Positions 1 through 57,373 of a stretch of 57,373 bases of DNA are shown here, one piece after another. The notes beneath the pieces were generated by a model. It saw only the letters and a list, made by a program, of their open reading frames with translations. It did no database searches and was not told the DNA's origin. The DNA is taken from positions 1 through 57,373 of the forward strand of contig CAIQHB010000053.1 in assembly GCA_903871465.1 (NCBI GenBank). The letters are read 5' to 3'. Positions within the stretch are counted from its first letter, which is position 1. Every line of letters begins with the position of its first letter. The stretch is from an uncultured Methanosarcinales archaeon. GTDB taxonomy: Archaea > Halobacteriota > Methanosarcinia > Methanotrichales > Methanotrichaceae. Position numbers and translations under genes: made by a program.

Positions 1-142
1 AGGATTGCTAACAGAGCTCGAAAAGATCAAGATTATGGTCTTGCCGGATGGGGAGAAGGTTGTAACTGAAATTACCAAGAGGCAACGCGAAATCCTGGAT
101 GCCCTTCATATGTGTGCCTAAACTCTGGGGAGGTCAGGTTCC
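1..142 (+). mobile_element. 3' end of IS4/IS1634-type insertion sequence
   Basis: The right end of an insertion sequence enters the window here. It matches the right end of the complete copy at 54351-55998. The last bases (about 126-142, CTGGGGAGGTCAGGTTCC) form the terminal inverted repeat. The partner left end seen in the other copies is close to GGAACCTGAGCTCCCC. The exact outer boundary (138 or 142) is uncertain because the last four bases differ between copies. The rest of the element lies outside the window. Confidence 0.85.
2..121 (+). CDS. IS1634-type transposase, C-terminal fragment (cut by window edge)
   Basis: The frame starting at base 2 encodes the last 39 residues of a DDE transposase, ending in LDALHMCA and TAA. 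Nearly every residue matches the C-terminus of the transposase at 54368-55927. There are a few conservative changes (for example KIMV for KIMI, EKVV for EKIT), so the two copies have diverged somewhat. The catalytic part lies outside the window, so activity cannot be judged. Confidence 0.85.
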   Translation, partial: GLLTELEKIKIMVLPDGEKVVTEITKRQREILDALHMCA

Positions 143-245
143 GACTGTATCCGCCATTTGTAGTAGCCGCTGCGACTTACTTCAAGTGCCTGGCAGGATG
201 GAGATATTGACAACACAAGGGCGTCTAAAAGGACAGCATGAATAG

Positions 246-575
246 TCATATACCGTCCCTCAGTGTCGGTTTTATTCTCTCCTCCCGAACCTTCTTTTGG
301 GTCATGGCGAAGGCTTTTTTTAAAAGCTCGATCTCGGCATGAGCCTAGCCGAGCAGTCTCTCACGTTCTGCAATCCTTGCCTGGTCCTTATACAGATTTC
401 CATTACCGCTAAACGCTTTTTCGGGATTCTCGGCCAGCTCTTCTCTCCACCGAGTGGGCAGGGCCGAATGGATGCTATGCTCGCGGGCGATCTGAGCAAG
501 AGGTTTGCCACTCTCAAGTTCGGCTACTACGGATATCTTGAATGCTCAGTCGTAGCGCCGCCTCGTCTTTTTCAT
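246..575 (-). pseudogene. IS3-family orfA (HTH transposase) relic with two in-frame stops
   Basis: Read from ATG at 575 on the minus strand, a continuous 110-codon frame gives MKKTRRRYD, a stop, AFKISVVAELESGKPLAQIA and so on, WREELAENPEKAFSGNG, RIAERERLLG, a second stop, AHAEIELLKKAFA and an end at 246. This is the layout of an IS3-family OrfA: N-terminal transposase_8 helix-turn-helix, then a C-terminal leucine-zipper-like coiled coil. The length (about 109 residues) is normal for the family. Stops at codons 10 (TGA) and 77 (TAG) abolish translation. No orfB is seen downstream; the IS4-type element ends about 100 bases further on and may have replaced it. The open frames at 320-596 on either strand are shadows of this relic. 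Confidence 0.85.
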
Positions 576-663
576 ATACTTCCCACCATGAGTTGATGCT
601 GCATAACTCATTGTCCACTCGGAGGGGTTCACTCCAGAAAATCTATCTCGGTTTAAGTTCAAA

Positions 664-700
664 ACCCTTAAATAGGGTATTTCATATTTGTGTGAAATAC
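664..700 (+). promoter_or_regulatory. Promoter with TATA inside a palindrome plus adjacent 8-bp inverted repeat
   Basis: ACCCTTAAATAGGGT (664-678) is a palindrome with 5-bp arms that encloses a TATA-like CTTAAATA. It overlaps a second dyad, GTATTTCA (677-684) and TGAAATAC (693-700), with an 8-base spacer. The start codon of the AbrB-type gene follows about 50 bases downstream. The position suits an operator that blocks the transcription machinery, so autoregulation by the AbrB protein is a reasonable guess. Binding is inferred only. Confidence 0.55.
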
Positions 701-752
701 ATGAATTGAGGCCGCACAACAAATACGAAGGCGCATCTGAATGGAGATTTCT

Positions 753-977
753 ATGAGCGACCTGCAGATCTTCGGCAGTGTTAAAGTAGGAGAGCGCGGA
801 CAGATCGTAATACCCAAGGATGCAAGGGAAGCGTTCGACATAAATCCAGGCGATATCTTGCTGGTGTTGGGACATGGAAAGAGGGGCATTATAATTATGA
901 AAGCAGATTTGGTGAAAGAAATAACGTTGAAAATACTGGGAAGCCGGGATCAATCAGACGATAAGAACGCTATTTAG
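753..977 (+). CDS. AbrB/MazE/SpoVT-type transcriptional regulator
   Basis: This 74-residue protein carries a swapped-hairpin AbrB domain over about residues 8-52. The typical core is GERGQIVIPKDAREAFDINPGD, of which GQIVIPKDARE is the signature. Such proteins bind DNA as dimers and regulate neighbouring genes or act as antitoxins. ATG at 753 is preferred over ATG 741 because GGAG (743-746) lies just upstream of 753 at a suitable distance. An MFS exporter follows 13 bases downstream on the same strand, and no toxin gene is adjacent, so a regulator of the exporter is the likely role. Promoter dyads sit at 664-700. Confidence 0.85.
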   Translation: MSDLQIFGSVKVGERGQIVIPKDAREAFDINPGDILLVLGHGKRGIIIMKADLVKEITLKILGSRDQSDDKNAI

Positions 978-990
978 AGGGTCTTAAGGC

Positions 991-2454
991 ATGAACGATG
1001 AACGCGATCAATGGCAAGGATACGAATGGACAGCACTCTCGGTCACTACGATAGGCACTTTTCTCGTTGCTGTCCAGGAGACTGCGTTGCTTATCGCACT
1101 ACCAGATATCTTGACCCATTTGCAGACCGACTTCCTAACTATAATGTGGGCGATCCTGAGCTTCATGCTGGTCACCACAGCACTTGTACCTGTGGTTGGA
1201 CGTCTAGCTGACATGTTCGGGCGCAAGAACCTATACAATGCTGGCTTTGCCATCTTCACTCTGGGATCTCTTCTCTGCGCCCTATCTCGACCCCAGTTTC
1301 ATGGCTGGGATTTTGTGCTCTCTCGCATTGTCCAGGGCGTTGGCGGTGCAATGCTCTTCGGAAATGGTGCGGCCATAGTGACGGATGCCTTCCGTAAAGG
1401 AAGGATTGGACTGGGCCTGGGCGTGAACCAGATCGCGTTGGCTGCTGGCTTCATGCTAGGGCCTGTAGTAGGCGGGATCTTGACCGCCATCTCCTGGCAA
1501 TGGGTGTTCCTCGTGAATGTTCCCTTGGGCATTGCCGGTACTATTTGGGGAATATTCAGACTACGCGAGCCGATCTCTTTGCCCACAAAACAGCACTTTG
1601 ATTGGCCAGGCAGTTTGACCTTCGTCTTCGGCCTTGGGTCGCTTCTCCTGGCAGTCTCCCTGATTGCGTTCCCGCTGATAAGCACTAACTACGTTTATGC
1701 TTTGTTTGTTTGCGCTATACTTGGTCTAACCGCATTCTTTGTTGTGGAGAGACGGGTTGATCAGCCTATGATGGACTTCACGCTCTTCAAAAACAGGTTA
1801 TTTGCCCACGCTTGTGCAGCCAATGCCTTGAACGGGCTCGCCAGAGGAGCGGTGCTGTTTGTTCTGATCTTTTTCCTTCAGGGACCTTACGGCCAAGACC
1901 CTCTAAGGGCAGGAATAATGATGGCCCCCTTTGGATTGGCTTTCATGCTTGTTGGGCCAATTTCAGGTTATCTATCAGATAGATACGGCTCTAGGGGCCT
2001 GGCGACAGCAGGTCTATTGGTATCTGCCATTGGATTGGCGGGTCTAAGTACAGTTGTTAGCACTACATCCTATTGGATTCTAGCCGCGCTAATGGCCCTG
2101 ATGGGAGGAGGTTCAGGGCTTTTCGCTTCACCCAACATGAACGCCATTATGTCCTCGGTGCCACCAGAAAAGAGAGGTATAACCGCGGGTACCAACGTCA
2201 TGCTCATGAACACTGGCAGCATGCTGAGCATCGCCATTGCTTTTCCATTAGTGCTCAGCCGCATACCTTTGGATGTTATGTTCCACGTCTTCCTTTATGG
2301 CGGAGGCATGAGTAGCATGCCTCAGGCCCTATTAGACTTTGAGATGGGGACGCATGAGGCATTCTTGGTATCCTTTGCTGTAACACTGGTCGCGGCTGTA
2401 ATATCCTTCCTTAGACCTTCATTTGAACAAAGACCGCCTGTTTATCAGCATTAG
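991..2454 (+). CDS. MFS multidrug exporter, DHA2 (EmrB/QacA) family
   Basis: This 487-residue polytopic membrane protein has about 14 hydrophobic segments. The loop after the second segment carries the MFS signature VGRLADMFGRKNLY. Motif C appears as GFMLGPVVGGIL, followed by SWQWVFLVNVPLG, which is characteristic of DHA2 drug:H+ antiporters. A second half-signature, ISGYLSDRYGSRG, lies near residue 330. The family exports hydrophobic compounds by proton exchange. It is probably co-transcribed with the AbrB-type gene 13 bases upstream. The substrate cannot be told from sequence. A decayed paralogue lies at 3239-3478. Confidence 0.9.
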   Translation: MNDERDQWQGYEWTALSVTTIGTFLVAVQETALLIALPDILTHLQTDFLTIMWAILSFMLVTTALVPVVGRLADMFGRKNLYNAGFAIFTLGSLLCALSRPQFHGWDFVLSRIVQGVGGAMLFGNGAAIVTDAFRKGRIGLGLGVNQIALAAGFMLGPVVGGILTAISWQWVFLVNVPLGIAGTIWGIFRLREPISLPTKQHFDWPGSLTFVFGLGSLLLAVSLIAFPLISTNYVYALFVCAILGLTAFFVVERRVDQPMMDFTLFKNRLFAHACAANALNGLARGAVLFVLIFFLQGPYGQDPLRAGIMMAPFGLAFMLVGPISGYLSDRYGSRGLATAGLLVSAIGLAGLSTVVSTTSYWILAALMALMGGGSGLFASPNMNAIMSSVPPEKRGITAGTNVMLMNTGSMLSIAIAFPLVLSRIPLDVMFHVFLYGGGMSSMPQALLDFEMGTHEAFLVSFAVTLVAAVISFLRPSFEQRPPVYQH

Positions 2455-2537
2455 GCGGGTCTAAATTATCAAGAAGGCAAATGGAAAGGCATCTATTCGG
2501 ACTAAAAGGAAAATCTACTTAACTTTAGCGTTCGATT

Positions 2538-2990
2538 TCAGCGAACTATTAAGACGGGCAGCTTTGAGTCGTGAACTACCTTTTCCGCTACGCTGCCCAT
2601 GAGGAACTTCTCCAGCCCCGTCTTGCCGATGCTGCCCATTACTATCACATCTATCTTATCGTCTTCTGCAATCCTCAAGATCTCGCTGGGTGGATTTCCC
2701 TCGACAATCAGCCTCTCACTTGTAACACCGGACGCTCTTGCCAGTTCTTTCACTTGAAGCGTAGCTTTTTCTCCAGCTTCCCTGATGTTTGCAACTACAT
2801 TATCGATTGCTTCTGGGCTGGCACCTCCAAAGGGCGAAATAAGACCTGCTAAAGAGGTATACTTGTTGATATCCGCAACATAAACAATAATGACTTTTCC
2901 GCCCGAGAGTTTGGCGAGTTCAATGCCTACTTTTGCCGCTTTTTCGCCGAACTTCGACCCATCAGTTGCGATAAGAATACGCTCAAACAT
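2538..2990 (-). CDS. Universal stress protein, UspA family
   Basis: A single Usp domain of 150 residues. The start MFERILIATDGSKFGEKA contains the conserved D after strand 1. The nucleotide-binding end is VMGSIGKTGLEKFLMGSVAE, fitting the G-x2-G-x9-G-(S/T) ATP-binding pattern, so this is probably the ATP-binding class. Usp proteins are soluble dimers induced by starvation, energy or oxidative stress; no partner is fixed by sequence. It stands alone on the minus strand, convergent with the MFS gene. Its upstream region has an AT-rich stretch (TAATTATT) and a short dyad ATGTT/AACAT near 3006-3017. Confidence 0.9.
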   Translation of the reverse strand: MFERILIATDGSKFGEKAAKVGIELAKLSGGKVIIVYVADINKYTSLAGLISPFGGASPEAIDNVVANIREAGEKATLQVKELARASGVTSERLIVEGNPPSEILRIAEDDKIDVIVMGSIGKTGLEKFLMGSVAEKVVHDSKLPVLIVR

Positions 2991-3238
2991 GAGTTCATCA
3001 TCTATGTTTGAACATGATAATTATTTTGGTGAAAAACATGTATGAGTACAAATTATCCGTGAAATGAAGCGGAAGCAGGGATTCCAAAATATTATTAGCT
3101 ATAAGCGTTATCCTCGATATCGCATGTGATGAAGATTACTGATAAACTGAAGCGGGGTCCTGTCCCTCGCACAGGTTAGAGAGGCTTTTCATTCGATGGA
3201 TATGATCTAATGGATTTATCATATTTTCCTTTTGCATA

Positions 3239-3478
3239 ATATTGTTCATCATTGCGAACTTTGCCGTCTTCATCCTGGGGCCCTTCTATTTGCAGGGAGT
3301 CATGGGCTACTCGCCGGCAAGAGTCGACACTGTATTTCTCATCGTGCCTGCTATATTGGTTTTCGGCTCCCCCTTAGGAGGCTGGCTCTTTGACCGATTT
3401 CATTACCGCTATAGCTCTGCCCGGGGGATGATAATTGTAGCCGCGTTTCTCCGCAATTGGAAAAGGCACGGTAAGTGA
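3239..3478 (+). pseudogene. Fragment of a DHA2-type MFS transporter
   Basis: About 65 residues read as the middle of an MFS drug transporter: NFAVFILGPFYLQGVMGYSP, then VFLIVPAILVFGSPLGGWLFD, then RFHYRYSSARGMIIVAAFL. The segment corresponds to about residues 270-340 of a full-length protein. Nothing upstream encodes the N-terminal half, and the frame runs into unrelated sequence (RNWKRHGK) and a stop, so this is a remnant. It is related to but distinct from the intact exporter at 991-2454. An ATG at 3242 is not needed to explain it. Confidence 0.65.
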
Positions 3479-3608
3479 AAGCGGAATCGTACACGGTTTG
3501 GAGTTTCGATTTTTCGAATAGGTTCCTCTAATCAAATACATGACTACTTGAGTCGGTGCAGATGATCGGGACCAAAACCCTGGCGTCGGATGATGCTATC
3601 CCTGTAGT

Positions 3609-3683
3609 TTTATATACATCCGGATCAATCTCTATGAAGTGATCAAATTTCAGGGCATTTCGTCGCGACTATATTATTTAAAC
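3609..3683 (+). promoter_or_regulatory. Two TATA-like boxes upstream of the PspC-type gene
   Basis: TTTATATAC (3609-3617) and TTATTTAAAC (3674-3683) both resemble archaeal TATA boxes on the plus strand. The distal box would give a leader of about 70 bases. The proximal box would place transcription start almost at the ribosome-binding site of the gene at 3713. Which one is used cannot be told from sequence. Confidence 0.35.
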
Positions 3684-3712
3684 GAGAATGATTGGAACTG
3701 ATTGGAGCTAGC

Positions 3713-3946
3713 ATGACCAAGAAACTGTACCGTTCGAAGGAGGATCGCTGGGTCGGGGGCGTATGCGGCGGTCTGGGCAAATACTTGAACATTGACCCGA
3801 TCGTTATCCGACTGATCGCTTTGATTCTGGTGCTATGCGCCGGCGGAGGGCTCCTGGTTTACATCATTGCCTGGCTCGTCGTGCCTGAAGAGCCTGATTC
3901 GCTCACCATTACGGAGGAACAACCAACCATGGTTGAGATCGATTGA
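3713..3946 (+). CDS. PspC-domain membrane protein
   Basis: A 77-residue protein with a complete PspC domain: KLYRSKEDRWVGGVCGGLGKY (in part GGVCGGLGKYLNIDP) followed by one long hydrophobic segment, LIALILVLCAGGGLLVYIIA, and a W-L-V-V-P-E end. In bacteria PspC is an inner-membrane sensor of envelope stress; archaeal copies usually stand alone and their partner is unknown. ATG 3713 is chosen because GGAG (3704-3707) lies five bases upstream; the frame could open at TTG 3692. It sits between UspA and the P-type ATPase, which suggests a general stress role but no proven operon. Confidence 0.88.
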   Translation: MTKKLYRSKEDRWVGGVCGGLGKYLNIDPIVIRLIALILVLCAGGGLLVYIIAWLVVPEEPDSLTITEEQPTMVEID

Positions 3947-4130
3947 TAATTCTTTTTCAGACTTTCCGACAGCTTTTCCAAAGCGTATGACAGGATTTAG
4001 ATAGCGTTGCCTGGGGATCGCCAGTATCCCCATTTCAGAGATCTTGTTTTAAGATTCCATTCGAAATTGCGCTAGTTATTTCTACAATTGTCGGAGTTCT
4101 TTTATCTCGTCCCCAAGAGAGGTTTGAATT

Positions 4131-6782
4131 GTGTTATGGCACTCAATGGCAACTGAAGATGTACTGGCTGCCCTAAATTCAGGACAAAAGGGCCTTGGCT
4201 TTGAAGATGCTGCCCAGAGGCTCTCAGAGAACGGCCCCAATCAACTGGAGAGCCCTACCAAACCATCCCCTTTGAGGATATTTTTGGGCAAGTTTAAGGA
4301 TTACATGGTACTGGTGCTGATCTTTGCGGCCCTTATCTCTTACATCGCCGGTGAGACCACCAATGCCTACGTTATTCTTGGAATTGTCGTTCTCGTCGCC
4401 ATAATAGGTTTCGTCCAGGAGTATAAAGCAGAAAGGGCCATGGAAGCGCTCAGGGAGACGCTGGCACCGGAAGCTGACGCTATCAGAGATGGCAAGATGA
4501 GCACAATTCCGGCAGTTGATCTGGTTCCCGGCGATGTGATCTTTCTCGAAGCAGGAGACAAGGTGCCGGCGGACGGCCGCATTTTAGAGGAGGCATCCCT
4601 CGAGGTAATAGAGTCCTCTCTGACAGGGGAATCGCTACCTGTCAAGAAAAGCACGGCGATCCTGCCTGAATTGTCAGCTCTCGCCGACCGAAAGAACATG
4701 GTCTTCATGGGAACCATCGTCTCCTACGGCAATTGCAGGGCAGTGCTCACAGCCACAGGTCCCAACACGGAGCTAGGAAGGATTGCGGGCTTGATTAAAG
4801 ATAGTCCCGCAGAGCCGCCGCTCAAGATAAAGCTCGAACATTTGGCCAAGAGGCAGGCAGTCCTGGTACTGGTGATATCTGCGGCCGTCTTCATCCTGGA
4901 CACAAGCAGAGGATCGCCGGCCATAGACACTCTGATAGCGTCGATAGCTCTGGCCGTAGCCGGTGTCCCTGAGGCCCTTCCTTTTGTCGTTACTCTGTCT
5001 CTGGCCTTCGGAACCCAGGCAATGGCCAGAAAGAACGCCATAATCAGGAGGCTTCCTGCAGTCGAGACTCTGGGATCAACTACGGTAATCTGTACGGATA
5101 AGACCGGTACCCTCACCAGGAACGAGATGACTGTTCGAGAGGTCTTCACCTACAGAACCTTTGAGGTCACGGGATATGGCTATGATCCCGCAGGCCTCTT
5201 CACGATGAACGGAGAGCCGATCGATCACAAAGAGGCGGATTTAGCCAGGATTTTTATGATCGGTGCACTTGCCAATAATGCCGATATCGAAAAAACCAAT
5301 GGACTCCAGCACATAATTGGAGACCCAACCGAGGGAGCACTACTGGTAGCCGCCGAAAAGGCAGGAATTCTCGATATTCGAGATAGCTATACCAGAGTCG
5401 AAGAATTCCCCTTCGATTCCGATCGCAAGAGGATGGCAACTCTGGATGAGGCGGCAGGCGTCGGCCGGACCGTCTCGATGAAAGGCGCGCCAGAGGTAGT
5501 GCTCGGAAGATGCGTGAGCCTAGTCAGTCCCAACGGCATAAAGCCCATGACAGACAGCGACCGCAAATTGATCCTGGCCAAAGCGGACGGAATGGCGGAT
5601 CGTGCTTTACGGGTTTTGGCCCTGGCCTGGAAGCCGGTGGTCGGCATCGATCCGTATGATGTGAATTCAGTCGAGTCCGATCTGATCTTTGCCGGGCTTA
5701 CGGGCATGATGGACCCACCAAGGTTTGAGGCTCTGGAAGCGATCCATCGCAGCAAGATGGCAGGCATAAGGACGGTTATGATCACAGGAGACCATCGCCT
5801 GACTGCCAGAGCCATCAGCGAGGAGTTAGGCATAGGCGACGGAGATGTGATCGAGGGAGCACAGCTCGATAAGATGAGCGACGAGCAGCTCCTGGAGAGG
5901 ATCGATGTCGTATCTGTCTTTGCAAGGGTTACGGCAGAGCACAAGGTCCGCATAGTAGAGGCGCTGAAGAGAAAAGGCCATATTGTGGCTATGACTGGAG
6001 ACGGAGTCAACGACGCCCCAGCTCTGAAGGCCGCAGATATTGGCGTAGCGATGGGAAAAACCGGAACCGAGGTCGCGAAGGAAGCATCGGATATGGTCAT
6101 CGTCGACGACAACTTCGCCACCATTGTCGGCGCAGTTGAAGAGGGTAGACGGATCTATGACAACATCAGAAAAGGGACCTCCTACCTTCTTTCAGTCAGC
6201 TTTGCAGAGCTCGCCACAATCTTTTTCGCGGTTGCTTTTGGGTTCCCCCTGCCTCTGCTGGCAGCGCAGATTCTCTGGATAAATGTCGTGGCAGAGGAGT
6301 TCCCGGCCATTGGCCTGGCACTAGAACCTGCCCACGCTGAGATTATGCACCGAAAACCCCGCGATCCCAGGGAGCCTATGCCCACCAGAAGCTTGATGGC
6401 TTATACACTGGGAATAGCATTAGCCATTGTCACCGGCACGCTCTGCCTGTATGTGATCTCATTACAGAGGGGGCAGAATCTGAGTTATGCCAGAACTATG
6501 GCCTTTGTCGGTCTCGGCTTCTTCACGATCTACAACGCCTACAGCAGCCGGTCCATGGAAAAGTCCGTATTGAGAATGAACCCCTTTGGCAATAAGACGT
6601 TACTACTTGGAATAGCGGGATCGATTTTGTCAATTCTTGCCGTCGTGTACATCCCGTTTATGCAATCCATCTTCGAGACGGAGCCGCTTACACCCCAGAG
6701 CTGGATGTTCGTCCTGGTGGCCGGCCTTCCGGTGGTCATAGCTGCGGAGTTCATGAAGAGATTCCTGCCGGGACTGAAGTAG
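4131..6782 (+). CDS. Cation-transporting P-type ATPase (type II, SERCA/PMR1-like)
   Basis: An 883-residue ion pump with all P-type landmarks: N-terminal cation ATPase domain (1-75), actuator loop SSLTGES (about 162-168), phosphorylation site DKTGTLT with Asp323, nucleotide-binding KGAPE, hinge MTGDGVNDAPALKAADIG, and a C-terminal transmembrane domain. M4 reads VPEALP, where Ca2+ pumps usually have PEGLP. M6 reads NVVAEEFPAIGLALEP, where Ca2+ pumps have an N-x-x-x-D-G-x-P pattern. The transported ion is therefore uncertain (Ca2+, Mn2+, Na+ or H+). GTG 4131 is preferred to ATG 4146 because it keeps the conserved WHS start of the domain and has an AGAGAGG-like site upstream. It is a single gene. 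Confidence 0.9.
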   Translation: MLWHSMATEDVLAALNSGQKGLGFEDAAQRLSENGPNQLESPTKPSPLRIFLGKFKDYMVLVLIFAALISYIAGETTNAYVILGIVVLVAIIGFVQEYKAERAMEALRETLAPEADAIRDGKMSTIPAVDLVPGDVIFLEAGDKVPADGRILEEASLEVIESSLTGESLPVKKSTAILPELSALADRKNMVFMGTIVSYGNCRAVLTATGPNTELGRIAGLIKDSPAEPPLKIKLEHLAKRQAVLVLVISAAVFILDTSRGSPAIDTLIASIALAVAGVPEALPFVVTLSLAFGTQAMARKNAIIRRLPAVETLGSTTVICTDKTGTLTRNEMTVREVFTYRTFEVTGYGYDPAGLFTMNGEPIDHKEADLARIFMIGALANNADIEKTNGLQHIIGDPTEGALLVAAEKAGILDIRDSYTRVEEFPFDSDRKRMATLDEAAGVGRTVSMKGAPEVVLGRCVSLVSPNGIKPMTDSDRKLILAKADGMADRALRVLALAWKPVVGIDPYDVNSVESDLIFAGLTGMMDPPRFEALEAIHRSKMAGIRTVMITGDHRLTARAISEELGIGDGDVIEGAQLDKMSDEQLLERIDVVSVFARVTAEHKVRIVEALKRKGHIVAMTGDGVNDAPALKAADIGVAMGKTGTEVAKEASDMVIVDDNFATIVGAVEEGRRIYDNIRKGTSYLLSVSFAELATIFFAVAFGFPLPLLAAQILWINVVAEEFPAIGLALEPAHAEIMHRKPRDPREPMPTRSLMAYTLGIALAIVTGTLCLYVISLQRGQNLSYARTMAFVGLGFFTIYNAYSSRSMEKSVLRMNPFGNKTLLLGIAGSILSILAVVYIPFMQSIFETEPLTPQSWMFVLVAGLPVVIAAEFMKRFLPGLK

Positions 6783-6850
6783 AATCGAATTAGAACAGAT
6801 CGAATAATGTTTCCTGCACCCGAGGAAGCCCCCAGCCGCTAGATGCTTTT

Positions 6851-8200
6851 CTATTTCATGATCCTGAAAATTCTATTCGTCAACATCTCGAATGGACTAT
6901 TCACCAGAAATGCCCCGCGCCCCAGCCTCTTCCGGAGGCCAAACTGAATCTGACCTTTGAGAATGGCGAACTTCATCTTTGCCTCTGAAAATTCGCTCTC
7001 GAAGGTCAGGGTGTGATCAGACAGAAGACTCGTCCTGCCGTCCCAGTCTCGAACCACCTTGCTCTTGACCCTTTCGAAGAGCCTGGTTCCTGGCAGGGGG
7101 TATGGCATGGTGAAAGAGAGATAATCGAGGGGAAGAGATGTTGCAAACCGTATGGTCTTGAGCACGTTGTCATCGTTCTCCCCCGGATAGCAGAGAATAA
7201 AAAATGCGCCCGTCTTGAGCCCAGCCGACCTTGCCACTTCAATCGCTCTCTCTGCCTGTTCCAGGGAGATCCTCTTTCCCATGAGCCGCAATGTGGCTTC
7301 GTCGCCTGACTCGATCCCGAATAGTATCCTGTCGCAACCGGCTCTCTTCATAGCCAATGCCGTGGTCCTGTCAATAGAGTCCACCCTGCCCAAGCACTCC
7401 CATTTGAAGTCCAGGCAGCGATCGCTGATCTCCTTGCAGATCTGCAATATCCGCGACTTGTTCAGAGTGAATACATCATCGGCGAAATGAATCCGTTCGT
7501 AGCCCAGAGCAAGAGCCTCCTCGACCTCATTCAGAACATTTTCTGAAGAACGCTCCCGATAAGATGTCCCAAAGACGGCATTGCTACAGAACTCGCAACT
7601 AAAGGGGCAGCCCCGGGTGGTCATAACCGTTGTAGCAGAGTAGCCGAAATGCTTTTTCCAGTGGTCCATGTACATCCGGTTCGGGAAGAGATTCCTGGCA
7701 GGAAAGGGTATCTGATCCAGGTCGAGCTGCAATTCTCTTTGCGGCGTCTCAATGGTTCGATCCTCCTTGCGGTATGCCAGCCCCGCAATTTTGCCATAGC
7801 CTGAACCTGCTTCATAAGCCTGCACGATCTCCGCAATTGCAGATTCGCCTTCACCCCTGACAACAAGGTCGAAATCGTCCCAGAAAGAGCTCGGATCGCA
7901 AGATGGAAGCGGCCCGCCGGCAACGAGAAGGTCACACTGCTCGCGAAGCCTCTTAGCAAACATGAGGCTGACGCTCCTCATTGTCACCATGCTGTAAATC
8001 CCTACAATGTCGGCTTTGGCTTCGTTCGCCCTTTGAAATGCATCTTCATGGGTCAGGAAGGTGCAGTCCAGTATCTGGGGATGGTATCCGTTTTTCTCCA
8101 GGCTTGAAGCCAGGTAGCCCAATCCCAATGGTGGGAACCGGAAGGCAGATCGGTTGTGTCCGGGGCGGAAATAGGGATATATCAGGAGAATTTTTGTCAT
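6851..8200 (-). CDS. B12-binding-domain radical SAM protein
   Basis: A 449-residue enzyme. An N-terminal cobalamin-binding Rossmann domain (about 1-130, starting KILLIYPYFRPG, with PPLGLGYLAS) is followed by a radical SAM core. Its cluster motif CPFSCEFC (C-x3-C-x2-C) lies near residue 198. ESGDEATLRLMGKR and KTGAFFILCYPGE are typical of BchE/P-methylase-like class B radical SAM enzymes. Such proteins methylate unactivated carbons or rearrange substrates using cobalamin and S-adenosylmethionine. The start codon overlaps the stop of the upstream gene (ATGA, 8197-8200), so the two are translationally coupled. The substrate is unknown; the context (unknown soluble protein plus 4-TM protein) suggests an undescribed small pathway. 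Confidence 0.88.
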   Translation of the reverse strand: MTKILLIYPYFRPGHNRSAFRFPPLGLGYLASSLEKNGYHPQILDCTFLTHEDAFQRANEAKADIVGIYSMVTMRSVSLMFAKRLREQCDLLVAGGPLPSCDPSSFWDDFDLVVRGEGESAIAEIVQAYEAGSGYGKIAGLAYRKEDRTIETPQRELQLDLDQIPFPARNLFPNRMYMDHWKKHFGYSATTVMTTRGCPFSCEFCSNAVFGTSYRERSSENVLNEVEEALALGYERIHFADDVFTLNKSRILQICKEISDRCLDFKWECLGRVDSIDRTTALAMKRAGCDRILFGIESGDEATLRLMGKRISLEQAERAIEVARSAGLKTGAFFILCYPGENDDNVLKTIRFATSLPLDYLSFTMPYPLPGTRLFERVKSKVVRDWDGRTSLLSDHTLTFESEFSEAKMKFAILKGQIQFGLRKRLGRGAFLVNSPFEMLTNRIFRIMK

Positions 8201-9063
8201 TTGTTGCCTATACCAATGGAATAAGCCAATTCGTCTCTTTGGGGCGGCAATATATAAGCGAGGCCGGACCAGGCCAGACGACCCGGCACAAGTTCTCTTC
8301 CCCGGAACATCCTGGCACCATCAACCTTCTTCAAAGTGAACGATAGTCCGTCTGCCGGATCTTGAAATGTTGCTTCGTACGCATGAATCTCGTCCCAGCT
8401 GCCTATTTCGTTCCCTTTCAAGACACATCCATCTGAATCCGTGTAAGTATCGAACCAGTTAGCCCCCAGCTCATTCAGGACAATCTTTTCGGTGCATCCA
8501 TCAATCAGGGGAAACTTGAGAAATACTTCGACTTTTGATCCTGTGATCAGATAAGTCGCACTCACTGACCCCGGACAGGATATCTCACAGAAGGCATCCT
8601 TCAAACCCATGAACCGCCTCAGAATCTCAGACAAATTTGACATCCTGCGCCTCAATTTGGGCTGCTCTCTGTGGATCTTGGAAAGCAGGTCACAGGCGAG
8701 GCAGAATGTGCGATTTTTGATGACATTGTCGCCCTTAGCCATGCGAGCCACAAGATTCATGGTATATTCAGCTTTGACCATCGTGTGGCCGTCGCATCTC
8801 TCGGCCGACATCTTCCAGGAACCAGGGAATATCGATTCAGTTCCCAATTTAAGCACGGGCATTCCAAAACCCACGCCTTCTTCAGATAGGTCTAGACCTT
8901 TCCAGAAAAGGATCAGTCCTTTCTGAATCATGTTGCGGGGATTGCGTCCGCTTCCTGCAGCCAAAGCCCCAAAATGAACACCTTGAAAAGACGGGACGGG
9001 AAATCCTTCCAGCATAACCATGAATGTGGCATCTTCGCTTCTATAAAAACTCTCAGCACCCAC
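8197..9063 (-). CDS. Conserved hypothetical protein coupled to radical SAM gene
   Basis: A 288-residue soluble protein that I do not recognise. There is no signal peptide or membrane segment. It is rich in short beta-strand-like stretches and aromatic residues (KGLILFWKGLDL, ESIFPGSWKMSAE, NELGANWFDTYTD). Cysteines are scattered, without a clear metal motif. A beta-barrel or lipocalin-like fold is a guess. The start is probably GTG 9063, six bases after the stop of the 4-TM gene; a later ATG is possible. Its stop overlaps the start of the B12 radical SAM gene by four bases, so it probably works with that enzyme, for example as a substrate-binding or processing protein. Confidence 0.7.
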   Translation of the reverse strand: MGAESFYRSEDATFMVMLEGFPVPSFQGVHFGALAAGSGRNPRNMIQKGLILFWKGLDLSEEGVGFGMPVLKLGTESIFPGSWKMSAERCDGHTMVKAEYTMNLVARMAKGDNVIKNRTFCLACDLLSKIHREQPKLRRRMSNLSEILRRFMGLKDAFCEISCPGSVSATYLITGSKVEVFLKFPLIDGCTEKIVLNELGANWFDTYTDSDGCVLKGNEIGSWDEIHAYEATFQDPADGLSFTLKKVDGARMFRGRELVPGRLAWSGLAYILPPQRDELAYSIGIGNK

Positions 9064-9069
9064 CTGAAA

Positions 9070-9483
9070 CTAGACTGAGTATACTGCCCAATAGAGGTAC
9101 AGGCCAAGAACCATAGACGCTGCCCAGCAGCCCAGAGCCAGCCTCATCATAATTTTAAGTCTAACTTTAGGTTTAAGAATGTTCATGAATATCAGGTTGA
9201 TATAGGTCCAAAGAGCCACAACCATTAAACCTAAAGTGTGATGGATCAAGATCTCGAAATCAAGAAGCGGATCTGTGGATGGATTGCGAAAATAGCCGTA
9301 CATGGACGGCAGCATTACACCCAAAATTGCTAAAATCTGCACCGGTACGGCAAATCTCATGAGAGCACAATGCCTTTTGAAATCTCTGGCAAGGGCAAGC
9401 CTGAATGCAAATAAGAGTGCTACTGCAAGGACCAATTGAACAATGAGATTCAATTCTGCCAGCAACCGAACATCTATTATCAT
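9070..9483 (-). CDS. Small four-helix membrane protein
   Basis: From ATG 9483 this encodes 137 residues with four hydrophobic segments: LNLIVQLVLAVALLFAF; VQILAILGVML; HTLGLMVVALWTYINLIF; and ALGCWAASMVLGLYLYWAV. A conserved-looking His pair precedes the third helix (ILIHHTLG), reminiscent of DUF420/cytochrome b561-like small membrane proteins, but I cannot assign a family. The open frame continues upstream to 9657, but that part is low quality and crosses the TATA box at 9511-9520, so ATG 9483 (near-leaderless) is chosen. It is the first gene of an operon with the unknown protein and the radical SAM enzyme. Confidence 0.7.
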   Translation of the reverse strand: MIIDVRLLAELNLIVQLVLAVALLFAFRLALARDFKRHCALMRFAVPVQILAILGVMLPSMYGYFRNPSTDPLLDFEILIHHTLGLMVVALWTYINLIFMNILKPKVRLKIMMRLALGCWAASMVLGLYLYWAVYSV

Positions 9484-9510
9484 CAGACAGTGGATGCTAT
9501 TTTTCAAGAT

Positions 9511-9520
9511 GTATATAAAG
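9511..9520 (-). promoter_or_regulatory. TATA box for the three-gene radical SAM operon
   Basis: CTTTATATAC on the minus strand ends 28 bases before ATG 9483. This is the spacing expected when transcription starts at or next to the start codon, so the message would be leaderless or nearly so. No competing box was seen nearer. Confidence 0.5.
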
Positions 9521-9576
9521 CTTTGACGTTCGTGAGTTTGGATGTCTCGGAGCAAAAATAATACAGGAGTGAAACG

Positions 9577-9626
9577 GCGGTGGCGCACCCGCGCAGCAAG
9601 CTGCGGGGCATCCAAGGCGCCGCCGC
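9577..9626. repeat. Nested GC-rich hairpin
   Basis: An outer stem pairs GCGGTGGCGC (9577-9586) with GCGCCGCCGC (9617-9626): ten pairs, one of them G-U. It encloses an inner hairpin, CGCAGC-AA-GCTGCG (9592-9605), extended by a CCC/GGG pair block. The motif GCAGCAAGCTGCGGGGCAT recurs with two changes at 9694-9712. The surroundings are AT-rich, so the structure stands out. It could be an extragenic palindromic repeat or a structured leader; no gene is encoded. Confidence 0.6.
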
Positions 9627-9690
9627 ATAAATGTGGAACCAGGTTAAGCTGACCCAACCATAAGTTGAATACGCATGCCCTTTATCCCAA

Positions 9691-9706
9691 CCGCAGCGAG
9701 CTGCGG
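9691..9706. repeat. Second copy of the GCAGC/GCTGC hairpin motif
   Basis: CCGCAGC-GA-GCTGCGG is a perfect 7-bp stem with a two-base loop, followed by GGTAT. It repeats the inner hairpin at 9592-9605 about 100 bases away. The pair looks like dispersed extragenic palindromes of one family. The gap 9484-9854 otherwise holds only the TATA box at 9511 and no convincing gene. Confidence 0.55.
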
Positions 9707-9854
9707 GGTATTGCGTTTTAAAAATAAATATCAGAAAGAGGTGATAACAGACAACATTGGAACCCCGGGAAGGCTTTGGAAATCCCATTCACCCATAAGC
9801 CCACCGGAGCCGCCTTTCTGGGAGCTCAATACTATAGCTCAATATCATTAGCCT

Positions 9855-10007
9855 TTAAATCCTAGTCTTTCTAGGCCGCTCATTTTTCATGCCGCCTTTC
9901 GCTTTATCAAAGACAGGAGCGTCCGACTTGCTCTTCTGAGGCTTCGATGGATCATGTTTGCCGGGCCCCTCGCTTGGCATACCTTTAGCACCCTTCTTAT
10001 TGCTCAT
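9855..10007 (-). CDS. Small Lys/Pro-rich basic protein
   Basis: From ATG 10007 this encodes 50 residues, very rich in Lys, Pro, Gly and Ser (MSNKKGAKGMPSEGPGKHD and so on, ending NERPRKTRI). A strong GGAGGT site nine bases upstream decides this start over the longer frame from 10046. The composition predicts a disordered, nucleic-acid- or ribosome-associated protein. I recognise no family. The clear ribosome-binding site and the charge pattern support a real gene, but the low complexity makes this moderate. Confidence 0.55.
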   Translation of the reverse strand: MSNKKGAKGMPSEGPGKHDPSKPQKSKSDAPVFDKAKGGMKNERPRKTRI

Positions 10008-10255
10008 CTTACTTTTACCTCCGCTTAGCGATTTATTTGCCGGCACGAAATTTTATCCGAGCCCCCAGATCAATGCATTCTCCAGGCATCGGTCCAGGGC
10101 CCAAGCCTCGATTGCCGGCATTCGAGGACTCTGTCCATAGACATCGATTCTAGTGTTCAGTCATTGATCATTCCATCAATCAATGAGACATTCAGGATAC
10201 GACAATGCCTTTGTAATTCATTCCTTCTCCCATAAATACTAAACAGCTCACGCCT

Positions 10256-10933
10256 ATGGACCCCCAGGAAGAAATGGTTATTTTGAACCCATGGACAACG
10301 CATCGAAATCGATTCCTTCGGCTCATTCTCAACAAATCGTCTCGCCTTAAGGATGAGGTCTATAATCTCGGCCCAAAAGCTACACCTACAATGACCGCGT
10401 CCACTATAATCGTGCTAAAGCCGCATGATACCCTGGAGGAGGCAGTCGCTGCCCGTCACGTCATCTGGATGCAAAGCCGCAAGATTTTGCTGCAATACTG
10501 GGAATGGTGCTCTATCCATTCCCGAGCATTTGTGGCCATCGCCGTCACGACTCAAAGAAGCCGTTATGCAGTTGTAGAGCTCGATCTCTATGGTCTTGGC
10601 GCTGGCGGCTTCGACAAAGAGGCAGGAGGGGATATCTTGCGCGCCATCCTGGAACAACCTCTGAAAGTCGGTTCCGTCTTTTTCGTCAGCCCGACTTATG
10701 TTTCGGCATGTGTCCAGGAGAAGTCGGCCCGGGCGTTTGCCGGCCACATTTATCGCCGCGCTCAGGGTGCGCTGTCCCTGGATCAGATAACGCATGAGCA
10801 GTGGATCCATGGCGATCTCGACCGAAGCGAAGCCGGAGGTCGCAAAAAGAGTGCGTTTGCGCCGGTCAGCGGCCTCGTCAGGGCAGAGGTGATTGCGGCT
10901 TTACTCAAGGACACCGATGCCGCTTTTGGATAG
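10256..10933 (+). CDS. Hypothetical protein, 225 residues
   Basis: An unrecognised soluble protein without signal peptide. The middle (about 95-150: AFVAIAVTTQRSRYAVVELDL, then GSVFFVSPTYVSACV) looks like a mixed alpha/beta domain. The C-terminus is Lys/Arg-rich, then helical. It follows a TATA-like CATAAATAC about 20 bases before ATG 10256; ATG 10274 is an alternative start. It stands alone, upstream of two secreted proteins with a gap of 76 bases. No function is proposed. Confidence 0.6.
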   Translation: MDPQEEMVILNPWTTHRNRFLRLILNKSSRLKDEVYNLGPKATPTMTASTIIVLKPHDTLEEAVAARHVIWMQSRKILLQYWEWCSIHSRAFVAIAVTTQRSRYAVVELDLYGLGAGGFDKEAGGDILRAILEQPLKVGSVFFVSPTYVSACVQEKSARAFAGHIYRRAQGALSLDQITHEQWIHGDLDRSEAGGRKKSAFAPVSGLVRAEVIAALLKDTDAAFG

Positions 10934-11009
10934 CCTCACTTTTTTCTGGACGCATTCGCTGGATACCTCCAAATAATCAGACATACAAACGTTTCACAGG
11001 TGATACAAA

Positions 11010-11438
11010 ATGAAGAAAGCACTACTCATGCCCATCATCTTGGTTTTAATGGCAGCTCTTGTGAATCCAACCCTGGCCTTAAGCGACTATCAAAGAGGGG
11101 TCCTGGAAGGCCTCAACAGAGGATGGAATATGGCTCAGAGATATGATCAGGCAAGTGCCGGAGAGACCACCGGCTACAACCAGGCAGTCCCTGATTATAA
11201 TTCCTGGATTGAATCCATATTTGGAAAGAACGAGTCTCTCATGCTCAAGCCCATTAATTCGCCACTGGCTGTAAGTCAGTATTCCTCCAGCCGGACGTTC
11301 AAACCGGTCCATACCATCGATGCAAGCTGGAATCAAACAAAAGGGTCATTATTGCCGGAACCGGATGCCAACGGCCGCATCAATGGATATCCTGCCGAAA
11401 TGTACTATTCGCTGGGTCCTGCCATCGAATCATTCTAA
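11010..11438 (+). CDS. Secreted hypothetical protein
   Basis: A 142-residue protein with a clear Sec signal peptide, MKKALLMPIILVLMAALVNP, cleaved near residue 24 (TLALS). The mature part is hydrophilic, with possible N-glycosylation sites (NES, NQT) and no cysteine. AGGTGAT lies just upstream of the ATG. No family is recognised. It is followed by another exported unknown protein 120 bases downstream; both may be surface-layer or envelope-associated proteins. Confidence 0.7.
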   Translation: MKKALLMPIILVLMAALVNPTLALSDYQRGVLEGLNRGWNMAQRYDQASAGETTGYNQAVPDYNSWIESIFGKNESLMLKPINSPLAVSQYSSSRTFKPVHTIDASWNQTKGSLLPEPDANGRINGYPAEMYYSLGPAIESF

Positions 11439-11558
11439 ATGCAAACGCGGAAAAGAATAGAAGAATGAAAGGAACGGAAACCCCGATCGGAAAGGAAGGA
11501 TCACATTTATATTTCAATGCACCATTTACCGCAATTGGAAGTGGACGAGGAACTGAGA

Positions 11559-12188
11559 ATGAGAGGGATGCTTTTGATACTGCTGTTATCTGCGGCTTGT
11601 GTTGCAGCTTTTTTGAATGAGGTCACAGATGTTGCGACCGCAACGGACACGCTGGCCCAGAACTTCACTGAGCATTCCTGGGTCTTCGTCAACGGCTACA
11701 TGGATGAGTCGAGAATCCTTCAGACCCAGGCTGGATTTAACGGCCAGAAGATCGTCCTGGGAGCGAGCGGGAGCGGAATGGCTACCAGAACCATAGACTC
11801 AGAGGTCTACAGGGATTCGAAGATGGATGAAGCATCTCTCACCACCTCCGTCAATTTTGATTACAAGCCGTATATTCCACCCCTTACGCAAAGCGACCTT
11901 CGGAATGCTCTATGTGCCAAGAATTATGAAGTTGGCTCGTCCTTTTCAGAGACGTATCAGATTGATAAGGATCTAATCAAGGATACAAAGATTTACCAGA
12001 GCGATAACTTTTCCGTCTATGATATCAGCTCCGAGATCCAGGGGACGGCCAGGATCGGCCAGCGGGTGCAGAAGAATGCTAAAACGGTTCCGTCCTTTAT
12101 GATGGGTGGAACATATATGGGTTATGCGCAGATAAGATCGGAGACGGTAGTGGGAAATGCCTCCGTCTTGACCCTGCCCTGCCCCTGA
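11559..12188 (+). CDS. Secreted or membrane-anchored hypothetical protein
   Basis: From ATG 11559 (GAGG at 11547-11550), 209 residues begin MRGMLLILLLSAACVAAFLN, a signal peptide or N-terminal anchor. The extracellular part has many polar beta-prone stretches and sequons (NFT, NFS, NAS) plus two or three cysteines (ALCAKNYE, LPCP at the end), so it is probably a surface protein. The frame could open at 11517, but that adds a poor N-terminus. No family is recognised. It is paired with the secreted protein just upstream. Confidence 0.65.
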   Translation: MRGMLLILLLSAACVAAFLNEVTDVATATDTLAQNFTEHSWVFVNGYMDESRILQTQAGFNGQKIVLGASGSGMATRTIDSEVYRDSKMDEASLTTSVNFDYKPYIPPLTQSDLRNALCAKNYEVGSSFSETYQIDKDLIKDTKIYQSDNFSVYDISSEIQGTARIGQRVQKNAKTVPSFMMGGTYMGYAQIRSETVVGNASVLTLPCP

Positions 12189-12424
12189 AGAGCGGAACAG
12201 GAACGACTTCGTCCTCGCCTCCGTGCTTAACCCGCGAAGCATCAGCATCCTTTTTTAGGGGCTCTTAGCGTTCCAGACGGCCAACGCTATCCCGAAAGCA
12301 TCTGAACCAAAAATCCCCTGCGACATCCAGGGTACGGGCGGTATTCAGGTCCACGACTATGGGCAATAGATACGAAAACCCGGACGAAGAAACCAAGAAG
12401 GAGTTTGTGTGCTCCTGGCTTCGA

Positions 12425-12570
12425 ATAGATGCCCCCGCGAAAGAGCGCCGGTGCACCTTGCCTGATGAAATTATAGGAGGGGGGCAAAAGCCACTGAAAC
12501 GGAGGGGGAAAGAAATGAGGATTCGACTCTTGCCAAGTCATAGATACGTCAATCGACGTATTTAAGGGTT
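12425..12570 (-). ncRNA. Candidate small RNA A with double anti-Shine-Dalgarno motif
   Basis: On the minus strand a BRE/TATA (GAAAC-CCTTAAATA, about 12559-12573) is followed by a perfect 18-base palindrome of ATACGTC and GACGTAT around GATT (12544-12561). Transcription would start near 12535. The predicted RNA has a small stem-loop GACT/AGTC, then a pyrimidine-rich tract. TTTCCCCCTCC and CTTTTGCCCCCCTCC each contain CCCTCC, complementary to Shine-Dalgarno GGAGGG. Then comes CATCA and a GGCGCTCTTTCGCG element. The same order of elements, with about the same spacing, is found on the plus strand at 31811-31932. The two copies support an RNA gene rather than a chance motif. The 3' end is unknown. 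Confidence 0.45.
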
Positions 12571-12573
12571 TCG
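12544..12573 (-). promoter_or_regulatory. TATA box with 18-bp palindromic operator-like site (sRNA A)
   Basis: CTTAAATA occupies 12559-12566 on the minus strand, with a GAAAC BRE-like element just upstream. ATACGTCGATTGACGTAT (12544-12561) is a perfect inverted repeat of 7-bp arms. It overlaps the box and extends toward the expected start site, where archaeal repressors bind. A related but less symmetrical sequence follows the TATA box of the second locus (31821-31838). Confidence 0.5.
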
Positions 12574-12606
12574 TTCCCGAGCCAATAACGACATATAGCC
12601 CGTCAT

Positions 12607-13461
12607 TCAGGATTTCACCATATCGAAGACCCACCGGCTGACACCAGGCGACACATTGCCGCAGCGACGACATTGCATTACCACGAGGCCCATATCCTCA
12701 TACCCCCTGCGGAGGGCCTCGATCTGGTCGCGCTTTTTGAAGGTGTAGAAATGAAGCACGCCCCCGGGCTTCACCATTTGCGATGCAGTCTCTGCAATTT
12801 GGTCCAATCCGTAGGGTGTGGGCGAGACCACCCTGTCGAAGTCCATCTTCAGCAATTTGGCCATATGAAGCGCGTCCCCATGTATCACCTCGATCCTCTC
12901 CTCAACGCGATTTTGCCGGGCGTTCCTGGCCAGCCATAGACAAGCTTCGCGATTCTTCTCCAGCGCCACGACGCGAGCGCCCCGGGCCGCAATTGGCACC
13001 ACGAAGGGACCTGAGCCCGCGAATGGCACCAGCACATCTTCACCCGCCCTGACCTGGGCGGCCACCCTCATTCTTTCGCTGCCCAGACGGCTGTTGAAGA
13101 AGACCCGCGCCACATCCAGATGGTAGATAAAGCCGAACTCCTTGTGGGTGGTGATGGTATTGCCTGTGCCCGCCAGCACCTCCATGCGGGCCACCCTTCG
13201 CTCGCCCTCCAGCCGGGAGGTCTTGTTCAGCACAGTGTGAATGTGATTGCACTGGTTCAATAGGGCCGTGGCGATCTCCGTCTTGTAGTCCTCCAGCTCC
13301 GGAGCAAGGGATAGCACGGCAATCTCCCCAACGACATGGTAGCCATCCGGGAGCTTGACCAGGCTCTCTTCGGGCACCGTTCCTCGCAGCATCTCCTTCA
13401 GGCGCATCTTCATTCCTTGTTCTTCATTGCCGGGAACCGTACTCAAGTCAAAGAGTCTCAA
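12607..13461 (-). CDS. Class I SAM-dependent methyltransferase, Trm5/Tyw2-like
   Basis: A 284-residue protein. The N-terminal region (1-100) resembles the Trm5/Tyw2 D1-D2 domains (LPDGYHVVGEIAVLSL; TSRLEGERRVARMEVLAGTG). A Rossmann methyltransferase follows, with motif I VLVPFAGSGPFVVPIAARGA and an acidic loop ALEKN. These enzymes act on G37 of tRNA-Phe (m1G37 or wyosine side-chain transfer). At the post-strand-4 site where an N-x-P motif is expected, it reads SPTPYG, so catalytic specificity is unclear. TYW1 in this window makes the wyosine base, which fits a role in the same pathway. The C-terminus holds a CRRCG motif. Confidence 0.75.
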   Translation of the reverse strand: MRLFDLSTVPGNEEQGMKMRLKEMLRGTVPEESLVKLPDGYHVVGEIAVLSLAPELEDYKTEIATALLNQCNHIHTVLNKTSRLEGERRVARMEVLAGTGNTITTHKEFGFIYHLDVARVFFNSRLGSERMRVAAQVRAGEDVLVPFAGSGPFVVPIAARGARVVALEKNREACLWLARNARQNRVEERIEVIHGDALHMAKLLKMDFDRVVSPTPYGLDQIAETASQMVKPGGVLHFYTFKKRDQIEALRRGYEDMGLVVMQCRRCGNVSPGVSRWVFDMVKS

Positions 13462-13465
13462 AGTC

Positions 13466-14353
13466 TCAAAAATTTTCCAGGGTAAATTGGTTCTGCAGCT
13501 GAATCTCCCGGGATTCGTGGGGCAGCATGAGCTGATCCATAAGCTGGAAGGCGTTTCTCACCGACTTGGACCTGGCGTGGTTATTGAAGTAAACTCTGAC
13601 CTTTTGCGCCTTCTGCTCTGCCTCCTTTATGCGCGGCACCCATGGGTCTAACTGCTCTTTGCTGTAGAGATAATCATATCTGTTCAGCCGGAAGTCATCC
13701 TCTTTTTCTTTCGTGTACCAGATGTCGTAATTGCGGCCGTGAAAGCGAACATAGGCGTGGTCGACGCTGGCGGCATTTCGGGCATGGGTGCCCGGACCGT
13801 CGACCAGGACATTGGCTACATTGCGATCTTTCAGGATCTGCATGGCATGGGGGTCGATCTCCTCCGTTCCTTCTTCCTGCCAGGTGCGGTGACGAAACTC
13901 CACTGCATAATTATAGTCGCGAAAAGATAGAGCATCCAGAACCTCCTCCAGGATTCGTTGTGCCTCAGCCGTATTCTGGAAGTAGGGTGAAAGCTGCAGC
14001 AGCACACATCCCAGGAGGCCGGCCTCGCCCAGGGGCTGGACACAGGTCTTCTCGAAGGCTTTCGCCCAATGGACGGCGGTACTGGCCTCGCCCTGGACCA
14101 TGGACTTGTGGGTCACAAGATCTGGCATCTTCAGGGAATACTCGAAATCGGACAAATCATGGCCCTTTTTTATCCAGGACGATACCTGCAGCTCGCCCGG
14201 CGGCCGGTAGAAGGTGCTGTTAATCTCCACCGTCCGGAAATATTTGGCATAGTAGGCCAGCCAATCACCTTTCTTCTTTGCCAGCGCCATGGGGTAGAAC
14301 CTGCCCACCCAATCGTCATAGGACCAGCCGCTGCAGCCTATGAGGATTGCCAT
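13466..14353 (-). CDS. DUF72-family protein (YecE-like)
   Basis: A 295-residue TIM-barrel-like protein of the DUF72 family. Hallmarks are the opening ILIGCSGWSYDDWVGRFYP, VEINSTFYRPP, YAVEFRHRTW and AYVRFHGRN near residue 205, then VYFNNHA. The family is widespread; its biochemical role is not settled, with links to Fe-S or nucleic-acid metabolism suggested only by context. ATG 14353 is used; GTG 14368 is an upstream alternative. It ends four bases from the start of the Trm5-like gene, so the two are likely co-transcribed. Confidence 0.88.
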   Translation of the reverse strand: MAILIGCSGWSYDDWVGRFYPMALAKKKGDWLAYYAKYFRTVEINSTFYRPPGELQVSSWIKKGHDLSDFEYSLKMPDLVTHKSMVQGEASTAVHWAKAFEKTCVQPLGEAGLLGCVLLQLSPYFQNTAEAQRILEEVLDALSFRDYNYAVEFRHRTWQEEGTEEIDPHAMQILKDRNVANVLVDGPGTHARNAASVDHAYVRFHGRNYDIWYTKEKEDDFRLNRYDYLYSKEQLDPWVPRIKEAEQKAQKVRVYFNNHARSKSVRNAFQLMDQLMLPHESREIQLQNQFTLENF

Positions 14354-14440
14354 AGATTCAGAGATCACTCTCGATCCCTAATAATTTTCCGTTCAGATGG
14401 CCGGACCTGTCCAGGAGTAGAGGCAATTGACCCCACCACC

Positions 14441-14471
14441 TATTTAAAATCCCTTTTCCTTTTTCCGGAAA
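14441..14471 (+). promoter_or_regulatory. Promoter of the thioesterase gene
   Basis: TATTTAAAAT (14441-14450) is a TATA-like box about 50 bases before ATG 14498. TTTCCGGAAA (14462-14471) is a perfect 10-base palindrome lying at the expected transcription start. A repressor site is possible but not shown. Confidence 0.4.
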
Positions 14472-14497
14472 TAGATAGACCAGGGTCTTGATTTGAA

Positions 14498-14920
14498 ATG
14501 AGCTACATAGAAGAAATCCTTACGCGGGGAAGGGATGCCAACCCCTTCTTCAGATTGATGGGAATCGAACTGGGCCCGCTTGGAAAAGGAGTGGCGGAGT
14601 TATCCATGCAGGTGCGGCCCGATATGCTTAACGGCGTGGGATGGCTGCAAGGAGGCCTTTTCACGGCTCTGTGCGATGAAGCCATGGCCCTGGCCCTTTT
14701 CACTGTACTGGATGAGGGCGAGGGGATCGCTACCATATCCGAGAGCACCAGCTTCTTGCAGGGCATCAGGAAGGGCAGGATCAAATCCGTGGGAAGGGTG
14801 GTTAAGAGAGGCAGGAATGTCGCTTTCCTGGAAGGCATTGTAACCAATTCCGATGAGGGATCATGTCTTAGCGAGACCGTGGCCTCCTTTGTCATTATGC
14901 CAAAGAGACGGAAAGAATGA
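14498..14920 (+). CDS. PaaI-type hotdog thioesterase
   Basis: A 140-residue single hotdog domain. The conserved helix reads GWLQGGLFTALCDEAMALAL, where QGG replaces the common HGG and the Asp/Glu pair (DE) is retained. RVVKRGRNVAFLEG is the typical PaaI/YbgC strand. The family hydrolyses acyl-CoA or aromatic acyl-CoA thioesters as a tetramer; the substrate here is unknown. A promoter dyad is upstream. The gene is divergent from DUF72 and convergent with DUF1922. Confidence 0.85.
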   Translation: MSYIEEILTRGRDANPFFRLMGIELGPLGKGVAELSMQVRPDMLNGVGWLQGGLFTALCDEAMALALFTVLDEGEGIATISESTSFLQGIRKGRIKSVGRVVKRGRNVAFLEGIVTNSDEGSCLSETVASFVIMPKRRKE

Positions 14921-14977
14921 CCTGCATGAAAAGAAGTTGATTACAAGCTGAATGTTGAAGATAGCGAATCAGTCTGG

Positions 14978-15190
14978 CTAAAGCTTTGCCGATTTGAATC
15001 CAGTCATGCCGTGCTCCCCCAGTTGCAGCTTTCTCACGATCTCTCCGGCAGCCCTGGCATCTTCAGCGTTCGCTAGAACCCGCGTCTTACTGAGAGTAGT
15101 TCTCTTTCCGCAGGGACAGGTCCTGGTCTTGGCGTCTTCTGGAGAATAAAGGTGACGGCCACAGCTGCACCGGAAGACGACGAACATCAA
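14978..15190 (-). CDS. DUF1922 zinc-ribbon protein
   Basis: A 70-residue archaeal protein. The N-terminal zinc ribbon has the two half-sites FRCSCGRHLYSP and RTCPCGKRTTL (C-x-C and C-x-C), followed by a basic helical tail with KTRVLANAEDARAAGEIVRK. This is the DUF1922 (MTH1184-like) family; its function is unknown but the zinc site and charge suggest nucleic acid binding. It lies 12 bases downstream of the S8e gene and is probably co-transcribed, consistent with a translation-related role. Confidence 0.85.
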   Translation of the reverse strand: MMFVVFRCSCGRHLYSPEDAKTRTCPCGKRTTLSKTRVLANAEDARAAGEIVRKLQLGEHGMTGFKSAKL

Positions 15191-15202
15191 AAGGAAAAGG
15201 GT

Positions 15203-15586
15203 TTACTGGGTGGGCAGCAGTATGGCATTGATGACGCCATCCTGGCCGGGCCGGTTGGTTATCCTGGCATCTCCCAGCTCTGTCTTGATGACCGCACCCT
15301 TGGTGAGGATGTTCCTTCTCATGTAGTGCAGATTGGCCTTGTTATCCTTTACAGTCTCGATCTTGACCGTCGTGGATTTACCTGTCTTGGGGTCAGCGAC
15401 TGCGGCCATATTGCCTCGCAACATGCGCAGCTTCACATTTCCGCCCAATGTCTCGATCTTTTTGACTCTGACTTCGGCGATAGTGGTGTCACTCTGCTCT
15501 CTGCCTACCTCATACTTTCTTTTGCCCCTGGCCGGAATCAATTTCCCGCCTGTGGCCTTCCTACCGATTGTGCCTTGCCAACGCAT
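15203..15586 (-). CDS. rps8e: 30S ribosomal protein S8e
   Basis: A 127-residue archaeal/eukaryotic S8e. The start [20 protein letters not shown] and [10 protein letters not shown] are diagnostic. A beta-barrel body follows ([19 protein letters not shown]), then [20 protein letters not shown] and a short end IDPAILLPTQ-like (INAILLPTQ). It binds 16S rRNA in the small subunit. Length and all conserved blocks are normal. It is the first gene of a probable two-gene unit with DUF1922. Confidence 0.95.
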
Positions 15587-15691
15587 ATTGTAATTCCTCA
15601 GATCGCGATTATTCTTCGGTGCACGGAATTTAAAGGTTGTGGTGATTTTTCCCTGCGCTGCATTCTTCCCTGAGCAGACTGAGGATATGCT

Positions 15692-17281
15692 TCATAGAAA
15701 CGATTTCGTCATGTAATTGCCACATAGATCGTAACCCAGCCGCCGGTAGTACCCCCGGGCACCTATGCCACTGGTAATCTCCAGGGCAGCGTACCCTTTC
15801 TCCCGGGCCAGGGTCTCTGCCGCCTCCACCAGACGGGTTCCATAGCCCTGATGCTGCCACCCATCCGATCTGGTGCCGATGGGAACCATGGGCCCGTACA
15901 CATGCAGCTCCCTCACCCGTGCGCGTGCGCTCAGGCGCAAACGCAGGAAACCGACCAGTGTATCGTCTTCTGCAACAAAAGAGAAGAAGTGCTCCACCCC
16001 ACCACAGGCTTCGTATGCCTCATGCGTAAGACTCACATCGGCCTGCAAAACCCTGCGAAGGCCGGCTTCCCGACAGCGGATACAGCGGCATTTGCCGCCG
16101 CGCGCCCGCAAATTCTGCTGCGCTAGCTGGCGCAGATTGGATTTCTTCACTCCCGCCACAATGAGCTGCGCCGGAATATCCCGTTGCACGCGCTGCAGAC
16201 GGACGTAGCCGGGAAGCCGCTCCTTTATGCGAGAGACCAGCTCTGCTGCGTCGGCGTCTCCTAGTGGCATGTAATCGCCCCTCAGGTATTGCCGGTAAAG
16301 CTCGGTTCCTTCCACCACCAGAGTGGGATAGATCTTGAGATAGTCCGGCCGAAAGCGACTGTCCCTGAAGAGATCCCTGAAGACCTCCAGGTCCACTTCC
16401 GGAGTGGAGCCGGGGAGCCCAGGCATCATATGAAAGCCCACCTTCAGGCCCGCCTCTCGAAGATTGCGATTGGCCGCCACTGCATCCTCGACGCTGTGGC
16501 CTCGCTTCATAATTTGCAGGAGGTCGTCACGGGTGCTCTGCACTCCCAGCTCCACCTTGGTGGCTCCGAGGCTCAGCATCTCCTGGATCTCTTTGGGACC
16601 ACACCAGTCCGGCCTGGTCTCGAAGGTGGTTCCGATATTACGAACCGATGCCGTCTCATTGGCTATCGCGAGCCCGGCGAAGGACCGCCACCCAATGCAG
16701 GGGCTTTTTGGCCCGGGATAATCATTCATAGCCTGGAGGCAGCGCCGGACAAACCAGTGCTGGTAGCCCAGCGGCCGGGACGACATTGTCCCACCCATGA
16801 TGATGAGCTCCGACTTGTCCAGAGGGTGCCCGATCTCATCCAGTTGCCCAAGCCTTGCCGTCACCTGGGCATAAGGATCATAGCCATGCTGCTCCGCCCG
16901 AAGCGCTGCCGGTTCCCGGCCGGTGTAGCTTTGCGGTGAGGCGCATTCAATTCCGCCCGGACATGGAACGCAGGTGCCGTGCGGGCAACGAGCAGGAGAA
17001 GTCATGGCAGCGATGACCGCGACGCCGGAGAGGGTTCGCGTGGGCTTACGCACCAGCAACTTTAGAAAACCTCGCTCTTCCGGCCGCGCCAGTGATAGGA
17101 TATCGGCGTTGCTGGGAAGAGTAGGGAGCCCGAGACAAGATGATGCATCCTTTTTTCGCGACTCTAGATCCGCTTCGGTCTTGATTTGGCCGTCTAATAT
17201 AGCATCGACGATGCATCTCAGCTCCGACCTGAGTGCAAACTGGTCTTGCCACGCGAGAAGCGCCTCTCTCATCCGATTCAT
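15692..17281 (-). CDS. elp3: tRNA uridine-34 carboxymethyl-type acetyltransferase/radical SAM, Elp3
   Basis: A 529-residue archaeal Elp3. The radical SAM core has CPHGTCVPCPGGIEC (C-x4-C...C pattern) near residue 100, then GPKEIQEMLSLGATKVELGV and GFHMMPGLPGS. The C-terminal GNAT acetyltransferase domain (about 400-529) contains LHVYGPMVP and HQGYGTRLVEAAE, the acetyl-CoA-binding loop. Elp3 alone makes cm5U34 in archaeal tRNAs. Between the two domains lie Cys residues (GGKCRCIRC) that bind zinc in the family. It is flanked upstream by a small unknown gene. Confidence 0.95.
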   Translation of the reverse strand: MNRMREALLAWQDQFALRSELRCIVDAILDGQIKTEADLESRKKDASSCLGLPTLPSNADILSLARPEERGFLKLLVRKPTRTLSGVAVIAAMTSPARCPHGTCVPCPGGIECASPQSYTGREPAALRAEQHGYDPYAQVTARLGQLDEIGHPLDKSELIIMGGTMSSRPLGYQHWFVRRCLQAMNDYPGPKSPCIGWRSFAGLAIANETASVRNIGTTFETRPDWCGPKEIQEMLSLGATKVELGVQSTRDDLLQIMKRGHSVEDAVAANRNLREAGLKVGFHMMPGLPGSTPEVDLEVFRDLFRDSRFRPDYLKIYPTLVVEGTELYRQYLRGDYMPLGDADAAELVSRIKERLPGYVRLQRVQRDIPAQLIVAGVKKSNLRQLAQQNLRARGGKCRCIRCREAGLRRVLQADVSLTHEAYEACGGVEHFFSFVAEDDTLVGFLRLRLSARARVRELHVYGPMVPIGTRSDGWQHQGYGTRLVEAAETLAREKGYAALEITSGIGARGYYRRLGYDLCGNYMTKSFL

Positions 17282-17326
17282 CCTGACTTTTGTGCCAGCA
17301 TTCCGAGATCGTCTGCATCCGTCCGA

Positions 17327-17662
17327 TCATTCCCGAAATGCATCACAATTCGGTTCAACATCGCCTTCAGCCTTGGCTCGTGCGTATTGCTGTCCAATCT
17401 GCTGGGCGAGATTGCATCGCAGGAGGCCTGATGCGAACATGCCTGCCAGTAGAACATGCTCCTTTGGCAAATCTTCCAGCGCCTCCTTGAGCCTGCCCAT
17501 CGCCTCCTCCTCGCTTCCTGTTACCGGGCTGAAGAGAAGCTTTTTGGTCAGATCCCCTATCTTCATCATCTCTTCCGAGGGGATGGCAAAAAAGCCGCGA
17601 ACGATCTCAAGGACCATAGTTTCCTCATCTGGTTCGAACATATCTGACACAGGATGATTCAT
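17327..17662 (-). CDS. Hypothetical protein, 111 residues
   Basis: A small acidic helical protein I do not recognise (MFEPDEETMVLEIVRGFF, then KLLFSPVTGSEEEAMGRLKE and EHVLLAGMFASGLLRCN). There is no signal peptide or metal motif; two cysteines are isolated. It precedes elp3 by 45 bases on the same strand and lies 18 bases downstream of the phosphoesterase start-side neighbour's stop at 17681, so all three could be one transcript. No function is proposed. Confidence 0.65.
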   Translation of the reverse strand: MNHPVSDMFEPDEETMVLEIVRGFFAIPSEEMMKIGDLTKKLLFSPVTGSEEEAMGRLKEALEDLPKEHVLLAGMFASGLLRCNLAQQIGQQYARAKAEGDVEPNCDAFRE

Positions 17663-17680
17663 GATGAAAAGGTTTGGCTC

Positions 17681-18622
17681 TCACAGAAGCTCGCATAGAT
17701 ATAGAGACTGAGACCTGCCGAGCTGCCTTAAGGCCAGACCCTCCTCGTTGAGAAAGATGTAGGTATTAGGCGTCTCAATGCAGGATCCTTTTCCCTGCAC
17801 GCGCGTAAAGCAGCCCGCGTTTACAGCCAGAGGACCGCCTTTCCTCTGATAGATGCCTGCACGGTGAGTATCCCCATAAATGAAGCAATCTACCATTCCT
17901 TGATTCTGGTCGCGCAGGAACTTCAATATGGCATCATACTGCCCCTCTACGGAGGCAAAGCCTTGCTTACGAAAGACTCCATAGGTGAACCTATGCAGCA
18001 GGTTGGAAGCCTTCCAGATACGATCCTCGAAGGAGACCATCTCCTCTATGCAGGCAGAGCGGTAGATGCCCTCGTAGGCATAAGTCATCATCATCTCCAG
18101 GTCCGCGGGCAGAAGCTCCTCACCGGAGAGTCTGCGCAGCCTCTCCACCAGTTGCATAGTAAATGTCTGGATGCCATCCAGATGATGGCCGTGGGTGAAG
18201 AGAACTGTCCTGTTACAACAACTGACCCGGTAAGTTGGATAGAGCATATCGATGTTCAGGCCGTTGATGGTCTGGCGCCAGCGGAGTGAGGGAATGAAAA
18301 CAGGAAAAAGATCGCCTCTTGCCGTCCTCTCCATGAACTCGCCCTCCTGCTTCTGCACTACAAGATGATGATCATGATTTCCCACCACATAGCGAATCTT
18401 CAGGTCTTCCTGGCTGAGTCGCTTCAGAAAATAGAGTGAGTCTCGCACGGCATTCTCTGGACGCACCCTCCAGAAGTCGAAGATATCGCCCAGGAGCACG
18501 ACCTCATCGCAGCCACCCCCGAATTCAGATATCTCTCGCATCAACTGGTCGACCTTTGCAGGATCACTTAAGGTCGACGAACCCAAGCCGAAGTGAGTAT
18601 CTGAGATTATCACCGATGCCAT
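17681..18622 (-). CDS. Calcineurin-like metallophosphoesterase
   Basis: A 313-residue protein with the full dinuclear metal motif series: ISDTHFG (D-x-H) near residue 7, LLGDIFDFWR (G-D-x2-D) near 48, VGNHDHHL (G-N-H-D) near 83, FTHGHH near 140 and YGDTHRAG near 260. The arrangement resembles LpxH-like/YfcE-type phosphohydrolases acting on nucleotide or phospholipid substrates; the substrate is not predictable. ATG 18622 is preceded by GGGGGAAG. The open frame runs on to 19366, but that part is antisense to hisG and is rejected. It is divergent from hisG. Confidence 0.88.
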   Translation of the reverse strand: MASVIISDTHFGLGSSTLSDPAKVDQLMREISEFGGGCDEVVLLGDIFDFWRVRPENAVRDSLYFLKRLSQEDLKIRYVVGNHDHHLVVQKQEGEFMERTARGDLFPVFIPSLRWRQTINGLNIDMLYPTYRVSCCNRTVLFTHGHHLDGIQTFTMQLVERLRRLSGEELLPADLEMMMTYAYEGIYRSACIEEMVSFEDRIWKASNLLHRFTYGVFRKQGFASVEGQYDAILKFLRDQNQGMVDCFIYGDTHRAGIYQRKGGPLAVNAGCFTRVQGKGSCIETPNTYIFLNEEGLALRQLGRSQSLYLCELL

Positions 18623-18769
18623 GCTCTTCCCCCTTTGCATGTGTTTATTACTGTAGTTATTTATAAATATTGTGAGCCAAAATAGTTGAAAATAAGAGAA
18701 CCCCAAAAGAATCCGGCCTCCAATCGAGCAAAAGGCAAAAATATGAATCTTCAAAAGGAGGAGATCAGA

Positions 18770-19642
18770 ATGATCGACATCGCCATTCCTAAGGGCAGCC
18801 TGCAAAACCAGACGCTTCAGCTCTTCGAGCAGGCGGGTCTGGAGGTTAAGAGAACGGAGCGGGAGTACAACGCCCGCATCGAAGACCCCCGCATCGGCAA
18901 AGTGAAGATCCTCCGCCCCCAGGAGATACCGGGATATGTGGCCAAGGGCTACTTCGACCTGGGCATCTCCGGAACCGACTGGATAATGGAGTCCGGGGCC
19001 GTAGTGACCAGGGTCACTGAGCTCAACTACGGCAAGCAGGGGCCAGGCAAGGTAAAGTTGGTAGTGGCGGTGCCCGAAAGCCTGGACATCAGCTCCGCCC
19101 GCCAGATAAGACCGGGAAGCCGCGTGGCGACAGAATATCCCAGCCTCACCCAGGCTTTCTTCCTGAGCATCGGGATACCTGTGGAGATTCAATTCTCCTT
19201 TGGAGCCACTGAGGCCAAAGTTCCGGAGCTCACTGATGTGGTCGTCGATCTCACTGAGACCGGCTCGACGCTGAAGAAGAACGGCCTGAAGATCATAGAC
19301 GTTATGCTGGAGTCCACATCCGAGCTGATAGCCAATAAGAAGAGCTATGCAGACGCAGAGAAGCACGAGGAGATCATTGCCGTAGAGACGCTTCTCTCAG
19401 CGGTAATAAGGGCAAAGGGAAAGACTCTATTGAAGATGAATGTGCCCGAAGAGGCGATGGAGGACGTTATCTCCATGCTGCCCAGCATGAAGAATCCCAC
19501 CATATCCAAACTCTACAACACCCACTACTATGCAGTGGAAACAGTGGTGGATCGATCCCAGGTTAACCTGCTCATTCCACGATTGAAAAAGTCGGGGGCA
19601 GAGGATATCCTGGAGCTGGCCATCTCCAAGATCGTGCCCTGA
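18770..19642 (+). CDS. hisG: ATP phosphoribosyltransferase (histidine biosynthesis step 1)
   Basis: A 290-residue long-form HisG. It catalyses condensation of ATP with PRPP, the committed and feedback-regulated step of histidine synthesis. Landmarks are IAIPKGSLQNQTLQL at the start, DLGISGTDWIME, and the PRPP-binding loop DVVVDLTETGSTLKKNG. The C-terminal regulatory HisG_C domain starts near residue 215 (ETLLSAVIRAKGKT; SKLYNTHYYAVETVV). ATG 18770 is preferred since GGAGGAG (18757-18763) lies just upstream; the upstream ATGs in the same frame are not supported by conservation. AT-rich TATTTATAAATATT precedes the gene at about 18657-18670. Confidence 0.95.
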   Translation: MIDIAIPKGSLQNQTLQLFEQAGLEVKRTEREYNARIEDPRIGKVKILRPQEIPGYVAKGYFDLGISGTDWIMESGAVVTRVTELNYGKQGPGKVKLVVAVPESLDISSARQIRPGSRVATEYPSLTQAFFLSIGIPVEIQFSFGATEAKVPELTDVVVDLTETGSTLKKNGLKIIDVMLESTSELIANKKSYADAEKHEEIIAVETLLSAVIRAKGKTLLKMNVPEEAMEDVISMLPSMKNPTISKLYNTHYYAVETVVDRSQVNLLIPRLKKSGAEDILELAISKIVP

Positions 19643-19729
19643 GACAAAAATTATCATTTATCAATATTTCAGTAATGTCGTATACGGCAGTCTGAATCCG
19701 GTTCAAGAAATTAATCAACAGAAAACGAG

Positions 19730-19804
19730 CGGGCGCGGGGGGATTCGAACCCCCGATCTACAGCTTAGGAGGCTGCCGCCTTATCCGGACTAGGCCACGC
19801 GCCC
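19730..19804 (-). tRNA. tRNA-Arg (anticodon CCU)
   Basis: The minus strand folds into a full cloverleaf. Acceptor GGGCGCG pairs with CGCGCCC. The anticodon arm is GCAGC-CTCCTAA-GCTGT, with anticodon CCT at the centre. The T arm is GGGGG-TTCGAAT-CCCCC. The discriminator base is G (complement of 19730). No intron and no encoded CCA. Anticodon CCU reads AGG codons. Confidence 0.95.
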
Positions 19805-19848
19805 TTTTCAGCCTTTTCCGTATAACCAACACGTATATCAATCTTTCC

Positions 19849-19876
19849 GGATTGGCGAGCTTGGATTGGCGAGCTT
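19849..19876 (+). repeat. Tandem 14-bp direct repeat
   Basis: GGATTGGCGAGCTT occurs twice in direct succession (19849-19862 and 19863-19876), with no difference. It lies between the promoter side of tRNA-Arg and the stop of the pentapeptide-repeat gene. Probably a recent slippage duplication; no function is proposed. Confidence 0.8.
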
Positions 19877-19894
19877 CTTCAATCTTTTTTCAGC

Positions 19895-21418
19895 TCAGCG
19901 GATGAGCACTGCGCTCAGGACCACCACGAAGAGGCCCAGGAAGAACCAGCCCAGTATCCCTTCCGCCATAGCCAGATGCTTGTAAACGCCTACCGGATAG
20001 GTGTTAACGGGTGCCTGGGAAGTGGTGAACATGGCTATGCTGAAGTATAGGGCATCAGTGAAAGAGACGCGCGTGCTGGGCTTCAGCCTGGTGTCTCCAG
20101 GAAGCTCTATGCCTTCGATCTCGAACTTGTTCATGCCCTTTCCCGCCCAGAACATCAGGCCAAAAATGAGAATGGTAAAGAGACACCAGAAGACGGTGTA
20201 GCTTACCCGAACTCCATAGCCGCAGGAGAGCCAGGAGATGATATCAGATAACTTGGACCAGCCCCATGGCTCCTCGTTCTGGCCGATTCTGCGGTACTGG
20301 TAATAACATTCATCCGCATCGTCAAACCACTCCAGGCTCTTATAGTTCCTCACCAGAGCGAGGTAAGCGGCGCCGTTGTATTCCAGGCGGTCCTTTATGA
20401 TGGCCCAGTGAACCACGAACTTGGTGAAGTCGGCATTGTTAAGGTTGATCGTTGACCCTTCTAGGAAGGTTACATTGTCCAGTTGCATGCTGTAGAGCCT
20501 CGATTCTTCAAGAATCAGATCTTTATCAAACCGAGCACTTACAAAGTAGGCCAGATCAGCAAACTTTACGCCTCCAAAGTAGGCAGTCTCCTTGAAATCG
20601 ACACCTGCAAAGTCTGCCAACCCTCCGAAGCTGGACAGGCCAAAGGTGCTGCCCCTCAGGAACTCTGCGTCACGGAAGACCACATCGCTGGCAAAGCTGG
20701 TGGCGGCAAATGTGGCATTCCCCAGGAATTTTGTGTCAAGAAAGGAGGTGTGCCCGTCAAACTGCGTTTCCAGGAAGCTGACGTTCTCGAAAATCGTATC
20801 ACCAAAGGATCCTATGCGGAAGAATTGAGCAAAATTGTAGTCCACATCTCGGGCAAAACCGGAATTGAGGAATACGGCATCTCCATCGAACTGGGCGTTC
20901 CCAAAGCTGGTATCGTTTAGAAAGAGGGCGCTTATGAATGTTGCTTGGCCCCCAAAATGGGAGTTCTGAAAATCGGCCTGGCCCCTGAATTTGGCACCGG
21001 AGAGACTGACGTCACCCAGAAAACTCGATTTGGCAAAGCTTGCGTTCTCCTGAAAAACACTGCCCCGAAGATCGAGTGCCCCATCGAAGCTTATAGCATT
21101 AAAATTCATTGGACCCAGGAAGCGAGAGTTAGTTATCTTGACCGATTGCTTTACCGGCCCTGATAGCTTGGTCAAATCCAGCTGGCCGGTTATGGTGACA
21201 TTATCATAGTTCAATGGTTCGCCCGAACTTATTTGGGCCAGGATGTCTTCAGCCGCAATAACCGGGGAGGTTGGACCCTGCTGGACCTGCTGGGAGATCC
21301 CAAAGGCCACAGGCTGAGCTGAGGAGGCAGAGCATAGTAACATAAAGGAGAAGGCCAACAGAAGCCATTTAGCGATCGCAACCACAGATCCCGTTTGAGG
21401 CGTCCCTGGATTTATCAT
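19895..21418 (-). CDS. Pentapeptide-repeat protein with C-terminal channel-like domain (second gene of pair)
   Basis: A 507-residue protein. The signal peptide/anchor is KWLLLAFSFMLLCSASSAQP (about 17-36). A long run of pentapeptide-type repeats (about 80-320) has F at every fifth position, for example FGNAQFDGDAVFLNSGFARD, expected to form a right-handed beta-helix outside the cell. After a linker (DDADECYYQYRRIGQ) come a transmembrane helix (VFWCLFTILIFGLMFWAG), a pore-helix-like stretch FTDALYFSIAMFTTSQAP and a last helix (GWFFLGLFVVVLSAVLIR). That end resembles Ion_trans_2 channels, but the TVGYG filter is missing. It is 7 bases after the first gene (one operon). Confidence 0.8.
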   Translation of the reverse strand: MINPGTPQTGSVVAIAKWLLLAFSFMLLCSASSAQPVAFGISQQVQQGPTSPVIAAEDILAQISSGEPLNYDNVTITGQLDLTKLSGPVKQSVKITNSRFLGPMNFNAISFDGALDLRGSVFQENASFAKSSFLGDVSLSGAKFRGQADFQNSHFGGQATFISALFLNDTSFGNAQFDGDAVFLNSGFARDVDYNFAQFFRIGSFGDTIFENVSFLETQFDGHTSFLDTKFLGNATFAATSFASDVVFRDAEFLRGSTFGLSSFGGLADFAGVDFKETAYFGGVKFADLAYFVSARFDKDLILEESRLYSMQLDNVTFLEGSTINLNNADFTKFVVHWAIIKDRLEYNGAAYLALVRNYKSLEWFDDADECYYQYRRIGQNEEPWGWSKLSDIISWLSCGYGVRVSYTVFWCLFTILIFGLMFWAGKGMNKFEIEGIELPGDTRLKPSTRVSFTDALYFSIAMFTTSQAPVNTYPVGVYKHLAMAEGILGWFFLGLFVVVLSAVLIR

Positions 21419-21425
21419 TTTTGTA

Positions 21426-22922
21426 CTACCGGATCATAACCCGTCCCAGAGTCACCAGAAACAAGGCCAGAAGCAGCCAGCCGAGGATACCTTCCAGGAT
21501 GACGTTATACCTGTGCCGGCCAATGGGCAAGAAGTCGATGGGCCCCTGAGAAAGAAAGACCATAGTGCTGAAGAAGAGAGCGTTTCGGAAGGTGACATGC
21601 TCCGGAACTGTGTCCCGCTCAGCCTGCTCGTACAGCGGCTTGGCGGACCTGCGAATGCCATCTCCTCTCCAGAAGACCAGAGCAAAGGCCAGGATAGTCA
21701 GAAGCGCCCAGGCCACGGCATAGTCGGGACGGACGCCGTAACCGCAGGAGATCCAGGCCACGACATCAATAGCCTTAGACATCCCCCATCTCTTATGAGA
21801 TTGATCAAGCTTTCGATATTGGTAATAGCAGTCGTCCTCGTCATCTGACCAGCCTAGGCCGTGATAGTTGCTGACCAGAGCCAGATAGGCTCCCGGATCC
21901 CAGATCACGTGGCCAGTTATCTCTGCCCAGTGAGCCTTGAGGCGAGCGAAGTCGGTGTCGTTCAGGTTGATGCGGGAATCAGGCCCCAGCGTTGCCTTCT
22001 CAAAAAGCAGTGTGGAGATCGATCCACTCTTGAAGTTGAGGTTCCCATCGAACCTGGCGCCTTGAAAGCTGGCGATGTCCTGGAACTTGGTCAGGCCATA
22101 GAAGGCATCCTTCTGGAAAACGGCACCTGAGAAGTAGGCTGCATCGGAAAAGCGGGCCAGGTTGAAGCCGGCTTCGCCTGCAAAGACAGCTTCGCCAAAG
22201 GATGAGAGGCCCGAGAATTTGGCCAGGCCGAACTGTGCGGGACCGGAAAAGACGGCATCGTTGAAGCTGGCGGCGTTGAAGCGGGACTGGAAGAAGTTGG
22301 CCGTGGCCGCAAACGCGGCCGCAGAAAAGTCCAGTGCTCCGGAAAAATCCACATCAGAGAATAGAGCTTCCTGGTGGAATTGAGCCCCAGAGAAGTATGT
22401 GTATGAATCAAAGCGGGTGTAGTTGAAGTCTGCAATCCCTTTAAAGATGGTCTCTTTGAAGCTGGTGTCCTGTCGGAAATTTGTGTCCTCGAAGCTGGTG
22501 TTATCCCGAAATATGGCTCCATCGAAGACTGCGGGCCCGGCAAAGGAGGTGCCACGAAAGCTGGAGTGCTGAAAGCTGGTGTTGGCAAAATCTGCCAATC
22601 CCTGAAAGCTGGCTCTGTCAAAGCTGGCGTTGCCAAAGGAGGTGCCCCAGAGAACCAGATCTGAGTTCATGGTCAGGTCATTAAAAGTGGCGCTCGAAAC
22701 TGTGCAGTTGATGAGCTGGAGAGAGCTACCGGCTCTGGAACCCGGCAATGCGCGCAAGTTCAGGTCGCCGACGATATTGGCGCCATCATAGTAAACGCTC
22801 TGGCCATCCGACATCCTGGAAAGTATCTCGCCGGCAAGAACGTCTTGGGGAGATGCCGCCCGGACTTCTGCCACTCCAACCGCCAACAGCAAGGCCAGCA
22901 GGATCATGATCCGAAGAGCCAT
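21426..22922 (-). CDS. Pentapeptide-repeat protein with C-terminal channel-like domain (first gene of pair)
   Basis: A 498-residue paralogue of the next gene, with the same plan. The N-terminal hydrophobic signal is MILLALLLAVGVAEVRA. About 240 residues of F-phased pentapeptide repeats follow (FDRASFQGLADFANTSFQHS). The linker CYYQYRKLDQSHKRWGMSK and CGYGVRPDYAVAWALL are shared with the partner, then a pore-like FRNALFFSTMVFLSQGP and a last helix GWLLLALFLVTLGRVMIR. The filter position reads LSQGPIDFLP, so potassium selectivity is not expected. ATG 22922 is used; TTG 22931 is possible. Probably a heteromeric or paralogous surface complex with the adjacent gene. Confidence 0.8.
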   Translation of the reverse strand: MALRIMILLALLLAVGVAEVRAASPQDVLAGEILSRMSDGQSVYYDGANIVGDLNLRALPGSRAGSSLQLINCTVSSATFNDLTMNSDLVLWGTSFGNASFDRASFQGLADFANTSFQHSSFRGTSFAGPAVFDGAIFRDNTSFEDTNFRQDTSFKETIFKGIADFNYTRFDSYTYFSGAQFHQEALFSDVDFSGALDFSAAAFAATANFFQSRFNAASFNDAVFSGPAQFGLAKFSGLSSFGEAVFAGEAGFNLARFSDAAYFSGAVFQKDAFYGLTKFQDIASFQGARFDGNLNFKSGSISTLLFEKATLGPDSRINLNDTDFARLKAHWAEITGHVIWDPGAYLALVSNYHGLGWSDDEDDCYYQYRKLDQSHKRWGMSKAIDVVAWISCGYGVRPDYAVAWALLTILAFALVFWRGDGIRRSAKPLYEQAERDTVPEHVTFRNALFFSTMVFLSQGPIDFLPIGRHRYNVILEGILGWLLLALFLVTLGRVMIR

Positions 22923-23069
22923 AAATGCCAAGAGGAGAGACAGGAAACGATATAACCCTTCTTATTGCCTGAGCCTTTTTATGTATCAATGAAATGCAGC
23001 GCAAGTCCGTCTGGCGAATGCCATCTCCCATCAACTATTTCACCAGGGAAACACATCACTAAAGACAAT

Positions 23070-23984
23070 ATGGAAGACACTCCGTCGGAGAAGATTCTCA
23101 CCCATCAGGGCTACCATCTCGTAGGCTCAGGCGCTGTTAAGCCCTGCCTCTGGCTCAATCGCAGCATGCGTGGAGGAGATCAGTGCTACAAGCACCACTT
23201 CTACGGCATCTCCAGCCACCGCTGTGTGCAGATGACGCCGACATTGGAGTGCAATCATCTCTGTCTGCACTGCTGGAGGCCGATAGACGATCCACGACCG
23301 GGAAAGGAGCCGATGGAGCCGACGGAGCTGCTGAATGGCATCCTCTTGGGGCAGAAGAAGTTTCTTTCCGGCTATGGCGGGGCCAAGACCACAGATCCAG
23401 AAAGGCTTGCGGAGGCGCGCCTGCCCAGGCACGTGGCCATCTCCCTCATGGGCGAGCCAACCCTTTATCCCTATCTCAAAGAGCTGATCGATCTGATCTC
23501 GCGGCGAGGCATGACCTCCTTTCTGGTCAGCAATGCCACTCATCCTGAGGTTCTGGAGGAGCTCAGACCGACGCAGCTCTATCTCAGCCTGAATGCGCCA
23601 AATGTGGAGCTCTACCGGCATGTATGCAATCCAGCAGGCGACTTCTGGCCCAGGATCCTGGAGTCCCTGGCGATCCTGAAAGAGCACCGCTGCCGCAGCG
23701 TGATCCGCATGACTCTGGCCAAAGGCCTGAATATGGTTCGGCCGGAAGATTATGCGCGCGTCATCGAGACGGGTGAGCCCGACTTTGTAGAGGTCAAGGC
23801 TTACATGCATCTGGGTCGCTCCCGGGCCCGGCTGGAACGTGAAGCGATGCCCGAGCATGATGAGATTCTGAATTATGCCCACGCCCTGGCGGGTGAGCTG
23901 GGCTACGATCTGGAAGCGGAAGTGCCCTTAAGCCGGGTTGCGCTCCTCTCCAGCCGGCGCGTCTCCAGAAGCCTCGACTTATGA
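23070..23984 (+). CDS. taw1: 4-demethylwyosine synthase TYW1
   Basis: A 304-residue archaeal TYW1 radical SAM enzyme. With pyruvate it builds the tricyclic base on m1G37 of tRNA-Phe. Visible signatures: CLWLNRSMRGGDQCYKHHFY near residue 30, the SAM cluster CNHLCLHCWRP (C-x3-C-x2-C) near residue 62, GEPTLYPYL, SLNAPNVELY, and MTLAKGLNMV. The N-terminal Cys pair (C29, C43 area) belongs to the second cluster of the family. ATG 23070 gives the normal family length (about 300-310); the frame opens earlier at 22965 without support. The gene is divergent from the pentapeptide operon. Confidence 0.93.
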   Translation: MEDTPSEKILTHQGYHLVGSGAVKPCLWLNRSMRGGDQCYKHHFYGISSHRCVQMTPTLECNHLCLHCWRPIDDPRPGKEPMEPTELLNGILLGQKKFLSGYGGAKTTDPERLAEARLPRHVAISLMGEPTLYPYLKELIDLISRRGMTSFLVSNATHPEVLEELRPTQLYLSLNAPNVELYRHVCNPAGDFWPRILESLAILKEHRCRSVIRMTLAKGLNMVRPEDYARVIETGEPDFVEVKAYMHLGRSRARLEREAMPEHDEILNYAHALAGELGYDLEAEVPLSRVALLSSRRVSRSLDL

Positions 23985-24052
23985 ATAGATGTAAGCTCGG
24001 CAGCTTTTGAAAGGCATCTATAAATCCAGAGAGAGAGAAAAAATCAGCTGAA

Positions 24053-25036
24053 ATGTCTGCGAACATAATAGAGGTAAAGAACCTTGAATACAAATATGGC
24101 GACTTCAAGGCTGTAGACGGTGTCAGCTTCTTCGTCCGGGAAGGCGAGATCTTTTCCTTCCTCGGCCCCAACGGCGCAGGAAAGAGCACCGTCATCAACA
24201 TTCTCACCACACTTCTGCCAGTTCAGAAGGGCACGGCATTCGTTGCGGGATATGATTTGGCCAGAGAGCCCCAGGAGGTTCGTAAGTCCATTGGTATCGT
24301 CTTTCAAGACGAGACTCTAGACCGCGATCTCACCGTCTGGGAGAGCCTGGAGCTGCATGGAAGAATATACTCCATGCCCAAAGATGAGCGCAGGCAACGG
24401 ATTGACGAGATCATCAAACTGGTGGAGCTGGAGGATAAGAGGGATGTTCGCACTCGTAACCTCTCGGGAGGCATGAAACGGCGCCTGGAGATCGGCAGGG
24501 GGCTGATGACCCGGCCTAAAGTTCTCTTCCTGGATGAGCCCACCATCGGCCTGGACACTCAAACTCGCCGCAGGATGTGGGATTACATAAAGATGGTCAA
24601 CGAATCGGGAACCACAATATTTCTAACCACGCATTACATGGATGAAGCAGATCTGGTAAGCAACTGGATCGACATCGTGGACCACGGCAAGATAATCGCC
24701 TCCGGCAATCCTACCGATCTCAAAGACGCCCTGGGCAGAGACATGATCTACTTGCAGACCAGCGACGACGAGGCCACCAAGAACATGTTGCAGGGCTTCA
24801 AAGCGGTCATGGATGTCAAGGCTACGACCCAGGGGCTGGTGGTCACCATTAACACCGATGGCACGCACTGCCTTCCTCTAATCATGAATCGTCTCAAGGA
24901 AAAGGGCATAGAGATCGTCAGCGTGAACCTGAAGAAGCCCACGCTGGATGACGTCTTTGTCCATCACACCGGCCGGGACATCAGAAATGCCGGGGCCGAA
25001 AAGCTGCATCGGATTCAGCCTCGTGGAGGAAAGTAA
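24053..25036 (+). CDS. ABC-2 type transporter, ATP-binding protein (DrrA family)
   Basis: A 327-residue ABC ATPase. Walker A GPNGAGKST near residue 43, Q-loop FQDETLDRDLTVWE, signature LSGGMKRRLEIGRGLM, Walker B VLFLDEPTIGLD and the switch TTHYMDEAD are all intact. The C-terminal extension after residue 230, with LKKPTLDDVFVHHTGRDI, is typical of DrrA/CcmA-type drug or polymer exporters. It would pair with the permease beginning 2 bases after its stop. The substrate is unknown. Confidence 0.95.
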   Translation: MSANIIEVKNLEYKYGDFKAVDGVSFFVREGEIFSFLGPNGAGKSTVINILTTLLPVQKGTAFVAGYDLAREPQEVRKSIGIVFQDETLDRDLTVWESLELHGRIYSMPKDERRQRIDEIIKLVELEDKRDVRTRNLSGGMKRRLEIGRGLMTRPKVLFLDEPTIGLDTQTRRRMWDYIKMVNESGTTIFLTTHYMDEADLVSNWIDIVDHGKIIASGNPTDLKDALGRDMIYLQTSDDEATKNMLQGFKAVMDVKATTQGLVVTINTDGTHCLPLIMNRLKEKGIEIVSVNLKKPTLDDVFVHHTGRDIRNAGAEKLHRIQPRGGK

Positions 25037-25037
25037 T

Positions 25038-25874
25038 ATGGCCTACGAGTTTGCCACTATCTATTGGCGCGATATGCTGAGGTTCGTCAGGTTCAGAATT
25101 GCGCTGGTAGCATCCTTGATCCAGCCGGCTCTGTGGATGGCTCTCTACGGAGCTGCCATGTCCAGCAACTTCAGCCGACTTGGCTCCGGCATGGTCGTGC
25201 CCGTGGGCGCCGTCACCGTCTCCTATCTTACATTCATGGGAGCAGGCGTTATCGCCCTCACCACGCTCTTCACCAGCCTATTTGGCGGCATCACTCTGCT
25301 CTTCGACAAGAACTGGGGGCTCATGAGGGAGCTCTTGGCCAGCCCCATGCCTCGAAATCACATCATAGTAGGCATTGGCCTCTCCGGCGTCACTAAATCC
25401 TTCATTCAGGTTATGGTCATTATGGGCTTTGGCCTGGTCATCGGCGTTCGATTCTTCTGGGGATACACACTGCTCCAGACGGTGGGAGCCATTTTGGGAG
25501 TTCTTCTCTTTGTGGGCATATTCTCCCTGGGCTTTCTGTTCCTGTCCTCGGCCATCTCGATGAGCATGGAGACACCGGAAGGGCTGCAGGCAGTCATCAC
25601 ACTCTTGACGCTGCCGCTGTTCTTCGCCAGCAATGCTCTCTATCCCATCGATGCCTTCCCGGGTCCTGTGAGGATCCTGTCTCAATTCAATCCCATGACG
25701 CACCTGGTAAATGGCGTGCGCTACTTTGCCATCGGCAACGACTTCTACGCCATCGGCACTCATTATGTTTACACCACAAATGATTTACTTCTCTCCCTTC
25801 TGGTGCTGATGGCCTTTGCAGCTGTTATGTTTCTGGTGGCCAGGCGGGTATTCAAGAAGGCAGTGGTAACCTGA
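25038..25874 (+). CDS. ABC-2 type transporter, permease
   Basis: A 278-residue integral membrane protein with six hydrophobic segments and the ABC-2 layout (N-terminal MAYEFATIYWRDMLRFVRFR, then LIQPALWMALYG). The loop GGITLLFDKNWGLMRELLASPMPR is the conserved ABC-2 cytoplasmic motif. SNALYPIDAFPGPVRILSQFNPMTHLVNGVRY near the end (in part PMTHLVNGVRY) is also typical. ATG 25038 has GGAGGAAAG upstream within the end of the ATPase gene. Translationally coupled with the ATPase. Confidence 0.93.
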   Translation: MAYEFATIYWRDMLRFVRFRIALVASLIQPALWMALYGAAMSSNFSRLGSGMVVPVGAVTVSYLTFMGAGVIALTTLFTSLFGGITLLFDKNWGLMRELLASPMPRNHIIVGIGLSGVTKSFIQVMVIMGFGLVIGVRFFWGYTLLQTVGAILGVLLFVGIFSLGFLFLSSAISMSMETPEGLQAVITLLTLPLFFASNALYPIDAFPGPVRILSQFNPMTHLVNGVRYFAIGNDFYAIGTHYVYTTNDLLLSLLVLMAFAAVMFLVARRVFKKAVVT

Positions 25875-25983
25875 TTCGACAAAGAGAGGATGACTTGGAT
25901 TTAAACAGACCGAGAGGGCATTATTGAGGAAGTTATCAAAGACGTCTTAATAATAGCAATTGACATGATGTGGAGGAAACAAG

Positions 25984-26646
25984 ATGAAGATATTAGGAAT
26001 TTGCGCCAGCCCGCGGGGCTCTAAGAGCACGACGAAGCGTTTGGTTCAGGCAGCTCTGGACGGGGCGGCGGCGAATGGGGCCACCGTCGAGATGGTGGAT
26101 GTCTGCGGCTTAGACATAAAGTACTGCAACGCCTGCCAGGTCTGTTTTAAGAAAGGTAAGTGCGTGCACAAAGACGACTTCGAGGAGCTTTACAACAAGA
26201 TTCTGGCAGCCGACGGCATGGTTTGGGGATCGCCTAACTACTTCCATACGGTGACGGCGCAGATGAAAACGCTCATCGACCGCATGGCGGACGCAATTCA
26301 CTGCCAGCTACTCACGGGGAAGTACTGCTGCAGCGTGGCTACGGGCGGCAACAACTACGATCAGGTCACGACTTACCTGGACGGCCTGATGATGAACTTC
26401 GGGGCCTTCGTCGTAGGAAGCGCGGGTGCGCAGATGTCCAAAGGACCAGGTTCACTGGAAGAGGCGGAAAAGAAGGCATTTCAGCTTGGGAAGACTCTGG
26501 CAGAGGACGTACGACTCAAGCGCGATTACATTGAACAACGGGAGATGCAAGCGGAGAATCGCAGCTACTTCATGAACCTTGTGAAGATGAACAAAGACAA
26601 CTGGGAGCACGAATACGAATACTGGAACCAGCTCAACTGGAATTGA
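25984..26646 (+). CDS. Iron-sulfur flavoprotein (Isf-like NADPH-dependent FMN reductase fold)
   Basis: A 220-residue flavodoxin-like protein. The N-terminal FMN loop is ASPRGSKSTTKRL. It also has the compact cluster motif CNACQVCFKKGKC (C-x2-C-x2-C-x5-C, about residues 48-60) that binds a 4Fe-4S cluster in Isf proteins, and GSPNYFHTVTAQMKTLIDRM, the second flavin loop. Isf proteins in Methanosarcina use ferredoxin electrons to reduce O2 or H2O2. The C-terminal tail is acidic/aromatic. GGAGG lies just upstream. It is monocistronic. Confidence 0.9.
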   Translation: MKILGICASPRGSKSTTKRLVQAALDGAAANGATVEMVDVCGLDIKYCNACQVCFKKGKCVHKDDFEELYNKILAADGMVWGSPNYFHTVTAQMKTLIDRMADAIHCQLLTGKYCCSVATGGNNYDQVTTYLDGLMMNFGAFVVGSAGAQMSKGPGSLEEAEKKAFQLGKTLAEDVRLKRDYIEQREMQAENRSYFMNLVKMNKDNWEHEYEYWNQLNWN

Positions 26647-26687
26647 TTGATGCAGAAGGCGGTCGTGGTTCATCTATAGCCGCACAA

Positions 26688-26696
26688 CTTTTAATA
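26688..26696 (+). promoter_or_regulatory. TATA box of the AMMECR1 gene
   Basis: CTTTTAATA lies 22-30 bases before ATG 26719, so the transcript is expected to begin at or very near the start codon (leaderless). No Shine-Dalgarno motif precedes this gene, in agreement. Confidence 0.45.
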
Positions 26697-26718
26697 TCTT
26701 CCGGGTCCATTAATACAT

Positions 26719-27330
26719 ATGCTGACTCTGGATGAGGGAAAGATGGCGGTTCGTCTGGCCAGGGAGAGCCTGACCTGCTATGTGGAAAAGAAAACGATAA
26801 TTGAACCGGAAAAGCTGCCACCCGTCTTCGATGAGAAACGCGGCGTCTTCGTAACACTGCACGAAGATGGTGATCTGCGGGGCTGTATCGGCTACCCCCA
26901 GCCTGTCATGGCACTGGGCCAGGCTATCGTGGATTCGGCCATCAATGCCGGTACCCGCGATCCGCGCTTTCCCCGCCTTCGGCCTGGTGAGCTGAAGAGA
27001 ATGGAGATGGAGGTCACCATTCTCACCAAGCCCGAGCCTTATCTTGGGCCAAAGAAGAAGCTGCCTGAACTGGTTCGAATCGGCACGGACGGCTTGATCG
27101 TCACCAAAGGTCCGTTCTCGGGTTTGCTCCTTCCCCAGGTGGCTCCGGAATGGGGTTTCGACTCTCTGGCGTTCTTGAGCCAGACCTGTGTCAAAGCCGG
27201 ACTGCCTCCGGACGCCTGGATGGATGAGGAGACTGAGGTGCAGCACTTTGAGGCCCAGATCTTCGCCGAAGTAGCTCCGGAGAGGGAGGTCTTCGAGAAG
27301 AGCTTCACCGAGAGCCCCTGCGGGACTTAA
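26719..27330 (+). CDS. AMMECR1-domain protein
   Basis: A 203-residue AMMECR1 family protein. The family signature LRGCIGYPQP appears near residue 55, followed by NAGTRDPRFPRLRPGEL and SVLT-type MEVTILTKPEPYLG. The C-terminal part KGPFSGLLLPQVAPEWGFD and LSQTCVKAGLPPDAW is conserved too. The family is found in all archaea and in eukaryotes; in archaea it often neighbours MEMO or radical SAM genes and its reaction is not established. Leaderless promoter (26688-26696). Confidence 0.93.
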   Translation: MLTLDEGKMAVRLARESLTCYVEKKTIIEPEKLPPVFDEKRGVFVTLHEDGDLRGCIGYPQPVMALGQAIVDSAINAGTRDPRFPRLRPGELKRMEMEVTILTKPEPYLGPKKKLPELVRIGTDGLIVTKGPFSGLLLPQVAPEWGFDSLAFLSQTCVKAGLPPDAWMDEETEVQHFEAQIFAEVAPEREVFEKSFTESPCGT

Positions 27331-27371
27331 GGACGGCAAACGCAGTATTGATCGCCAGGTCGAAGAATGGA

Positions 27372-27394
27372 AGCGAGCATCGCTTTCTTTTTTT
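27372..27394 (+). terminator. Hairpin plus T-run after AMMECR1
   Basis: AGCGA-GCA-TCGCT (27372-27384) forms a 5-bp stem, followed by TTCTTTTTTT. It sits 40 bases after the AMMECR1 stop, in the right orientation for ending that transcript. Confidence 0.6.
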
Positions 27395-27497
27395 GGTGAT
27401 CAAAGCCACACAAAAGTTCCGCCATTCTATTGTGCCATACCCGGGAAGAATCTTCGTGATCATGTTGTTCTGAAAAAAGAAAGAAAAACAGCCCGAT

Positions 27498-28574
27498 TTA
27501 GAGCTGAATTGACCCATTTCCTCCAATGGCATCTGTATAGCTGTAGGGCGGATATGATACATTTGCCCCAGTCCAATGCGCTTCAGGCACCTGACCGGAT
27601 ACAATCCCCCGAGCACTTACCATAATTGACTTTCCGCTAACAGGCTTACTAATCCTGACCTTCCAGCTTGCCTTAGCATTTGACCCCGCCGACATGTCTC
27701 CCAGAGAAATGTTTGTAGATCCAGAGGACCCGGAATTGAGGGAGACACCATCAGGCAAAGTTATTGTTGCCACCGCGTTTTTGGCAGGATACGGGGAGGA
27801 GTTGAAAGGCGTTGGACAGGGATATACGATATCGGCAGAGACAGTTGCCATTGAACCGGTCGTTAACGATCCCGATGTCTTGACACTAACATTCCATGGC
27901 ATCATCACCATCCCCCAATAAGGATATGATTCGCCAGCCGCCGTGTAGTTCCAGCCGCCCTGTAGTTCGCTGTAGGTCCAGGCAGTGATTCCCGTCTTGT
28001 TGGTCTGATGTTTTTGATCCCTCCCCCAGGGATCACTGAAGTAGATGATGCCATTCAGGTCGTTGTAGCCTATCGCCGTCCTATAATGACCGCCACCGCC
28101 ATTCGGTTGGAATGTCATGAGTAGAATTACTGGAGTATCGGCAGCAATAAGACTCTTCAACTCCGCTAGCCAGAATTTATCTGATGAATGTGGAAAGGAT
28201 GCATAACCTACAGCCCTTTCTGGATATCCGGCTGTTGGAACATTATGGGGAAAGAATCTTCCCTGAGCTGAACTCATATTGCTGAAGTGACCCGACCTGA
28301 CCATATCAAAGGACCATGTCCCTGCGGATGAGCTTCTTGCCACATTTGCAACCTCTTTCTGATTGATGTCCGGCCCGTAGTAGTCGTAAACACCTTCCAG
28401 AACCCCTTCGCCGCAAAATAGGCCATTCATTTGCTGGTGCCAGGGGACATTGGCGATCATATGAGATGAGGGCAAGGCCGCGTTCTCTCCCGTCTTGGCA
28501 TCTTCTGCAAACCCCGCAATCAGAAAACACTGGATCAGGACAGCGGCTATGGCTAAGCTAGAAAGAATCTTCAT
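27498..28574 (-). CDS. Secreted C39-like papain-fold protein
   Basis: A 358-residue exported protein: signal peptide ILSSLAIAAVLIQCFLIAGF, then a peptidase_C39-like domain. Candidate catalytic residues are Cys in NGLFCGEGVLEGVYDYYG (near 53), His in GGGHYRTAIGYND (near 160) and Asp in YFSDPWGRD (near 175). A C-terminal region (about 240-358) looks like an immunoglobulin-like/CARDB-type beta domain (ATITLPDGVSLNSGSSG; KASWKVRISKPVSGKSI). The protein is extracellular, so a surface peptidase or transglutaminase-like role is plausible; it is not linked to a bacteriocin ABC transporter. A secreted unknown lies upstream on the same strand. Confidence 0.75.
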   Translation of the reverse strand: MKILSSLAIAAVLIQCFLIAGFAEDAKTGENAALPSSHMIANVPWHQQMNGLFCGEGVLEGVYDYYGPDINQKEVANVARSSSAGTWSFDMVRSGHFSNMSSAQGRFFPHNVPTAGYPERAVGYASFPHSSDKFWLAELKSLIAADTPVILLMTFQPNGGGGHYRTAIGYNDLNGIIYFSDPWGRDQKHQTNKTGITAWTYSELQGGWNYTAAGESYPYWGMVMMPWNVSVKTSGSLTTGSMATVSADIVYPCPTPFNSSPYPAKNAVATITLPDGVSLNSGSSGSTNISLGDMSAGSNAKASWKVRISKPVSGKSIMVSARGIVSGQVPEAHWTGANVSYPPYSYTDAIGGNGSIQL

Positions 28575-28770
28575 ATTGAAACCTCGTTAATAGATGTTAA
28601 ACATCTTTAATACTTATTTTTATCGCCATTCTCGAAAGCTTTTAAAATTATTACACAATATCGCTCACCAGATTCAAGAAAGATTAATGAGAAGAAGGGG
28701 ATGAAGTTCTTGAATCAAAAAAAAAAACGGTTTCTTCCCTGCACTAATTTTTCCCATCCAAGGATTTGGA

Positions 28771-29514
28771 TTAAGACGTATGCGTCTCTCGATTTCCTTT
28801 TTCGCTCAAAAAAGAGGGATTTAACTGCATGGGCGGCTCGGGCTGAGGATTCAGTTGGCTGATTGGGTCCACATCACGGGGGGATAGCTTTGAATTGACA
28901 ACAGTAGTCTTCGTGAATTTCGCAGCGTTGACCAATGATGTGCTGGCTCCTATTGTAAAGCTAAAGGTCTTGCTGACCATTTCATTTCCCTCATTCATAT
29001 ATCTCAAACGGAGGGTGTAGATCCCACTCACCCAGGTATTCTGTTTGGCTGGCGACGGGTTGGCCGGAGACCCCTGATTCAGATAATCGGTAATGGGAAT
29101 TATTGAGATCAAATAGCTGCAAGGAACTGGGGCCGAAGCATATACGGAGCTGGCATCGGTCGAGCTAACGCTCATGATGCGGGCATCTTTTCCGCCGGGT
29201 GGTATTTCAAGCGTATCGATCTCAAAATTGGATCTATCTAATCCACAAATGGCCTCAGCTGTTTGATTGGAGTCACTTGAAAATTGGGTCAGGCTCATCG
29301 AAAGGTTTACAGGCCTGCTATTCCCGGAAGCTGCAACTCCCGTATCTATTGCAACCACATTGATAGATGGAGCATAAGACGATGCTAATGAGCCAGCCTT
29401 CGCAGGAGCAGACTTCTGACTTATATCCAAATTAGGCGAGGATATCGCAGCACTTGCCAAACACGCAGCCAGAACGATAATCGCCAAGCATACTGGAATT
29501 AGAATTTTCCTCAT
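28771..29514 (-). CDS. Secreted hypothetical protein
   Basis: From ATG 29514, 247 residues: signal peptide KILIPVCLAIIVLAACLASA, possibly a lipoprotein (the Cys near residue 15 is not in a clear lipobox). An extracellular beta-rich body follows, with LSMSLTQFSSDSNQTAEAIC and TWVSGIYTLRLRYMNEGNEM, a domain resembling bacterial Ig-like surface modules. The C-terminus reads LNPQPEPPMQLNP. No family is recognised. The gap to the C39-like gene is about 200 bases and contains a poly-A stretch, so separate transcripts are likely. Confidence 0.65.
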   Translation of the reverse strand: MRKILIPVCLAIIVLAACLASAAISSPNLDISQKSAPAKAGSLASSYAPSINVVAIDTGVAASGNSRPVNLSMSLTQFSSDSNQTAEAICGLDRSNFEIDTLEIPPGGKDARIMSVSSTDASSVYASAPVPCSYLISIIPITDYLNQGSPANPSPAKQNTWVSGIYTLRLRYMNEGNEMVSKTFSFTIGASTSLVNAAKFTKTTVVNSKLSPRDVDPISQLNPQPEPPMQLNPSFLSEKGNRETHTS

Positions 29515-29699
29515 ATCAAGCCGCCTCTTTGGCCACATTTTTGCATCAATACTTAATCAATATACTCCTCATTTGACCGGAAATATATCCTTAACAACGC
29601 CTTGTCTCTTTTGCCTTCTTCGGACACGGATTTTAAGTAAATGGGCATTCTGCACCAGGTTGCCGTCCCTGCGAGGGCGGGCCGCGGGGAGCTTCGGCA

Positions 29700-29860
29700 G
29701 GGCCACCGGAGGTATCATGTGCGGGGAGCTGGTGTACATCACGAACGCCAGCATCAAGTGGATCAAGCCGGAGATGAGGTATGGGGGTGACAACGGGGTG
29801 AATCTGAGCGAAGAGTGGGTGGCGGAGAGGCAGAAGAAAGCGGTTGATATGATTTTAGTC
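29700..29860 (+). other. Short GC-rich coding-like stretch, origin unknown
   Basis: On the plus strand a GC-rich stretch reads as MCGELVYITNASIKWIKPE and then NLSEEWVAERQKKA in one frame. The frame continues into the antisense of the GIY-YIG gene and is not supported past about 29860. It also lacks a convincing start or ribosome-binding site. It resembles a gene fragment, but I cannot match a family. Its composition contrasts with the AT-rich flanks. Confidence 0.25.
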
Positions 29861-29865
29861 GTCAG

Positions 29866-30780
29866 TCACCCGACGGAAGGCCCCATCTTTTCTTCCTGGA
29901 ACTCCTTCAAAGTCCTACCAGAATTGTCCTTCCAGTCTATGCGCCCATTAGCCGACCTGCCTTGAACAGCTCCCGCCGCCGTTGAAGGGGAGTTGAAGAG
30001 ATAATCCTGGGTGAACGCTAAATGATCTCCCTGGGAGACCATCACGCCTTGTGATTGTAGATCTTTTCTAAGGTCCGAAAGGTAGTGGTGAATCGAGGGA
30101 ACTTCGCCGCAAACGGCCTTAGAACCTTGAAGGACGATGAAACCATCCGGGGTCTCATAACCGCTTGCAATTATCCCTTTGGCCTCGATCTTGAATTCAT
30201 GCCTGGAACTGCTCTTTACGACCACCGTCTTCTCGAAGACTGCCAGACCCAGTAGTGGAAATGTGCTCAACATGTCTGCTAGAAAGCTCTCGGCATCAGC
30301 CGTCTCCGCTTCAGATAATGCGGGTTTTTGAGGCACATTCACGTTATCCAAAGTAGCTCTCTTGGCCTGCCTGGCCATATACAGCAATCTGGCTTCTAAA
30401 TGCTGCACATGAGCCTTATTTAGACTGCCATCGGTGGAAACAAAAAAGATGGCCCAAGTCCAAAATTCCTTGTTTGCATAATGCTGCTCCAATCTTGGTC
30501 CGACTGGATCTCCTTCTCCCACGTATATTTTTGGCAGCTCGCTGTTTTCCGGAGGGCCTACAAGGACGTAAACTCCTGGCTGAGAGAACTCTTTCCGACT
30601 TTTTACGGCAGGCAGGATAGATCGTGGACACACTAATCCGCAGCCGGTCCAATTGGATTTGGATATTATGCGTAACCCCACCGGATTACCATCAGGACAA
30701 AAGATGCGTATGGAAAATGGACGGGCCGTTGAGAATCCCTGTGCTTCAAATTGACGGTCACCCGAATAAATATGATTCAT
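29866..30780 (-). CDS. GIY-YIG nuclease-domain protein with DUF4357-like C-terminus
   Basis: From ATG 30780 (GGAGGGG six bases upstream), 304 residues. A GIY-YIG-like core near residues 65-110: GVYVLVGPPE, KIYVGEGDPVGPRLEQH, then FFVSTDGSLNKAHVQHLEAR with the catalytic-type Glu. The C-terminal part ends WKDNSGRTLKEFQEE, matching the DUF4357 pattern. Such proteins are often accessory restriction/defence or DNA-repair nucleases, but no partner gene is beside it. The frame could open at 30900 but the upstream part is not supported. Confidence 0.8.
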   Translation of the reverse strand: MNHIYSGDRQFEAQGFSTARPFSIRIFCPDGNPVGLRIISKSNWTGCGLVCPRSILPAVKSRKEFSQPGVYVLVGPPENSELPKIYVGEGDPVGPRLEQHYANKEFWTWAIFFVSTDGSLNKAHVQHLEARLLYMARQAKRATLDNVNVPQKPALSEAETADAESFLADMLSTFPLLGLAVFEKTVVVKSSSRHEFKIEAKGIIASGYETPDGFIVLQGSKAVCGEVPSIHHYLSDLRKDLQSQGVMVSQGDHLAFTQDYLFNSPSTAAGAVQGRSANGRIDWKDNSGRTLKEFQEEKMGPSVG

Positions 30781-30959
30781 CAGTTGCCCCTCCGTGGCTC
30801 TTGACGCCATCAATCTCACTGCAGATGATGCCGCCGTCTTTTTGGAAATAGCAGGTAGCCACCTCACATCCGCCTCCAGCGGTCGCCAAGGCCGCCACAT
30901 TTCTCTTTGAATTATCGCTACGCCTGCCTCTTGCCATGTCCTACCCCTTAAATCAGATA

Positions 30960-31660
30960 GGTAGGTCGGCGGCGATCCCTAAATAGTTTATTAGAGAAAT
31001 CAATTTTATTGAAACACCACCGCTCAATATCTGATTCACCGTCGAGGGATTTTATCTTTTTTCCAATTTGTCCCTGCCCCGTGCACTTCAGGTGCCTGCC
31101 CTCGGCCCACGCGACCTAAACGTCTTCTCATGCAGCCAGCCCCCTTTTACGCCATCTGCTCCAGGTCCAAGACATCGGTCTGAATAACGACTTCTGCCAG
31201 AGCACAGAATTCAACCGCAAACTACTAATATCTATAACGATTATATGAGTAGTTTGCCGCTTCATGCAAAGGGTGGCGGGTGTGTCGTGGGCAAAACCCG
31301 ATTCCGATAATGCTCTGTTTGGCAGGGATGATTCGATCGCTGACCCCCGGGGGGCAGCTTGCGGTCGCTAATCGGCGAGATCGCTTTCCTTGTTCCAGGA
31401 GATGCATGCCGTCGTGGCATTGCATTCGGGCTTGGGAGCCTGTGAAACTGAAACTTTGGCTGCAAAAAAAAAGTTGCGCACGGTAACAGGTGCAGTAATC
31501 TGCCAAAGGGATTTCGCGCTAATACACGACCGGGGCATGAAGCGGCACAAGGCCAAAAGGCGAGAGGCGAGCATGAGGCCCCCATGATAGGGGTTCCCGT
31601 GAAACGGACGCTGTGTCAAATTCCAGTGCGATTGGCGCCTCGAGCCCGGGCTTAATAGTC
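30960..31660. other. Long non-coding stretch, mostly unexplained
   Basis: Between the GIY-YIG gene and the sulfatases (30781-32190) I find no gene. Three overlapping minus-strand open frames (31225-31787) are open in all three phases, carry no recognisable domain and are treated as chance. The GC content is higher than the surrounding intergenic DNA. Local hairpins include CCCC/GGGG near 31580-31592 and CTCGA/TCGAG (31639-31643, 31659-31663). The structured element at 31666-31743 and small RNA B follow. Confidence 0.4.
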
Positions 31661-31665
31661 GAGCT

Positions 31666-31743
31666 TCAGGCAGGGTCAGGCCGTCACTTCGGTGATTGTG
31701 CTCCTCCTGAAAGGGCGCTGTGAATCGGCGCTGACCTGCCTGA
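31666..31743 (+). ncRNA. Candidate structured RNA: 13-bp stem with UUCG hairpin inside
   Basis: TCAGGCAGG(G)TCAG (31666-31679) pairs with CTGACCTGCCTGA (31731-31743): 13 pairs, one bulged G. Inside is GTCAC-TTCG-GTGAT (31683-31696), a C(UUCG)G tetraloop on the plus strand. The tetraloop argues for a plus-strand RNA rather than only a DNA palindrome. It does not fit the consensus of RNase P or SRP RNA as I know them. No promoter is evident right upstream. Confidence 0.35.
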
Positions 31744-31810
31744 GAATCGATCCTCCTGTTTTCTGTTTTTTCCTTTGATGATGGCAATTGATTCCGATTT
31801 CTTCCTAATC

Positions 31811-31838
31811 GAAAGCCTTAAATACAGCAATCGACGTA
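31811..31838 (+). promoter_or_regulatory. BRE/TATA box and operator-like site of small RNA B
   Basis: CGAAAGCCTTAAATAC (31810-31825) matches GAAACCCTTAAATAC at the other small-RNA locus. It continues AGCAATCGACGTAC, which parallels GTCGATTGACGTAT there. The conserved parts are CCTTAAATAC, then AT and GACGTA at the same distance, so both promoters may bind the same factor. Confidence 0.5.
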
Positions 31839-31841
31839 CAT

Positions 31842-31935
31842 CCCATCGGCGAAGGTCGATGGGCTATTTTCTCCCTCCTACCTAAGACTTTTGCCTCCCT
31901 CCTTCTTACCCATCAAAACGCTCTTATGAGCGCCC
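31842..31935 (+). ncRNA. Candidate small RNA B with double anti-Shine-Dalgarno motif
   Basis: Downstream of the TATA box, the expected transcript begins near CCCATCG-GCGAAGGT-CGATGGG (31842-31863), a perfect 7-bp hairpin. It continues CTATTTTCTCCCTCC and then CTTTTGCCTCCCTCC, two CCCTCC units in an unpaired pyrimidine tract, followed by CATCA and a CGCTC-TTAT-GAGCG hairpin (31919-31932). The same order, including the CTTTTGCCYCCCTCC block, occurs at 12425-12570 on the other strand. CCCTCC is complementary to GGAGGG, which precedes several genes here (both sulfatase genes and the GIY-YIG gene). The 3' end is unknown. Confidence 0.48.
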
Positions 31936-32190
31936 ATTACAGCCAATTTAATCCCCAATAGATCTCTCAAAGATAGACTCATTGGCGCAACCCAGGATCG
32001 GCGAGTTTACTTCTGATTCAGATATTGATCACGTGATTCGAATTACATAATTACATAATAAAAAATTTGGGCCCCGGCTGTGTCGGGACCTGATATCTAT
32101 CCCCAATCTATTCCAGAACTTATCCCGTTACATCCATCACAACCTTCTTCAGAGTCCCGGTAAACTTGAATGGGCTCTTATAATTTTCAG

Positions 32191-34656
32191 TTACAGGCGT
32201 CTGAGGATCCTTGCCGATGTCTCCAGGCCCTCATCATAGGAGTATCGAATTGGTACAGTCATGGCGATATATGTCTGGCCTTCTTGCTTGCCATTGATAA
32301 ACAGCGTCCCGATGCCCTTGTACCTCCCGGTCTTGTTGAAGGCGAAAGCCAACGTTGATGGCCCTGTGGACACTTTATCCTTCGAGGTGATGGAATAATG
32401 TTTCTGGCCCACGAAGTTGTAATCGTAGATGAGATGGTTGTTCTGCACGTACAACGAGAGTCCAGCGAACCGTCCTCCTATAGAGAATAGAACCCCGTTG
32501 GCCCCTGTTTCCGGAATATCGACATCTGCGGTGATGCGGTAGGAGCTGTTGTGGGTATCAGGGATATCGGGCTCCATAGCCTTACTCGTTCCCGGGTAGT
32601 AGGTGAATATTCCCGTCTTGGGAATGGAGGGATAGCGCGACCCAATCCGATCATCCAGGGGCAGAACATTGTACTTGCCAGCTTCCGACCACCAGCGCTC
32701 CTCCATCTCCAACACCATCTCAGGATTCATCGATGCCAGGTCGTGCGATTCCGAGACGTCTGCCGAGAGGTTGTAGAGCTCCCAGACGTCCTGATCGAAG
32801 TTGCCTCCTGAGTTCACATGGTGGAAAGCGACAGCCTTCCAGTCATTGTACCAGAGTCCACGGGTTCCCATCATCTCGAAATACTGGACTCGCTTATGAG
32901 TCGGCTCGTTCGGATGAGTGAAGGTATAGGCCAAGCTGGTCCCTTCTATGGGCATTTGGGGGTAGCCGTTATAGACCCCAGGAGCCTGGATGCCCAAGAC
33001 CTCCAGGACCGTCGGAACCACATCAATGGCGTGGCAGAACTGGTTTCTGATGCTGCCATGATCCTGAAATCCATCCGGCCAGTATAAGATCATCGGATCG
33101 TGTACACCGCCTTCGTTGGTGGTCCACTTGTAGAGCCGGTCAGGCGTATTATCGGCCATTGCCCAGCCCAATGGATAAGTCGGATAAGACAATGGCCCGC
33201 CCAACTCATCCAATTTCTTCAACATGGTGCTTATATTGGATGCACAGCGCGAATTGTTCCCTAAGAATCCAGCGCTGTCTCCTCCCTCGGACATTGAATT
33301 GCCCCAGAGAACCATATTGGTGTAGCCGTTGGCATCACCCTCGGGACTGGCTCCGTTATCCGAAAGCAACACGATCATCGTGTTATTCAGCTGTCCGGTC
33401 TCGTTTAGGTAATTGATGAATTTGCCGATTTGCTCGTCGGTGTAGTCAACATATGCGGCGTGGACCTCTGCCAGTCGCGCGTATACCTTCTTCTCATCGG
33501 AAGTGAGGTTATCCCAAGCCTTGACATACTGGTCCCTCGGTGGTAGATCGGTATTATTGGGCACTGCTCCAAGAGCTTTTTCTTTAGCCAGGGTCGTATT
33601 TCGCATAGCATCCCAGCCCTGGTCGAACTTGCCCCTGTATTTGTCGATGTATTCCCGGGGCGCATGGTGCGGCCAGTGGCCGGCACCGAAGGCCAGGTAG
33701 AGGAAGAAGGGCTTATTCGGGCTGACAGCCTTTCCATCGTTGATGAACTCGATGGATCGGTTGACCAAATCCTTGGAGAGATGGTATCCCCCTTCAGGCG
33801 TTGCCGGAGGATCTATGCGCTGGGTGTCATAGACCAGATCAGGATACCACTGACTGGTATGAGACTCCAGGAACCCATAGAACCTCTCAAAGCCCCGGCC
33901 CGTGGGCCATTCATCGTAAGGCCCTGCCGAATTGATGTCAGCCGAGGGTGCAAGATGCCACTTGCCCACGGCATAGGTATTATAGCCCACATCCTTGAGC
34001 ATCTCCGGCATCGTGGCGGCATTCTTTGACAGGTGGGCATTGTATCCATCATAGCCGGTGGCAAACTCCATGAGTGTGCCCACGCCCACTGAATGGTGGT
34101 TGCGGCCGGTGAGCAGGCAAGCGCGAGTGGGTGAGCAGATCGCGGTGGTATGGAAGTTGCTGTAGCGCAATCCTCCTGCTGCAAGCTTATCGATGTTAGG
34201 TGTATCTACGGGCCCGCCGAAGCATCCCAGGCCGCCGTATCCGATATCATCGAGCACCAGGAATACGATATTTGGCGCGCCTTTCGGTGGCTGGGCTACA
34301 TTGGGCCAGCATTGGGTGGAGTCCTTGTAAGTCAAACCTATAACAGGCTGGCACTCTTCGGTTTTATTAGCCCGGATGACCATGACGCTTTCGGCCTTAT
34401 CAGGCTGGATGACATCGCCGTAGGCTACTGACGCCAGGCTGGAGTTCGCAGCGAGTGGGTTTCTCCTGTTGGTGAGCAGGTCGATCCCTGTGCCAGAATC
34501 ATTAGCCAAATGATCGCTATTGGGGCTACTATTCATTTGAAGATAATCAGATTTGCCTGCTCCCTGATCTGAAGCAGGGCAGATAGAGGCTCCCAGGAAT
34601 ATTATTAAAAGTACCAAGGCAGCCGTCATAAACCTTGAAGATATATGAACGAACAT
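32191..34656 (-). CDS. Secreted sulfatase (formylglycine type), 821 residues
   Basis: A large sulfatase. The signal peptide is TAALVLLIIFLGASICPASD. The alkaline-phosphatase-like domain begins near 128 with NIVFLVLDDIGYGG (metal-binding Asp pair). The formylglycine site is CSPTRACLLTGR with Cys174 (C-x-P-x-R); GKWHLAPS and LLSDNGASPEGD follow. A C-terminal extension (about 690-821) looks like a beta-sandwich (GVLFSIGGRFAGLSLYVQNN). It resembles arylsulfatase A-type enzymes cleaving sulfate esters outside the cell. The Cys-type site requires the adjacent anaerobic maturase. GGAGGG abuts ATG 34656 directly, so ATG 34629 or another start may be used. Confidence 0.9.
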   Translation of the reverse strand: MFVHISSRFMTAALVLLIIFLGASICPASDQGAGKSDYLQMNSSPNSDHLANDSGTGIDLLTNRRNPLAANSSLASVAYGDVIQPDKAESVMVIRANKTEECQPVIGLTYKDSTQCWPNVAQPPKGAPNIVFLVLDDIGYGGLGCFGGPVDTPNIDKLAAGGLRYSNFHTTAICSPTRACLLTGRNHHSVGVGTLMEFATGYDGYNAHLSKNAATMPEMLKDVGYNTYAVGKWHLAPSADINSAGPYDEWPTGRGFERFYGFLESHTSQWYPDLVYDTQRIDPPATPEGGYHLSKDLVNRSIEFINDGKAVSPNKPFFLYLAFGAGHWPHHAPREYIDKYRGKFDQGWDAMRNTTLAKEKALGAVPNNTDLPPRDQYVKAWDNLTSDEKKVYARLAEVHAAYVDYTDEQIGKFINYLNETGQLNNTMIVLLSDNGASPEGDANGYTNMVLWGNSMSEGGDSAGFLGNNSRCASNISTMLKKLDELGGPLSYPTYPLGWAMADNTPDRLYKWTTNEGGVHDPMILYWPDGFQDHGSIRNQFCHAIDVVPTVLEVLGIQAPGVYNGYPQMPIEGTSLAYTFTHPNEPTHKRVQYFEMMGTRGLWYNDWKAVAFHHVNSGGNFDQDVWELYNLSADVSESHDLASMNPEMVLEMEERWWSEAGKYNVLPLDDRIGSRYPSIPKTGIFTYYPGTSKAMEPDIPDTHNSSYRITADVDIPETGANGVLFSIGGRFAGLSLYVQNNHLIYDYNFVGQKHYSITSKDKVSTGPSTLAFAFNKTGRYKGIGTLFINGKQEGQTYIAMTVPIRYSYDEGLETSARILRRL

Positions 34657-35303
34657 CCCTCCAAAAAAAATAATATCATCTTAGTATATGATCTTTTACT
34701 TATATTGTTACCAGATCTCCCGGCACCACGAAGTTGCGAATCAACCGACTCAGGATATAAGAATAGTTGTCGCGCACCACCGGAGGAGGTTCGAGGCCAG
34801 GAAAGGTGTTTGTAAAACCCACATGATCCTGAAATATCAGGGCAGTGGCTCATGCCCGAAAAATGAAAGTGGTCTGCGGGCATCCCGTTCAGGAGATATG
34901 TAAATCTGGCTTACAGATGCCAAAAAAATGAAGGAATAGGTTTACAGGCTACACACACTTCGATCTGTCTCCTGCAAGGCATGCGGGAGAATAGATCCCT
35001 CGCACCCAACCATATATTTAAAAATCCCAATCGATAGGATTTGTCATCGCGAACATAGCCCAAAAATTACAAGTAAACTCGACAGGACCTCGCGTTTTCA
35101 GCTTCCGTGCCATCTTGCTGTGGAGATCCAATCTTCGCGAGGCTCTGGGAAGGTATTTATTCCCAATTATCATATCATCTGATGAGGGAACTCCAGTTAG
35201 CAGTTGAATTGCTGAAATGCTATCCTGCTATTGGGAGAAGGCCTGACGATTGGCCAATTCTCGGAGAATATTCGGGCTTATGGAGAGTTGCAAAGGAGGA
35301 AAA
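34657..35303. other. Intergenic region, no gene found
   Basis: This 647-base gap has no convincing coding frame. It holds a TATA-like CATATATTTAAAAATCC near 35010-35026 on the plus strand, followed by a dyad AAATCC/GGATTT that could serve the membrane protein at 35304. The rest shows nothing I can support. Confidence 0.4.
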
Positions 35304-35810
35304 ATGCCATTAATCGATCTTCAATGGGCTTTGTCTGTTATAAATGAAAAAACATTAGAGCAGGCAGGGATCATAGCAAACTTCTTTGCGGGCATCCTCT
35401 TGGCAATTGAGTATCTTATAACAAAAGACCGAATTGATCAAATAAACGATCGTTTAGAGCTTCACATATCGAAGGCCTACCGTAAGTCCTTGGAAATAGT
35501 CAAGGTATATGCAAAATGGAATAGGCGGATAATTTTTAGTATTATTACAGTGATTATTTTAATTGCTCTTTATCAAACAATATTTCACTATGATGCTAGC
35601 GTTAGATACTTCTTTTACTACTACGGCCTGGTAAAACCCGTTCTTATACCTCTGCGCAGGATCCTTCTGGCATCTCTGGCAGGGATATCTATTATGTTCG
35701 TTCTTTTATTTATCGGCCATTCTGCGCCGAAGAAGATCCTTGGCGCCCTGGCGATCTTGCTTTTTATCATAGGTAATATATTGCTGTATCTTCATACCCT
35801 ATTTATATAG
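35304..35810 (+). CDS. Membrane protein of unknown function
   Basis: From ATG 35304 (GGAGGA four bases upstream), 168 residues. There are four hydrophobic segments: GIIANFFAGILLAIEYLI; IIFSIITVIILIALYQTIF; ILLASLAGISIMFVLLFIG; and ILGALAILLFIIGNILLYL. An amphipathic charged stretch (KDRIDQINDRLELHISKAYR) lies between the first two. No family is recognised. It lies between the first sulfatase and the maturase but on the opposite strand, so it is not in their operon. AT-rich relative to housekeeping genes. Confidence 0.7.
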   Translation: MPLIDLQWALSVINEKTLEQAGIIANFFAGILLAIEYLITKDRIDQINDRLELHISKAYRKSLEIVKVYAKWNRRIIFSIITVIILIALYQTIFHYDASVRYFFYYYGLVKPVLIPLRRILLASLAGISIMFVLLFIGHSAPKKILGALAILLFIIGNILLYLHTLFI

Positions 35811-35862
35811 AGTACTGGCGCCGGAAGTTTGGCAAGCTTGGTGGAGCCACTCATTTCCCATT

Positions 35863-37149
35863 TCATCCGGCCTTGCCGTGGCATTTCTTGAACTTCAAGC
35901 CGCTGCCGCATGGACAGGGATCATTTCTGCCCGGCTTGAAAATCACACGAGAGATTTGACCCGTTTTCATGTAGTTCATAATATTGGCAGGAGCCCCGCC
36001 CAGACGGAGTTCATTGGCCATAAACCGCATTGGCCCATCAATGTGCCGGAAGAACTCCCTGTAGCCCGTACAAAGATAATTAAGTCCCGGTTCACCTTCT
36101 GGTGTTTTGATAAAACGGTTCTTGGGGCATTCGCCGTTGCAGGCGAATCTGACCTCACACTGGAGGCAATATTCGGGCAGAGTATCGAGCTTATCCCGGC
36201 CGAACTTTCGCTGCTTTCGGGAATTGGCCAGATCTGTCATGCTCCTATCTCCAATATTTCCGAGAAGGAATTTGGGCTCCACAAAATGATCGCATGAGTA
36301 CATGTCTCCATTGTGCTCCATAGCCATGGCCGTCCCACAGGTCTGCGAGAAGGCACATATCCCAGGAGGCACCCCTGCCCAGGCGGCAAGAGCTACATCG
36401 AAGATCTGGACAAAGACCCGCCCTACGTCTCTATGCACCCATTCATCAAAGATATCTATCAGGAAGTGGCCATACTGCTCGGCCTTCACTGAGCGATCCG
36501 TAACTCTATCGCCCTCCTGAAAGCCCGTCTCGTTATCCCTCTCGACTATGGGTATGAACTGGATAAAACTCGCCTTAACTTCATCTCTGAGAAATCGATA
36601 AACCTCTAAGGGATGATCTGCATTTGCGGCATGAACAGTGGTCAGGATATTGAAATCCACTTTATGCCGCCGCAGGAGCTTAGCCGCCCCCATTACCTTA
36701 TCGAATGTCGGTTTGCCGGCTTTATCTACCCGGTAGGCATCATGAAGCTCCCTCGGTCCGTCCAGGCTCAGGCCAATGAGGAAGTTGTTCTTATGGAAGA
36801 ATTCGCACCATTCATCATCAAGGAGAGTGCCATTTGTCTGCATGGTATTCTGGAAGGTCATTTTTTGGCGTTTATGCTTCTGTTGATATTGGATTGATCG
36901 CCGGAAGAATTCCAGGCCCATCAGGGTCGGCTCGCCGCCCTGCCAGGCAATGGTAACTTGTGGAATCTTCTGCGCTTCAATGTATTGGCAGATGTAGCTC
37001 TCGAGAATTTCATCTGACATCCTAAAATTGCTACCAGGATACAGGTCCTTCTTAGATAGAAAGAAGCAGTATTTGCAGCCTAAATTGCACGCGGCCCCGG
37101 TGGGCTTGGCCAAGAGATGGAAGCCAGGCAGTGCGTCCGTCTTGCTCAT
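35863..37149 (-). CDS. Anaerobic sulfatase-maturating enzyme (radical SAM, SPASM, SEC-C tail)
   Basis: A 428-residue anSME. It oxidises the active-site Cys of sulfatases to formylglycine without oxygen. The radical SAM motif CNLGCKYC (C-x3-C-x2-C, Cys21/25/28) is near the start; AWQGGEPTLMGLEFF, TMQTNGTLLDDEW and GLSLDGPRELHDAYR are family signatures. A C-terminal SPASM domain carries the auxiliary cluster cysteines (CAFSQTC; CLQCEVRFACNGECPKNR). It then ends with a SEC-C zinc motif, DPCPCGSGLKFKKCH, also seen on some archaeal and bacterial maturases. It is flanked by the two sulfatases, so it is their likely maturase. Confidence 0.93.
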   Translation of the reverse strand: MSKTDALPGFHLLAKPTGAACNLGCKYCFFLSKKDLYPGSNFRMSDEILESYICQYIEAQKIPQVTIAWQGGEPTLMGLEFFRRSIQYQQKHKRQKMTFQNTMQTNGTLLDDEWCEFFHKNNFLIGLSLDGPRELHDAYRVDKAGKPTFDKVMGAAKLLRRHKVDFNILTTVHAANADHPLEVYRFLRDEVKASFIQFIPIVERDNETGFQEGDRVTDRSVKAEQYGHFLIDIFDEWVHRDVGRVFVQIFDVALAAWAGVPPGICAFSQTCGTAMAMEHNGDMYSCDHFVEPKFLLGNIGDRSMTDLANSRKQRKFGRDKLDTLPEYCLQCEVRFACNGECPKNRFIKTPEGEPGLNYLCTGYREFFRHIDGPMRFMANELRLGGAPANIMNYMKTGQISRVIFKPGRNDPCPCGSGLKFKKCHGKAG

Positions 37150-37280
37150 CGATAATTGTTATCGCAACGGGGTTAATTAATCTATGCGCCTGTTCAATTT
37201 GTTTCCGGCCGCGAGTGTTTGAGACGATTTGAATGAATGGTTTCTAAAATGGTTTCTAATAATCTCTTTCCGGACTAAAA

Positions 37281-37312
37281 ATTATAGAAGATGAAGACGG
37301 TTGGTCTTCATC
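37281..37312 (-). terminator. Hairpin terminator overlapping the second sulfatase stop
   Basis: GATGAAGAC (37290-37298) and GTCTTCATC (37304-37312) make a perfect 9-bp stem with a 5-base loop. On the minus strand it directly follows the stop codon and is followed by TTCTATAATTTTTAG, a T-rich tail. The layout suits an intrinsic-type terminator for the sulfatase gene. Confidence 0.6.
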
Positions 37313-38939
37313 AGCTTGCTTTTGCAGCATTTGGAAACGCCCTTGAGGGCGTATTCGGGTACTTGGTCATGCTCGCCACAAGTTGCCTATATATCTTTAT
37401 TCCGGCGTTTTCCACAAAATCATGCTCTCCCGCAATGTTATGTTGTTCACCTGGATCTATCTCGATGTTATAGACCGCAGGGATTTGGCCGTAATTGCTT
37501 TCAGGCCCCTGGAATGAGTCATATGCCTTGTAATGAATCTTGAACTGATGCCAGCGTATGGCCCCTGGATATGCCTGGGGTGAGCTGTCAGCTCCGAAAT
37601 ACCATACGACCCATTCTCTATCGGAATTATTCTGTTTTCCCAGCAGGAATTTTGATTGGTCTATGCCGTCGATGGGCTTATCCGTGGGGACCTTTCCTCC
37701 TCCAAGGGCAGCAAAGGTGCTGAAGAGATCGAGGGTACACATGATCCCGTTAGATACCCTGCCGGCTTCGATCTTCCCCGGCCACCGGACTATACAGGGA
37801 ACACGCACGCCACCTTCATAGGCTGTGCCTATTCCGCCCCGGAAAGGCGAAAAGCCCGAATCAGGCCATTGGTCAAGAGTAGGTCCGTTATCGCTTGTCA
37901 TAACGATTATGGTGTTATTGTCTATCCCTGCCTCTTTGACTGCATCAATAACCTGGCCGATGTAATGATCCATCTCCATCAATCCATCACCGTACGGGCC
38001 TTTGCTGGACATCCCTGCCCATTTCGGATTTTGAACGCTGGGGAAATGAGTCCTGGCGAATGCAAGGTACAGGAAGAAGGGCTTGGTGGAATTTGCCTGA
38101 CCATTGATGTATGCGATAGCTTTGTCTGCGTTTTGCTCGTCAACAAACGCCATGGATGTCAGGTTCAATGGCTCCACGACTTTAAGATTCTCGCCTTTAT
38201 TGGCCTCAACCAGGCCATAGATTGGCTTTCCCAATTCCGAATCTGGATCGTATCCAAGGCGTTCCGTTTGAGAGTAGGCATTGAAATGATATAGTTGCCC
38301 GAAGAACTCATCGAAACCCAGATTCTGAGGCTCGCTCTCATTGATATCGCCCATGTGCCACTTGCCAAAGATGGCAGTTCTATAACCTGCATTGGACAGC
38401 ACTTTAGCAATGGTGGTCTCATTGGGAGATATGCCGGCCCCAACACCCGGTGGTGTGGCCATGTTCATGCCCGTTCTGATGGGGAGTCGTCCGGTCAACA
38501 TTGCCGCTCTGGTAGGAGTGCACTGGGTCTCCGAGTAGAAGGATGTAAGCTTGAAGCCCTCTTTGGCCATCTGATCCATCCTGGGAGTTGGTGCGCCTAA
38601 TACATCTCCGCCGCCGTAGCAGCCCGGATCCATGTATCCCATATTATCGGCCATCATGAGAATTATGTTCGGCCTTGGTGCCGGCGCGACATCCTCATGG
38701 ATGATCTGCTGAAGGCTGGAATCCTTAGAAAGGGGATTTTTCCTATTTGTTACTGCATCGACTCCGACTTTTTCCGGTGGTGTCATTTGATTGCCATTTG
38801 TTTCATGAGCAGTTGGATTGCTTATTTTATGATCCAATGGTATTGGTGACAATCCAGTATTACCAGAATCGAGGCTTGCACTAACAATTGAAATTAAAAA
38901 AAATCCTGCAATTACCAGTATAAAACCTTTATTTGTGAT
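37311..38939 (-). CDS. Secreted sulfatase (formylglycine type); non-canonical start
   Basis: The sulfatase domain begins near NIILMMADNMGYMDPGCYG and has the formylglycine site CTPTRAAMLTGR (C-x-P-x-R), then GKWHMGD and VMTSDNGPT. The track-like TTG start at 38852 leaves no export signal. Continuing upstream in the same frame to ATC 38939 adds NKGFILVIAGFFLISIVSAS, an excellent signal peptide. It is preceded by GGAGGG (38945-38950) five bases from that ATC, and an in-frame TAG stop lies at 38942. So the start appears to be ATC, or an ATG lost by mutation or sequencing error. The N-terminus shares TNRxNPLxxxSSL with the first sulfatase. About 542 residues in this reading. Confidence 0.85.
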   Translation of the reverse strand: MTNKGFILVIAGFFLISIVSASLDSGNTGLSPIPLDHKISNPTAHETNGNQMTPPEKVGVDAVTNRKNPLSKDSSLQQIIHEDVAPAPRPNIILMMADNMGYMDPGCYGGGDVLGAPTPRMDQMAKEGFKLTSFYSETQCTPTRAAMLTGRLPIRTGMNMATPPGVGAGISPNETTIAKVLSNAGYRTAIFGKWHMGDINESEPQNLGFDEFFGQLYHFNAYSQTERLGYDPDSELGKPIYGLVEANKGENLKVVEPLNLTSMAFVDEQNADKAIAYINGQANSTKPFFLYLAFARTHFPSVQNPKWAGMSSKGPYGDGLMEMDHYIGQVIDAVKEAGIDNNTIIVMTSDNGPTLDQWPDSGFSPFRGGIGTAYEGGVRVPCIVRWPGKIEAGRVSNGIMCTLDLFSTFAALGGGKVPTDKPIDGIDQSKFLLGKQNNSDREWVVWYFGADSSPQAYPGAIRWHQFKIHYKAYDSFQGPESNYGQIPAVYNIEIDPGEQHNIAGEHDFVENAGIKIYRQLVASMTKYPNTPSRAFPNAAKAS

Positions 38940-38950
38940 CTAATCCCTCC

Positions 38951-39467
38951 GTTAGTAACTAACTTCATTCTTTGTATATTACTGTTTCACCAGATGATTC
39001 TAAATTATCTGTCTGACTAACATATTCTATCAATAAATCAAACATACCATTATTATTTATTATTATAGTTAAACTTCATATTTTTAAATTTCTATATAGA
39101 ATTTTTGTAGTTCATGACATTTTATTGATCTTTTTCCGGCGAAACACCAGACCCCATCCACCCCGCTAAACCGTTCTCTGCTCGAATTTGCAGCCATGAT
39201 CGATGTGCTTGTGGAGTCCGACGAAGCGCCCACACACCCCAAATTCATATCTTGCAGCACAAGAAATGCGAGATTGCCGGCATCAAAGTAGATCTTGTAT
39301 CAATTCGGGCACCAAAAGGCGAGATCGGTGAGCACACCCACTGGGAGAAGGTAGCTTTGCGAATTCAGGGCTTAAGCAATCTTGACCGTCTTCAACCTGG
39401 CAGAGGCTGTTGGGTGGAAAAAGCTTGAGGCTAACCCCAAGTAAATCCCTCAAAAAGATGATTTTTG
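38951..39467. other. Intergenic region with a degenerate coding remnant
   Basis: 38951-39120 is AT-rich with no gene. From about 39148 to 39427 the plus strand shows a broken coding remnant: LEFAAMIDVLVESDEAPTHP in one frame, then in another HKKCEIAGIKVDLVSIRAPK, EIGEHTHWEKVALRI and GCWVEKA with a stop at 39427. A frameshift lies near 39236. I do not recognise the family. Confidence 0.4.
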
Positions 39468-39830
39468 CTACTCCACATCACCCTCTTCCACAATCTCTCG
39501 CGGCGCGAGCATCAGCTCATTGAAGAGCAGGATCTCAATCACCTGGGCCACATAGCGCCTTTGCTGGAATCTCTGGATATCCTGGTTCATCTTCAGTTCG
39601 GCTTCAACCTGCACCCGGATCAAGCAGAGCCTCATGTCCCTCTGGTCCTCTTCCTTGATGCAAAGGTTGCAGATGTTCTTGAGCTGCCAGGGGAGTCTCA
39701 TGGGATTATGCAAAGCTCTGGCTACGAGGAGAATGTAGCCTTTCGGCTCTTTGATCTCATCCTCTCCTGTCAGCAGCATCAGGTCATCGGCTGAAAACTT
39801 CTCGCCATCTATTGTTACGGTGTCATTCAA
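39468..39830 (-). CDS. Hypothetical protein at the end of the cobamide operon
   Basis: A 120-residue soluble protein (VTIDGEKFSADDLMLLTGED, CNLCIKEEDQRDMRLCLIRV), predicted mostly helical. Two Cys (NICNLC) make a C-x2-C pair. No family is recognised. Its start overlaps the cobY stop by four bases (ATGA, 39827-39830), so it is translated with cobY; a role in cobamide metabolism is possible but unproven. Confidence 0.7.
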   Translation of the reverse strand: MNDTVTIDGEKFSADDLMLLTGEDEIKEPKGYILLVARALHNPMRLPWQLKNICNLCIKEEDQRDMRLCLIRVQVEAELKMNQDIQRFQQRRYVAQVIEILLFNELMLAPREIVEEGDVE

Positions 39831-40429
39831 AGAAAATCACCTTGTATTATCTTCTCGCAGAGCATGAGGTCCTCAGCCACATTCACATTCACCGCCAGCT
39901 CGATCCTCTCCAGGATCAAATGGTAGTCCTCCTGCTCTTTTTCGATCTCGGCTCCATCGAGCACATTGATGCCTGCGGGGACAATTAGCTGACCCCGGTA
40001 ATTGAAGAGCGAATCGGGCCTCCGGCCCAGGCGGCTGTGCAGATGGAGTGGTGTATGCGTAGAGAGCGCAGGCTCTGGACGCTCTTCATAGATTTCCATT
40101 ATGGTATCGATCAGATCCGCGCTGACCAACGGCAGATCGGCCATGATGATCATGATGGGATCGGTGACCTTTGCCGCTTTTATGGCGTAGACCATGTCCG
40201 CAACAAATCCCATCCCCGGCGTCTCCACCACCGAAAGATCCCGACTTTCGGCCCAGGCCTTTGTTTGAGGCACATTCTTTGTGGTGGCAACATATATCCT
40301 TCCCACCGAGCTCTCCTCCAGAGCGAGCGTAACATAGTCGATGAGCGGCCGTCCGAATAGAGTTACAAGCGGCTTCTCGCCCCTCTTCAGTCGCGAGCCC
40401 CTGCCCCCTGCCATCACCAGAGCGTCCAA
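39827..40429 (-). CDS. cobY: Adenosylcobinamide-phosphate guanylyltransferase CobY
   Basis: A 200-residue NTP-transferase. It activates adenosylcobinamide-phosphate with GTP, the archaeal replacement for CobU. The N-terminal GTP loop VMAGGRGSRLKRGEKPLVTL is diagnostic; MIIMADLPLVSADLI is the second conserved block. TTG 40429 is chosen, with AGGAGGT (40438-40444) inside the end of cobS; the size matches known CobY (about 196). It overlaps the cobS end by 16 bases. Confidence 0.92.
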   Translation of the reverse strand: MDALVMAGGRGSRLKRGEKPLVTLFGRPLIDYVTLALEESSVGRIYVATTKNVPQTKAWAESRDLSVVETPGMGFVADMVYAIKAAKVTDPIMIIMADLPLVSADLIDTIMEIYEERPEPALSTHTPLHLHSRLGRRPDSLFNYRGQLIVPAGINVLDGAEIEKEQEDYHLILERIELAVNVNVAEDLMLCEKIIQGDFL

Positions 40430-41178
40430 GGTAGGATACCTCCTAAAATGAGGGCCACAGCCAGGGCCGCACATCTCGCCACCTCATTGGTCGCACCTAT
40501 GCCGTCACCAGTGGCTCCTCCGAAGTTCCTCTTCGCGACGTTCACCATGTAGAGAGCGGCGACCTGGGCCCCTGCGAGAACAGCCAGACCCAGTGGGCCC
40601 AACGCCGCGACGCAGATGATAGCCGAGATTGCGAGACCGATCAAGAACTGCTTGTATCCAGTCTTCTCAATCATGATCTGCCCAAAACCCTTTTGCAGAG
40701 ATGTGGAGAATGCCGCAAACGCGATCATGGCCTCCTTGGCTGAGACCTCTGCAGCCAATAATGCCAGCGGCAGAAGCCCTTTGGAGATATCGGTTACTAC
40801 CGCAAAGGTCGCCAGGAGAAGCACGGCAATGAACACGCAGCCACCGGTACCCAGATTCACGTCCTTCATGGCCTGAACCTTCTTTTCCTGTGTGCCGTGG
40901 GCTATTACTCCATCCCCAAAATCAGCCAGACCATCGATATGGTTTATGCCGCAGAGCTTGTAGATGGCAACTATTACCAATATAGCCACCAGATCGGCAG
41001 GCAACGCGTTCGTCGCGATTACGGCCGTAACCCCCAGAATTCCCCCTAAAACCAGGCCCACTACAGGAAACACGTAAACATGCTTCATCAGGGCCTCGAC
41101 GCCTTCCATCGAGATGCCAACAGGTATGGTGGACAGCCAGCCAAATCCCGACTTGAGGGCAAAAAGCAGGTCTTTCAA
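40414..41178 (-). CDS. cobS: Adenosylcobinamide-GDP ribazoletransferase CobS
   Basis: A 254-residue membrane enzyme joining adenosylcobinamide-GDP with alpha-ribazole (or its phosphate) to give cobamide. The signature GINHIDGLADFGDGVIAHGT is near residue 75, with metal-binding Asp residues, and KMQAMKDVNLGTGGC-like (VQAMKDVNLGTGGC) follows. Multiple transmembrane helices cover the rest. It sits between cobZ and cobY on the minus strand with 11-base or overlapping spacing. Confidence 0.95.
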   Translation of the reverse strand: MKDLLFALKSGFGWLSTIPVGISMEGVEALMKHVYVFPVVGLVLGGILGVTAVIATNALPADLVAILVIVAIYKLCGINHIDGLADFGDGVIAHGTQEKKVQAMKDVNLGTGGCVFIAVLLLATFAVVTDISKGLLPLALLAAEVSAKEAMIAFAAFSTSLQKGFGQIMIEKTGYKQFLIGLAISAIICVAALGPLGLAVLAGAQVAALYMVNVAKRNFGGATGDGIGATNEVARCAALAVALILGGILPWTLW

Positions 41179-41189
41179 TTGCAGCCCTT

Positions 41190-41654
41190 CTAGTCCAGCT
41201 CTGCCCTGGTATACATGTTGGCAGATACGCCTCCGATAAGACCCGCGATCACATCATCCATGAACGGACCGAGTCGTCCCAGTATTCCCGGCTTGGCCTT
41301 ATCGTAGCGCACATAATCGAACAGTCCCTTGTATCCCCCCACATACTTGGCAATGGCAAGGCCCAGAACCTCATCCGCGATAAGACAGGTCAGATCGTTC
41401 TCGTAGTCTGACGGCTTCAGGTTAGGAAGACGGCCTCGAACTCCTTCCGACTCCAGGAGAACTCCGGCGTATATGAGAAGCGCAAGATTTGGGTCGGAGA
41501 GCGCTAGATTCATCTCCAGCCGAAACTTGTTTTCGGCCTTCTCGCGCGTCTCCACCCCCGGATGTGGGAAGTAGAGCTCCATTGCCGCAAAGACTATCTC
41601 GTCTTCGCCTATTCCCATGCTATTCAGCACATCTCTGATATCCATCAATGCCAT
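41190..41654 (-). CDS. cobZ: Alpha-ribazole-phosphate phosphatase CobZ (PgpA family)
   Basis: A 154-residue PgpA-family protein. Conserved elements are DVLNSMGIGEDEIVFAAMEL at the start and a centre with LTCLIADEVLGLAIAKYVGG. GRLGPFMDDVIAGLIGG near the end has the Asp pair. Methanosarcina mazei CobZ, of this family, dephosphorylates alpha-ribazole-phosphate, and the gene order cobZ-cobS-cobY agrees. A phosphatidylglycerophosphatase role is the alternative. Confidence 0.88.
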   Translation of the reverse strand: MALMDIRDVLNSMGIGEDEIVFAAMELYFPHPGVETREKAENKFRLEMNLALSDPNLALLIYAGVLLESEGVRGRLPNLKPSDYENDLTCLIADEVLGLAIAKYVGGYKGLFDYVRYDKAKPGILGRLGPFMDDVIAGLIGGVSANMYTRAELD

Positions 41655-41747
41655 GGTAGGGCCTGCATAGCTCGCGTAGGATAAAAGAATATCTGGATCG
41701 CGCGAAGTTATTTATGGTCCCATAGCCATCATATGTAGGGGAACGAC

Positions 41748-42074
41748 ATGTTGACCATGGTCAAGATCTTTGTCGATCACGAGCATCTGGTTCGAGTCAT
41801 CAATACCTTAACTGAGCTGGGCATCACCGGATTTTACCTCATAGAGTATCAGGGAATGGCACCGAAGAGCTGGAAGAGCTTCAGGTTGAGTGAGAATCCC
41901 GATCTAGCCTTGACTGCAATCCGGGACCATTCCGAGCCGGGAGTCATGGTTAATACGGTAGTCGGCTCCGATAAGTGCGAAAAGATCATAAAGCAGCTCG
42001 AGGAAGCTTTAAAAGGGATAAGGTACACGATCATTGGGCACAAAGTTACATCGATAAAGGTTAAAGGGGACTGA
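41748..42074 (+). CDS. PII-like / MJ1244-type small protein
   Basis: A 108-residue ferredoxin-like-fold protein: MVKIFVDHEHLVRVINTLTE, then GVMVNTVVGSDKCEKIIKQL and RYTIIGHKVTSIKVKGD. The pattern resembles PII-type trimeric regulators without a T-loop glutamine/tyrosine site. It precedes a NifU C-terminal-domain gene by seven bases, so they are likely co-transcribed. The ligand is unknown. Confidence 0.75.
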   Translation: MLTMVKIFVDHEHLVRVINTLTELGITGFYLIEYQGMAPKSWKSFRLSENPDLALTAIRDHSEPGVMVNTVVGSDKCEKIIKQLEEALKGIRYTIIGHKVTSIKVKGD

Positions 42075-42081
42075 AGTATTC

Positions 42082-42309
42082 ATGCAAAACCTCAAGGATG
42101 ACGTAGAGGTTGCCCTGGAAAAGATCAGGGAAGGCCTTCGCGTAGATGGTGGAGATGTTCAGCTCGTTGAGATCAATGACGGGGTCGTGAAGGTAAAGCT
42201 GCAAGGGCACTGTGCCGGCTGTCCCTTCTCGCAGATGACGCTGAAGAACTTCATCGAGAAAGAGCTTATAAAGAATGTAAAAGGTGTAAAAAGCGTGGTT
42301 TCCGATTAG
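42082..42309 (+). CDS. NifU C-terminal-domain protein (Fe-S scaffold)
   Basis: A 75-residue NfuA/NifU-C domain. ALEKIREGLRVDGGDVQLVE and the cluster-binding CAGCPFSQMTLKNFIE (C-x2-C) are diagnostic. It binds an Fe-S cluster as a dimer and hands it to apoproteins. Starts 7 bases after the PII-like gene. Normal family length. Confidence 0.92.
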   Translation: MQNLKDDVEVALEKIREGLRVDGGDVQLVEINDGVVKVKLQGHCAGCPFSQMTLKNFIEKELIKNVKGVKSVVSD

Positions 42310-42393
42310 AGCACGCTCCATTCTATTGCCCCAATTGATCAAATCTGCGAACCATTGCAAAATTGTTCATATAAGTTACCAAGGAGTCTGGTT

Positions 42394-42618
42394 ATGTTCC
42401 CAACAAAGAAGGTACAGAGTCTGGTAGGCAGCAAGATTCAGGTAGAGATGAAGGGCTCACCCCGTTATGTCCTGGAAGGTATCCTCAACAGCGTAGATGA
42501 ATACTTGAACCTTCACCTACTCGAGACAGTGGAGCTGATCGGCGGCGAGAAGACTCGCTCTTTGGGATCAGTTATCCTGCGCGGCAACAACATAATTCTC
42601 ATAAGTCCAATTGAATAG
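42394..42618 (+). CDS. Sm-like archaeal protein (SmAP/Lsm)
   Basis: A 74-residue Sm fold. Sm1 motif region LVGSKIQVEMKGSPRYVLEG with VDEYLNLHL; Sm2 motif VILRGNNIILIS. It forms a heptameric ring that binds U-rich RNA. ATG 42394 is used, with GGAG seven bases upstream; the frame could open at 42355. Archaeal Lsm may act in sRNA and tRNA metabolism, relevant to the candidate small RNAs. The start of the winged-helix gene is 11 bases downstream. Confidence 0.9.
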   Translation: MFPTKKVQSLVGSKIQVEMKGSPRYVLEGILNSVDEYLNLHLLETVELIGGEKTRSLGSVILRGNNIILISPIE

Positions 42619-42629
42619 AGAGGCCAAAA

Positions 42630-43013
42630 ATGTCTGTTGAGGAGGCACTGGAATATATAAAGTCGCATCCTGAGGGTGCATTGCAGAGCGATCTATGGAA
42701 GGTTCTCAAGATCGATTCTCGCAAATGCTCTCGCATCGTGGCCAAGCTCCTCAAGGATAACATCGTTACCCGAGCGGTAGAGTCGGTCGACGGCATCAGA
42801 ACCTATAGGCTCTTTTGCTCGGAGAAGTCTCATAGCAGACGTTTCGACCCTCTACTGGCGGTGGATGCCTTCGAGCCCTGTGCAGGTTGCATTGAGGAAT
42901 GCATTCCAGAGCATTGTGCCAATCTCAGCGAATGGATCTTCTCCATAGTGATGGGTGAAGACGGCGAGATTTCTATCGATAAGATCCATTTGGAAAAATC
43001 CGGCAAGAGCTGA
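42630..43013 (+). CDS. Winged-helix regulator with C-terminal cysteine cluster
   Basis: A 127-residue protein. The N-terminal Lrp/MarR-like winged helix (1-65) reads EGALQSDLWKVLKIDSRKCS and IVAKLLKDNIVTRAVESVDG. A C-terminal part (about 84-100) has the clustered cysteines CAGCIEECIPEHC, C-x2-C-x3-C-x4-C. This could bind an Fe-S cluster or zinc, making it a redox- or metal-sensing regulator. I do not know this exact architecture. Probably co-transcribed with the Lsm gene. A T-rich stretch follows the stop and may end the transcript. Confidence 0.75.
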   Translation: MSVEEALEYIKSHPEGALQSDLWKVLKIDSRKCSRIVAKLLKDNIVTRAVESVDGIRTYRLFCSEKSHSRRFDPLLAVDAFEPCAGCIEECIPEHCANLSEWIFSIVMGEDGEISIDKIHLEKSGKS

Positions 43014-43171
43014 GTCTCGCCTTTTATTTTTATTTAGTTCTAAGAACAAATATCAGCTTCGCCAGTCTTAATAGCTCTATACAATAGAAAATTCTAAAAA
43101 GCTTCATCCTAGAAAAGAAAATAAGCAAGCACTAGGATCGGCCTGCAGATCTTAAAATTTTCGAAAGGAAT

Positions 43172-43480
43172 TTAGGTGCTTATTTGATCTGCGCCAAATC
43201 CCTTCTTCACCAAGATCTCTTTAATCCTTTGAATATGATTGCCCTGCAGCTCGATCAGGCTCTCTTTGACAGTCCCGCCACAGGCCAGCTTGGATTTGAG
43301 ATGCGTGCACAGCTCCTGCAGATCGATCTCATGAGGATCGATGCCCTGGATAACTGTCACCTCTTTTCCATACCTGCGCTTCTGTACTTTCACTGCTATC
43401 CTCTGCTGCTCCTTGGCAACCTCCTCGCAGATACATAGTTCCTGGGGAAGGCCACAGACGGTACACATTTGAGAACTCAT
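43172..43480 (-). CDS. Translation initiation factor aIF1 (SUI1)
   Basis: A 102-residue SUI1 protein. The N-terminal zinc-like knuckle [15 protein letters not shown] (C-x2-C, C-x-C) is followed by the SUI1 fold: [40 protein letters not shown] and [11 protein letters not shown]. It helps select the start codon on the small subunit. Length and motifs are normal for archaea. Confidence 0.95.
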
Positions 43481-43552
43481 TTGGTGGCAGTTACCTCCGC
43501 AAATATATCATCACTAAAGCTGATTATGATATTAAAATCTGATGGTAAGCTT

Positions 43553-45913
43553 TCATGCCCTGGATCGACCTCGCCTTCGTATCTCGGATAGCTTTCTGTA
43601 GACTATCTCGGCGAGGAAAACCAATAGGGCAAGAAGCAGCAGGATATCTCTCCGGGAGACCCTCTCCTGGACAGTCCTCTGGCTGACCCGGCTCGCCTCG
43701 ACGACCAGGCTCCTCCTGGCCTCCTCTTCCGTGAAGACCTTTCCGCCGTTGGCCATGATCAGGCTGGAAAGCCCGGGGCTGTAGCCGATATCCCTGTACT
43801 CCAGCGGGTAGTTGACAGCTATTCCATAATTGCCGATATAGTAGATGCCGGAGCTGTTGGGAGTAAATGTGGCCCCATACACATTATCCCCCACTTTTTC
43901 CACATCGGCACCAGGAAGGCTCGGCCTGGCATTGCTGTGGATAGTGATCTGCAGGGGCGTTCCCTGCCATCCGTCCTCCGCTTCGACACGATCCGTCTCG
44001 GGCCGCGGATCCCCTACTGCCCAGTTGACCGCGGAAGATATCAATTGCGAGCTCGGGCTGGCGTAGAGCCCGCCCGCCCAGTCGTTGCCGTCATCCGTGG
44101 TGAGCGCGGCTACCCTGCCCAGGCCGTAGCGCCATACTGTTAGAACGGGCTTGCCATCGGGCATTGCCACCAGGCGCTGTGCACCGGACTTGGGCGTGAC
44201 ATCATTAAAGCCGGTGATTGTGGTGTTTAGATTCAGATCAGCCGATATGTAGTGATTCTTATCGACAACATTTACCGCGTATCCTGAGACGTTCTTCTCC
44301 GGAGGAGTTGTCTCCGTGGTTAGCGGAGACATAGTTGTGGTCAGGGATTCAGGATAGACGAATGCAGTGAAATCCGATCCTGCCTTGGCCGCCAGCTTAT
44401 CCAGTATTCCCGTATTTCCCGGGATGGCCTGCACCTGGATCAGTCGAGTGGTGGTATTCATCTCCTGAATTAACCGGATTGATCGCTGCACGACATCCGG
44501 GTAGTTTTGAAGATTTCCGTCCGAGATCACAATCAGTTCGCCCTTGCCGCCGCTGGCGTTGATCATATCCCAGGAGAGCTGCAGTCCGTCATCCAGGTAG
44601 CTGTTTTCCGTGCCTGTCGGCGCCAGGTCGGTAATTCTTTCCGTCAGGACGCTTTGGCCTCGGGATAAAGGAATGGGATCCAGTACATCGTAGGCCTTGG
44701 TGCCGAAAACTACCAGACCCACGTTGTAGTCCCGGAAATGGGGCGATTTGAGCAGCTCCACGGCCAGTGCTTTCTCGTAGTCGAGCAGATTTGTGCCGTC
44801 TGCGGTGCGCGTGGACATAAGGCTGAAGGAGATGTCCAGCACGAAGATGAGTGTTTTGCCACCCTCGAATATGCTGGAAGTCGAACGCACGGGCAAGAAA
44901 TCCTCCAGGCTGGTGTTGCGGTAACCGCCCAGGTCGTATGCATCCTGGCCGCCCACTACCACCAGCCCGCCGCCTTCGCGCACATAATCTCCCAGAGAGG
45001 CGAGACTCTTATTATAATGGCTATTATCGAGAACCACTGACTTGTAGCTCTGCAATTGGGCAGGTAGATCTGGAATAATTGCGAGCTTATAAAGATCATT
45101 GAGATCCCGGGCCAGGGGAGAGTCGACATTGGAGACAAGCAAGACGTCTGGCTTGGGGACGACATAGATCGCCTTCTGATAGTTGTTGTTCACGATCTTC
45201 GTGTCTGGATCAATCGTAGCTCGGAGAATATGATTTCCCGTCTCAAGGAAAGAGTGAGAGATCTTGATAGATGCGCTCTTGTTGGCGACAATCTTGTCGC
45301 TATAGATCGATTTGTCGTCCGCGTAAACAGACAGCGACCCGATGTAGCTGCCGGATGACCGTACAATCACTGTGAAAGGATAGTCTCCTGCCAGGACTGC
45401 GGTGTTCGTTCCGGAGATCTCCACGCTTGCATCGTCCTTAACCGGAGCCTGAGACATGGCAAAGGTCGTCGTATTTGAGGCCTTGGCCAGGGCCAGAGCA
45501 TCCGCCAGAGGGCGTCCGATGTTACTGTTTCCGTCCGTCACTAGAAGGAGAGTACCGCCAGGCTGTGCATTCTGGATTATCTTGTCCCCCAGTGGCGTAG
45601 AATCCCCGGAAAAGGAGCGTATCTGGGAGTCTGCAAAGCTGTTCACTCTCACAGCAACATTGGGATCAAAGACATCCATGGACCCGGTCTTATCGTCCAG
45701 GATGGTGATGCTGGGCTTTTGCGACTGAACGGTATGTGTCTCGACAAAGTAGGGGTTAGCAGCAGCGGCGATTATCAGGCAGAAGACGACAATTCTTGAG
45801 GCGCAGAGAAGCTTATTTTTAGCCCGGAATTGGGTGAAGACGGCCCCCAGGATTAATAGTATAGGGATCGCGTAGAGTAATTCTGGCGTGGCATAGTATT
45901 GGTCCAGGATCAT
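43553..45913 (-). CDS. VWA-domain membrane protein, large (BatB/glutamine-amidotransferase-like)
   Basis: A 786-residue protein with two N-terminal membrane segments (LLYAIPILLILGAVF and SRIVVFCLIIAAAANPYF). A first VWA-like domain has a degenerate MIDAS (LDDKTGSM). A GATase-like segment VREGGGLVVVGGQDAYDLGG lies near 320. A full VWA domain near 356 has MIDAS DISFSLMSTR and VVFGTKAYDV. A final C-terminal helix (ILLLLALLVFLAEIVY) closes it. It resembles the large N-terminal-BatA/VWA proteins found in pairs. Its start overlaps the stop of the next gene upstream by four bases. Extracellular complex assembly is a reasonable guess; no MoxR-type ATPase is in the window. Confidence 0.8.
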   Translation of the reverse strand: MILDQYYATPELLYAIPILLILGAVFTQFRAKNKLLCASRIVVFCLIIAAAANPYFVETHTVQSQKPSITILDDKTGSMDVFDPNVAVRVNSFADSQIRSFSGDSTPLGDKIIQNAQPGGTLLLVTDGNSNIGRPLADALALAKASNTTTFAMSQAPVKDDASVEISGTNTAVLAGDYPFTVIVRSSGSYIGSLSVYADDKSIYSDKIVANKSASIKISHSFLETGNHILRATIDPDTKIVNNNYQKAIYVVPKPDVLLVSNVDSPLARDLNDLYKLAIIPDLPAQLQSYKSVVLDNSHYNKSLASLGDYVREGGGLVVVGGQDAYDLGGYRNTSLEDFLPVRSTSSIFEGGKTLIFVLDISFSLMSTRTADGTNLLDYEKALAVELLKSPHFRDYNVGLVVFGTKAYDVLDPIPLSRGQSVLTERITDLAPTGTENSYLDDGLQLSWDMINASGGKGELIVISDGNLQNYPDVVQRSIRLIQEMNTTTRLIQVQAIPGNTGILDKLAAKAGSDFTAFVYPESLTTTMSPLTTETTPPEKNVSGYAVNVVDKNHYISADLNLNTTITGFNDVTPKSGAQRLVAMPDGKPVLTVWRYGLGRVAALTTDDGNDWAGGLYASPSSQLISSAVNWAVGDPRPETDRVEAEDGWQGTPLQITIHSNARPSLPGADVEKVGDNVYGATFTPNSSGIYYIGNYGIAVNYPLEYRDIGYSPGLSSLIMANGGKVFTEEEARRSLVVEASRVSQRTVQERVSRRDILLLLALLVFLAEIVYRKLSEIRRRGRSRA

Positions 45914-47652
45914 GTCTCTCGCCTCCAGCGCATGATGATAAGCTCCAGCAGGATCGCCAAGATGGCCAGAGCGATCACCCAGATGGAAAGATCGTTTTCC
46001 ACTATTGTATTACGAAGATCCCCTTTAAATTCGCCCGGTGTAACGCCGGAGCTGCGGCGAAGGTCGGACTCCTGAGGGTCGTACATGTTTGCGGCGAAAG
46101 CAGTTCCCTGGAAGCGGTAGATCCCTACCTCGTCCAGGAGGAGGCTGCTCGTGGAGACGCTGCCCAAGGGGGTGTCGACAGGTACCTGCCCACCCAAAGG
46201 AATCAGCTCTCCCGTCTTGTGGTTGGAGGCCACAATGTCGGGCACACCTGTTATCCAGTTCACCATCTGGTACCAGAATATGGGATACTCCGGACGGGTA
46301 TAAAAATCGGAATTCATCTCCAGGCCGTCGTAAATAACAATGCCTTTTCCGAGGCGCCAGTAGGAGAGGATGGGGACCCCGTTAGCTTCGACCATCGTAG
46401 TGGAACCCTTTCTTGCGATCGCATCTGGAAAATGGAAAAGTCCGATCTCATCGAAATGCACTCCTTGGGAAAAACCAACATTTCGGACCCATAGGCTGGC
46501 CGGCCCCGGAATCTGGCCTGTCACCCGGACGGGCAGGTACTCAGGGCTCAGGACGTCTGTTGCGATATAGATTACCCGTCCTCCGTCGATGTAGCGGTTG
46601 AGCTTGCCGTCCAGTGAGGCGTTCCTGCCTACCACTACCAGGTCGAAGTTGCTGTATTCCCCTGAGGTCTCGACATCGACATTGGGCAGGGAACGCAATG
46701 CATCCAGGGCCGGACCTGCCTCGCCCAGATACAGAACTCTCTTCTTCGCGAGATCGGGCACATAAACATAGGCATGATTATCCCAGCCAATCGCATCCTT
46801 CTGATCCAGAGAGATCTCATTGACTCCGGGATAAGCGGTGAAAGAGAGATAGTAGTCGCCATCCTGCGGGATCTGGGCCAACCGACTGGAGGATCCCCCC
46901 GGGCCATGAATGGTGATGGTGGATGTTTTTGCGGAGCCATAGTTATGCACAAGAGCCGTGTGATTTACATATCCGGATCCAGGCACATCCCAACCTTCCA
47001 CCAGGGCCTGGTTGTCGCCCCCCTGGTAAGAATCGGCAAAGACGACGGAAACCCGGCCATCGGCCTGCAGTAGCTTGCGCGTGACATCCGGATTGTCGCC
47101 GGTCCAGCTTATAAAGTCCGAGACGACCAGGACGTTTCCTCCTTCGCTCCCCAGCAAGCCGCTTCCATGGGTCATGGCGCTGGAGAGGTCTGTAGAGATC
47201 GCTTTTGGCTGAAGCTGGCGGAGTATATCTTTGGCCTCAGCGGAACTTCCTCCGGAGAGAATGGTAACAGGGGCATTCTCTGCCAGGATGATGCTGATCT
47301 TCTGGTAACTGTCGAGGTATGGCGCGATCAGCTTTTGCGCCTGAGAAAAGGAGGCCTGCATGCTTGCCGAGTCGTCCAGGACGACCACAAGGTGACTGGT
47401 CGCCGGACCTTCTCCGATGGTATAAGGCCCGGCTGCTGCTATGGACAGTGAGCACAGCGCCAATAGCTGCACCCAGAATAGTGGATCAAAGATCAGGCGG
47501 CTCAGCACTGCTGTGCGCTTCGCCTCGCCTTCTCTCAAAAATTGTGTGGAGGAGAAGCGGATCTCCTTTGGCCGGGGCCTGATAAGATATATTATTATCA
47601 GGGGAACTATGCTCGAGAGCCCCAGGAGGGCAAGAGGATTGCTGAAAGGCAT
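45910..47652 (-). CDS. BatA-like VWA membrane protein
   Basis: A 580-residue protein. The N-terminal double-transmembrane BatA-type domain is FSNPLALLGLSSIVPLIIIY, then PRPKEIRFSSTQFLRE (the basic loop typical of aerotolerance-regulator proteins) and LFWVQLLALCSLSIAAAG. A VWA domain begins near 92 with MIDAS DDSASMQASFS. A Rossmann-like stretch follows (VLYLGEAGPALDALRSLPNV). The C-terminus is a transmembrane helix (WVIALAILAILLELIIM). It overlaps the larger partner by four bases (ATGA). BatA-type proteins usually work with MoxR ATPases, which are absent here. Confidence 0.82.
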   Translation of the reverse strand: MPFSNPLALLGLSSIVPLIIIYLIRPRPKEIRFSSTQFLREGEAKRTAVLSRLIFDPLFWVQLLALCSLSIAAAGPYTIGEGPATSHLVVVLDDSASMQASFSQAQKLIAPYLDSYQKISIILAENAPVTILSGGSSAEAKDILRQLQPKAISTDLSSAMTHGSGLLGSEGGNVLVVSDFISWTGDNPDVTRKLLQADGRVSVVFADSYQGGDNQALVEGWDVPGSGYVNHTALVHNYGSAKTSTITIHGPGGSSSRLAQIPQDGDYYLSFTAYPGVNEISLDQKDAIGWDNHAYVYVPDLAKKRVLYLGEAGPALDALRSLPNVDVETSGEYSNFDLVVVGRNASLDGKLNRYIDGGRVIYIATDVLSPEYLPVRVTGQIPGPASLWVRNVGFSQGVHFDEIGLFHFPDAIARKGSTTMVEANGVPILSYWRLGKGIVIYDGLEMNSDFYTRPEYPIFWYQMVNWITGVPDIVASNHKTGELIPLGGQVPVDTPLGSVSTSSLLLDEVGIYRFQGTAFAANMYDPQESDLRRSSGVTPGEFKGDLRNTIVENDLSIWVIALAILAILLELIIMRWRRET

Positions 47653-47756
47653 TCAAATAGCCTTTTGCCCCAGAACTATGAAAAGGTTTGCGCAGGCAAT
47701 AAATATGATTGAGGTGAAGAGCTAGCTCAAGTCCATCCCAAATGAGGTATCTGGTT

Positions 47757-48218
47757 ATGGTCGGAGCCATGGAGATCTATATGCTATTGCCCAAAACCAA
47801 CTGCAAGAAGTGCGGGCTACCCACCTGCATGGCTTTTGCCGTCGGCCTTTTGGGCAGGGAGAAGAAGATCGATGAGTGCCCTCCTCTGATTGAGGAGAAG
47901 AAGTACGAGGCAAAGCTCAAGAAGCTGCATGAGGTGATGGCGCCTTTAGAGAATGCCTCGGAGACCGGCCTCATCATACATCCGGAGAAGTGCTTCGGCT
48001 GCGGCAACTGCGTGGTCGCGTGTCCCGTCAATGTGGCCGCGGAGCCTACAAGATGCGCTGTGGGCCTCGGCCCGGAGGGTGATAAGGTCATCCTCCGCGT
48101 GCAAGACGGAGTTGTGTTGGCTAATAATCTCAAAGAGTGCCGGCGCTTCGGGCCAAACAAAATACTATGCAATGCCTGTACTGCGACCTGTCCGAGCAAG
48201 GCTATAGAGTTCGTTTAG
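47757..48218 (+). CDS. Fes-domain plus ferredoxin-type protein (Fwd-associated)
   Basis: From ATG 47757 (GAGGT 7 bases upstream), 153 residues. The N-terminal 4Fe-4S Fes domain NCKKCGLPTCMAFAVGL resembles that of acetyl-CoA decarbonylase gamma (CdhE). It also has KIDECPPLIEEKKYE. Then come ferredoxin-type cluster motifs CFGCGNCVVACPVNV and CRRFGPNKILCNACTATCPS. It lies 29 bases before fwdB, so it probably supplies electrons to formylmethanofuran dehydrogenase. ATG 47742 or 47769 are other possible starts. Not a classical FwdF or FwdG. Confidence 0.8.
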   Translation: MVGAMEIYMLLPKTNCKKCGLPTCMAFAVGLLGREKKIDECPPLIEEKKYEAKLKKLHEVMAPLENASETGLIIHPEKCFGCGNCVVACPVNVAAEPTRCAVGLGPEGDKVILRVQDGVVLANNLKECRRFGPNKILCNACTATCPSKAIEFV

Positions 48219-48247
48219 GTGAGTTTAGGTAAGGACGTGACACGCAA

Positions 48248-49483
48248 ATGACAACCTGCACAGGCTGCTCGCTTCTATGCGAGGATATCGAGCTGGTCTT
48301 GAAGACGGGAGCCATCTCCGAGGCCAAGAACCTCTGCCGCAAAGGGCAAGGTCACTTTCAGGCACTTTTCACAGAGAGAACCAAACCCATGATCGACGGG
48401 AAAGAGGTGACGCTGGATCAGGCCATAGCCAAGGCGGCGGAGATTCTGAAGAACGCCAGGACGCCCCTGCTCTACGGCTGGTCCAACTCCACCCTGGAGG
48501 CCCAGACTGTGGGCATAAACCTGGCCAAGAAAATAGGCGCATTCATAGATGATACCTCATCATTCTGCGAGGGTTTGCTGATGGAGCGAATTCTCAATGG
48601 AAAGATCCCGACCTGTACTTTGGACGACGTGCGCAATTTCGCTGATACCTCCGTCTTTTGGGGCACGGACCCTTCCAACAGCCATCCCCGGCACCTATCC
48701 CGGTTCTCCTATTATCCGCGTGGCGAGAAGAGGCAGAAGAGCTACGAGGAGGAGAGGACCTGCGTGGTTGTGGACGTGAGAAAGTCGGCCACCGCCCATC
48801 TGTGCAGCAACTACTACTTCCGTGTGCCTCCTGACGGCGATGCAGAATTTTTGGAATCGATCCTGACCGTTCTGGACGGGAAGATTCCCAAGACGGGCGA
48901 CAAGAAGCGCTTGATTGAGCTGGGGACCATTCTCAAGAAGACGGAGTTTGGAGTGATCTTTCCGGGCCCGGGGATGATCTATTCCATGCAGGATAAGATG
49001 GATCTCTTTGAGGAGCTGGTGGCCCGTCTGAATGAGATCACTACCTTCAAGGTTATACCCATGGTGGGCCACTACAACATGCGCGGGTTCAACCAGCTAA
49101 TGTTGGGCCAGACCGGATTTATAAACAGCGTCTCCTTCCGGGGCGGTGCCGCAGGCGCCGCCACCACGCACGGGCCGGAGCAGGGCGTGGCATTGGCCGC
49201 GAAGAGCAGCGATGCTGCGCTCATAATCGGCTCGGATCCGCTCTCGGCTCTGCCGTTTGGGACCGCGCGGGCTCTGGCACATATCCCGCTCATCGCCATC
49301 GATCCGCGCCGGTCTCTCACCACGGATGCGGCGCAGGTGGTCATTCCTTCCGCATTGTCCGGCCTGGAGGCAGGCGGCACGGCTCTGCGCATGGACGGGA
49401 CCCGAATAAGCTTTGAGCCCATAACAGAATCGGAGAGGCTCAGCGATGAACAGATCCTGACAAGGATAATGGAGGCGATTTAG
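48248..49483 (+). CDS. fwdB: Formylmethanofuran dehydrogenase subunit B
   Basis: The 411-residue catalytic molybdopterin (Mo/W) subunit. An N-terminal cluster motif CTGCSLLCEDIELVLK precedes the active-site region DDTSSFCEGLLMER, where the Cys is the presumed metal ligand. GTDPSNSHPRHLSRF and HGPEQGVALAAKSSDAALI are further family blocks. It reduces CO2 to formyl-methanofuran, or the reverse, in methanogenesis. It is a Cys, not selenocysteine, form. fwdD starts 1 base after its stop. Confidence 0.93.
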   Translation: MTTCTGCSLLCEDIELVLKTGAISEAKNLCRKGQGHFQALFTERTKPMIDGKEVTLDQAIAKAAEILKNARTPLLYGWSNSTLEAQTVGINLAKKIGAFIDDTSSFCEGLLMERILNGKIPTCTLDDVRNFADTSVFWGTDPSNSHPRHLSRFSYYPRGEKRQKSYEEERTCVVVDVRKSATAHLCSNYYFRVPPDGDAEFLESILTVLDGKIPKTGDKKRLIELGTILKKTEFGVIFPGPGMIYSMQDKMDLFEELVARLNEITTFKVIPMVGHYNMRGFNQLMLGQTGFINSVSFRGGAAGAATTHGPEQGVALAAKSSDAALIIGSDPLSALPFGTARALAHIPLIAIDPRRSLTTDAAQVVIPSALSGLEAGGTALRMDGTRISFEPITESERLSDEQILTRIMEAI

Positions 49484-49870
49484 ATGTCTGTGGAATTGAA
49501 GATCGTCTGCTTCGAGGATATCTTTCAGTATGAGTCCGGAGAGAAGAGCAGGTTCTCGGATGAGTACCGCCAGCTCAGCGCCGTTATCCTCCTGGACAAG
49601 CAGGATATGGCAAGCCTTGGGGTGAAGGACGGCGATAAGGTTCTGGTGGAGAACGAGATCAGCAAAATTGTGGTCGCTGCAAAGACCACGGATGACGAGC
49701 CTCATGCTGGTCTGGCATTCATGATCAACAGCGTCTGGTCCAATCAACTGTTGCGGGACGACCTATGCAACGCCAGCGTCCCAAGATTCAAGGGCATCAC
49801 AGCGAGGGTCGCGCCCAGCCAGGAGGAAGTAACCCAGATATCCGAGATCGTGCAGAGGTTGCGGGCGTAG
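49484..49870 (+). CDS. fwdD: Formylmethanofuran dehydrogenase subunit D
   Basis: A 128-residue molybdopterin-dinucleotide-binding beta-barrel subunit. ILLDKQDMASLGVKDGDKVL and VVAAKTTDDEPHAGLAFM match FwdD/FmdD. PRFKGITARVAPSQEEV near the end is characteristic. Translated directly after fwdB. The other subunits (A, C, E, F) are not in the window. Confidence 0.9.
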   Translation: MSVELKIVCFEDIFQYESGEKSRFSDEYRQLSAVILLDKQDMASLGVKDGDKVLVENEISKIVVAAKTTDDEPHAGLAFMINSVWSNQLLRDDLCNASVPRFKGITARVAPSQEEVTQISEIVQRLRA

Positions 49871-49925
49871 GGAGCTGACGCAAACGGTTGCGCTCGTTGG
49901 TTGATGATCGTTGCTTGATTAGAGG

Positions 49926-50038
49926 CCTCTGTGAGTCCTCCGTGCGCTCTGTGCCTCTGTGGTGGCATTTCGTAACCACTGGATATAACCAGCGTCTAAC
50001 GACGTTTCAACCACGGAGTTCACAAAGCTCACAGAAGT
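49926..50038. repeat. Inverted CACAGAG-type repeats
   Basis: CTCTGTGAGTCCTCCGTGCG and CTCTGTGCCTCTGTGGTGG (49927-49965) are approximately the reverse complement of ACCACGGAGTTCACAAAGC and TCACAGAAG (50010-50038). The two arms enclose about 45 bases. Such CACAGAG-rich units are scattered in many genomes between genes. No gene is present in 49871-50147. Confidence 0.5.
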
Positions 50039-50147
50039 AAGAACAATGAGACGAACTTAGAATTGGAAAACCAAAGGCACAAAACGGCGAAGAACCAAAA
50101 GGTCCAAGAAGGTGCAGAAAGCTGAAGGTGCGGATACAGGTGCAGAT

Positions 50148-51050
50148 ATGAATCTAATCTCCATTGCCGATCTCTCTCGGGACGACATTTTGCGGCTACT
50201 GGACAGTGCCGAGGCCTTCCGGGCCAGGCGCGGCCATCACGGCCTGCCCCTGCAAGGCAAGAGCCTGGCCATGATCTTTGAAAAGCCCTCCACCAGGACG
50301 CGGGTCTCTCTGGAGGTCGCGGCGGCAGAGCTGGGCGGCCATCCGCTCTACCTCTCTGCGGGCGAGCTGCAGCTGGGAAGAGGTGAGACCATCGCCGACA
50401 CGGCTAGAGTTCTTAGTCGCTATGTGCACGGCATCACCGCCCGTGTCTACTCTCATAACACCGTCGTCCAGCTGGCGGAGCATGCCTCTGTTCCAGTGAT
50501 CAATGCCCTCTCGGACTGGGAGCATCCGCTGCAGATTCTGGCCGACCTGCAGACCATGCGCCAGCGTTTTCCGGCGCTGGAGGGGCTGCGGGTGGGCTGG
50601 ATCGGAGACGGGAATAACGTCTGCAACTCTCTGATACTGGCCTCGGCCATTCTGGGGATGGAGATCACTGTGGCCTCGCCGCGACTTTACCAGCCAAAGG
50701 CCCCAATATTGGAACAGGCGAAGGAGCTGGGCGGCCATCCACAGGTAGTGGAAGAGCCCGCCGCTGCGGCAGCTGGCGCAAACGTTCTGGTGACGGACAC
50801 CTGGGTCTCCATGGGTGATGAAGCCCAGGAGGCTGAACGCCTCAGGGTCTTCGGTAAGTATCAGGTGAACTCCGGGCTCCTGGGCCTGGCTGCGGATGAC
50901 GTCATTGCTCTGCACTGCTTGCCTGCACACCGGGGGCAAGAGATCACGGACGAGGTGATGGACGGCCCGCGGAGCGCGGTCTTCGATGAGGCCGAGAACA
51001 GGATGCACACCAGCAAGGCGGTCATGGCCTGGCTAATGGGCGAGAAATAG
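50148..51050 (+). CDS. argF: Ornithine carbamoyltransferase
   Basis: A 300-residue OTCase. Carbamoyl phosphate plus ornithine give citrulline in arginine synthesis. The carbamoyl-phosphate loop FEKPSTRTRVSLEVA is near residue 43, RYVHGITARVYSH near 95 and the ornithine site HCLPAHRGQEITDEV near 260. WIGDGNNVCNSL is the second-domain signature. ATG 50148 (MNLISIADLSRDD) gives the usual length; the frame opens earlier at 50112 without support. No RBS is clear. Confidence 0.95.
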   Translation: MNLISIADLSRDDILRLLDSAEAFRARRGHHGLPLQGKSLAMIFEKPSTRTRVSLEVAAAELGGHPLYLSAGELQLGRGETIADTARVLSRYVHGITARVYSHNTVVQLAEHASVPVINALSDWEHPLQILADLQTMRQRFPALEGLRVGWIGDGNNVCNSLILASAILGMEITVASPRLYQPKAPILEQAKELGGHPQVVEEPAAAAAGANVLVTDTWVSMGDEAQEAERLRVFGKYQVNSGLLGLAADDVIALHCLPAHRGQEITDEVMDGPRSAVFDEAENRMHTSKAVMAWLMGEK

Positions 51051-51170
51051 AGCGGGGACTGATACGTTCCATGATCCTGTTGAAATAGTGAGGAGCTTAA
51101 TTTTATATTTTTTATAGCTAAATGGTTATACTATCCACGGGGCCCTGCTGATCATCTGTCTCCGCTTGCT

Positions 51171-51207
51171 GAACCGATTGGGATCAGGATTCCTTGTCAA
51201 TCGGTTC
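51171..51207. repeat. Perfect 10-bp inverted repeat
   Basis: GAACCGATTG (51171-51180) and CAATCGGTTC (51198-51207) are exact reverse complements, 17 bases apart. The loop contains GGATCAGGATTCC, itself nearly palindromic. No T-run follows, so this is not a standard terminator. It lies at the edge of the duplicated block. Confidence 0.7.
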
Positions 51208-51722
51208 TTTGGATCTCGCCTGCAGTATGATGCTTTTAAATCCGCATGTTGCGGGCCAATTACTGCACTTTTTGGGGAGCGCCGCGCGCGGTAAAACGCG
51301 CGGTCGGACCTGGGCGCCCTCAACGCCGGGCGGGCTTGGATACCTTTGACTATGGAGGGATGAACGGGATTGAAGCATTTTGCCCTTCAAGACTGCCTAT
51401 TCCACTGCATTCTATTTGGAGTGGCATGGTGGGGGCTATCGCTAATGGGCGGGCGCCCATGTAGTGGGAGCGAGATAGTGGCAGGAACCTGACTGCTATT
51501 TTTATAATTGGAAGAATATTCTCCATGCGGGCCCGAATAAATCTCTGTTTTGGCTCGCCGAGCTGATGTGGATCAGATGTTTTATCGATCAGTCTCCTGG
51601 ATCTCCCTTGCAGTAAGGATGCTCTTGATCTGCACCATCTTCTCCTTCTCATGCAGTGGATTACGCGCGCGGGTGTTACGCGGCCCAATGGCGCCCCAAA
51701 CGCCCGGGCAGGCTCGGATAGA
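51208..51722. repeat. Diverged duplication in an 860-bp gene-free region
   Basis: Segment 51208-51345 and segment 51598-51722 align: both begin GGATCTC-C-TGCAGTA-GATGCT and end near GGCGCCC-AACGCC-GGGC-GGCT-GGATA. Read on the minus strand, both give a similar peptide block (ILQARSKEPIDK and LLQGRSRRLIDK), but neither has a start or an uninterrupted domain. A GC-rich CGCGCG/CGCGCG stem occurs in the first copy. The full gap 51051-51913 holds no gene I can support. Possibly a decayed repeat element or ncRNA. Confidence 0.5.
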
Positions 51723-51913
51723 GCGGAGGATAAGGTTGATCTCAATTTCATAGCAGAAGCTAGAGGGTTATGTTCGGGCCAGGAGATGCGAGAGAGAGCC
51801 GACCGCGGCGGTGAGACGGACGAATGGCCTGCAGCAAATCCTGAAGGGATCGCAAAGTTCTAGTAGAGCACAGTTCTTTTATGTGGCCAAGCCTACAAAT
51901 GAAGGCACAAAAC

Positions 51914-51996
51914 GCGGGGGTTGCCAAGTGGTTAAAGGCGCAGGGCTTAGGACCCTGTCACGAAGGTGTTCGCGGGTTCGACTCCCGTCCCCCGCA
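51914..51996 (+). tRNA. tRNA-Leu (anticodon UAG)
   Basis: Acceptor GCGGGGG pairs with CCCCCGC; the discriminator is A. The anticodon arm is CAGGG-CTTAGGA-CCCTG with anticodon TAG. There is a long variable arm (TCACGAAGGTGTTCGCG region), as required for Leu, and T arm GCGGG-TTCGACT-CCCGT. No intron. CCA is not encoded. An integrase module lies downstream, so its 3' end may be an attachment site. Confidence 0.95.
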
Positions 51997-52362
51997 TAAC
52001 CTTACTAGTATTTGTCAAGACTTTTCTTGTGGATTTTTCATTATTTTTGGATTTCATCTTCTAAATGGCTAAGTATGCCATATTACATCTCATTTAACAT
52101 AGATTTTGTGGGAACAGACATAGATGAACCATTTTTGTTGATTTGGCTAACTTTCTTTTTTTTCTAGGTAGGTCCATCCTCCTCAAGAATGTCTGTGCAA
52201 ATTGCCACCAATCGAATCTTCGCGATCCACCGGTAAATTCTACCCCCTGTGATGGTTCTGGATATCGAAACTAAGAATTAGCCTACCAATCATTGCCATG
52301 CACCTTTACCCCCGCTAAAATTTACCCGTATCCCACAAATACTCGAATGTCTATTTTACATA
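51997..52362. other. Intergenic region after tRNA-Leu, no gene found
   Basis: AT-rich DNA with T-runs (TTTTCTTGTGGATTTTTCATT, in part; and CTTTCTTTTTTTTCTAGG) that may end tRNA transcription. No coding frame is supported. No repeat of the tRNA 3' end was found by eye within the window. Confidence 0.4.
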
Positions 52363-52884
52363 TTGGTGAGTATTTTGGTAAAACCTGATCGATCCAGATA
52401 CATCTATCTTTACATGCCCTCGCATGAGGACAAGTTAAGATGGACTGAGTTGGCAAAGAAAGCTAACCTTAACCTCTCCAAATATGTGATCTCTGTATTC
52501 GAGAATGCCATAGCCAATGATACAGAGGCCAAACCCCGAGGCCAATTAGTAAAGGAGCTAGGAAGCCTGAGAAATGATATCAAAAACCTTCGAGAGGACC
52601 TAAAGCAAAAGGGCATAGTTATCGAGAAGTATGAGGCCGAACTCAAACATTACCGCAATGAAGCATTTCTTAAGCCCGACTTCCAGGGCATAAGAGAGTA
52701 CAACCATGAGCTTCTGGCCATCTTGAAAAGAGATGTTACTGTGGACAGCTACAAGCTTTTAGAGGAGCTGGGCATCAATCCCTCTAATTCCAAGCTGGTT
52801 AAGGCTGTATCTCGGCAACTGGAGGACCTCGAAGCCTATGGCCTGGTTACTTCGATGCCCCATGGCTGGAGGTGGCAGGGATGA
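52363..52884 (+). CDS. Ribbon-helix-helix-like coiled-coil protein of integrase module
   Basis: A 173-residue basic protein. The N-terminal part (1-50) resembles a ribbon-helix-helix or CopG-type DNA-binding region (SRYIYLYMPSHEDKLRWTEL, then ANLNLSKYVISVFENAI). A coiled coil follows (LGSLRNDIKNLREDLKQKG), then a C-terminal winged-helix-like end (LVKAVSRQLEDLEAYGLVTS). It overlaps the integrase start by four bases (ATGA), so the two are coupled; probably an accessory DNA-binding factor for recombination. Starts TTG 52363 or GTG 52366. Confidence 0.7.
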   Translation: MVSILVKPDRSRYIYLYMPSHEDKLRWTELAKKANLNLSKYVISVFENAIANDTEAKPRGQLVKELGSLRNDIKNLREDLKQKGIVIEKYEAELKHYRNEAFLKPDFQGIREYNHELLAILKRDVTVDSYKLLEELGINPSNSKLVKAVSRQLEDLEAYGLVTSMPHGWRWQG

Positions 52885-53840
52885 TCGAGGCTGTTGCTGC
52901 TGTTCAGGCACATGATCTTGGTTATAAAGACCTGATAGCTGAATTCAAGGAGGATTGCCTGATAAGAGGCATGTCTCCCGAGTCCCTGAGGAGATATATT
53001 TCAAATATCAGAATATTTGCTGAGTATCTTGAAGCCAATGGCAAGGATCTGCTGAAAGTAGATAAGCACATCCTCAAGGGCTTTATTGCTCATCTAAGGA
53101 GAGATCGCGAAGTATCACAAAAGTCAGTGGAGAACTACTTTACCTCGATTTCGAGTTTCTATGACTACCTCCAGTATGAAGAATATGTAGAGGGCAACCC
53201 CGTTGGGCCGGTGAGAAAGAGGTACGTGCGAAGCTACAAAGACAATGATGATAGCCATATGCGCAAGCTGATTTCTGTTGATGACATGGCGAGGCTGATC
53301 AATTCCACTCTGGATGTCCGAGATAAGGCCATAATTACCTTGCTGGCCAAAACTGGCATCCGGCGCAATGAACTCATAACTTTGGATGTGGAGGATGTTG
53401 ATTTTGTAGAGCAGAAGATAAGGCTAAAGCCCACCGCGAAGAGAAGCAATAGGACCGTGTTCTTTGATGGAGAGGCTGCCATACTTCTTCAGAGATGGAT
53501 CAAAGCCAGGCAGACCAGGAACAAGCAAAATGTTAAGGCCCTGTTCCTTAACTCGCGTGGGAGCAGGATCGGCAAGAATGAGGTCTATGAATCTGTTACT
53601 AGACCTGCGAAGGTGATAGGGCTCTATAATGTGAATTCCGATAAGATGGAGGACCATTTCCATCCACACTGCTGTAGGCACTGGTTTACCACTGAGCTTA
53701 GAAAGGCAGGGATGCCCCGCGAGTTCATTCAGGAGCTTCGAGGGGATGCCAGAAAGGATGCCATCGATATCTACGACCACATTGATTCAAATGAGTTAAG
53801 AGAGAGCTATATGGCTTGCATTCCGCAGCTAGGGATTTAG
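52881..53840 (+). CDS. Tyrosine recombinase/integrase (XerC/D-like)
   Basis: A 319-residue tyrosine recombinase. The N-terminal core-binding domain (1-110) has YISNIRIFAEYLEANGKDLL. The catalytic residues are Arg in TGIRRNELITLDVEDVDF, the HxxR box HPHCCRHWFTTELRK, and a terminal tyrosine in DAIDIYDHID. ATG 52881 is used; the frame could open at 52872. Together with the RHH-like gene and the tRNA-Leu upstream it looks like an integrative element's recombination module. Confidence 0.93.
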   Translation: MIEAVAAVQAHDLGYKDLIAEFKEDCLIRGMSPESLRRYISNIRIFAEYLEANGKDLLKVDKHILKGFIAHLRRDREVSQKSVENYFTSISSFYDYLQYEEYVEGNPVGPVRKRYVRSYKDNDDSHMRKLISVDDMARLINSTLDVRDKAIITLLAKTGIRRNELITLDVEDVDFVEQKIRLKPTAKRSNRTVFFDGEAAILLQRWIKARQTRNKQNVKALFLNSRGSRIGKNEVYESVTRPAKVIGLYNVNSDKMEDHFHPHCCRHWFTTELRKAGMPREFIQELRGDARKDAIDIYDHIDSNELRESYMACIPQLGI

Positions 53841-54046
53841 CTATCCAGCTACTTTTTTGGCATCTTTTCTTGTTTTCCGGGCACCATTTCTCTTAATATC
53901 TAATTATACTAACTATAATTGGTTTGTTTTGTAATCCAATTAATGCATTGATTTTTAATTCGAAGAAATACTTAAATATCTTAGCATATTACTATTCCTT
54001 GCTTAATTGTAGTTATTAAGCCAAAATATACTGTTTGGTGGTGTAG

Positions 54047-54331
54047 ATGTCTGAAAAAGTCAATAATATTAGCCAATTGCACCCGTTTGAGGAGGTAGTT
54101 GGGGTTCTGCACGAACTGGTTGATGATGGTGGGGTTTTGGTGGCCGGGATTGGGGAAGTAAATGTGACATTGCCCTGGGACCTGGAAGAGAAGATAAATG
54201 GCTTAATTGGTTGCGAGATAGGTGTTTTGAGGACAGATCTGCCTGCTAAGCCCTACCTTTGGAGATTGATTGATGACAAGATGATGGCTGATGGAGGCTG
54301 CAATGAACCAAAGGCTGCTATGGCAGCTTGA
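54047..54331 (+). CDS. Small hypothetical protein next to the IS
   Basis: A 94-residue protein (LHPFEEVVGVLHELVDDGGV, then GEVNVTLPWDLEEKINGLIG, and KPYLWRLIDDK). No family is recognised; similar short proteins occur in archaeal accessory DNA. GGTGGTG precedes the ATG and a TATA-like AATACTTAAATATC lies near 53967. The IS inverted repeat begins 20 bases after the stop, so the reading frame is probably complete. Confidence 0.55.
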   Translation: MSEKVNNISQLHPFEEVVGVLHELVDDGGVLVAGIGEVNVTLPWDLEEKINGLIGCEIGVLRTDLPAKPYLWRLIDDKMMADGGCNEPKAAMAA

Positions 54332-54350
54332 GCTTGCTGCTGCGATAAAC

Positions 54351-55998
54351 CCTGACCTCCCCAGAGTTTAGGCACACATATGAAGGGCATCCAGGATTTC
54401 ACGCTGTTTCTTGGTGATCTCAGTTGTGATTTTCTCACCATCCGGCAAGATCATAATCTTAATCTTTTCAAGCTCTGTTAACAGTCCTTCCACGGAGTAT
54501 CTTTTATTCAATTCCGCGTCGATCATCAGTCTCATCAGCTTCATTCTCAAAATCAGAGCAATGAACGCAATGAAGAGATATCCCCTTAGGCTGCTATTGG
54601 TTCTCAGATTTGTCGGCATCAGGTCAATGTCGTTCTTCAACACATCGAACCCTTTCTCGACGACATCCTTGCTTCTGTAAAGCGAGAGACACTCGGCCCA
54701 AGAAAACTCGCCCCGATAAAGGAGGATAAACTTACCCATTTTATTAATGGCATGGGAGACCGCATTTTTCCTGAGAGAAACCTGAAACCTGCCATCGATT
54801 GCTTTCCATTCAATGAACTTGGCGTCCCTTTTAGCCGTCGCCCTGAAAACCTCTCCGGGATTCATCCAAGGTTTCAGGTTCTTGGATTTGAGCACTTCTA
54901 TTAGATCATACAACCGCTTATAAAATGTGTTTCTTTCCTGCTGCTCGCGTTTCTGATCATAATATGCATATCCGCTCAGTTTGTTTTCTCCTACTTCGAT
55001 GCTCACGGGCATCACAAACAGCGGTTCTTTTTCGTGGAGCTTCAGGTGATCAGGATCGTCGATACGGCTATGAATGGCGGATACCGCTTCTTTAACGTTC
55101 TTGAGAGTACTTGTTGGCGGAATGATGAATGATAAATCCGCAGCCACCAGCTCTTCGATGTTATCAGTCGAGAAGAAACCTCGATCCATGATCATGGTAT
55201 AATTTCGAACACCTTGCGCCTTTATTTTCTGGACAGTATTCTTAAGCGTAGATACGTCCGCGATGCTTCCAGGATAAAGATCGTACATCACCGGTATGCC
55301 TAGATCCTTATCGACGATGAGAGATAAGTTGATCTGTGGCAGATCGAGACCATCTCGATTATAACCGTATTCCAAGAGGCTTATGCACTGGGAGTAAGAT
55401 GACAAAGAGGTTATGTCATAAACCAGCGTGCTGCATGTCGATATCTGTTGGATGAGTTTGCGAGAGAATTCCAAATTTGCAGTGCTTTCACCGATACGGC
55501 TTAGCATTCTGGAAAGGCTCTGGGAAGATAAGGGTAGATCTGGGTGGTCTTCGGATATGGCCGTACCTTCATACCAGCTCTGGATATGGGTTAGGGCTCG
55601 AGGACGTGTAGCATAATTCATTGCCAGAGTCAAAATTGGCCAGACTTCCTTCCCAGGAAGGACATCAGAGAGGAGCTTTTCCAGCTCAAGGCCTTCTGCG
55701 ATCTTTTTTAGCGGCACGAATTCGCCATGTGACAGAATTTTCTTCGCTACTCTGTCTTGAGAGCGGACCTTGACCGGAACTCCATTAACATTCTTGCCAA
55801 GGTACTTGCTCTTCTGGCGATTTTTCTTTTTCTCTTTATCATAATAGGGGGTAATTTCGTAGAGGTATTCTTGGCCATTTATCTTCTTGATGCGAGTGAA
55901 CGATTTCATGTGCATATTTAGGCACATAAAGTATTAATAGATTTCGGCTATTGATATCGAAAAGTATCTTAGTATGCCTAAATTAAGGGGAGCTCAGG
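54351..55998 (-). mobile_element. Complete IS4/IS1634-type insertion sequence
   Basis: An element of about 1.65 kb in minus orientation. The inner termini are CCTGACCTCCCC at 54351 and its partner GGGGAGCTCAGG, ending at 55998, as an imperfect inverted repeat of about 28 bases (TAGGCA close to each end). No target duplication was found by eye. The other two copies touch the window edges. A single transposase gene fills it. Confidence 0.88.
54368..55927 (-). CDS. IS1634-type DDE transposase, intact
   Basis: A 519-residue transposase with no stops. It has an N-terminal basic region (TRIKKINGQEYLYEITPYYD), first catalytic Asp at YDITSLSSYSQC, second at TMIMDRGFFSTDNIEE, and the C-terminal Y-R-E-K box YRSKDVVEKGFDVLKNDIDL with the catalytic Glu. 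ATG codons at 55927, 55915 and 55909 are all in frame; the last (MKSF) starts the conserved part. The window-end copy has an identical or very similar N-terminus. Confidence 0.92.
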   Translation of the reverse strand: MCLNMHMKSFTRIKKINGQEYLYEITPYYDKEKKKNRQKSKYLGKNVNGVPVKVRSQDRVAKKILSHGEFVPLKKIAEGLELEKLLSDVLPGKEVWPILTLAMNYATRPRALTHIQSWYEGTAISEDHPDLPLSSQSLSRMLSRIGESTANLEFSRKLIQQISTCSTLVYDITSLSSYSQCISLLEYGYNRDGLDLPQINLSLIVDKDLGIPVMYDLYPGSIADVSTLKNTVQKIKAQGVRNYTMIMDRGFFSTDNIEELVAADLSFIIPPTSTLKNVKEAVSAIHSRIDDPDHLKLHEKEPLFVMPVSIEVGENKLSGYAYYDQKREQQERNTFYKRLYDLIEVLKSKNLKPWMNPGEVFRATAKRDAKFIEWKAIDGRFQVSLRKNAVSHAINKMGKFILLYRGEFSWAECLSLYRSKDVVEKGFDVLKNDIDLMPTNLRTNSSLRGYLFIAFIALILRMKLMRLMIDAELNKRYSVEGLLTELEKIKIMILPDGEKITTEITKKQREILDALHMCA

Positions 55999-56347
55999 TT
56001 CCTTTTGAGTCAAATTTCTTCTTCTACAAATCGATAAGATATTATTTATAGTAATAGAATTTGTTACTGGTATCTTATGCAGTTCAGCATCTTGGTTTTG
56101 GTGACACACGGGAACTCTACCAAGCTTACTAGTGTCTGTCATCATATTATCAATAATTCTTCTTTAAATTTATCAAGCTCAGAATATATCCCTGATTCGG
56201 CAATCCAGTCCAATTTTCTTCCTCTAATTGATTTTATATAATCAAAAAGATTAAATACTTAGCATATAAAAAACCCATGCACGTTGGTTTAGCCAATATT
56301 TTATAAAGCATTAGTTGCATCGGATTAAATGATGTGAGGTATTCCAG
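55999..56347. other. AT-rich intergenic region before the AlbA_2 gene
   Basis: No gene is supported. It contains an inverted repeat AGTAA/TTACT near 56050-56070 and TATA-like TTAAATACT and GCATATAAAA near 56249-56270, either of which may serve the next gene. GAGGT lies just upstream of the start at 56348. Confidence 0.35.
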
Positions 56348-57202
56348 ATGGTTGATCTTGATAGTTTGATCGAAGATGGGCAAGAAAATGAAAATCTTGA
56401 TTTTAAAGCTGTGCAATATGATAGAACTAAACATGAGGCTTTAATAAAAGATGTATTATCTTTTGCAAATGCAGATATCCATAATGATAGATATATTATA
56501 ATAGGAATAATATTTAATAATTTAGGTGAAAAAGAGATTTTGGAGATTGATTCAGTATTCATAGATAGCGCTGTGTATCAGCAGTTGATAAAGGAGAATA
56601 TTGAGCCAGAATTAAGATTAGAGTATTTTCCATATACGGTGAAGGGGAAAAGAATTGGCATTATTAGGATCTATGATTGTGAAGATAAGCCTTACATGAT
56701 GAAAAAAGATTACGGCAAACTAAGAAGAGGAGAATGCTTCATTCGCAAAGGAAGCACTCAATTTCGACTGAATCGAAGAGATCTTGATAAAATTTTAAAT
56801 CAAAAGATATACAAAATTGGCTACTATAGACTTGTCACATTTCAAAAAGAAAATGAGTATAATCTGAATCTTATTGATAGTCTGATAAGCTCAATTGATG
56901 GTTTAAGATCCCATCTATCATTAATTCCTGAAGAGTTTTCTTTTTATCAAGCTCTTAGAATAAGTGATTCGACAAACTTATATGATACAGAATTCATTAA
57001 TAATGTAGATGACTATATCCTTATAGCTAAAAAGATAAATATGTGGAAAGATTTAGAGATGAATTGGATCGTGAGCAGGGGAGGACTTCATCAGAGCAAC
57101 ACGCAAAATTATATTAGTGCTTTGCATGAAGGTAAAGACATTTGCAATAGGATGAAAATAAAAATAAGAGATGAAATAGAAAAGCACGAACAGTTAATCT
57201 AA
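56348..57202 (+). CDS. Schlafen-type AlbA_2 domain protein
   Basis: A 284-residue protein. The N-terminal AlbA_2 (Schlafen) domain, about residues 10-150, has ENENLDFKAVQYDRTKHEAL, LSFANADIHNDRYIIIGI and the C-terminal IRKGSTQFRLNRRDLDKIL; the E-x-DFK pattern and FANAxxGRYI-like strand are characteristic. The rest (150-284) is helical and unrecognised. Such proteins act in tRNA/DNA cleavage or as regulators in defence. It is strongly AT-rich, unlike the housekeeping genes, and lies between two IS copies in opposite orientation, suggesting transfer. Confidence 0.85.
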   Translation: MVDLDSLIEDGQENENLDFKAVQYDRTKHEALIKDVLSFANADIHNDRYIIIGIIFNNLGEKEILEIDSVFIDSAVYQQLIKENIEPELRLEYFPYTVKGKRIGIIRIYDCEDKPYMMKKDYGKLRRGECFIRKGSTQFRLNRRDLDKILNQKIYKIGYYRLVTFQKENEYNLNLIDSLISSIDGLRSHLSLIPEEFSFYQALRISDSTNLYDTEFINNVDDYILIAKKINMWKDLEMNWIVSRGGLHQSNTQNYISALHEGKDICNRMKIKIRDEIEKHEQLI

Positions 57203-57232
57203 TATTATCGCGAAAGATTGCTAAAGATTGAA

Positions 57233-57373
57233 CCTAAGCTCCCCATTATTTAGGCATATTAAGACACTTTTCGTTATCCACAACCGAAATCTATAAATAG
57301 TATTATGTGCCTAAATATGCATATGAAATCGTTCACTCGCATCAAGAAGATAAATGGCCAAGAATATATCTAC
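57233..57373 (+). mobile_element. 5' end of another IS1634-type copy (cut by window edge)
   Basis: The left terminal repeat CCTAAGCTCCCCATTATTTA starts near 57233 and matches CCTGAGCTCCCCTTAATTTA of the middle copy. It is in plus orientation, opposite to the copy at 54351-55998. Confidence 0.85.
57305..57373 (+). CDS. IS1634-type transposase, N-terminal fragment (cut by window edge)
   Basis: The ATG at 57305 begins MCLNMHMKSFTRIKKINGQ. The fragment ends after 23 residues at the window edge and matches the start of the middle copy nearly exactly. Confidence 0.85.
   Translation, partial: MCLNMHMKSFTRIKKINGQEYIY

Follow-up and report, generated by a model that had tools for sequence, protein, structure and literature searches.

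The window analyzed here, the whole 57,373-nucleotide contig CAIQHB010000053.1 (assembly GCA_903871465.1) of an uncultured Methanosarcinales archaeon in the family Methanotrichaceae, contains two short loci, one on each strand, with a promoter-like region followed by a C-rich stem-loop. A TRM5/TYW2 gene (12607-13461, minus strand) precedes locus A, and a sulfatase gene (32191-34656, minus strand) converges on locus B. The Lsm gene that a preliminary description of this DNA had pointed out is present at 42409-42609 on the plus strand (PF01423, E 4e-17), in the interval 42355-42618; a second Lsm gene of the genome lies on contig C37, and a gene for the translation initiation factor SUI1/aIF1 (PF01253; 43172-43480, minus strand) is found ~0.6 kb from the window's Lsm gene. 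The features of the two loci are as follows.

12559-12573, minus strand: locus A BRE/TATA CGAAACCCTTAAATA, read from the sequence
12544-12561, minus strand: locus A operator-like dyad ATACGTCGATTGACGTAT, 8/9 pairs matching, based on the consensus TCGnCnAnTGnCGTA
12468-12535, minus strand: locus A small RNA (sRNA), predicted start ~12535, 3′ end approximate, match to covariance model R1 at 1.6e-13
12525-12534, minus strand: locus A stem 5′ arm GGCAAGAGUC, from folding and covariation
12501-12506, minus strand: locus A loop anti-Shine-Dalgarno (anti-SD) motif CCCUCC, read from the sequence
12483-12492, minus strand: locus A stem 3′ arm GGCUUUUGCC, from folding and covariation
12476-12481, minus strand: locus A tail anti-SD motif CCCUCC, read from the sequence
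31810-31824, plus strand: locus B BRE/TATA CGAAAGCCTTAAATA, read from the sequence, spacing as in the family
31823-31838, plus strand: locus B operator-like element TACAGCAATCGACGTA, read from the sequence and the family consensus
31847-31910, plus strand: locus B sRNA, match to model R1 at 4.3e-14
31848-31857 and 31886-31895, plus strand: locus B stem arms GGCGAAGGUC and GACUUUUGCC, from folding
31873-31878 and 31897-31902, plus strand: locus B CCCUCC, two units, read from the sequence
31214-31790, plus strand: larger candidate structured RNA, ~570 nt, adjoining the locus B promoter on its upstream side, from repetition, compensatory changes and out-of-frame gaps

Read directly, the sequence has a BRE/TATA, a dyad element and two CCCTCC units in the order that had been claimed for 12425-12570 (minus strand) and 31811-31935 (plus strand). 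A pattern search with CCCTCCN{6,24}GRCTTTTGCYNCCCTCC returns exactly two matches in the window, which are loci A and B, and none in 100 dinucleotide shuffles. The dyad of locus A had been described as a perfect 18-bp palindrome, which it is not, because only eight of the nine pairs in ATACGTCGATTGACGTAT match and one is a G/T mismatch. When each locus is folded alone, a long stem encloses the first CCCUCC and the second CCCUCC comes directly after the stem. The small stem-loop of the preliminary description was rejected as the conserved fold, since a short 5′ hairpin of this kind does not exceed shuffled sequence in stem length (mean 3.92 versus 4.06 in shuffles).

A DNA search with locus A as query gave one more copy, and the near-twin pattern CCCTCCN{5,30}CTTTTGCCNNCCTCC hit nine places in the genome and nothing when reversed as a control. 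A covariance model built from these nine pattern-found copies (R1) then recovered 13 copies at E<6e-6, loci A and B among them, and a diverged 14th copy (C4:78192-78263, minus strand) was recognised through synteny. Thus, A and B are genuine members of one RNA family as had been proposed, though the family numbers at least 13–14 copies in this genome and not two. Rfam 15 held no match for the sRNA in the window or in related loci, even at a relaxed E-value, and our literature search found no paper on sRNAs or sRNA regulation in Methanosaeta/Methanothrix. Loci A and B are copies of a previously undescribed, predicted small-RNA gene.

The same RNA is carried by all 50 of the Methanotrichaceae genomes sampled by covariance search, which span 11 genera, at 2–16 copies each. 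Outside this family there is one copy per genome where a match occurs: all seven of the f4 genomes sampled from ANME-2 have it, as do part of Ca. Methanoperedens, Methanolobus and a few other Methanosarcinaceae genera, and named records with the sRNA include Ca. M. nitroreducens, Methanolobus vulcani, Methanomethylovorans, ANME-2 and Methanocrinis. Models R1 and R2 found no credible match in g38, a large-genome group taken here as the genus Methanosarcina. A scan of 394 genomes across the phylum gave 41 matches, all inside the class Methanosarcinia and none outside it, and since every match falls in one class the scan also serves as a specificity control. We regard it as almost certain that the sRNA family is real.

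The conserved fold of the ~65-nt RNA is a single 10-bp stem. In 62 matches, 99.5% of the cells in this stem are paired and three pairs show double changes, and in 113 matches from all groups 99.1% are paired, with double changes at four pairs in 12 cells (U-A to C-G, A-U to G-C, C-G to U-A, and G-C to A-U). None of 500 shuffles reaches these double-change cells or the covariation score, and slid controls give only 0–1 such pairs. In all 133 copies folded, the long helix is also part of the minimum-energy structure (mean z -4.3), but the model used to find them already contains that helix, and it is for this reason that the double changes carry the weight. Three stem pairs are invariant, such that the sequence is kept as well as the pairing. 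The preliminary description had named three findings that would have spoken against the family, namely no more copies, no covariation, and a likeness confined to the promoter. Instead, further copies occur in all 50 Methanotrichaceae genomes, the stem keeps its pairing through compensatory changes, and the RNA part is alike along with the promoter.

The promoter itself has a strict geometry. In 115 of 121 Methanotrichaceae copies, the TATA box precedes the stem by 28–33 nt, and from this fixed distance transcription should begin at the stem, which supports a predicted discrete transcript that each copy would make from a promoter of its own. In the interval from the TATA box to the start, an operator-like element matching at least 8 of the 11 positions of TCGnCnAnTGnCGTA is found in 107 of 120 Methanotrichaceae copies (1.9 expected), beginning 22–24 nt before the stem in nearly all matching copies. 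It is also present in all three Methanoperedens copies from the genome search and absent from the ANME-2 and Methanosarcinaceae copies. Across copies, the parts of the dyad that are kept are a half-site TGnCGTA and a partner TCGnC, and the strict form CGNCNATTGNCGTA occurs three times in this genome, each time at an sRNA promoter. A dyad tied in this way to sRNA promoters implies a putative transcription factor devoted to these RNAs.

The remaining conserved sequence is C-rich. CCCTCC is found in the loop of 104 of 121 Methanotrichaceae copies (5.0 expected), where the C-rich loop often reads CCCUCCUACAUCC, and again in the tail after the stem in 87 of 121 (6.0 expected). In the 13 outgroup copies, which have no CCCTCC tail, every loop contains CCTC (2.9 expected), as ATCCCCTC, CCCCTCATATCCC or CCTCCTATATCCC. 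Outside CCCUCC the loops vary between copies, though they stay constant within groups of orthologues.

Such a group is formed by the copy that lies, in most Methanotrichaceae genera, between a nudix/glutamyl-tRNA-synthetase gene pair and an amino-acid-kinase gene. It comprises the diverged copy C4:78192-78263 (minus strand), L346, in this genome and L336-L345, L349 and L352 elsewhere. Its 22-nt loop, CTCCCTCCTTTACCCTACATCC, is nearly invariant while the flanks have diverged, and conservation is confined to the promoter, the stem and the C-rich loop. The copy is vertically inherited and offers the best way in to the search for a specific target. Tandem arrays of 2–5 complete promoter-plus-sRNA units occur in several genera (L023 on the genome's own C65; L052 on G003 C24; G004 C47; G001 C100; G005 C212; G016 C1 at ~938 kb; and G031 C24), and two sequenced arrays have a PfkB kinase gene on one side and a gene for a MoxR-like AAA ATPase on the other. 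Among the single copies, those of the Methanosarcinaceae are convergent with an SSF symporter gene and those of ANME-2 with a TPP-enzyme gene, and one Methanoperedens copy is upstream of adk. The names glutamyl-tRNA synthetase, nudix, NurA-like and MoxR-like are presumptive ones, recognised from the gene sequences with no Pfam match.

These neighbourhoods bear on whether the RNA could be a cis-acting leader or attenuator of the gene downstream. In most genera the orthologous copy is 25–170 nt upstream of the co-oriented amino-acid-kinase gene, and some tandem arrays are upstream of the MoxR-like gene, as a leader would be. However, the genes flanking sRNA copies point in both orientations, the neighbours of loci A and B are convergent, and in L336 the orthologue is retained beside different neighbours with a convergent downstream gene. 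On gene orientation, along with the tandem units, we reject a leader of the next gene, and we consider this reading largely refuted and very improbable.

A further feature of locus B is that it makes up the 3′-terminal part of a repeated unit of ~700 bp (31172-31908, plus strand). By comparison of flanks, ~570–640 nt upstream of the sRNA promoter are common to locus B, C56a, C56b, C59 and, in part, C62, with 84% identity over 754 nt between locus B and C56b, and are absent at locus A and the remaining genome copies. Several congeneric species carry this upstream DNA beside sRNA copies as well; apart from locus B, the unit is represented by L014, L015, L013, L031, L037, L029 and L243. Among the sRNA flanks compared it was seen beside some copies in that one genus. 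It was rejected as a coding gene, as 231 of 236 gaps are out of frame and no reading frame is conserved. Across eight copies, 14 pairs of the predicted structure show compensatory changes in 24 cells, which none of 500 shuffles reaches and for which slid controls give 2–5 pairs; Rfam holds no match to it. The large element is probably a separate, larger non-coding RNA.

Multiple copies, several of which in this genus share ~600 nt of upstream DNA, are also what a dispersed DNA repeat would leave, such as mobile-element debris with no function as RNA. We find this scarcely credible, and less so than the leader, since the family includes single-copy syntenic orthologues within families, its conservation stops at the promoter, stem and C-rich loop with compensatory changes in the stem, most copies lack the upstream DNA, and viral contigs contain no match to either the sRNA or the large element.

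How the RNA might act is suggested by its seed. CCUCC is the core of the anti-Shine-Dalgarno sequence carried at the end of 16S rRNA, and in 456 kb of the genome the 6-mers enriched upstream of starts are variants of GGAGG. Together, the anti-SD core in the RNA and the GGAGG-type Shine-Dalgarno (SD) sites in the genome make SD masking the simplest action. In the mechanism we propose, each copy would be an independent gene driven by an archaeal promoter of its own, and one dedicated transcription factor would bind the TCGnCnAnTGnCGTA dyad of probably all copies; at this position, downstream of the TATA box and ahead of the start site, a bound protein would be expected to repress. The 10-bp stem would present the C-rich loop with CCCUCC and leave the second CCCUCC in the short tail, and these sequences, because they copy the anti-SD end of 16S rRNA, would most likely pair with GGAGG-type ribosome-binding sites. 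Pairing would lower the translation of a set of mRNAs, and the redundant copies would provide dosage. What sequence comparison shows is the family, its promoter and operator-like motif, the covarying stem, the two C-rich motifs and that the RNA does not depend on its neighbouring genes; transcription, a repressor at the dyad, pairing with SD sites and the direction of any effect on targets are predictions.

Target predictions did not single out an mRNA. Duplex energies against the translation-start regions of 396 genes (456 kb) were hardly better than for shuffled loops, with composition dominating the result, and a search for the extended loop complement in 17 genomes matched mostly the sRNA genes themselves and no shared mRNA start region. 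The trans-acting anti-SD repressor put forward in the preliminary description is plausible and is the best current reading, though it stands with no specific mRNA from the target tests. The lack of the operator-like motif in ANME-2 and Methanosarcinaceae copies also counts against this reading.

That result would also be expected of a general translation dampener, which would hit any strong GGAGG SD in response to starvation or growth rate, with dosage set by copy number. Its seed would be the generic anti-SD seen here, and GGAGG dominates among the SD sites of this genome, yet is perfect in only 49 of 396 genes. On the other side, the loop sequence beyond CCCUCC changes from copy to copy and is constant within orthologue groups, which suggests target specificity, and we think a general dampener improbable. 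Somewhat less improbable, though still unlikely, is a sponge that titrates a protein, in which the stem and C-rich motif bind an Lsm, KH or cold-shock-type protein in the manner of RsmY/Z with a C-rich code. A protein ligand would suit a stem whose own sequence is conserved, with three pairs that never vary, and one short motif present twice per RNA in many copies, as well as the lack of a specific mRNA in the target tests. In contrast, the loop motif is the anti-SD core in all lineages, and the longer loop CTCCCTCCTTTACCCTACATCC kept in the orthologue group is a better fit to base-pairing than to a short motif for a protein.

Weighing these, we take multicopy trans-acting anti-SD sRNAs that mask SD sites under one shared regulator to be the best reading, and a moderately probable one. 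A wider proposal is more tentative, and we offer it as a possibility on which we would not yet rely: a previously undescribed regulatory RNA, spread across Methanosarcinia, may have multiplied in Methanothrix and its relatives to form a multi-sRNA translational regulon with a transcription factor of its own, and in one genus it may have become physically coupled to a second, ~570-nt structured RNA that travels with some copies.

Methanothrix is among the main converters of acetate to methane on Earth, and few trans-acting sRNAs of archaea are known, as species-level cases. The family would be class-wide, its fold, seed and operator-like motif all defined, and is found in ANME-2, Methanoperedens and Methanolobus as well. 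The dyad common to its promoters points to a putative sRNA-dedicated transcription factor, and the family allows a test of whether archaea independently evolved the multicopy anti-SD strategy of the bacterial LhrC and cuckoo RNAs.

Among archaeal sRNAs, the closest in kind are those of M. mazei, as had been suggested. The anti-RBS loop 2 of sRNA154, an RNA with two stem-loops that is highly conserved in Methanosarcina, acts on glnA2, and sRNA41 masks ribosome-binding sites in the ACDS operon (PMC5867862); both are archaeal intergenic sRNAs that mask such sites. The likeness appears to be one of kind only: our covariance models gave no credible homologue in g38, taken as Methanosarcina. The comparison with the two M. 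mazei RNAs covers their published descriptions and, through models R1 and R2, the g38 genomes.

For mode of action, the nearest parallels come from bacteria. In Listeria monocytogenes, the five copies LhrC1-5 all depend on LisRK through a shared promoter element, and redundant CU-rich UCCC sites in loops and a single-stranded stretch block translation (PMC4132741). The Methanotrichaceae RNA likewise has several copies per genome (2–16), a common promoter element (the operator-like motif of 107/120 copies, through which regulation is predicted), and redundant, unpaired C-rich sites (loop, 104/121; tail, 87/121). LhrC differs in being bacterial, with five copies and two stem-loops, and homology in sequence or structure is neither claimed nor detected, Rfam having given no match. 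The cuckoo/alpha-r14 RNAs of Rhizobiales carry the anti-SD CCUCCUCCC in unpaired parts of hairpins, copied within one RNA (PMC10746234), and an anti-SD motif that lies unpaired and is repeated in one RNA is what they have in common with the family described here. There, three hairpins with variable stems each bear the motif, whereas the Methanotrichaceae RNA, which is archaeal and has TATA promoters, has a single conserved hairpin whose stem sequence is almost fixed, reads CCCUCC in place of CCUCCUCCC, and carries its second copy in a C-rich tail.

Follow-up and report, generated by a model that had tools for sequence, protein, structure and literature searches.

Archaeal pentapeptide-repeat pore proteins probably turned upside down by a signal peptide

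The window, i.e. the whole stretch of 57,373 nucleotides that was analysed, belongs to a methane-making archaeon of Methanothrix type and carries two adjacent genes on its minus strand, designated B and A, whose products share one plan. The genes and the features located within them are listed below.

21426..22922, minus strand: gene B (P0002, 498 aa), the upstream member, with signal peptide, pentapeptide beta-helix, helical linker, TM1, pore helix, loop LSQGPIDFLP and TM2
22854..22922, minus strand: signal peptide of B, MALRIMILLALLLAVGVAEVRAA, its end placed by eye
21954..22763, minus strand: pentapeptide beta-helix of B, residues 54-323 (Pfam; pLDDT mostly >90; HetL match)
21525..21557, minus strand: filter-position loop of B, FLSQGPIDFLP, residues 456-466, with 7 of 11 columns invariant in 15 B proteins
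19895..21418, minus strand: gene A (P0001, 507 aa), the downstream member, with the plan of B and loop TTSQAPVNTYP
21314..21385, minus strand: signal peptide core of A, VVAIAKWLLLAFSFMLLCSASSAQ, from the sequence
20426..21184, minus strand: pentapeptide beta-helix of A, residues 79-331 (Pfam, AlphaFold2)
19994..20029, minus strand: filter-position loop of A, FTTSQAPVNTYP, residues 464-475, with 10 of 12 columns invariant in 26 A proteins

Only 7 bases separate the stop codon of B from the start of A, and an alternative TTG start for P0002 is located at 22931. BLASTP put the identity of the two proteins at 34% (E 7e-80) and a global alignment at 37%, which bears out the view of the sequence-only reading that they are paralogues paired in one operon; the pore strings quoted there, TTSQAPVNTYP and LSQGPIDFLP, proved exact, and as neither loop contains GYG the K+ filter is indeed missing from both proteins. 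A radical-SAM-like gene adjoins the pair at 19 of 25 loci, and hisG does so at 19 as well (names read from the sequence; some of the other loci are short contigs); these neighbours suggest a stable genomic place, not a function. It was also noticed that the minus strand of the window at 27498-28574 encodes a secreted protein whose N-terminal part looks C39/papain-like by eye.

Both A and B begin with a hydrophobic stretch of signal-peptide type. A beta-helix of about 250–270 residues comes next, then a helical hairpin and an amphipathic helix, and after these TM1, the pore helix with its loop, and TM2, behind which the chain ends almost at once. Pfam Pentapeptide_3 (PF13576) matched P0001 with 94.4 bits and P0002 with 108.8 bits (cut-off 27), and the ten-residue blocks of the beta-helix in the AlphaFold2 models mostly had a pLDDT >90. 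The model of P0002, the one submitted to VIA-align, matched HetL with Z 21.4 and rmsd 2.4 over 224 aligned residues, and Foldseek returned AlbG (E 0.007) and EfsQnr (E 0.013), with nothing at E<=0.001. The absence of channel folds from these searches is uninformative, since the best Foldseek rows, like the VIA-align rows shown, lie on the beta-helix, and the pore region was modelled at low confidence (pLDDT about 39–72 by block). Helices were predicted at the places expected for TM1, pore helix and TM2; structure prediction, proposed in the sequence-only reading for homo- and heteromers, gave in the monomer models a confident beta-helix, together with the helices of the pore region at low confidence. 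Each group of the family had two hydrophobic TM helices (mean KD 1.90–2.53), and the helix preceding TM1 was too weak for a third (group means 0.28–1.05, top row 1.22).

The TM–pore helix–TM plan was found in A and B by hydropathy, supplemented by the low-confidence helices, and Ion_trans_2 (PF07885) matched P0002 with 20.7 bits, just below the cut-off of 22.5; P0001 had no match to this Pfam profile, so that neither protein reached the cut-off. At E<=10 the profile matched 15 of the 23 members of one alignment (A4; best 2.3e-5). The cut-off was passed by 4 of 9 scanned relatives (32.8–55.3 bits), all having GYG or GSG filters, and the other 5 were below it or unmatched; it is through these four relatives that the family is tied to K+-type channels. 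A TVGYG-type filter was present in relatives such as L064, L194 and L205 and in neither A nor B, and the z to the KcsA pore averaged 8.2 in the GYG-like relatives, 2.4 in A and 0.1 in B. Searching the PDB with TM-domain profiles gave no channel match, the B profile returning nothing and the A profile one chance match to a ribosomal protein (E 0.62), and the 23 members, which matched 14 Pfam families at E<=10, had no match to a ligand-binding or glutamate-receptor family. Pore-loop homology to AMPA receptors, suggested by the likeness of NALFFSTMVFLSQGPID and NSLWFSLGAFMQQGCD, was rejected: the z of 4.0 for P0002 against the GluA2 pore was picked post hoc, and the likeness is weak across the B proteins (mean of B representatives 1.7; A 2.2).

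Comparison of 26 A proteins revealed a mean pairwise identity of 98% in the filter loop, 92% in TM2, 90% in the pore helix, 81% in TM1, 62% in the repeats and 31% in the signal peptide; in 15 B proteins the values were 94% for TM2, 91% for the filter loop, 87% for the pore helix, 76% for TM1, 60% for the repeats and 31% for the signal peptide. This pattern speaks for a pore face under selection rather than drift. Since the filter loop ranks first among the segments in A and second, after TM2, in B, the dead channel that had been offered as one reading of the pore site is unlikely and was set aside as the main one, and a non-potassium channel appears plausible for A and B.

As to phyletic spread, a check proposed in the sequence-only reading, the A/B pair recurs across the genus. 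Scored by pore motif, with some genomes incomplete, A was present in 24 and B in 18 of the 26 genus genomes; A therefore looks like the core member of the pair, with B as an accessory. TM-domain identity to the proteins of the window was 73–87% in 12 B-type orthologues and 68–93% in 10 A-type orthologues. This conservation, and the recurrence of the pair across the genus, indicate that the architecture of A and B is not a product of chance.

Within the window's family, 48 of 50 genomes had the TM domain, as did 67 of the 294 genomes sampled in the phylum. When 157 aligned domain rows, short frames cut by locus ends included, were sorted by pore loop, they fell into 1) an A group of TTSQAPVNTYP type (37 rows), 2) a B group of SQGPID type (40 rows), 3) a C group of LGRSPQN type (22 rows), 4) an E group with TANSKG (10 rows), 5) an F group with TAKTQVKW (5 rows), 6) a GYG-like group (24 rows), and 7) the remaining rows, labelled other (19 rows). 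The genome of the window itself encodes paralogues without a signal peptide at C50, C39 (near 99 kb) and C16, of which the C50 protein has the K+-filter-like sequence TPGYGKYE and the C39 protein is of C type. Cap, repeat domain, linker and TM domain are alike in these paralogues and in A and B, whereas the signal peptide is absent from the paralogues and their charges are distributed as in a canonical K+ channel. Another copy in this genome, L010, lies near 180 kb on C39 and has a stop inside the domain match. At C35 (L025, minus strand), a protein that looks CHAT-like by eye overlaps or adjoins a 556-aa pentapeptide pore paralogue, the pore region of which is very divergent and forms the longest branch of the quick tree described below, and at C20:17576-17782 (L027) there is a TM-domain fragment with four in-frame stops, a decayed extra copy. 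Assignment as an anti-phage defence protein was tried and rejected, PADLOC having no match for P0001, P0002 or the C50 paralogue; its one match on L064 was at chance level (E 0.082).

Among full-length rows, a single rule called a signal-peptide-like stretch in 34 of 35 A-type, 18 of 18 B-type and 8 of 9 E-type proteins, and in none of 21 C-type, none of 4 F-type, 2 of 18 GYG-like and 5 of 16 other proteins; the remaining A-type row bears one by eye. Rows were dropped when the frame was cut at the 5′ end or the domain match started before residue 171. The start-codon rule overlooked two rows, L045 and L138, which were entered as signal-peptide rows by eye, and L104, L148 and L150 also bear a signal peptide by eye, the rule having called L104 and L150 without one; L148 lies outside the full set, and the same gene enters the 70-row sample as L190. 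The N-terminal stretch is signal-peptide-like in that its sequence is free to vary (31% identity) yet its hydrophobicity is kept. With a signal peptide and only two TM helices, the repeats are predicted to lie outside and the pore loop to enter the membrane from the cytoplasm.

The positive-inside rule provides a separate check on orientation. The K/R count on the pore-loop side minus that on the other side was positive for 19 of the 20 representatives that have a signal peptide and negative for 28 of the 30 others; the sole signal-peptide exception was L010 (−4), which was left out of the 70-row sample as a long branch. In that sample, to which sequences were added, the index was positive for 34 of the 36 rows bearing a signal peptide, with 2 ties, and negative for 32 of the 34 others; the nine added rows had their signal peptide called by eye, and the TM1 of one, L196, is probably misplaced. 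Within 15 residues on each side of TM1, 14 signal-peptide rows were positive, 2 negative and 4 tied, and among the others none was positive, 17 were negative and 13 tied. Taken as density, the K/R values showed no reversed bias in the signal-peptide rows (mean −0.009; 7 positive and 13 negative of 20) and were negative in 30 of 30 rows without a signal peptide. N-glycosylation sequons numbered 91 in the signal-peptide rows against 45.8 expected by shuffling (about 2x), and they were enriched in the rows without a signal peptide too (73 against 51.4 expected, 1.4x).

Two further archaeal families also yielded matches, with 11 genomes out of 100 and 8 out of 51, respectively; one of the two belongs to the same class. 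Seven rows (L064, L147, L190, L192, L194, L195 and L205) combine a signal peptide, by rule or eye, with a TVGYGDWYP-like filter, two of them being GSGD, and the charge indices of all seven are positive. Positive indices were also found in L193, L196, L198 and L203 from these other families, which have a signal peptide and degenerate filters; long basic TM1-pore loops accompany the degenerate filters in L196, L198 and L203. A careful tree was built from 70 rows with the filter masked and extra rows added, leaving out the long branches L006, L010, L143 and L156; the charge indices of the four long branches in the representative set were +10 and −4 (with signal peptide) and −3 and −5 (without). 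On this tree the signal-peptide rows form one starred group of 37 rows, in which L104 alone was called as lacking a signal peptide. Presence of the signal peptide changes twice on this tree, with only two independent pairs, and the filter label changes seven times. A quick tree required seven signal-peptide changes. About one gain of a signal peptide would be the simplest history suggested by these sequences, its direction being an assumption, as the root of the tree was not inferred. Because the charge contrast corresponds to about one evolutionary event and two independent pairs, the small Mann-Whitney p-values obtained do not count as independent tests, nor can the association of signal peptide and charge be taken as independent evidence in the statistical sense; what gives it weight is that each protein fits the membrane rule. 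The idea that the signal peptide is tied to loss of the filter was dropped, since there was no correlation and non-GYG members occur both with and without a signal peptide.

On balance, we favour with some confidence the interpretation that A and B belong to the K+-channel-type pore-loop superfamily and sit upside down in the membrane, with the pentapeptide rod outside. The Sec signal peptide would export the rod, TM1 would run inwards, the pore helix and loop would dip in from the cytoplasm, and TM2 would run outwards to end at the outer surface. We infer the outside location and the inversion from the signal peptide, the parity of two TM helices and the charge pattern. By analogy with the superfamily, four subunits, of A alone or of A and B, may surround one pore. 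More speculatively, the pore may conduct cations with low or no K+ selectivity, and a force on the rods, or binding to them, may gate it, perhaps via contacts with the S-layer or with the sheath that Methanothrix possesses. The earlier reading thus holds as to architecture, operon pairing and missing K+ filter, is doubtful as to the dead channel, and had noticed neither the likely inversion of the pore nor the same-genome paralogues that have no signal peptide.

Other explanations have to be weighed against an inverted pore. A channel that needs both A and B as subunits (an obligate heteromer) is unlikely, as B is absent or broken at several loci while A persists. Among 25 named A loci (titled Methanothrix, Methanosaeta or Methanotrichaceae, and one 'uncultured archaeon'), an intact B lay immediately upstream in 14, and genome G016 keeps both genes though they are unlinked, both of which favour partnership; against it, B was not found upstream in 4 loci (one with just 2.3 kb of upstream DNA), was broken or partial in 3 (L178, L185, L188) and internally deleted in 1, a contig edge cutting the last 3, and no intact B was among the matches listed for G017, G027 and G031, which are 94–96% complete. 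The internal deletion (L165, 6584-7978) removes in frame 30 residues with the filter and about half of TM2, and may reflect either genuine loss or faulty assembly. This deletion and the other missing or broken copies of B would also suit a TM end that is a former channel, now a non-conducting anchor or multimeriser of the surface rod (a mechanical anchor or sheath tether), as would the loss of the GYG filter from A and B and the long, confidently folded rod. We regard such a role as rather improbable, for an anchor would not need so conserved a pore loop, and the 98% (A, top) and 91% (B, second to TM2) identity of the filter loop, above TM1 and rod, would go unexplained; moreover, A has been kept in 24 of the 26 genus genomes.

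It is also quite improbable that the N-terminal stretch is not a working signal peptide and that the orientation is canonical, with cytoplasmic repeats and an outward pore loop. The same-genome homologues without a signal peptide look canonical by charge, and by K/R density the bias of the signal-peptide rows is lost, not reversed; both points speak for such an arrangement. However, the stretch behaves as signal peptides do, varying in sequence while staying hydrophobic (34 of 35 rows of A type, all 18 of B type), the K/R counts have moved to the pore-loop side in the rows that bear it, and these rows have an excess of sequons.

Returning to the inverted pore, we incline slightly to a history in which one signal-peptide gain naturally flipped the K+-channel pore within an archaeal family of pentapeptide-repeat channels, without a glutamate-binding domain. 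Some descendants, in other archaeal families, would have kept a K+ filter and be inverted K+ channels, and others, including the Methanothrix pair, would have new, highly conserved non-GYG filters gated by the extracellular rod, with both orientations present in one genome. It is probably a signal peptide, then, that turned these archaeal pore proteins upside down.

A and B share TM1–pore helix–TM2 with the two-TM K+ channels of KcsA type (PF07885), but they have no GYG filter and would be upside down, a pore topology like the inverted one of animal ionotropic glutamate receptors. They share the beta-helix fold with HetL, AlbG and EfsQnr, which are soluble cytoplasmic proteins with no TM pore. 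As described in part of a 2010 survey, GluR0 and the prokaryotic glutamate receptors have a signal peptide, an extracellular domain and an inverted M1–pore loop–M2 (PMC2950845), an arrangement predicted here for A and B; unlike A and B, they have a glutamate-binding S1/S2 around the pore, whereas A and B have a pentapeptide beta-helix before the pore and nothing after it, the rod taking the place of the ligand-binding domain. A passage of the survey divides the prokaryotic receptors into one group with and one without a K+-like filter, a split also seen in the A/B family, and reports having found neither group in archaea (PMC2950845). That a K+ pore module can work inverted is indicated, in a section of PMC6385376, by a chimera of a viral K+ channel and a glutamate receptor; this chimera was man-made, whereas the inversion of A and B appears to be natural. 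A signal peptide fused to a small viral K+ channel can control inverse orientation, according to a passage of PMC12332018 citing the PMC6385376 work. Searches of open-licence PMC listings brought up no paper evidently about this pentapeptide-repeat pore family.

How glutamate receptors adopted an inverted K+-channel pore is an evolutionary question that, as set out in part of PMC6385376, has been approached through GluR0 and an engineered chimera. If the interpretation is true, both orientations would exist as homologous genes in one cell with the signal peptide as the difference, so that inversion could be tested by swapping one N-terminal segment, and the conserved pore loops SQAPVN and SQGPID, new and lacking GYG, would become available for measurements of selectivity.
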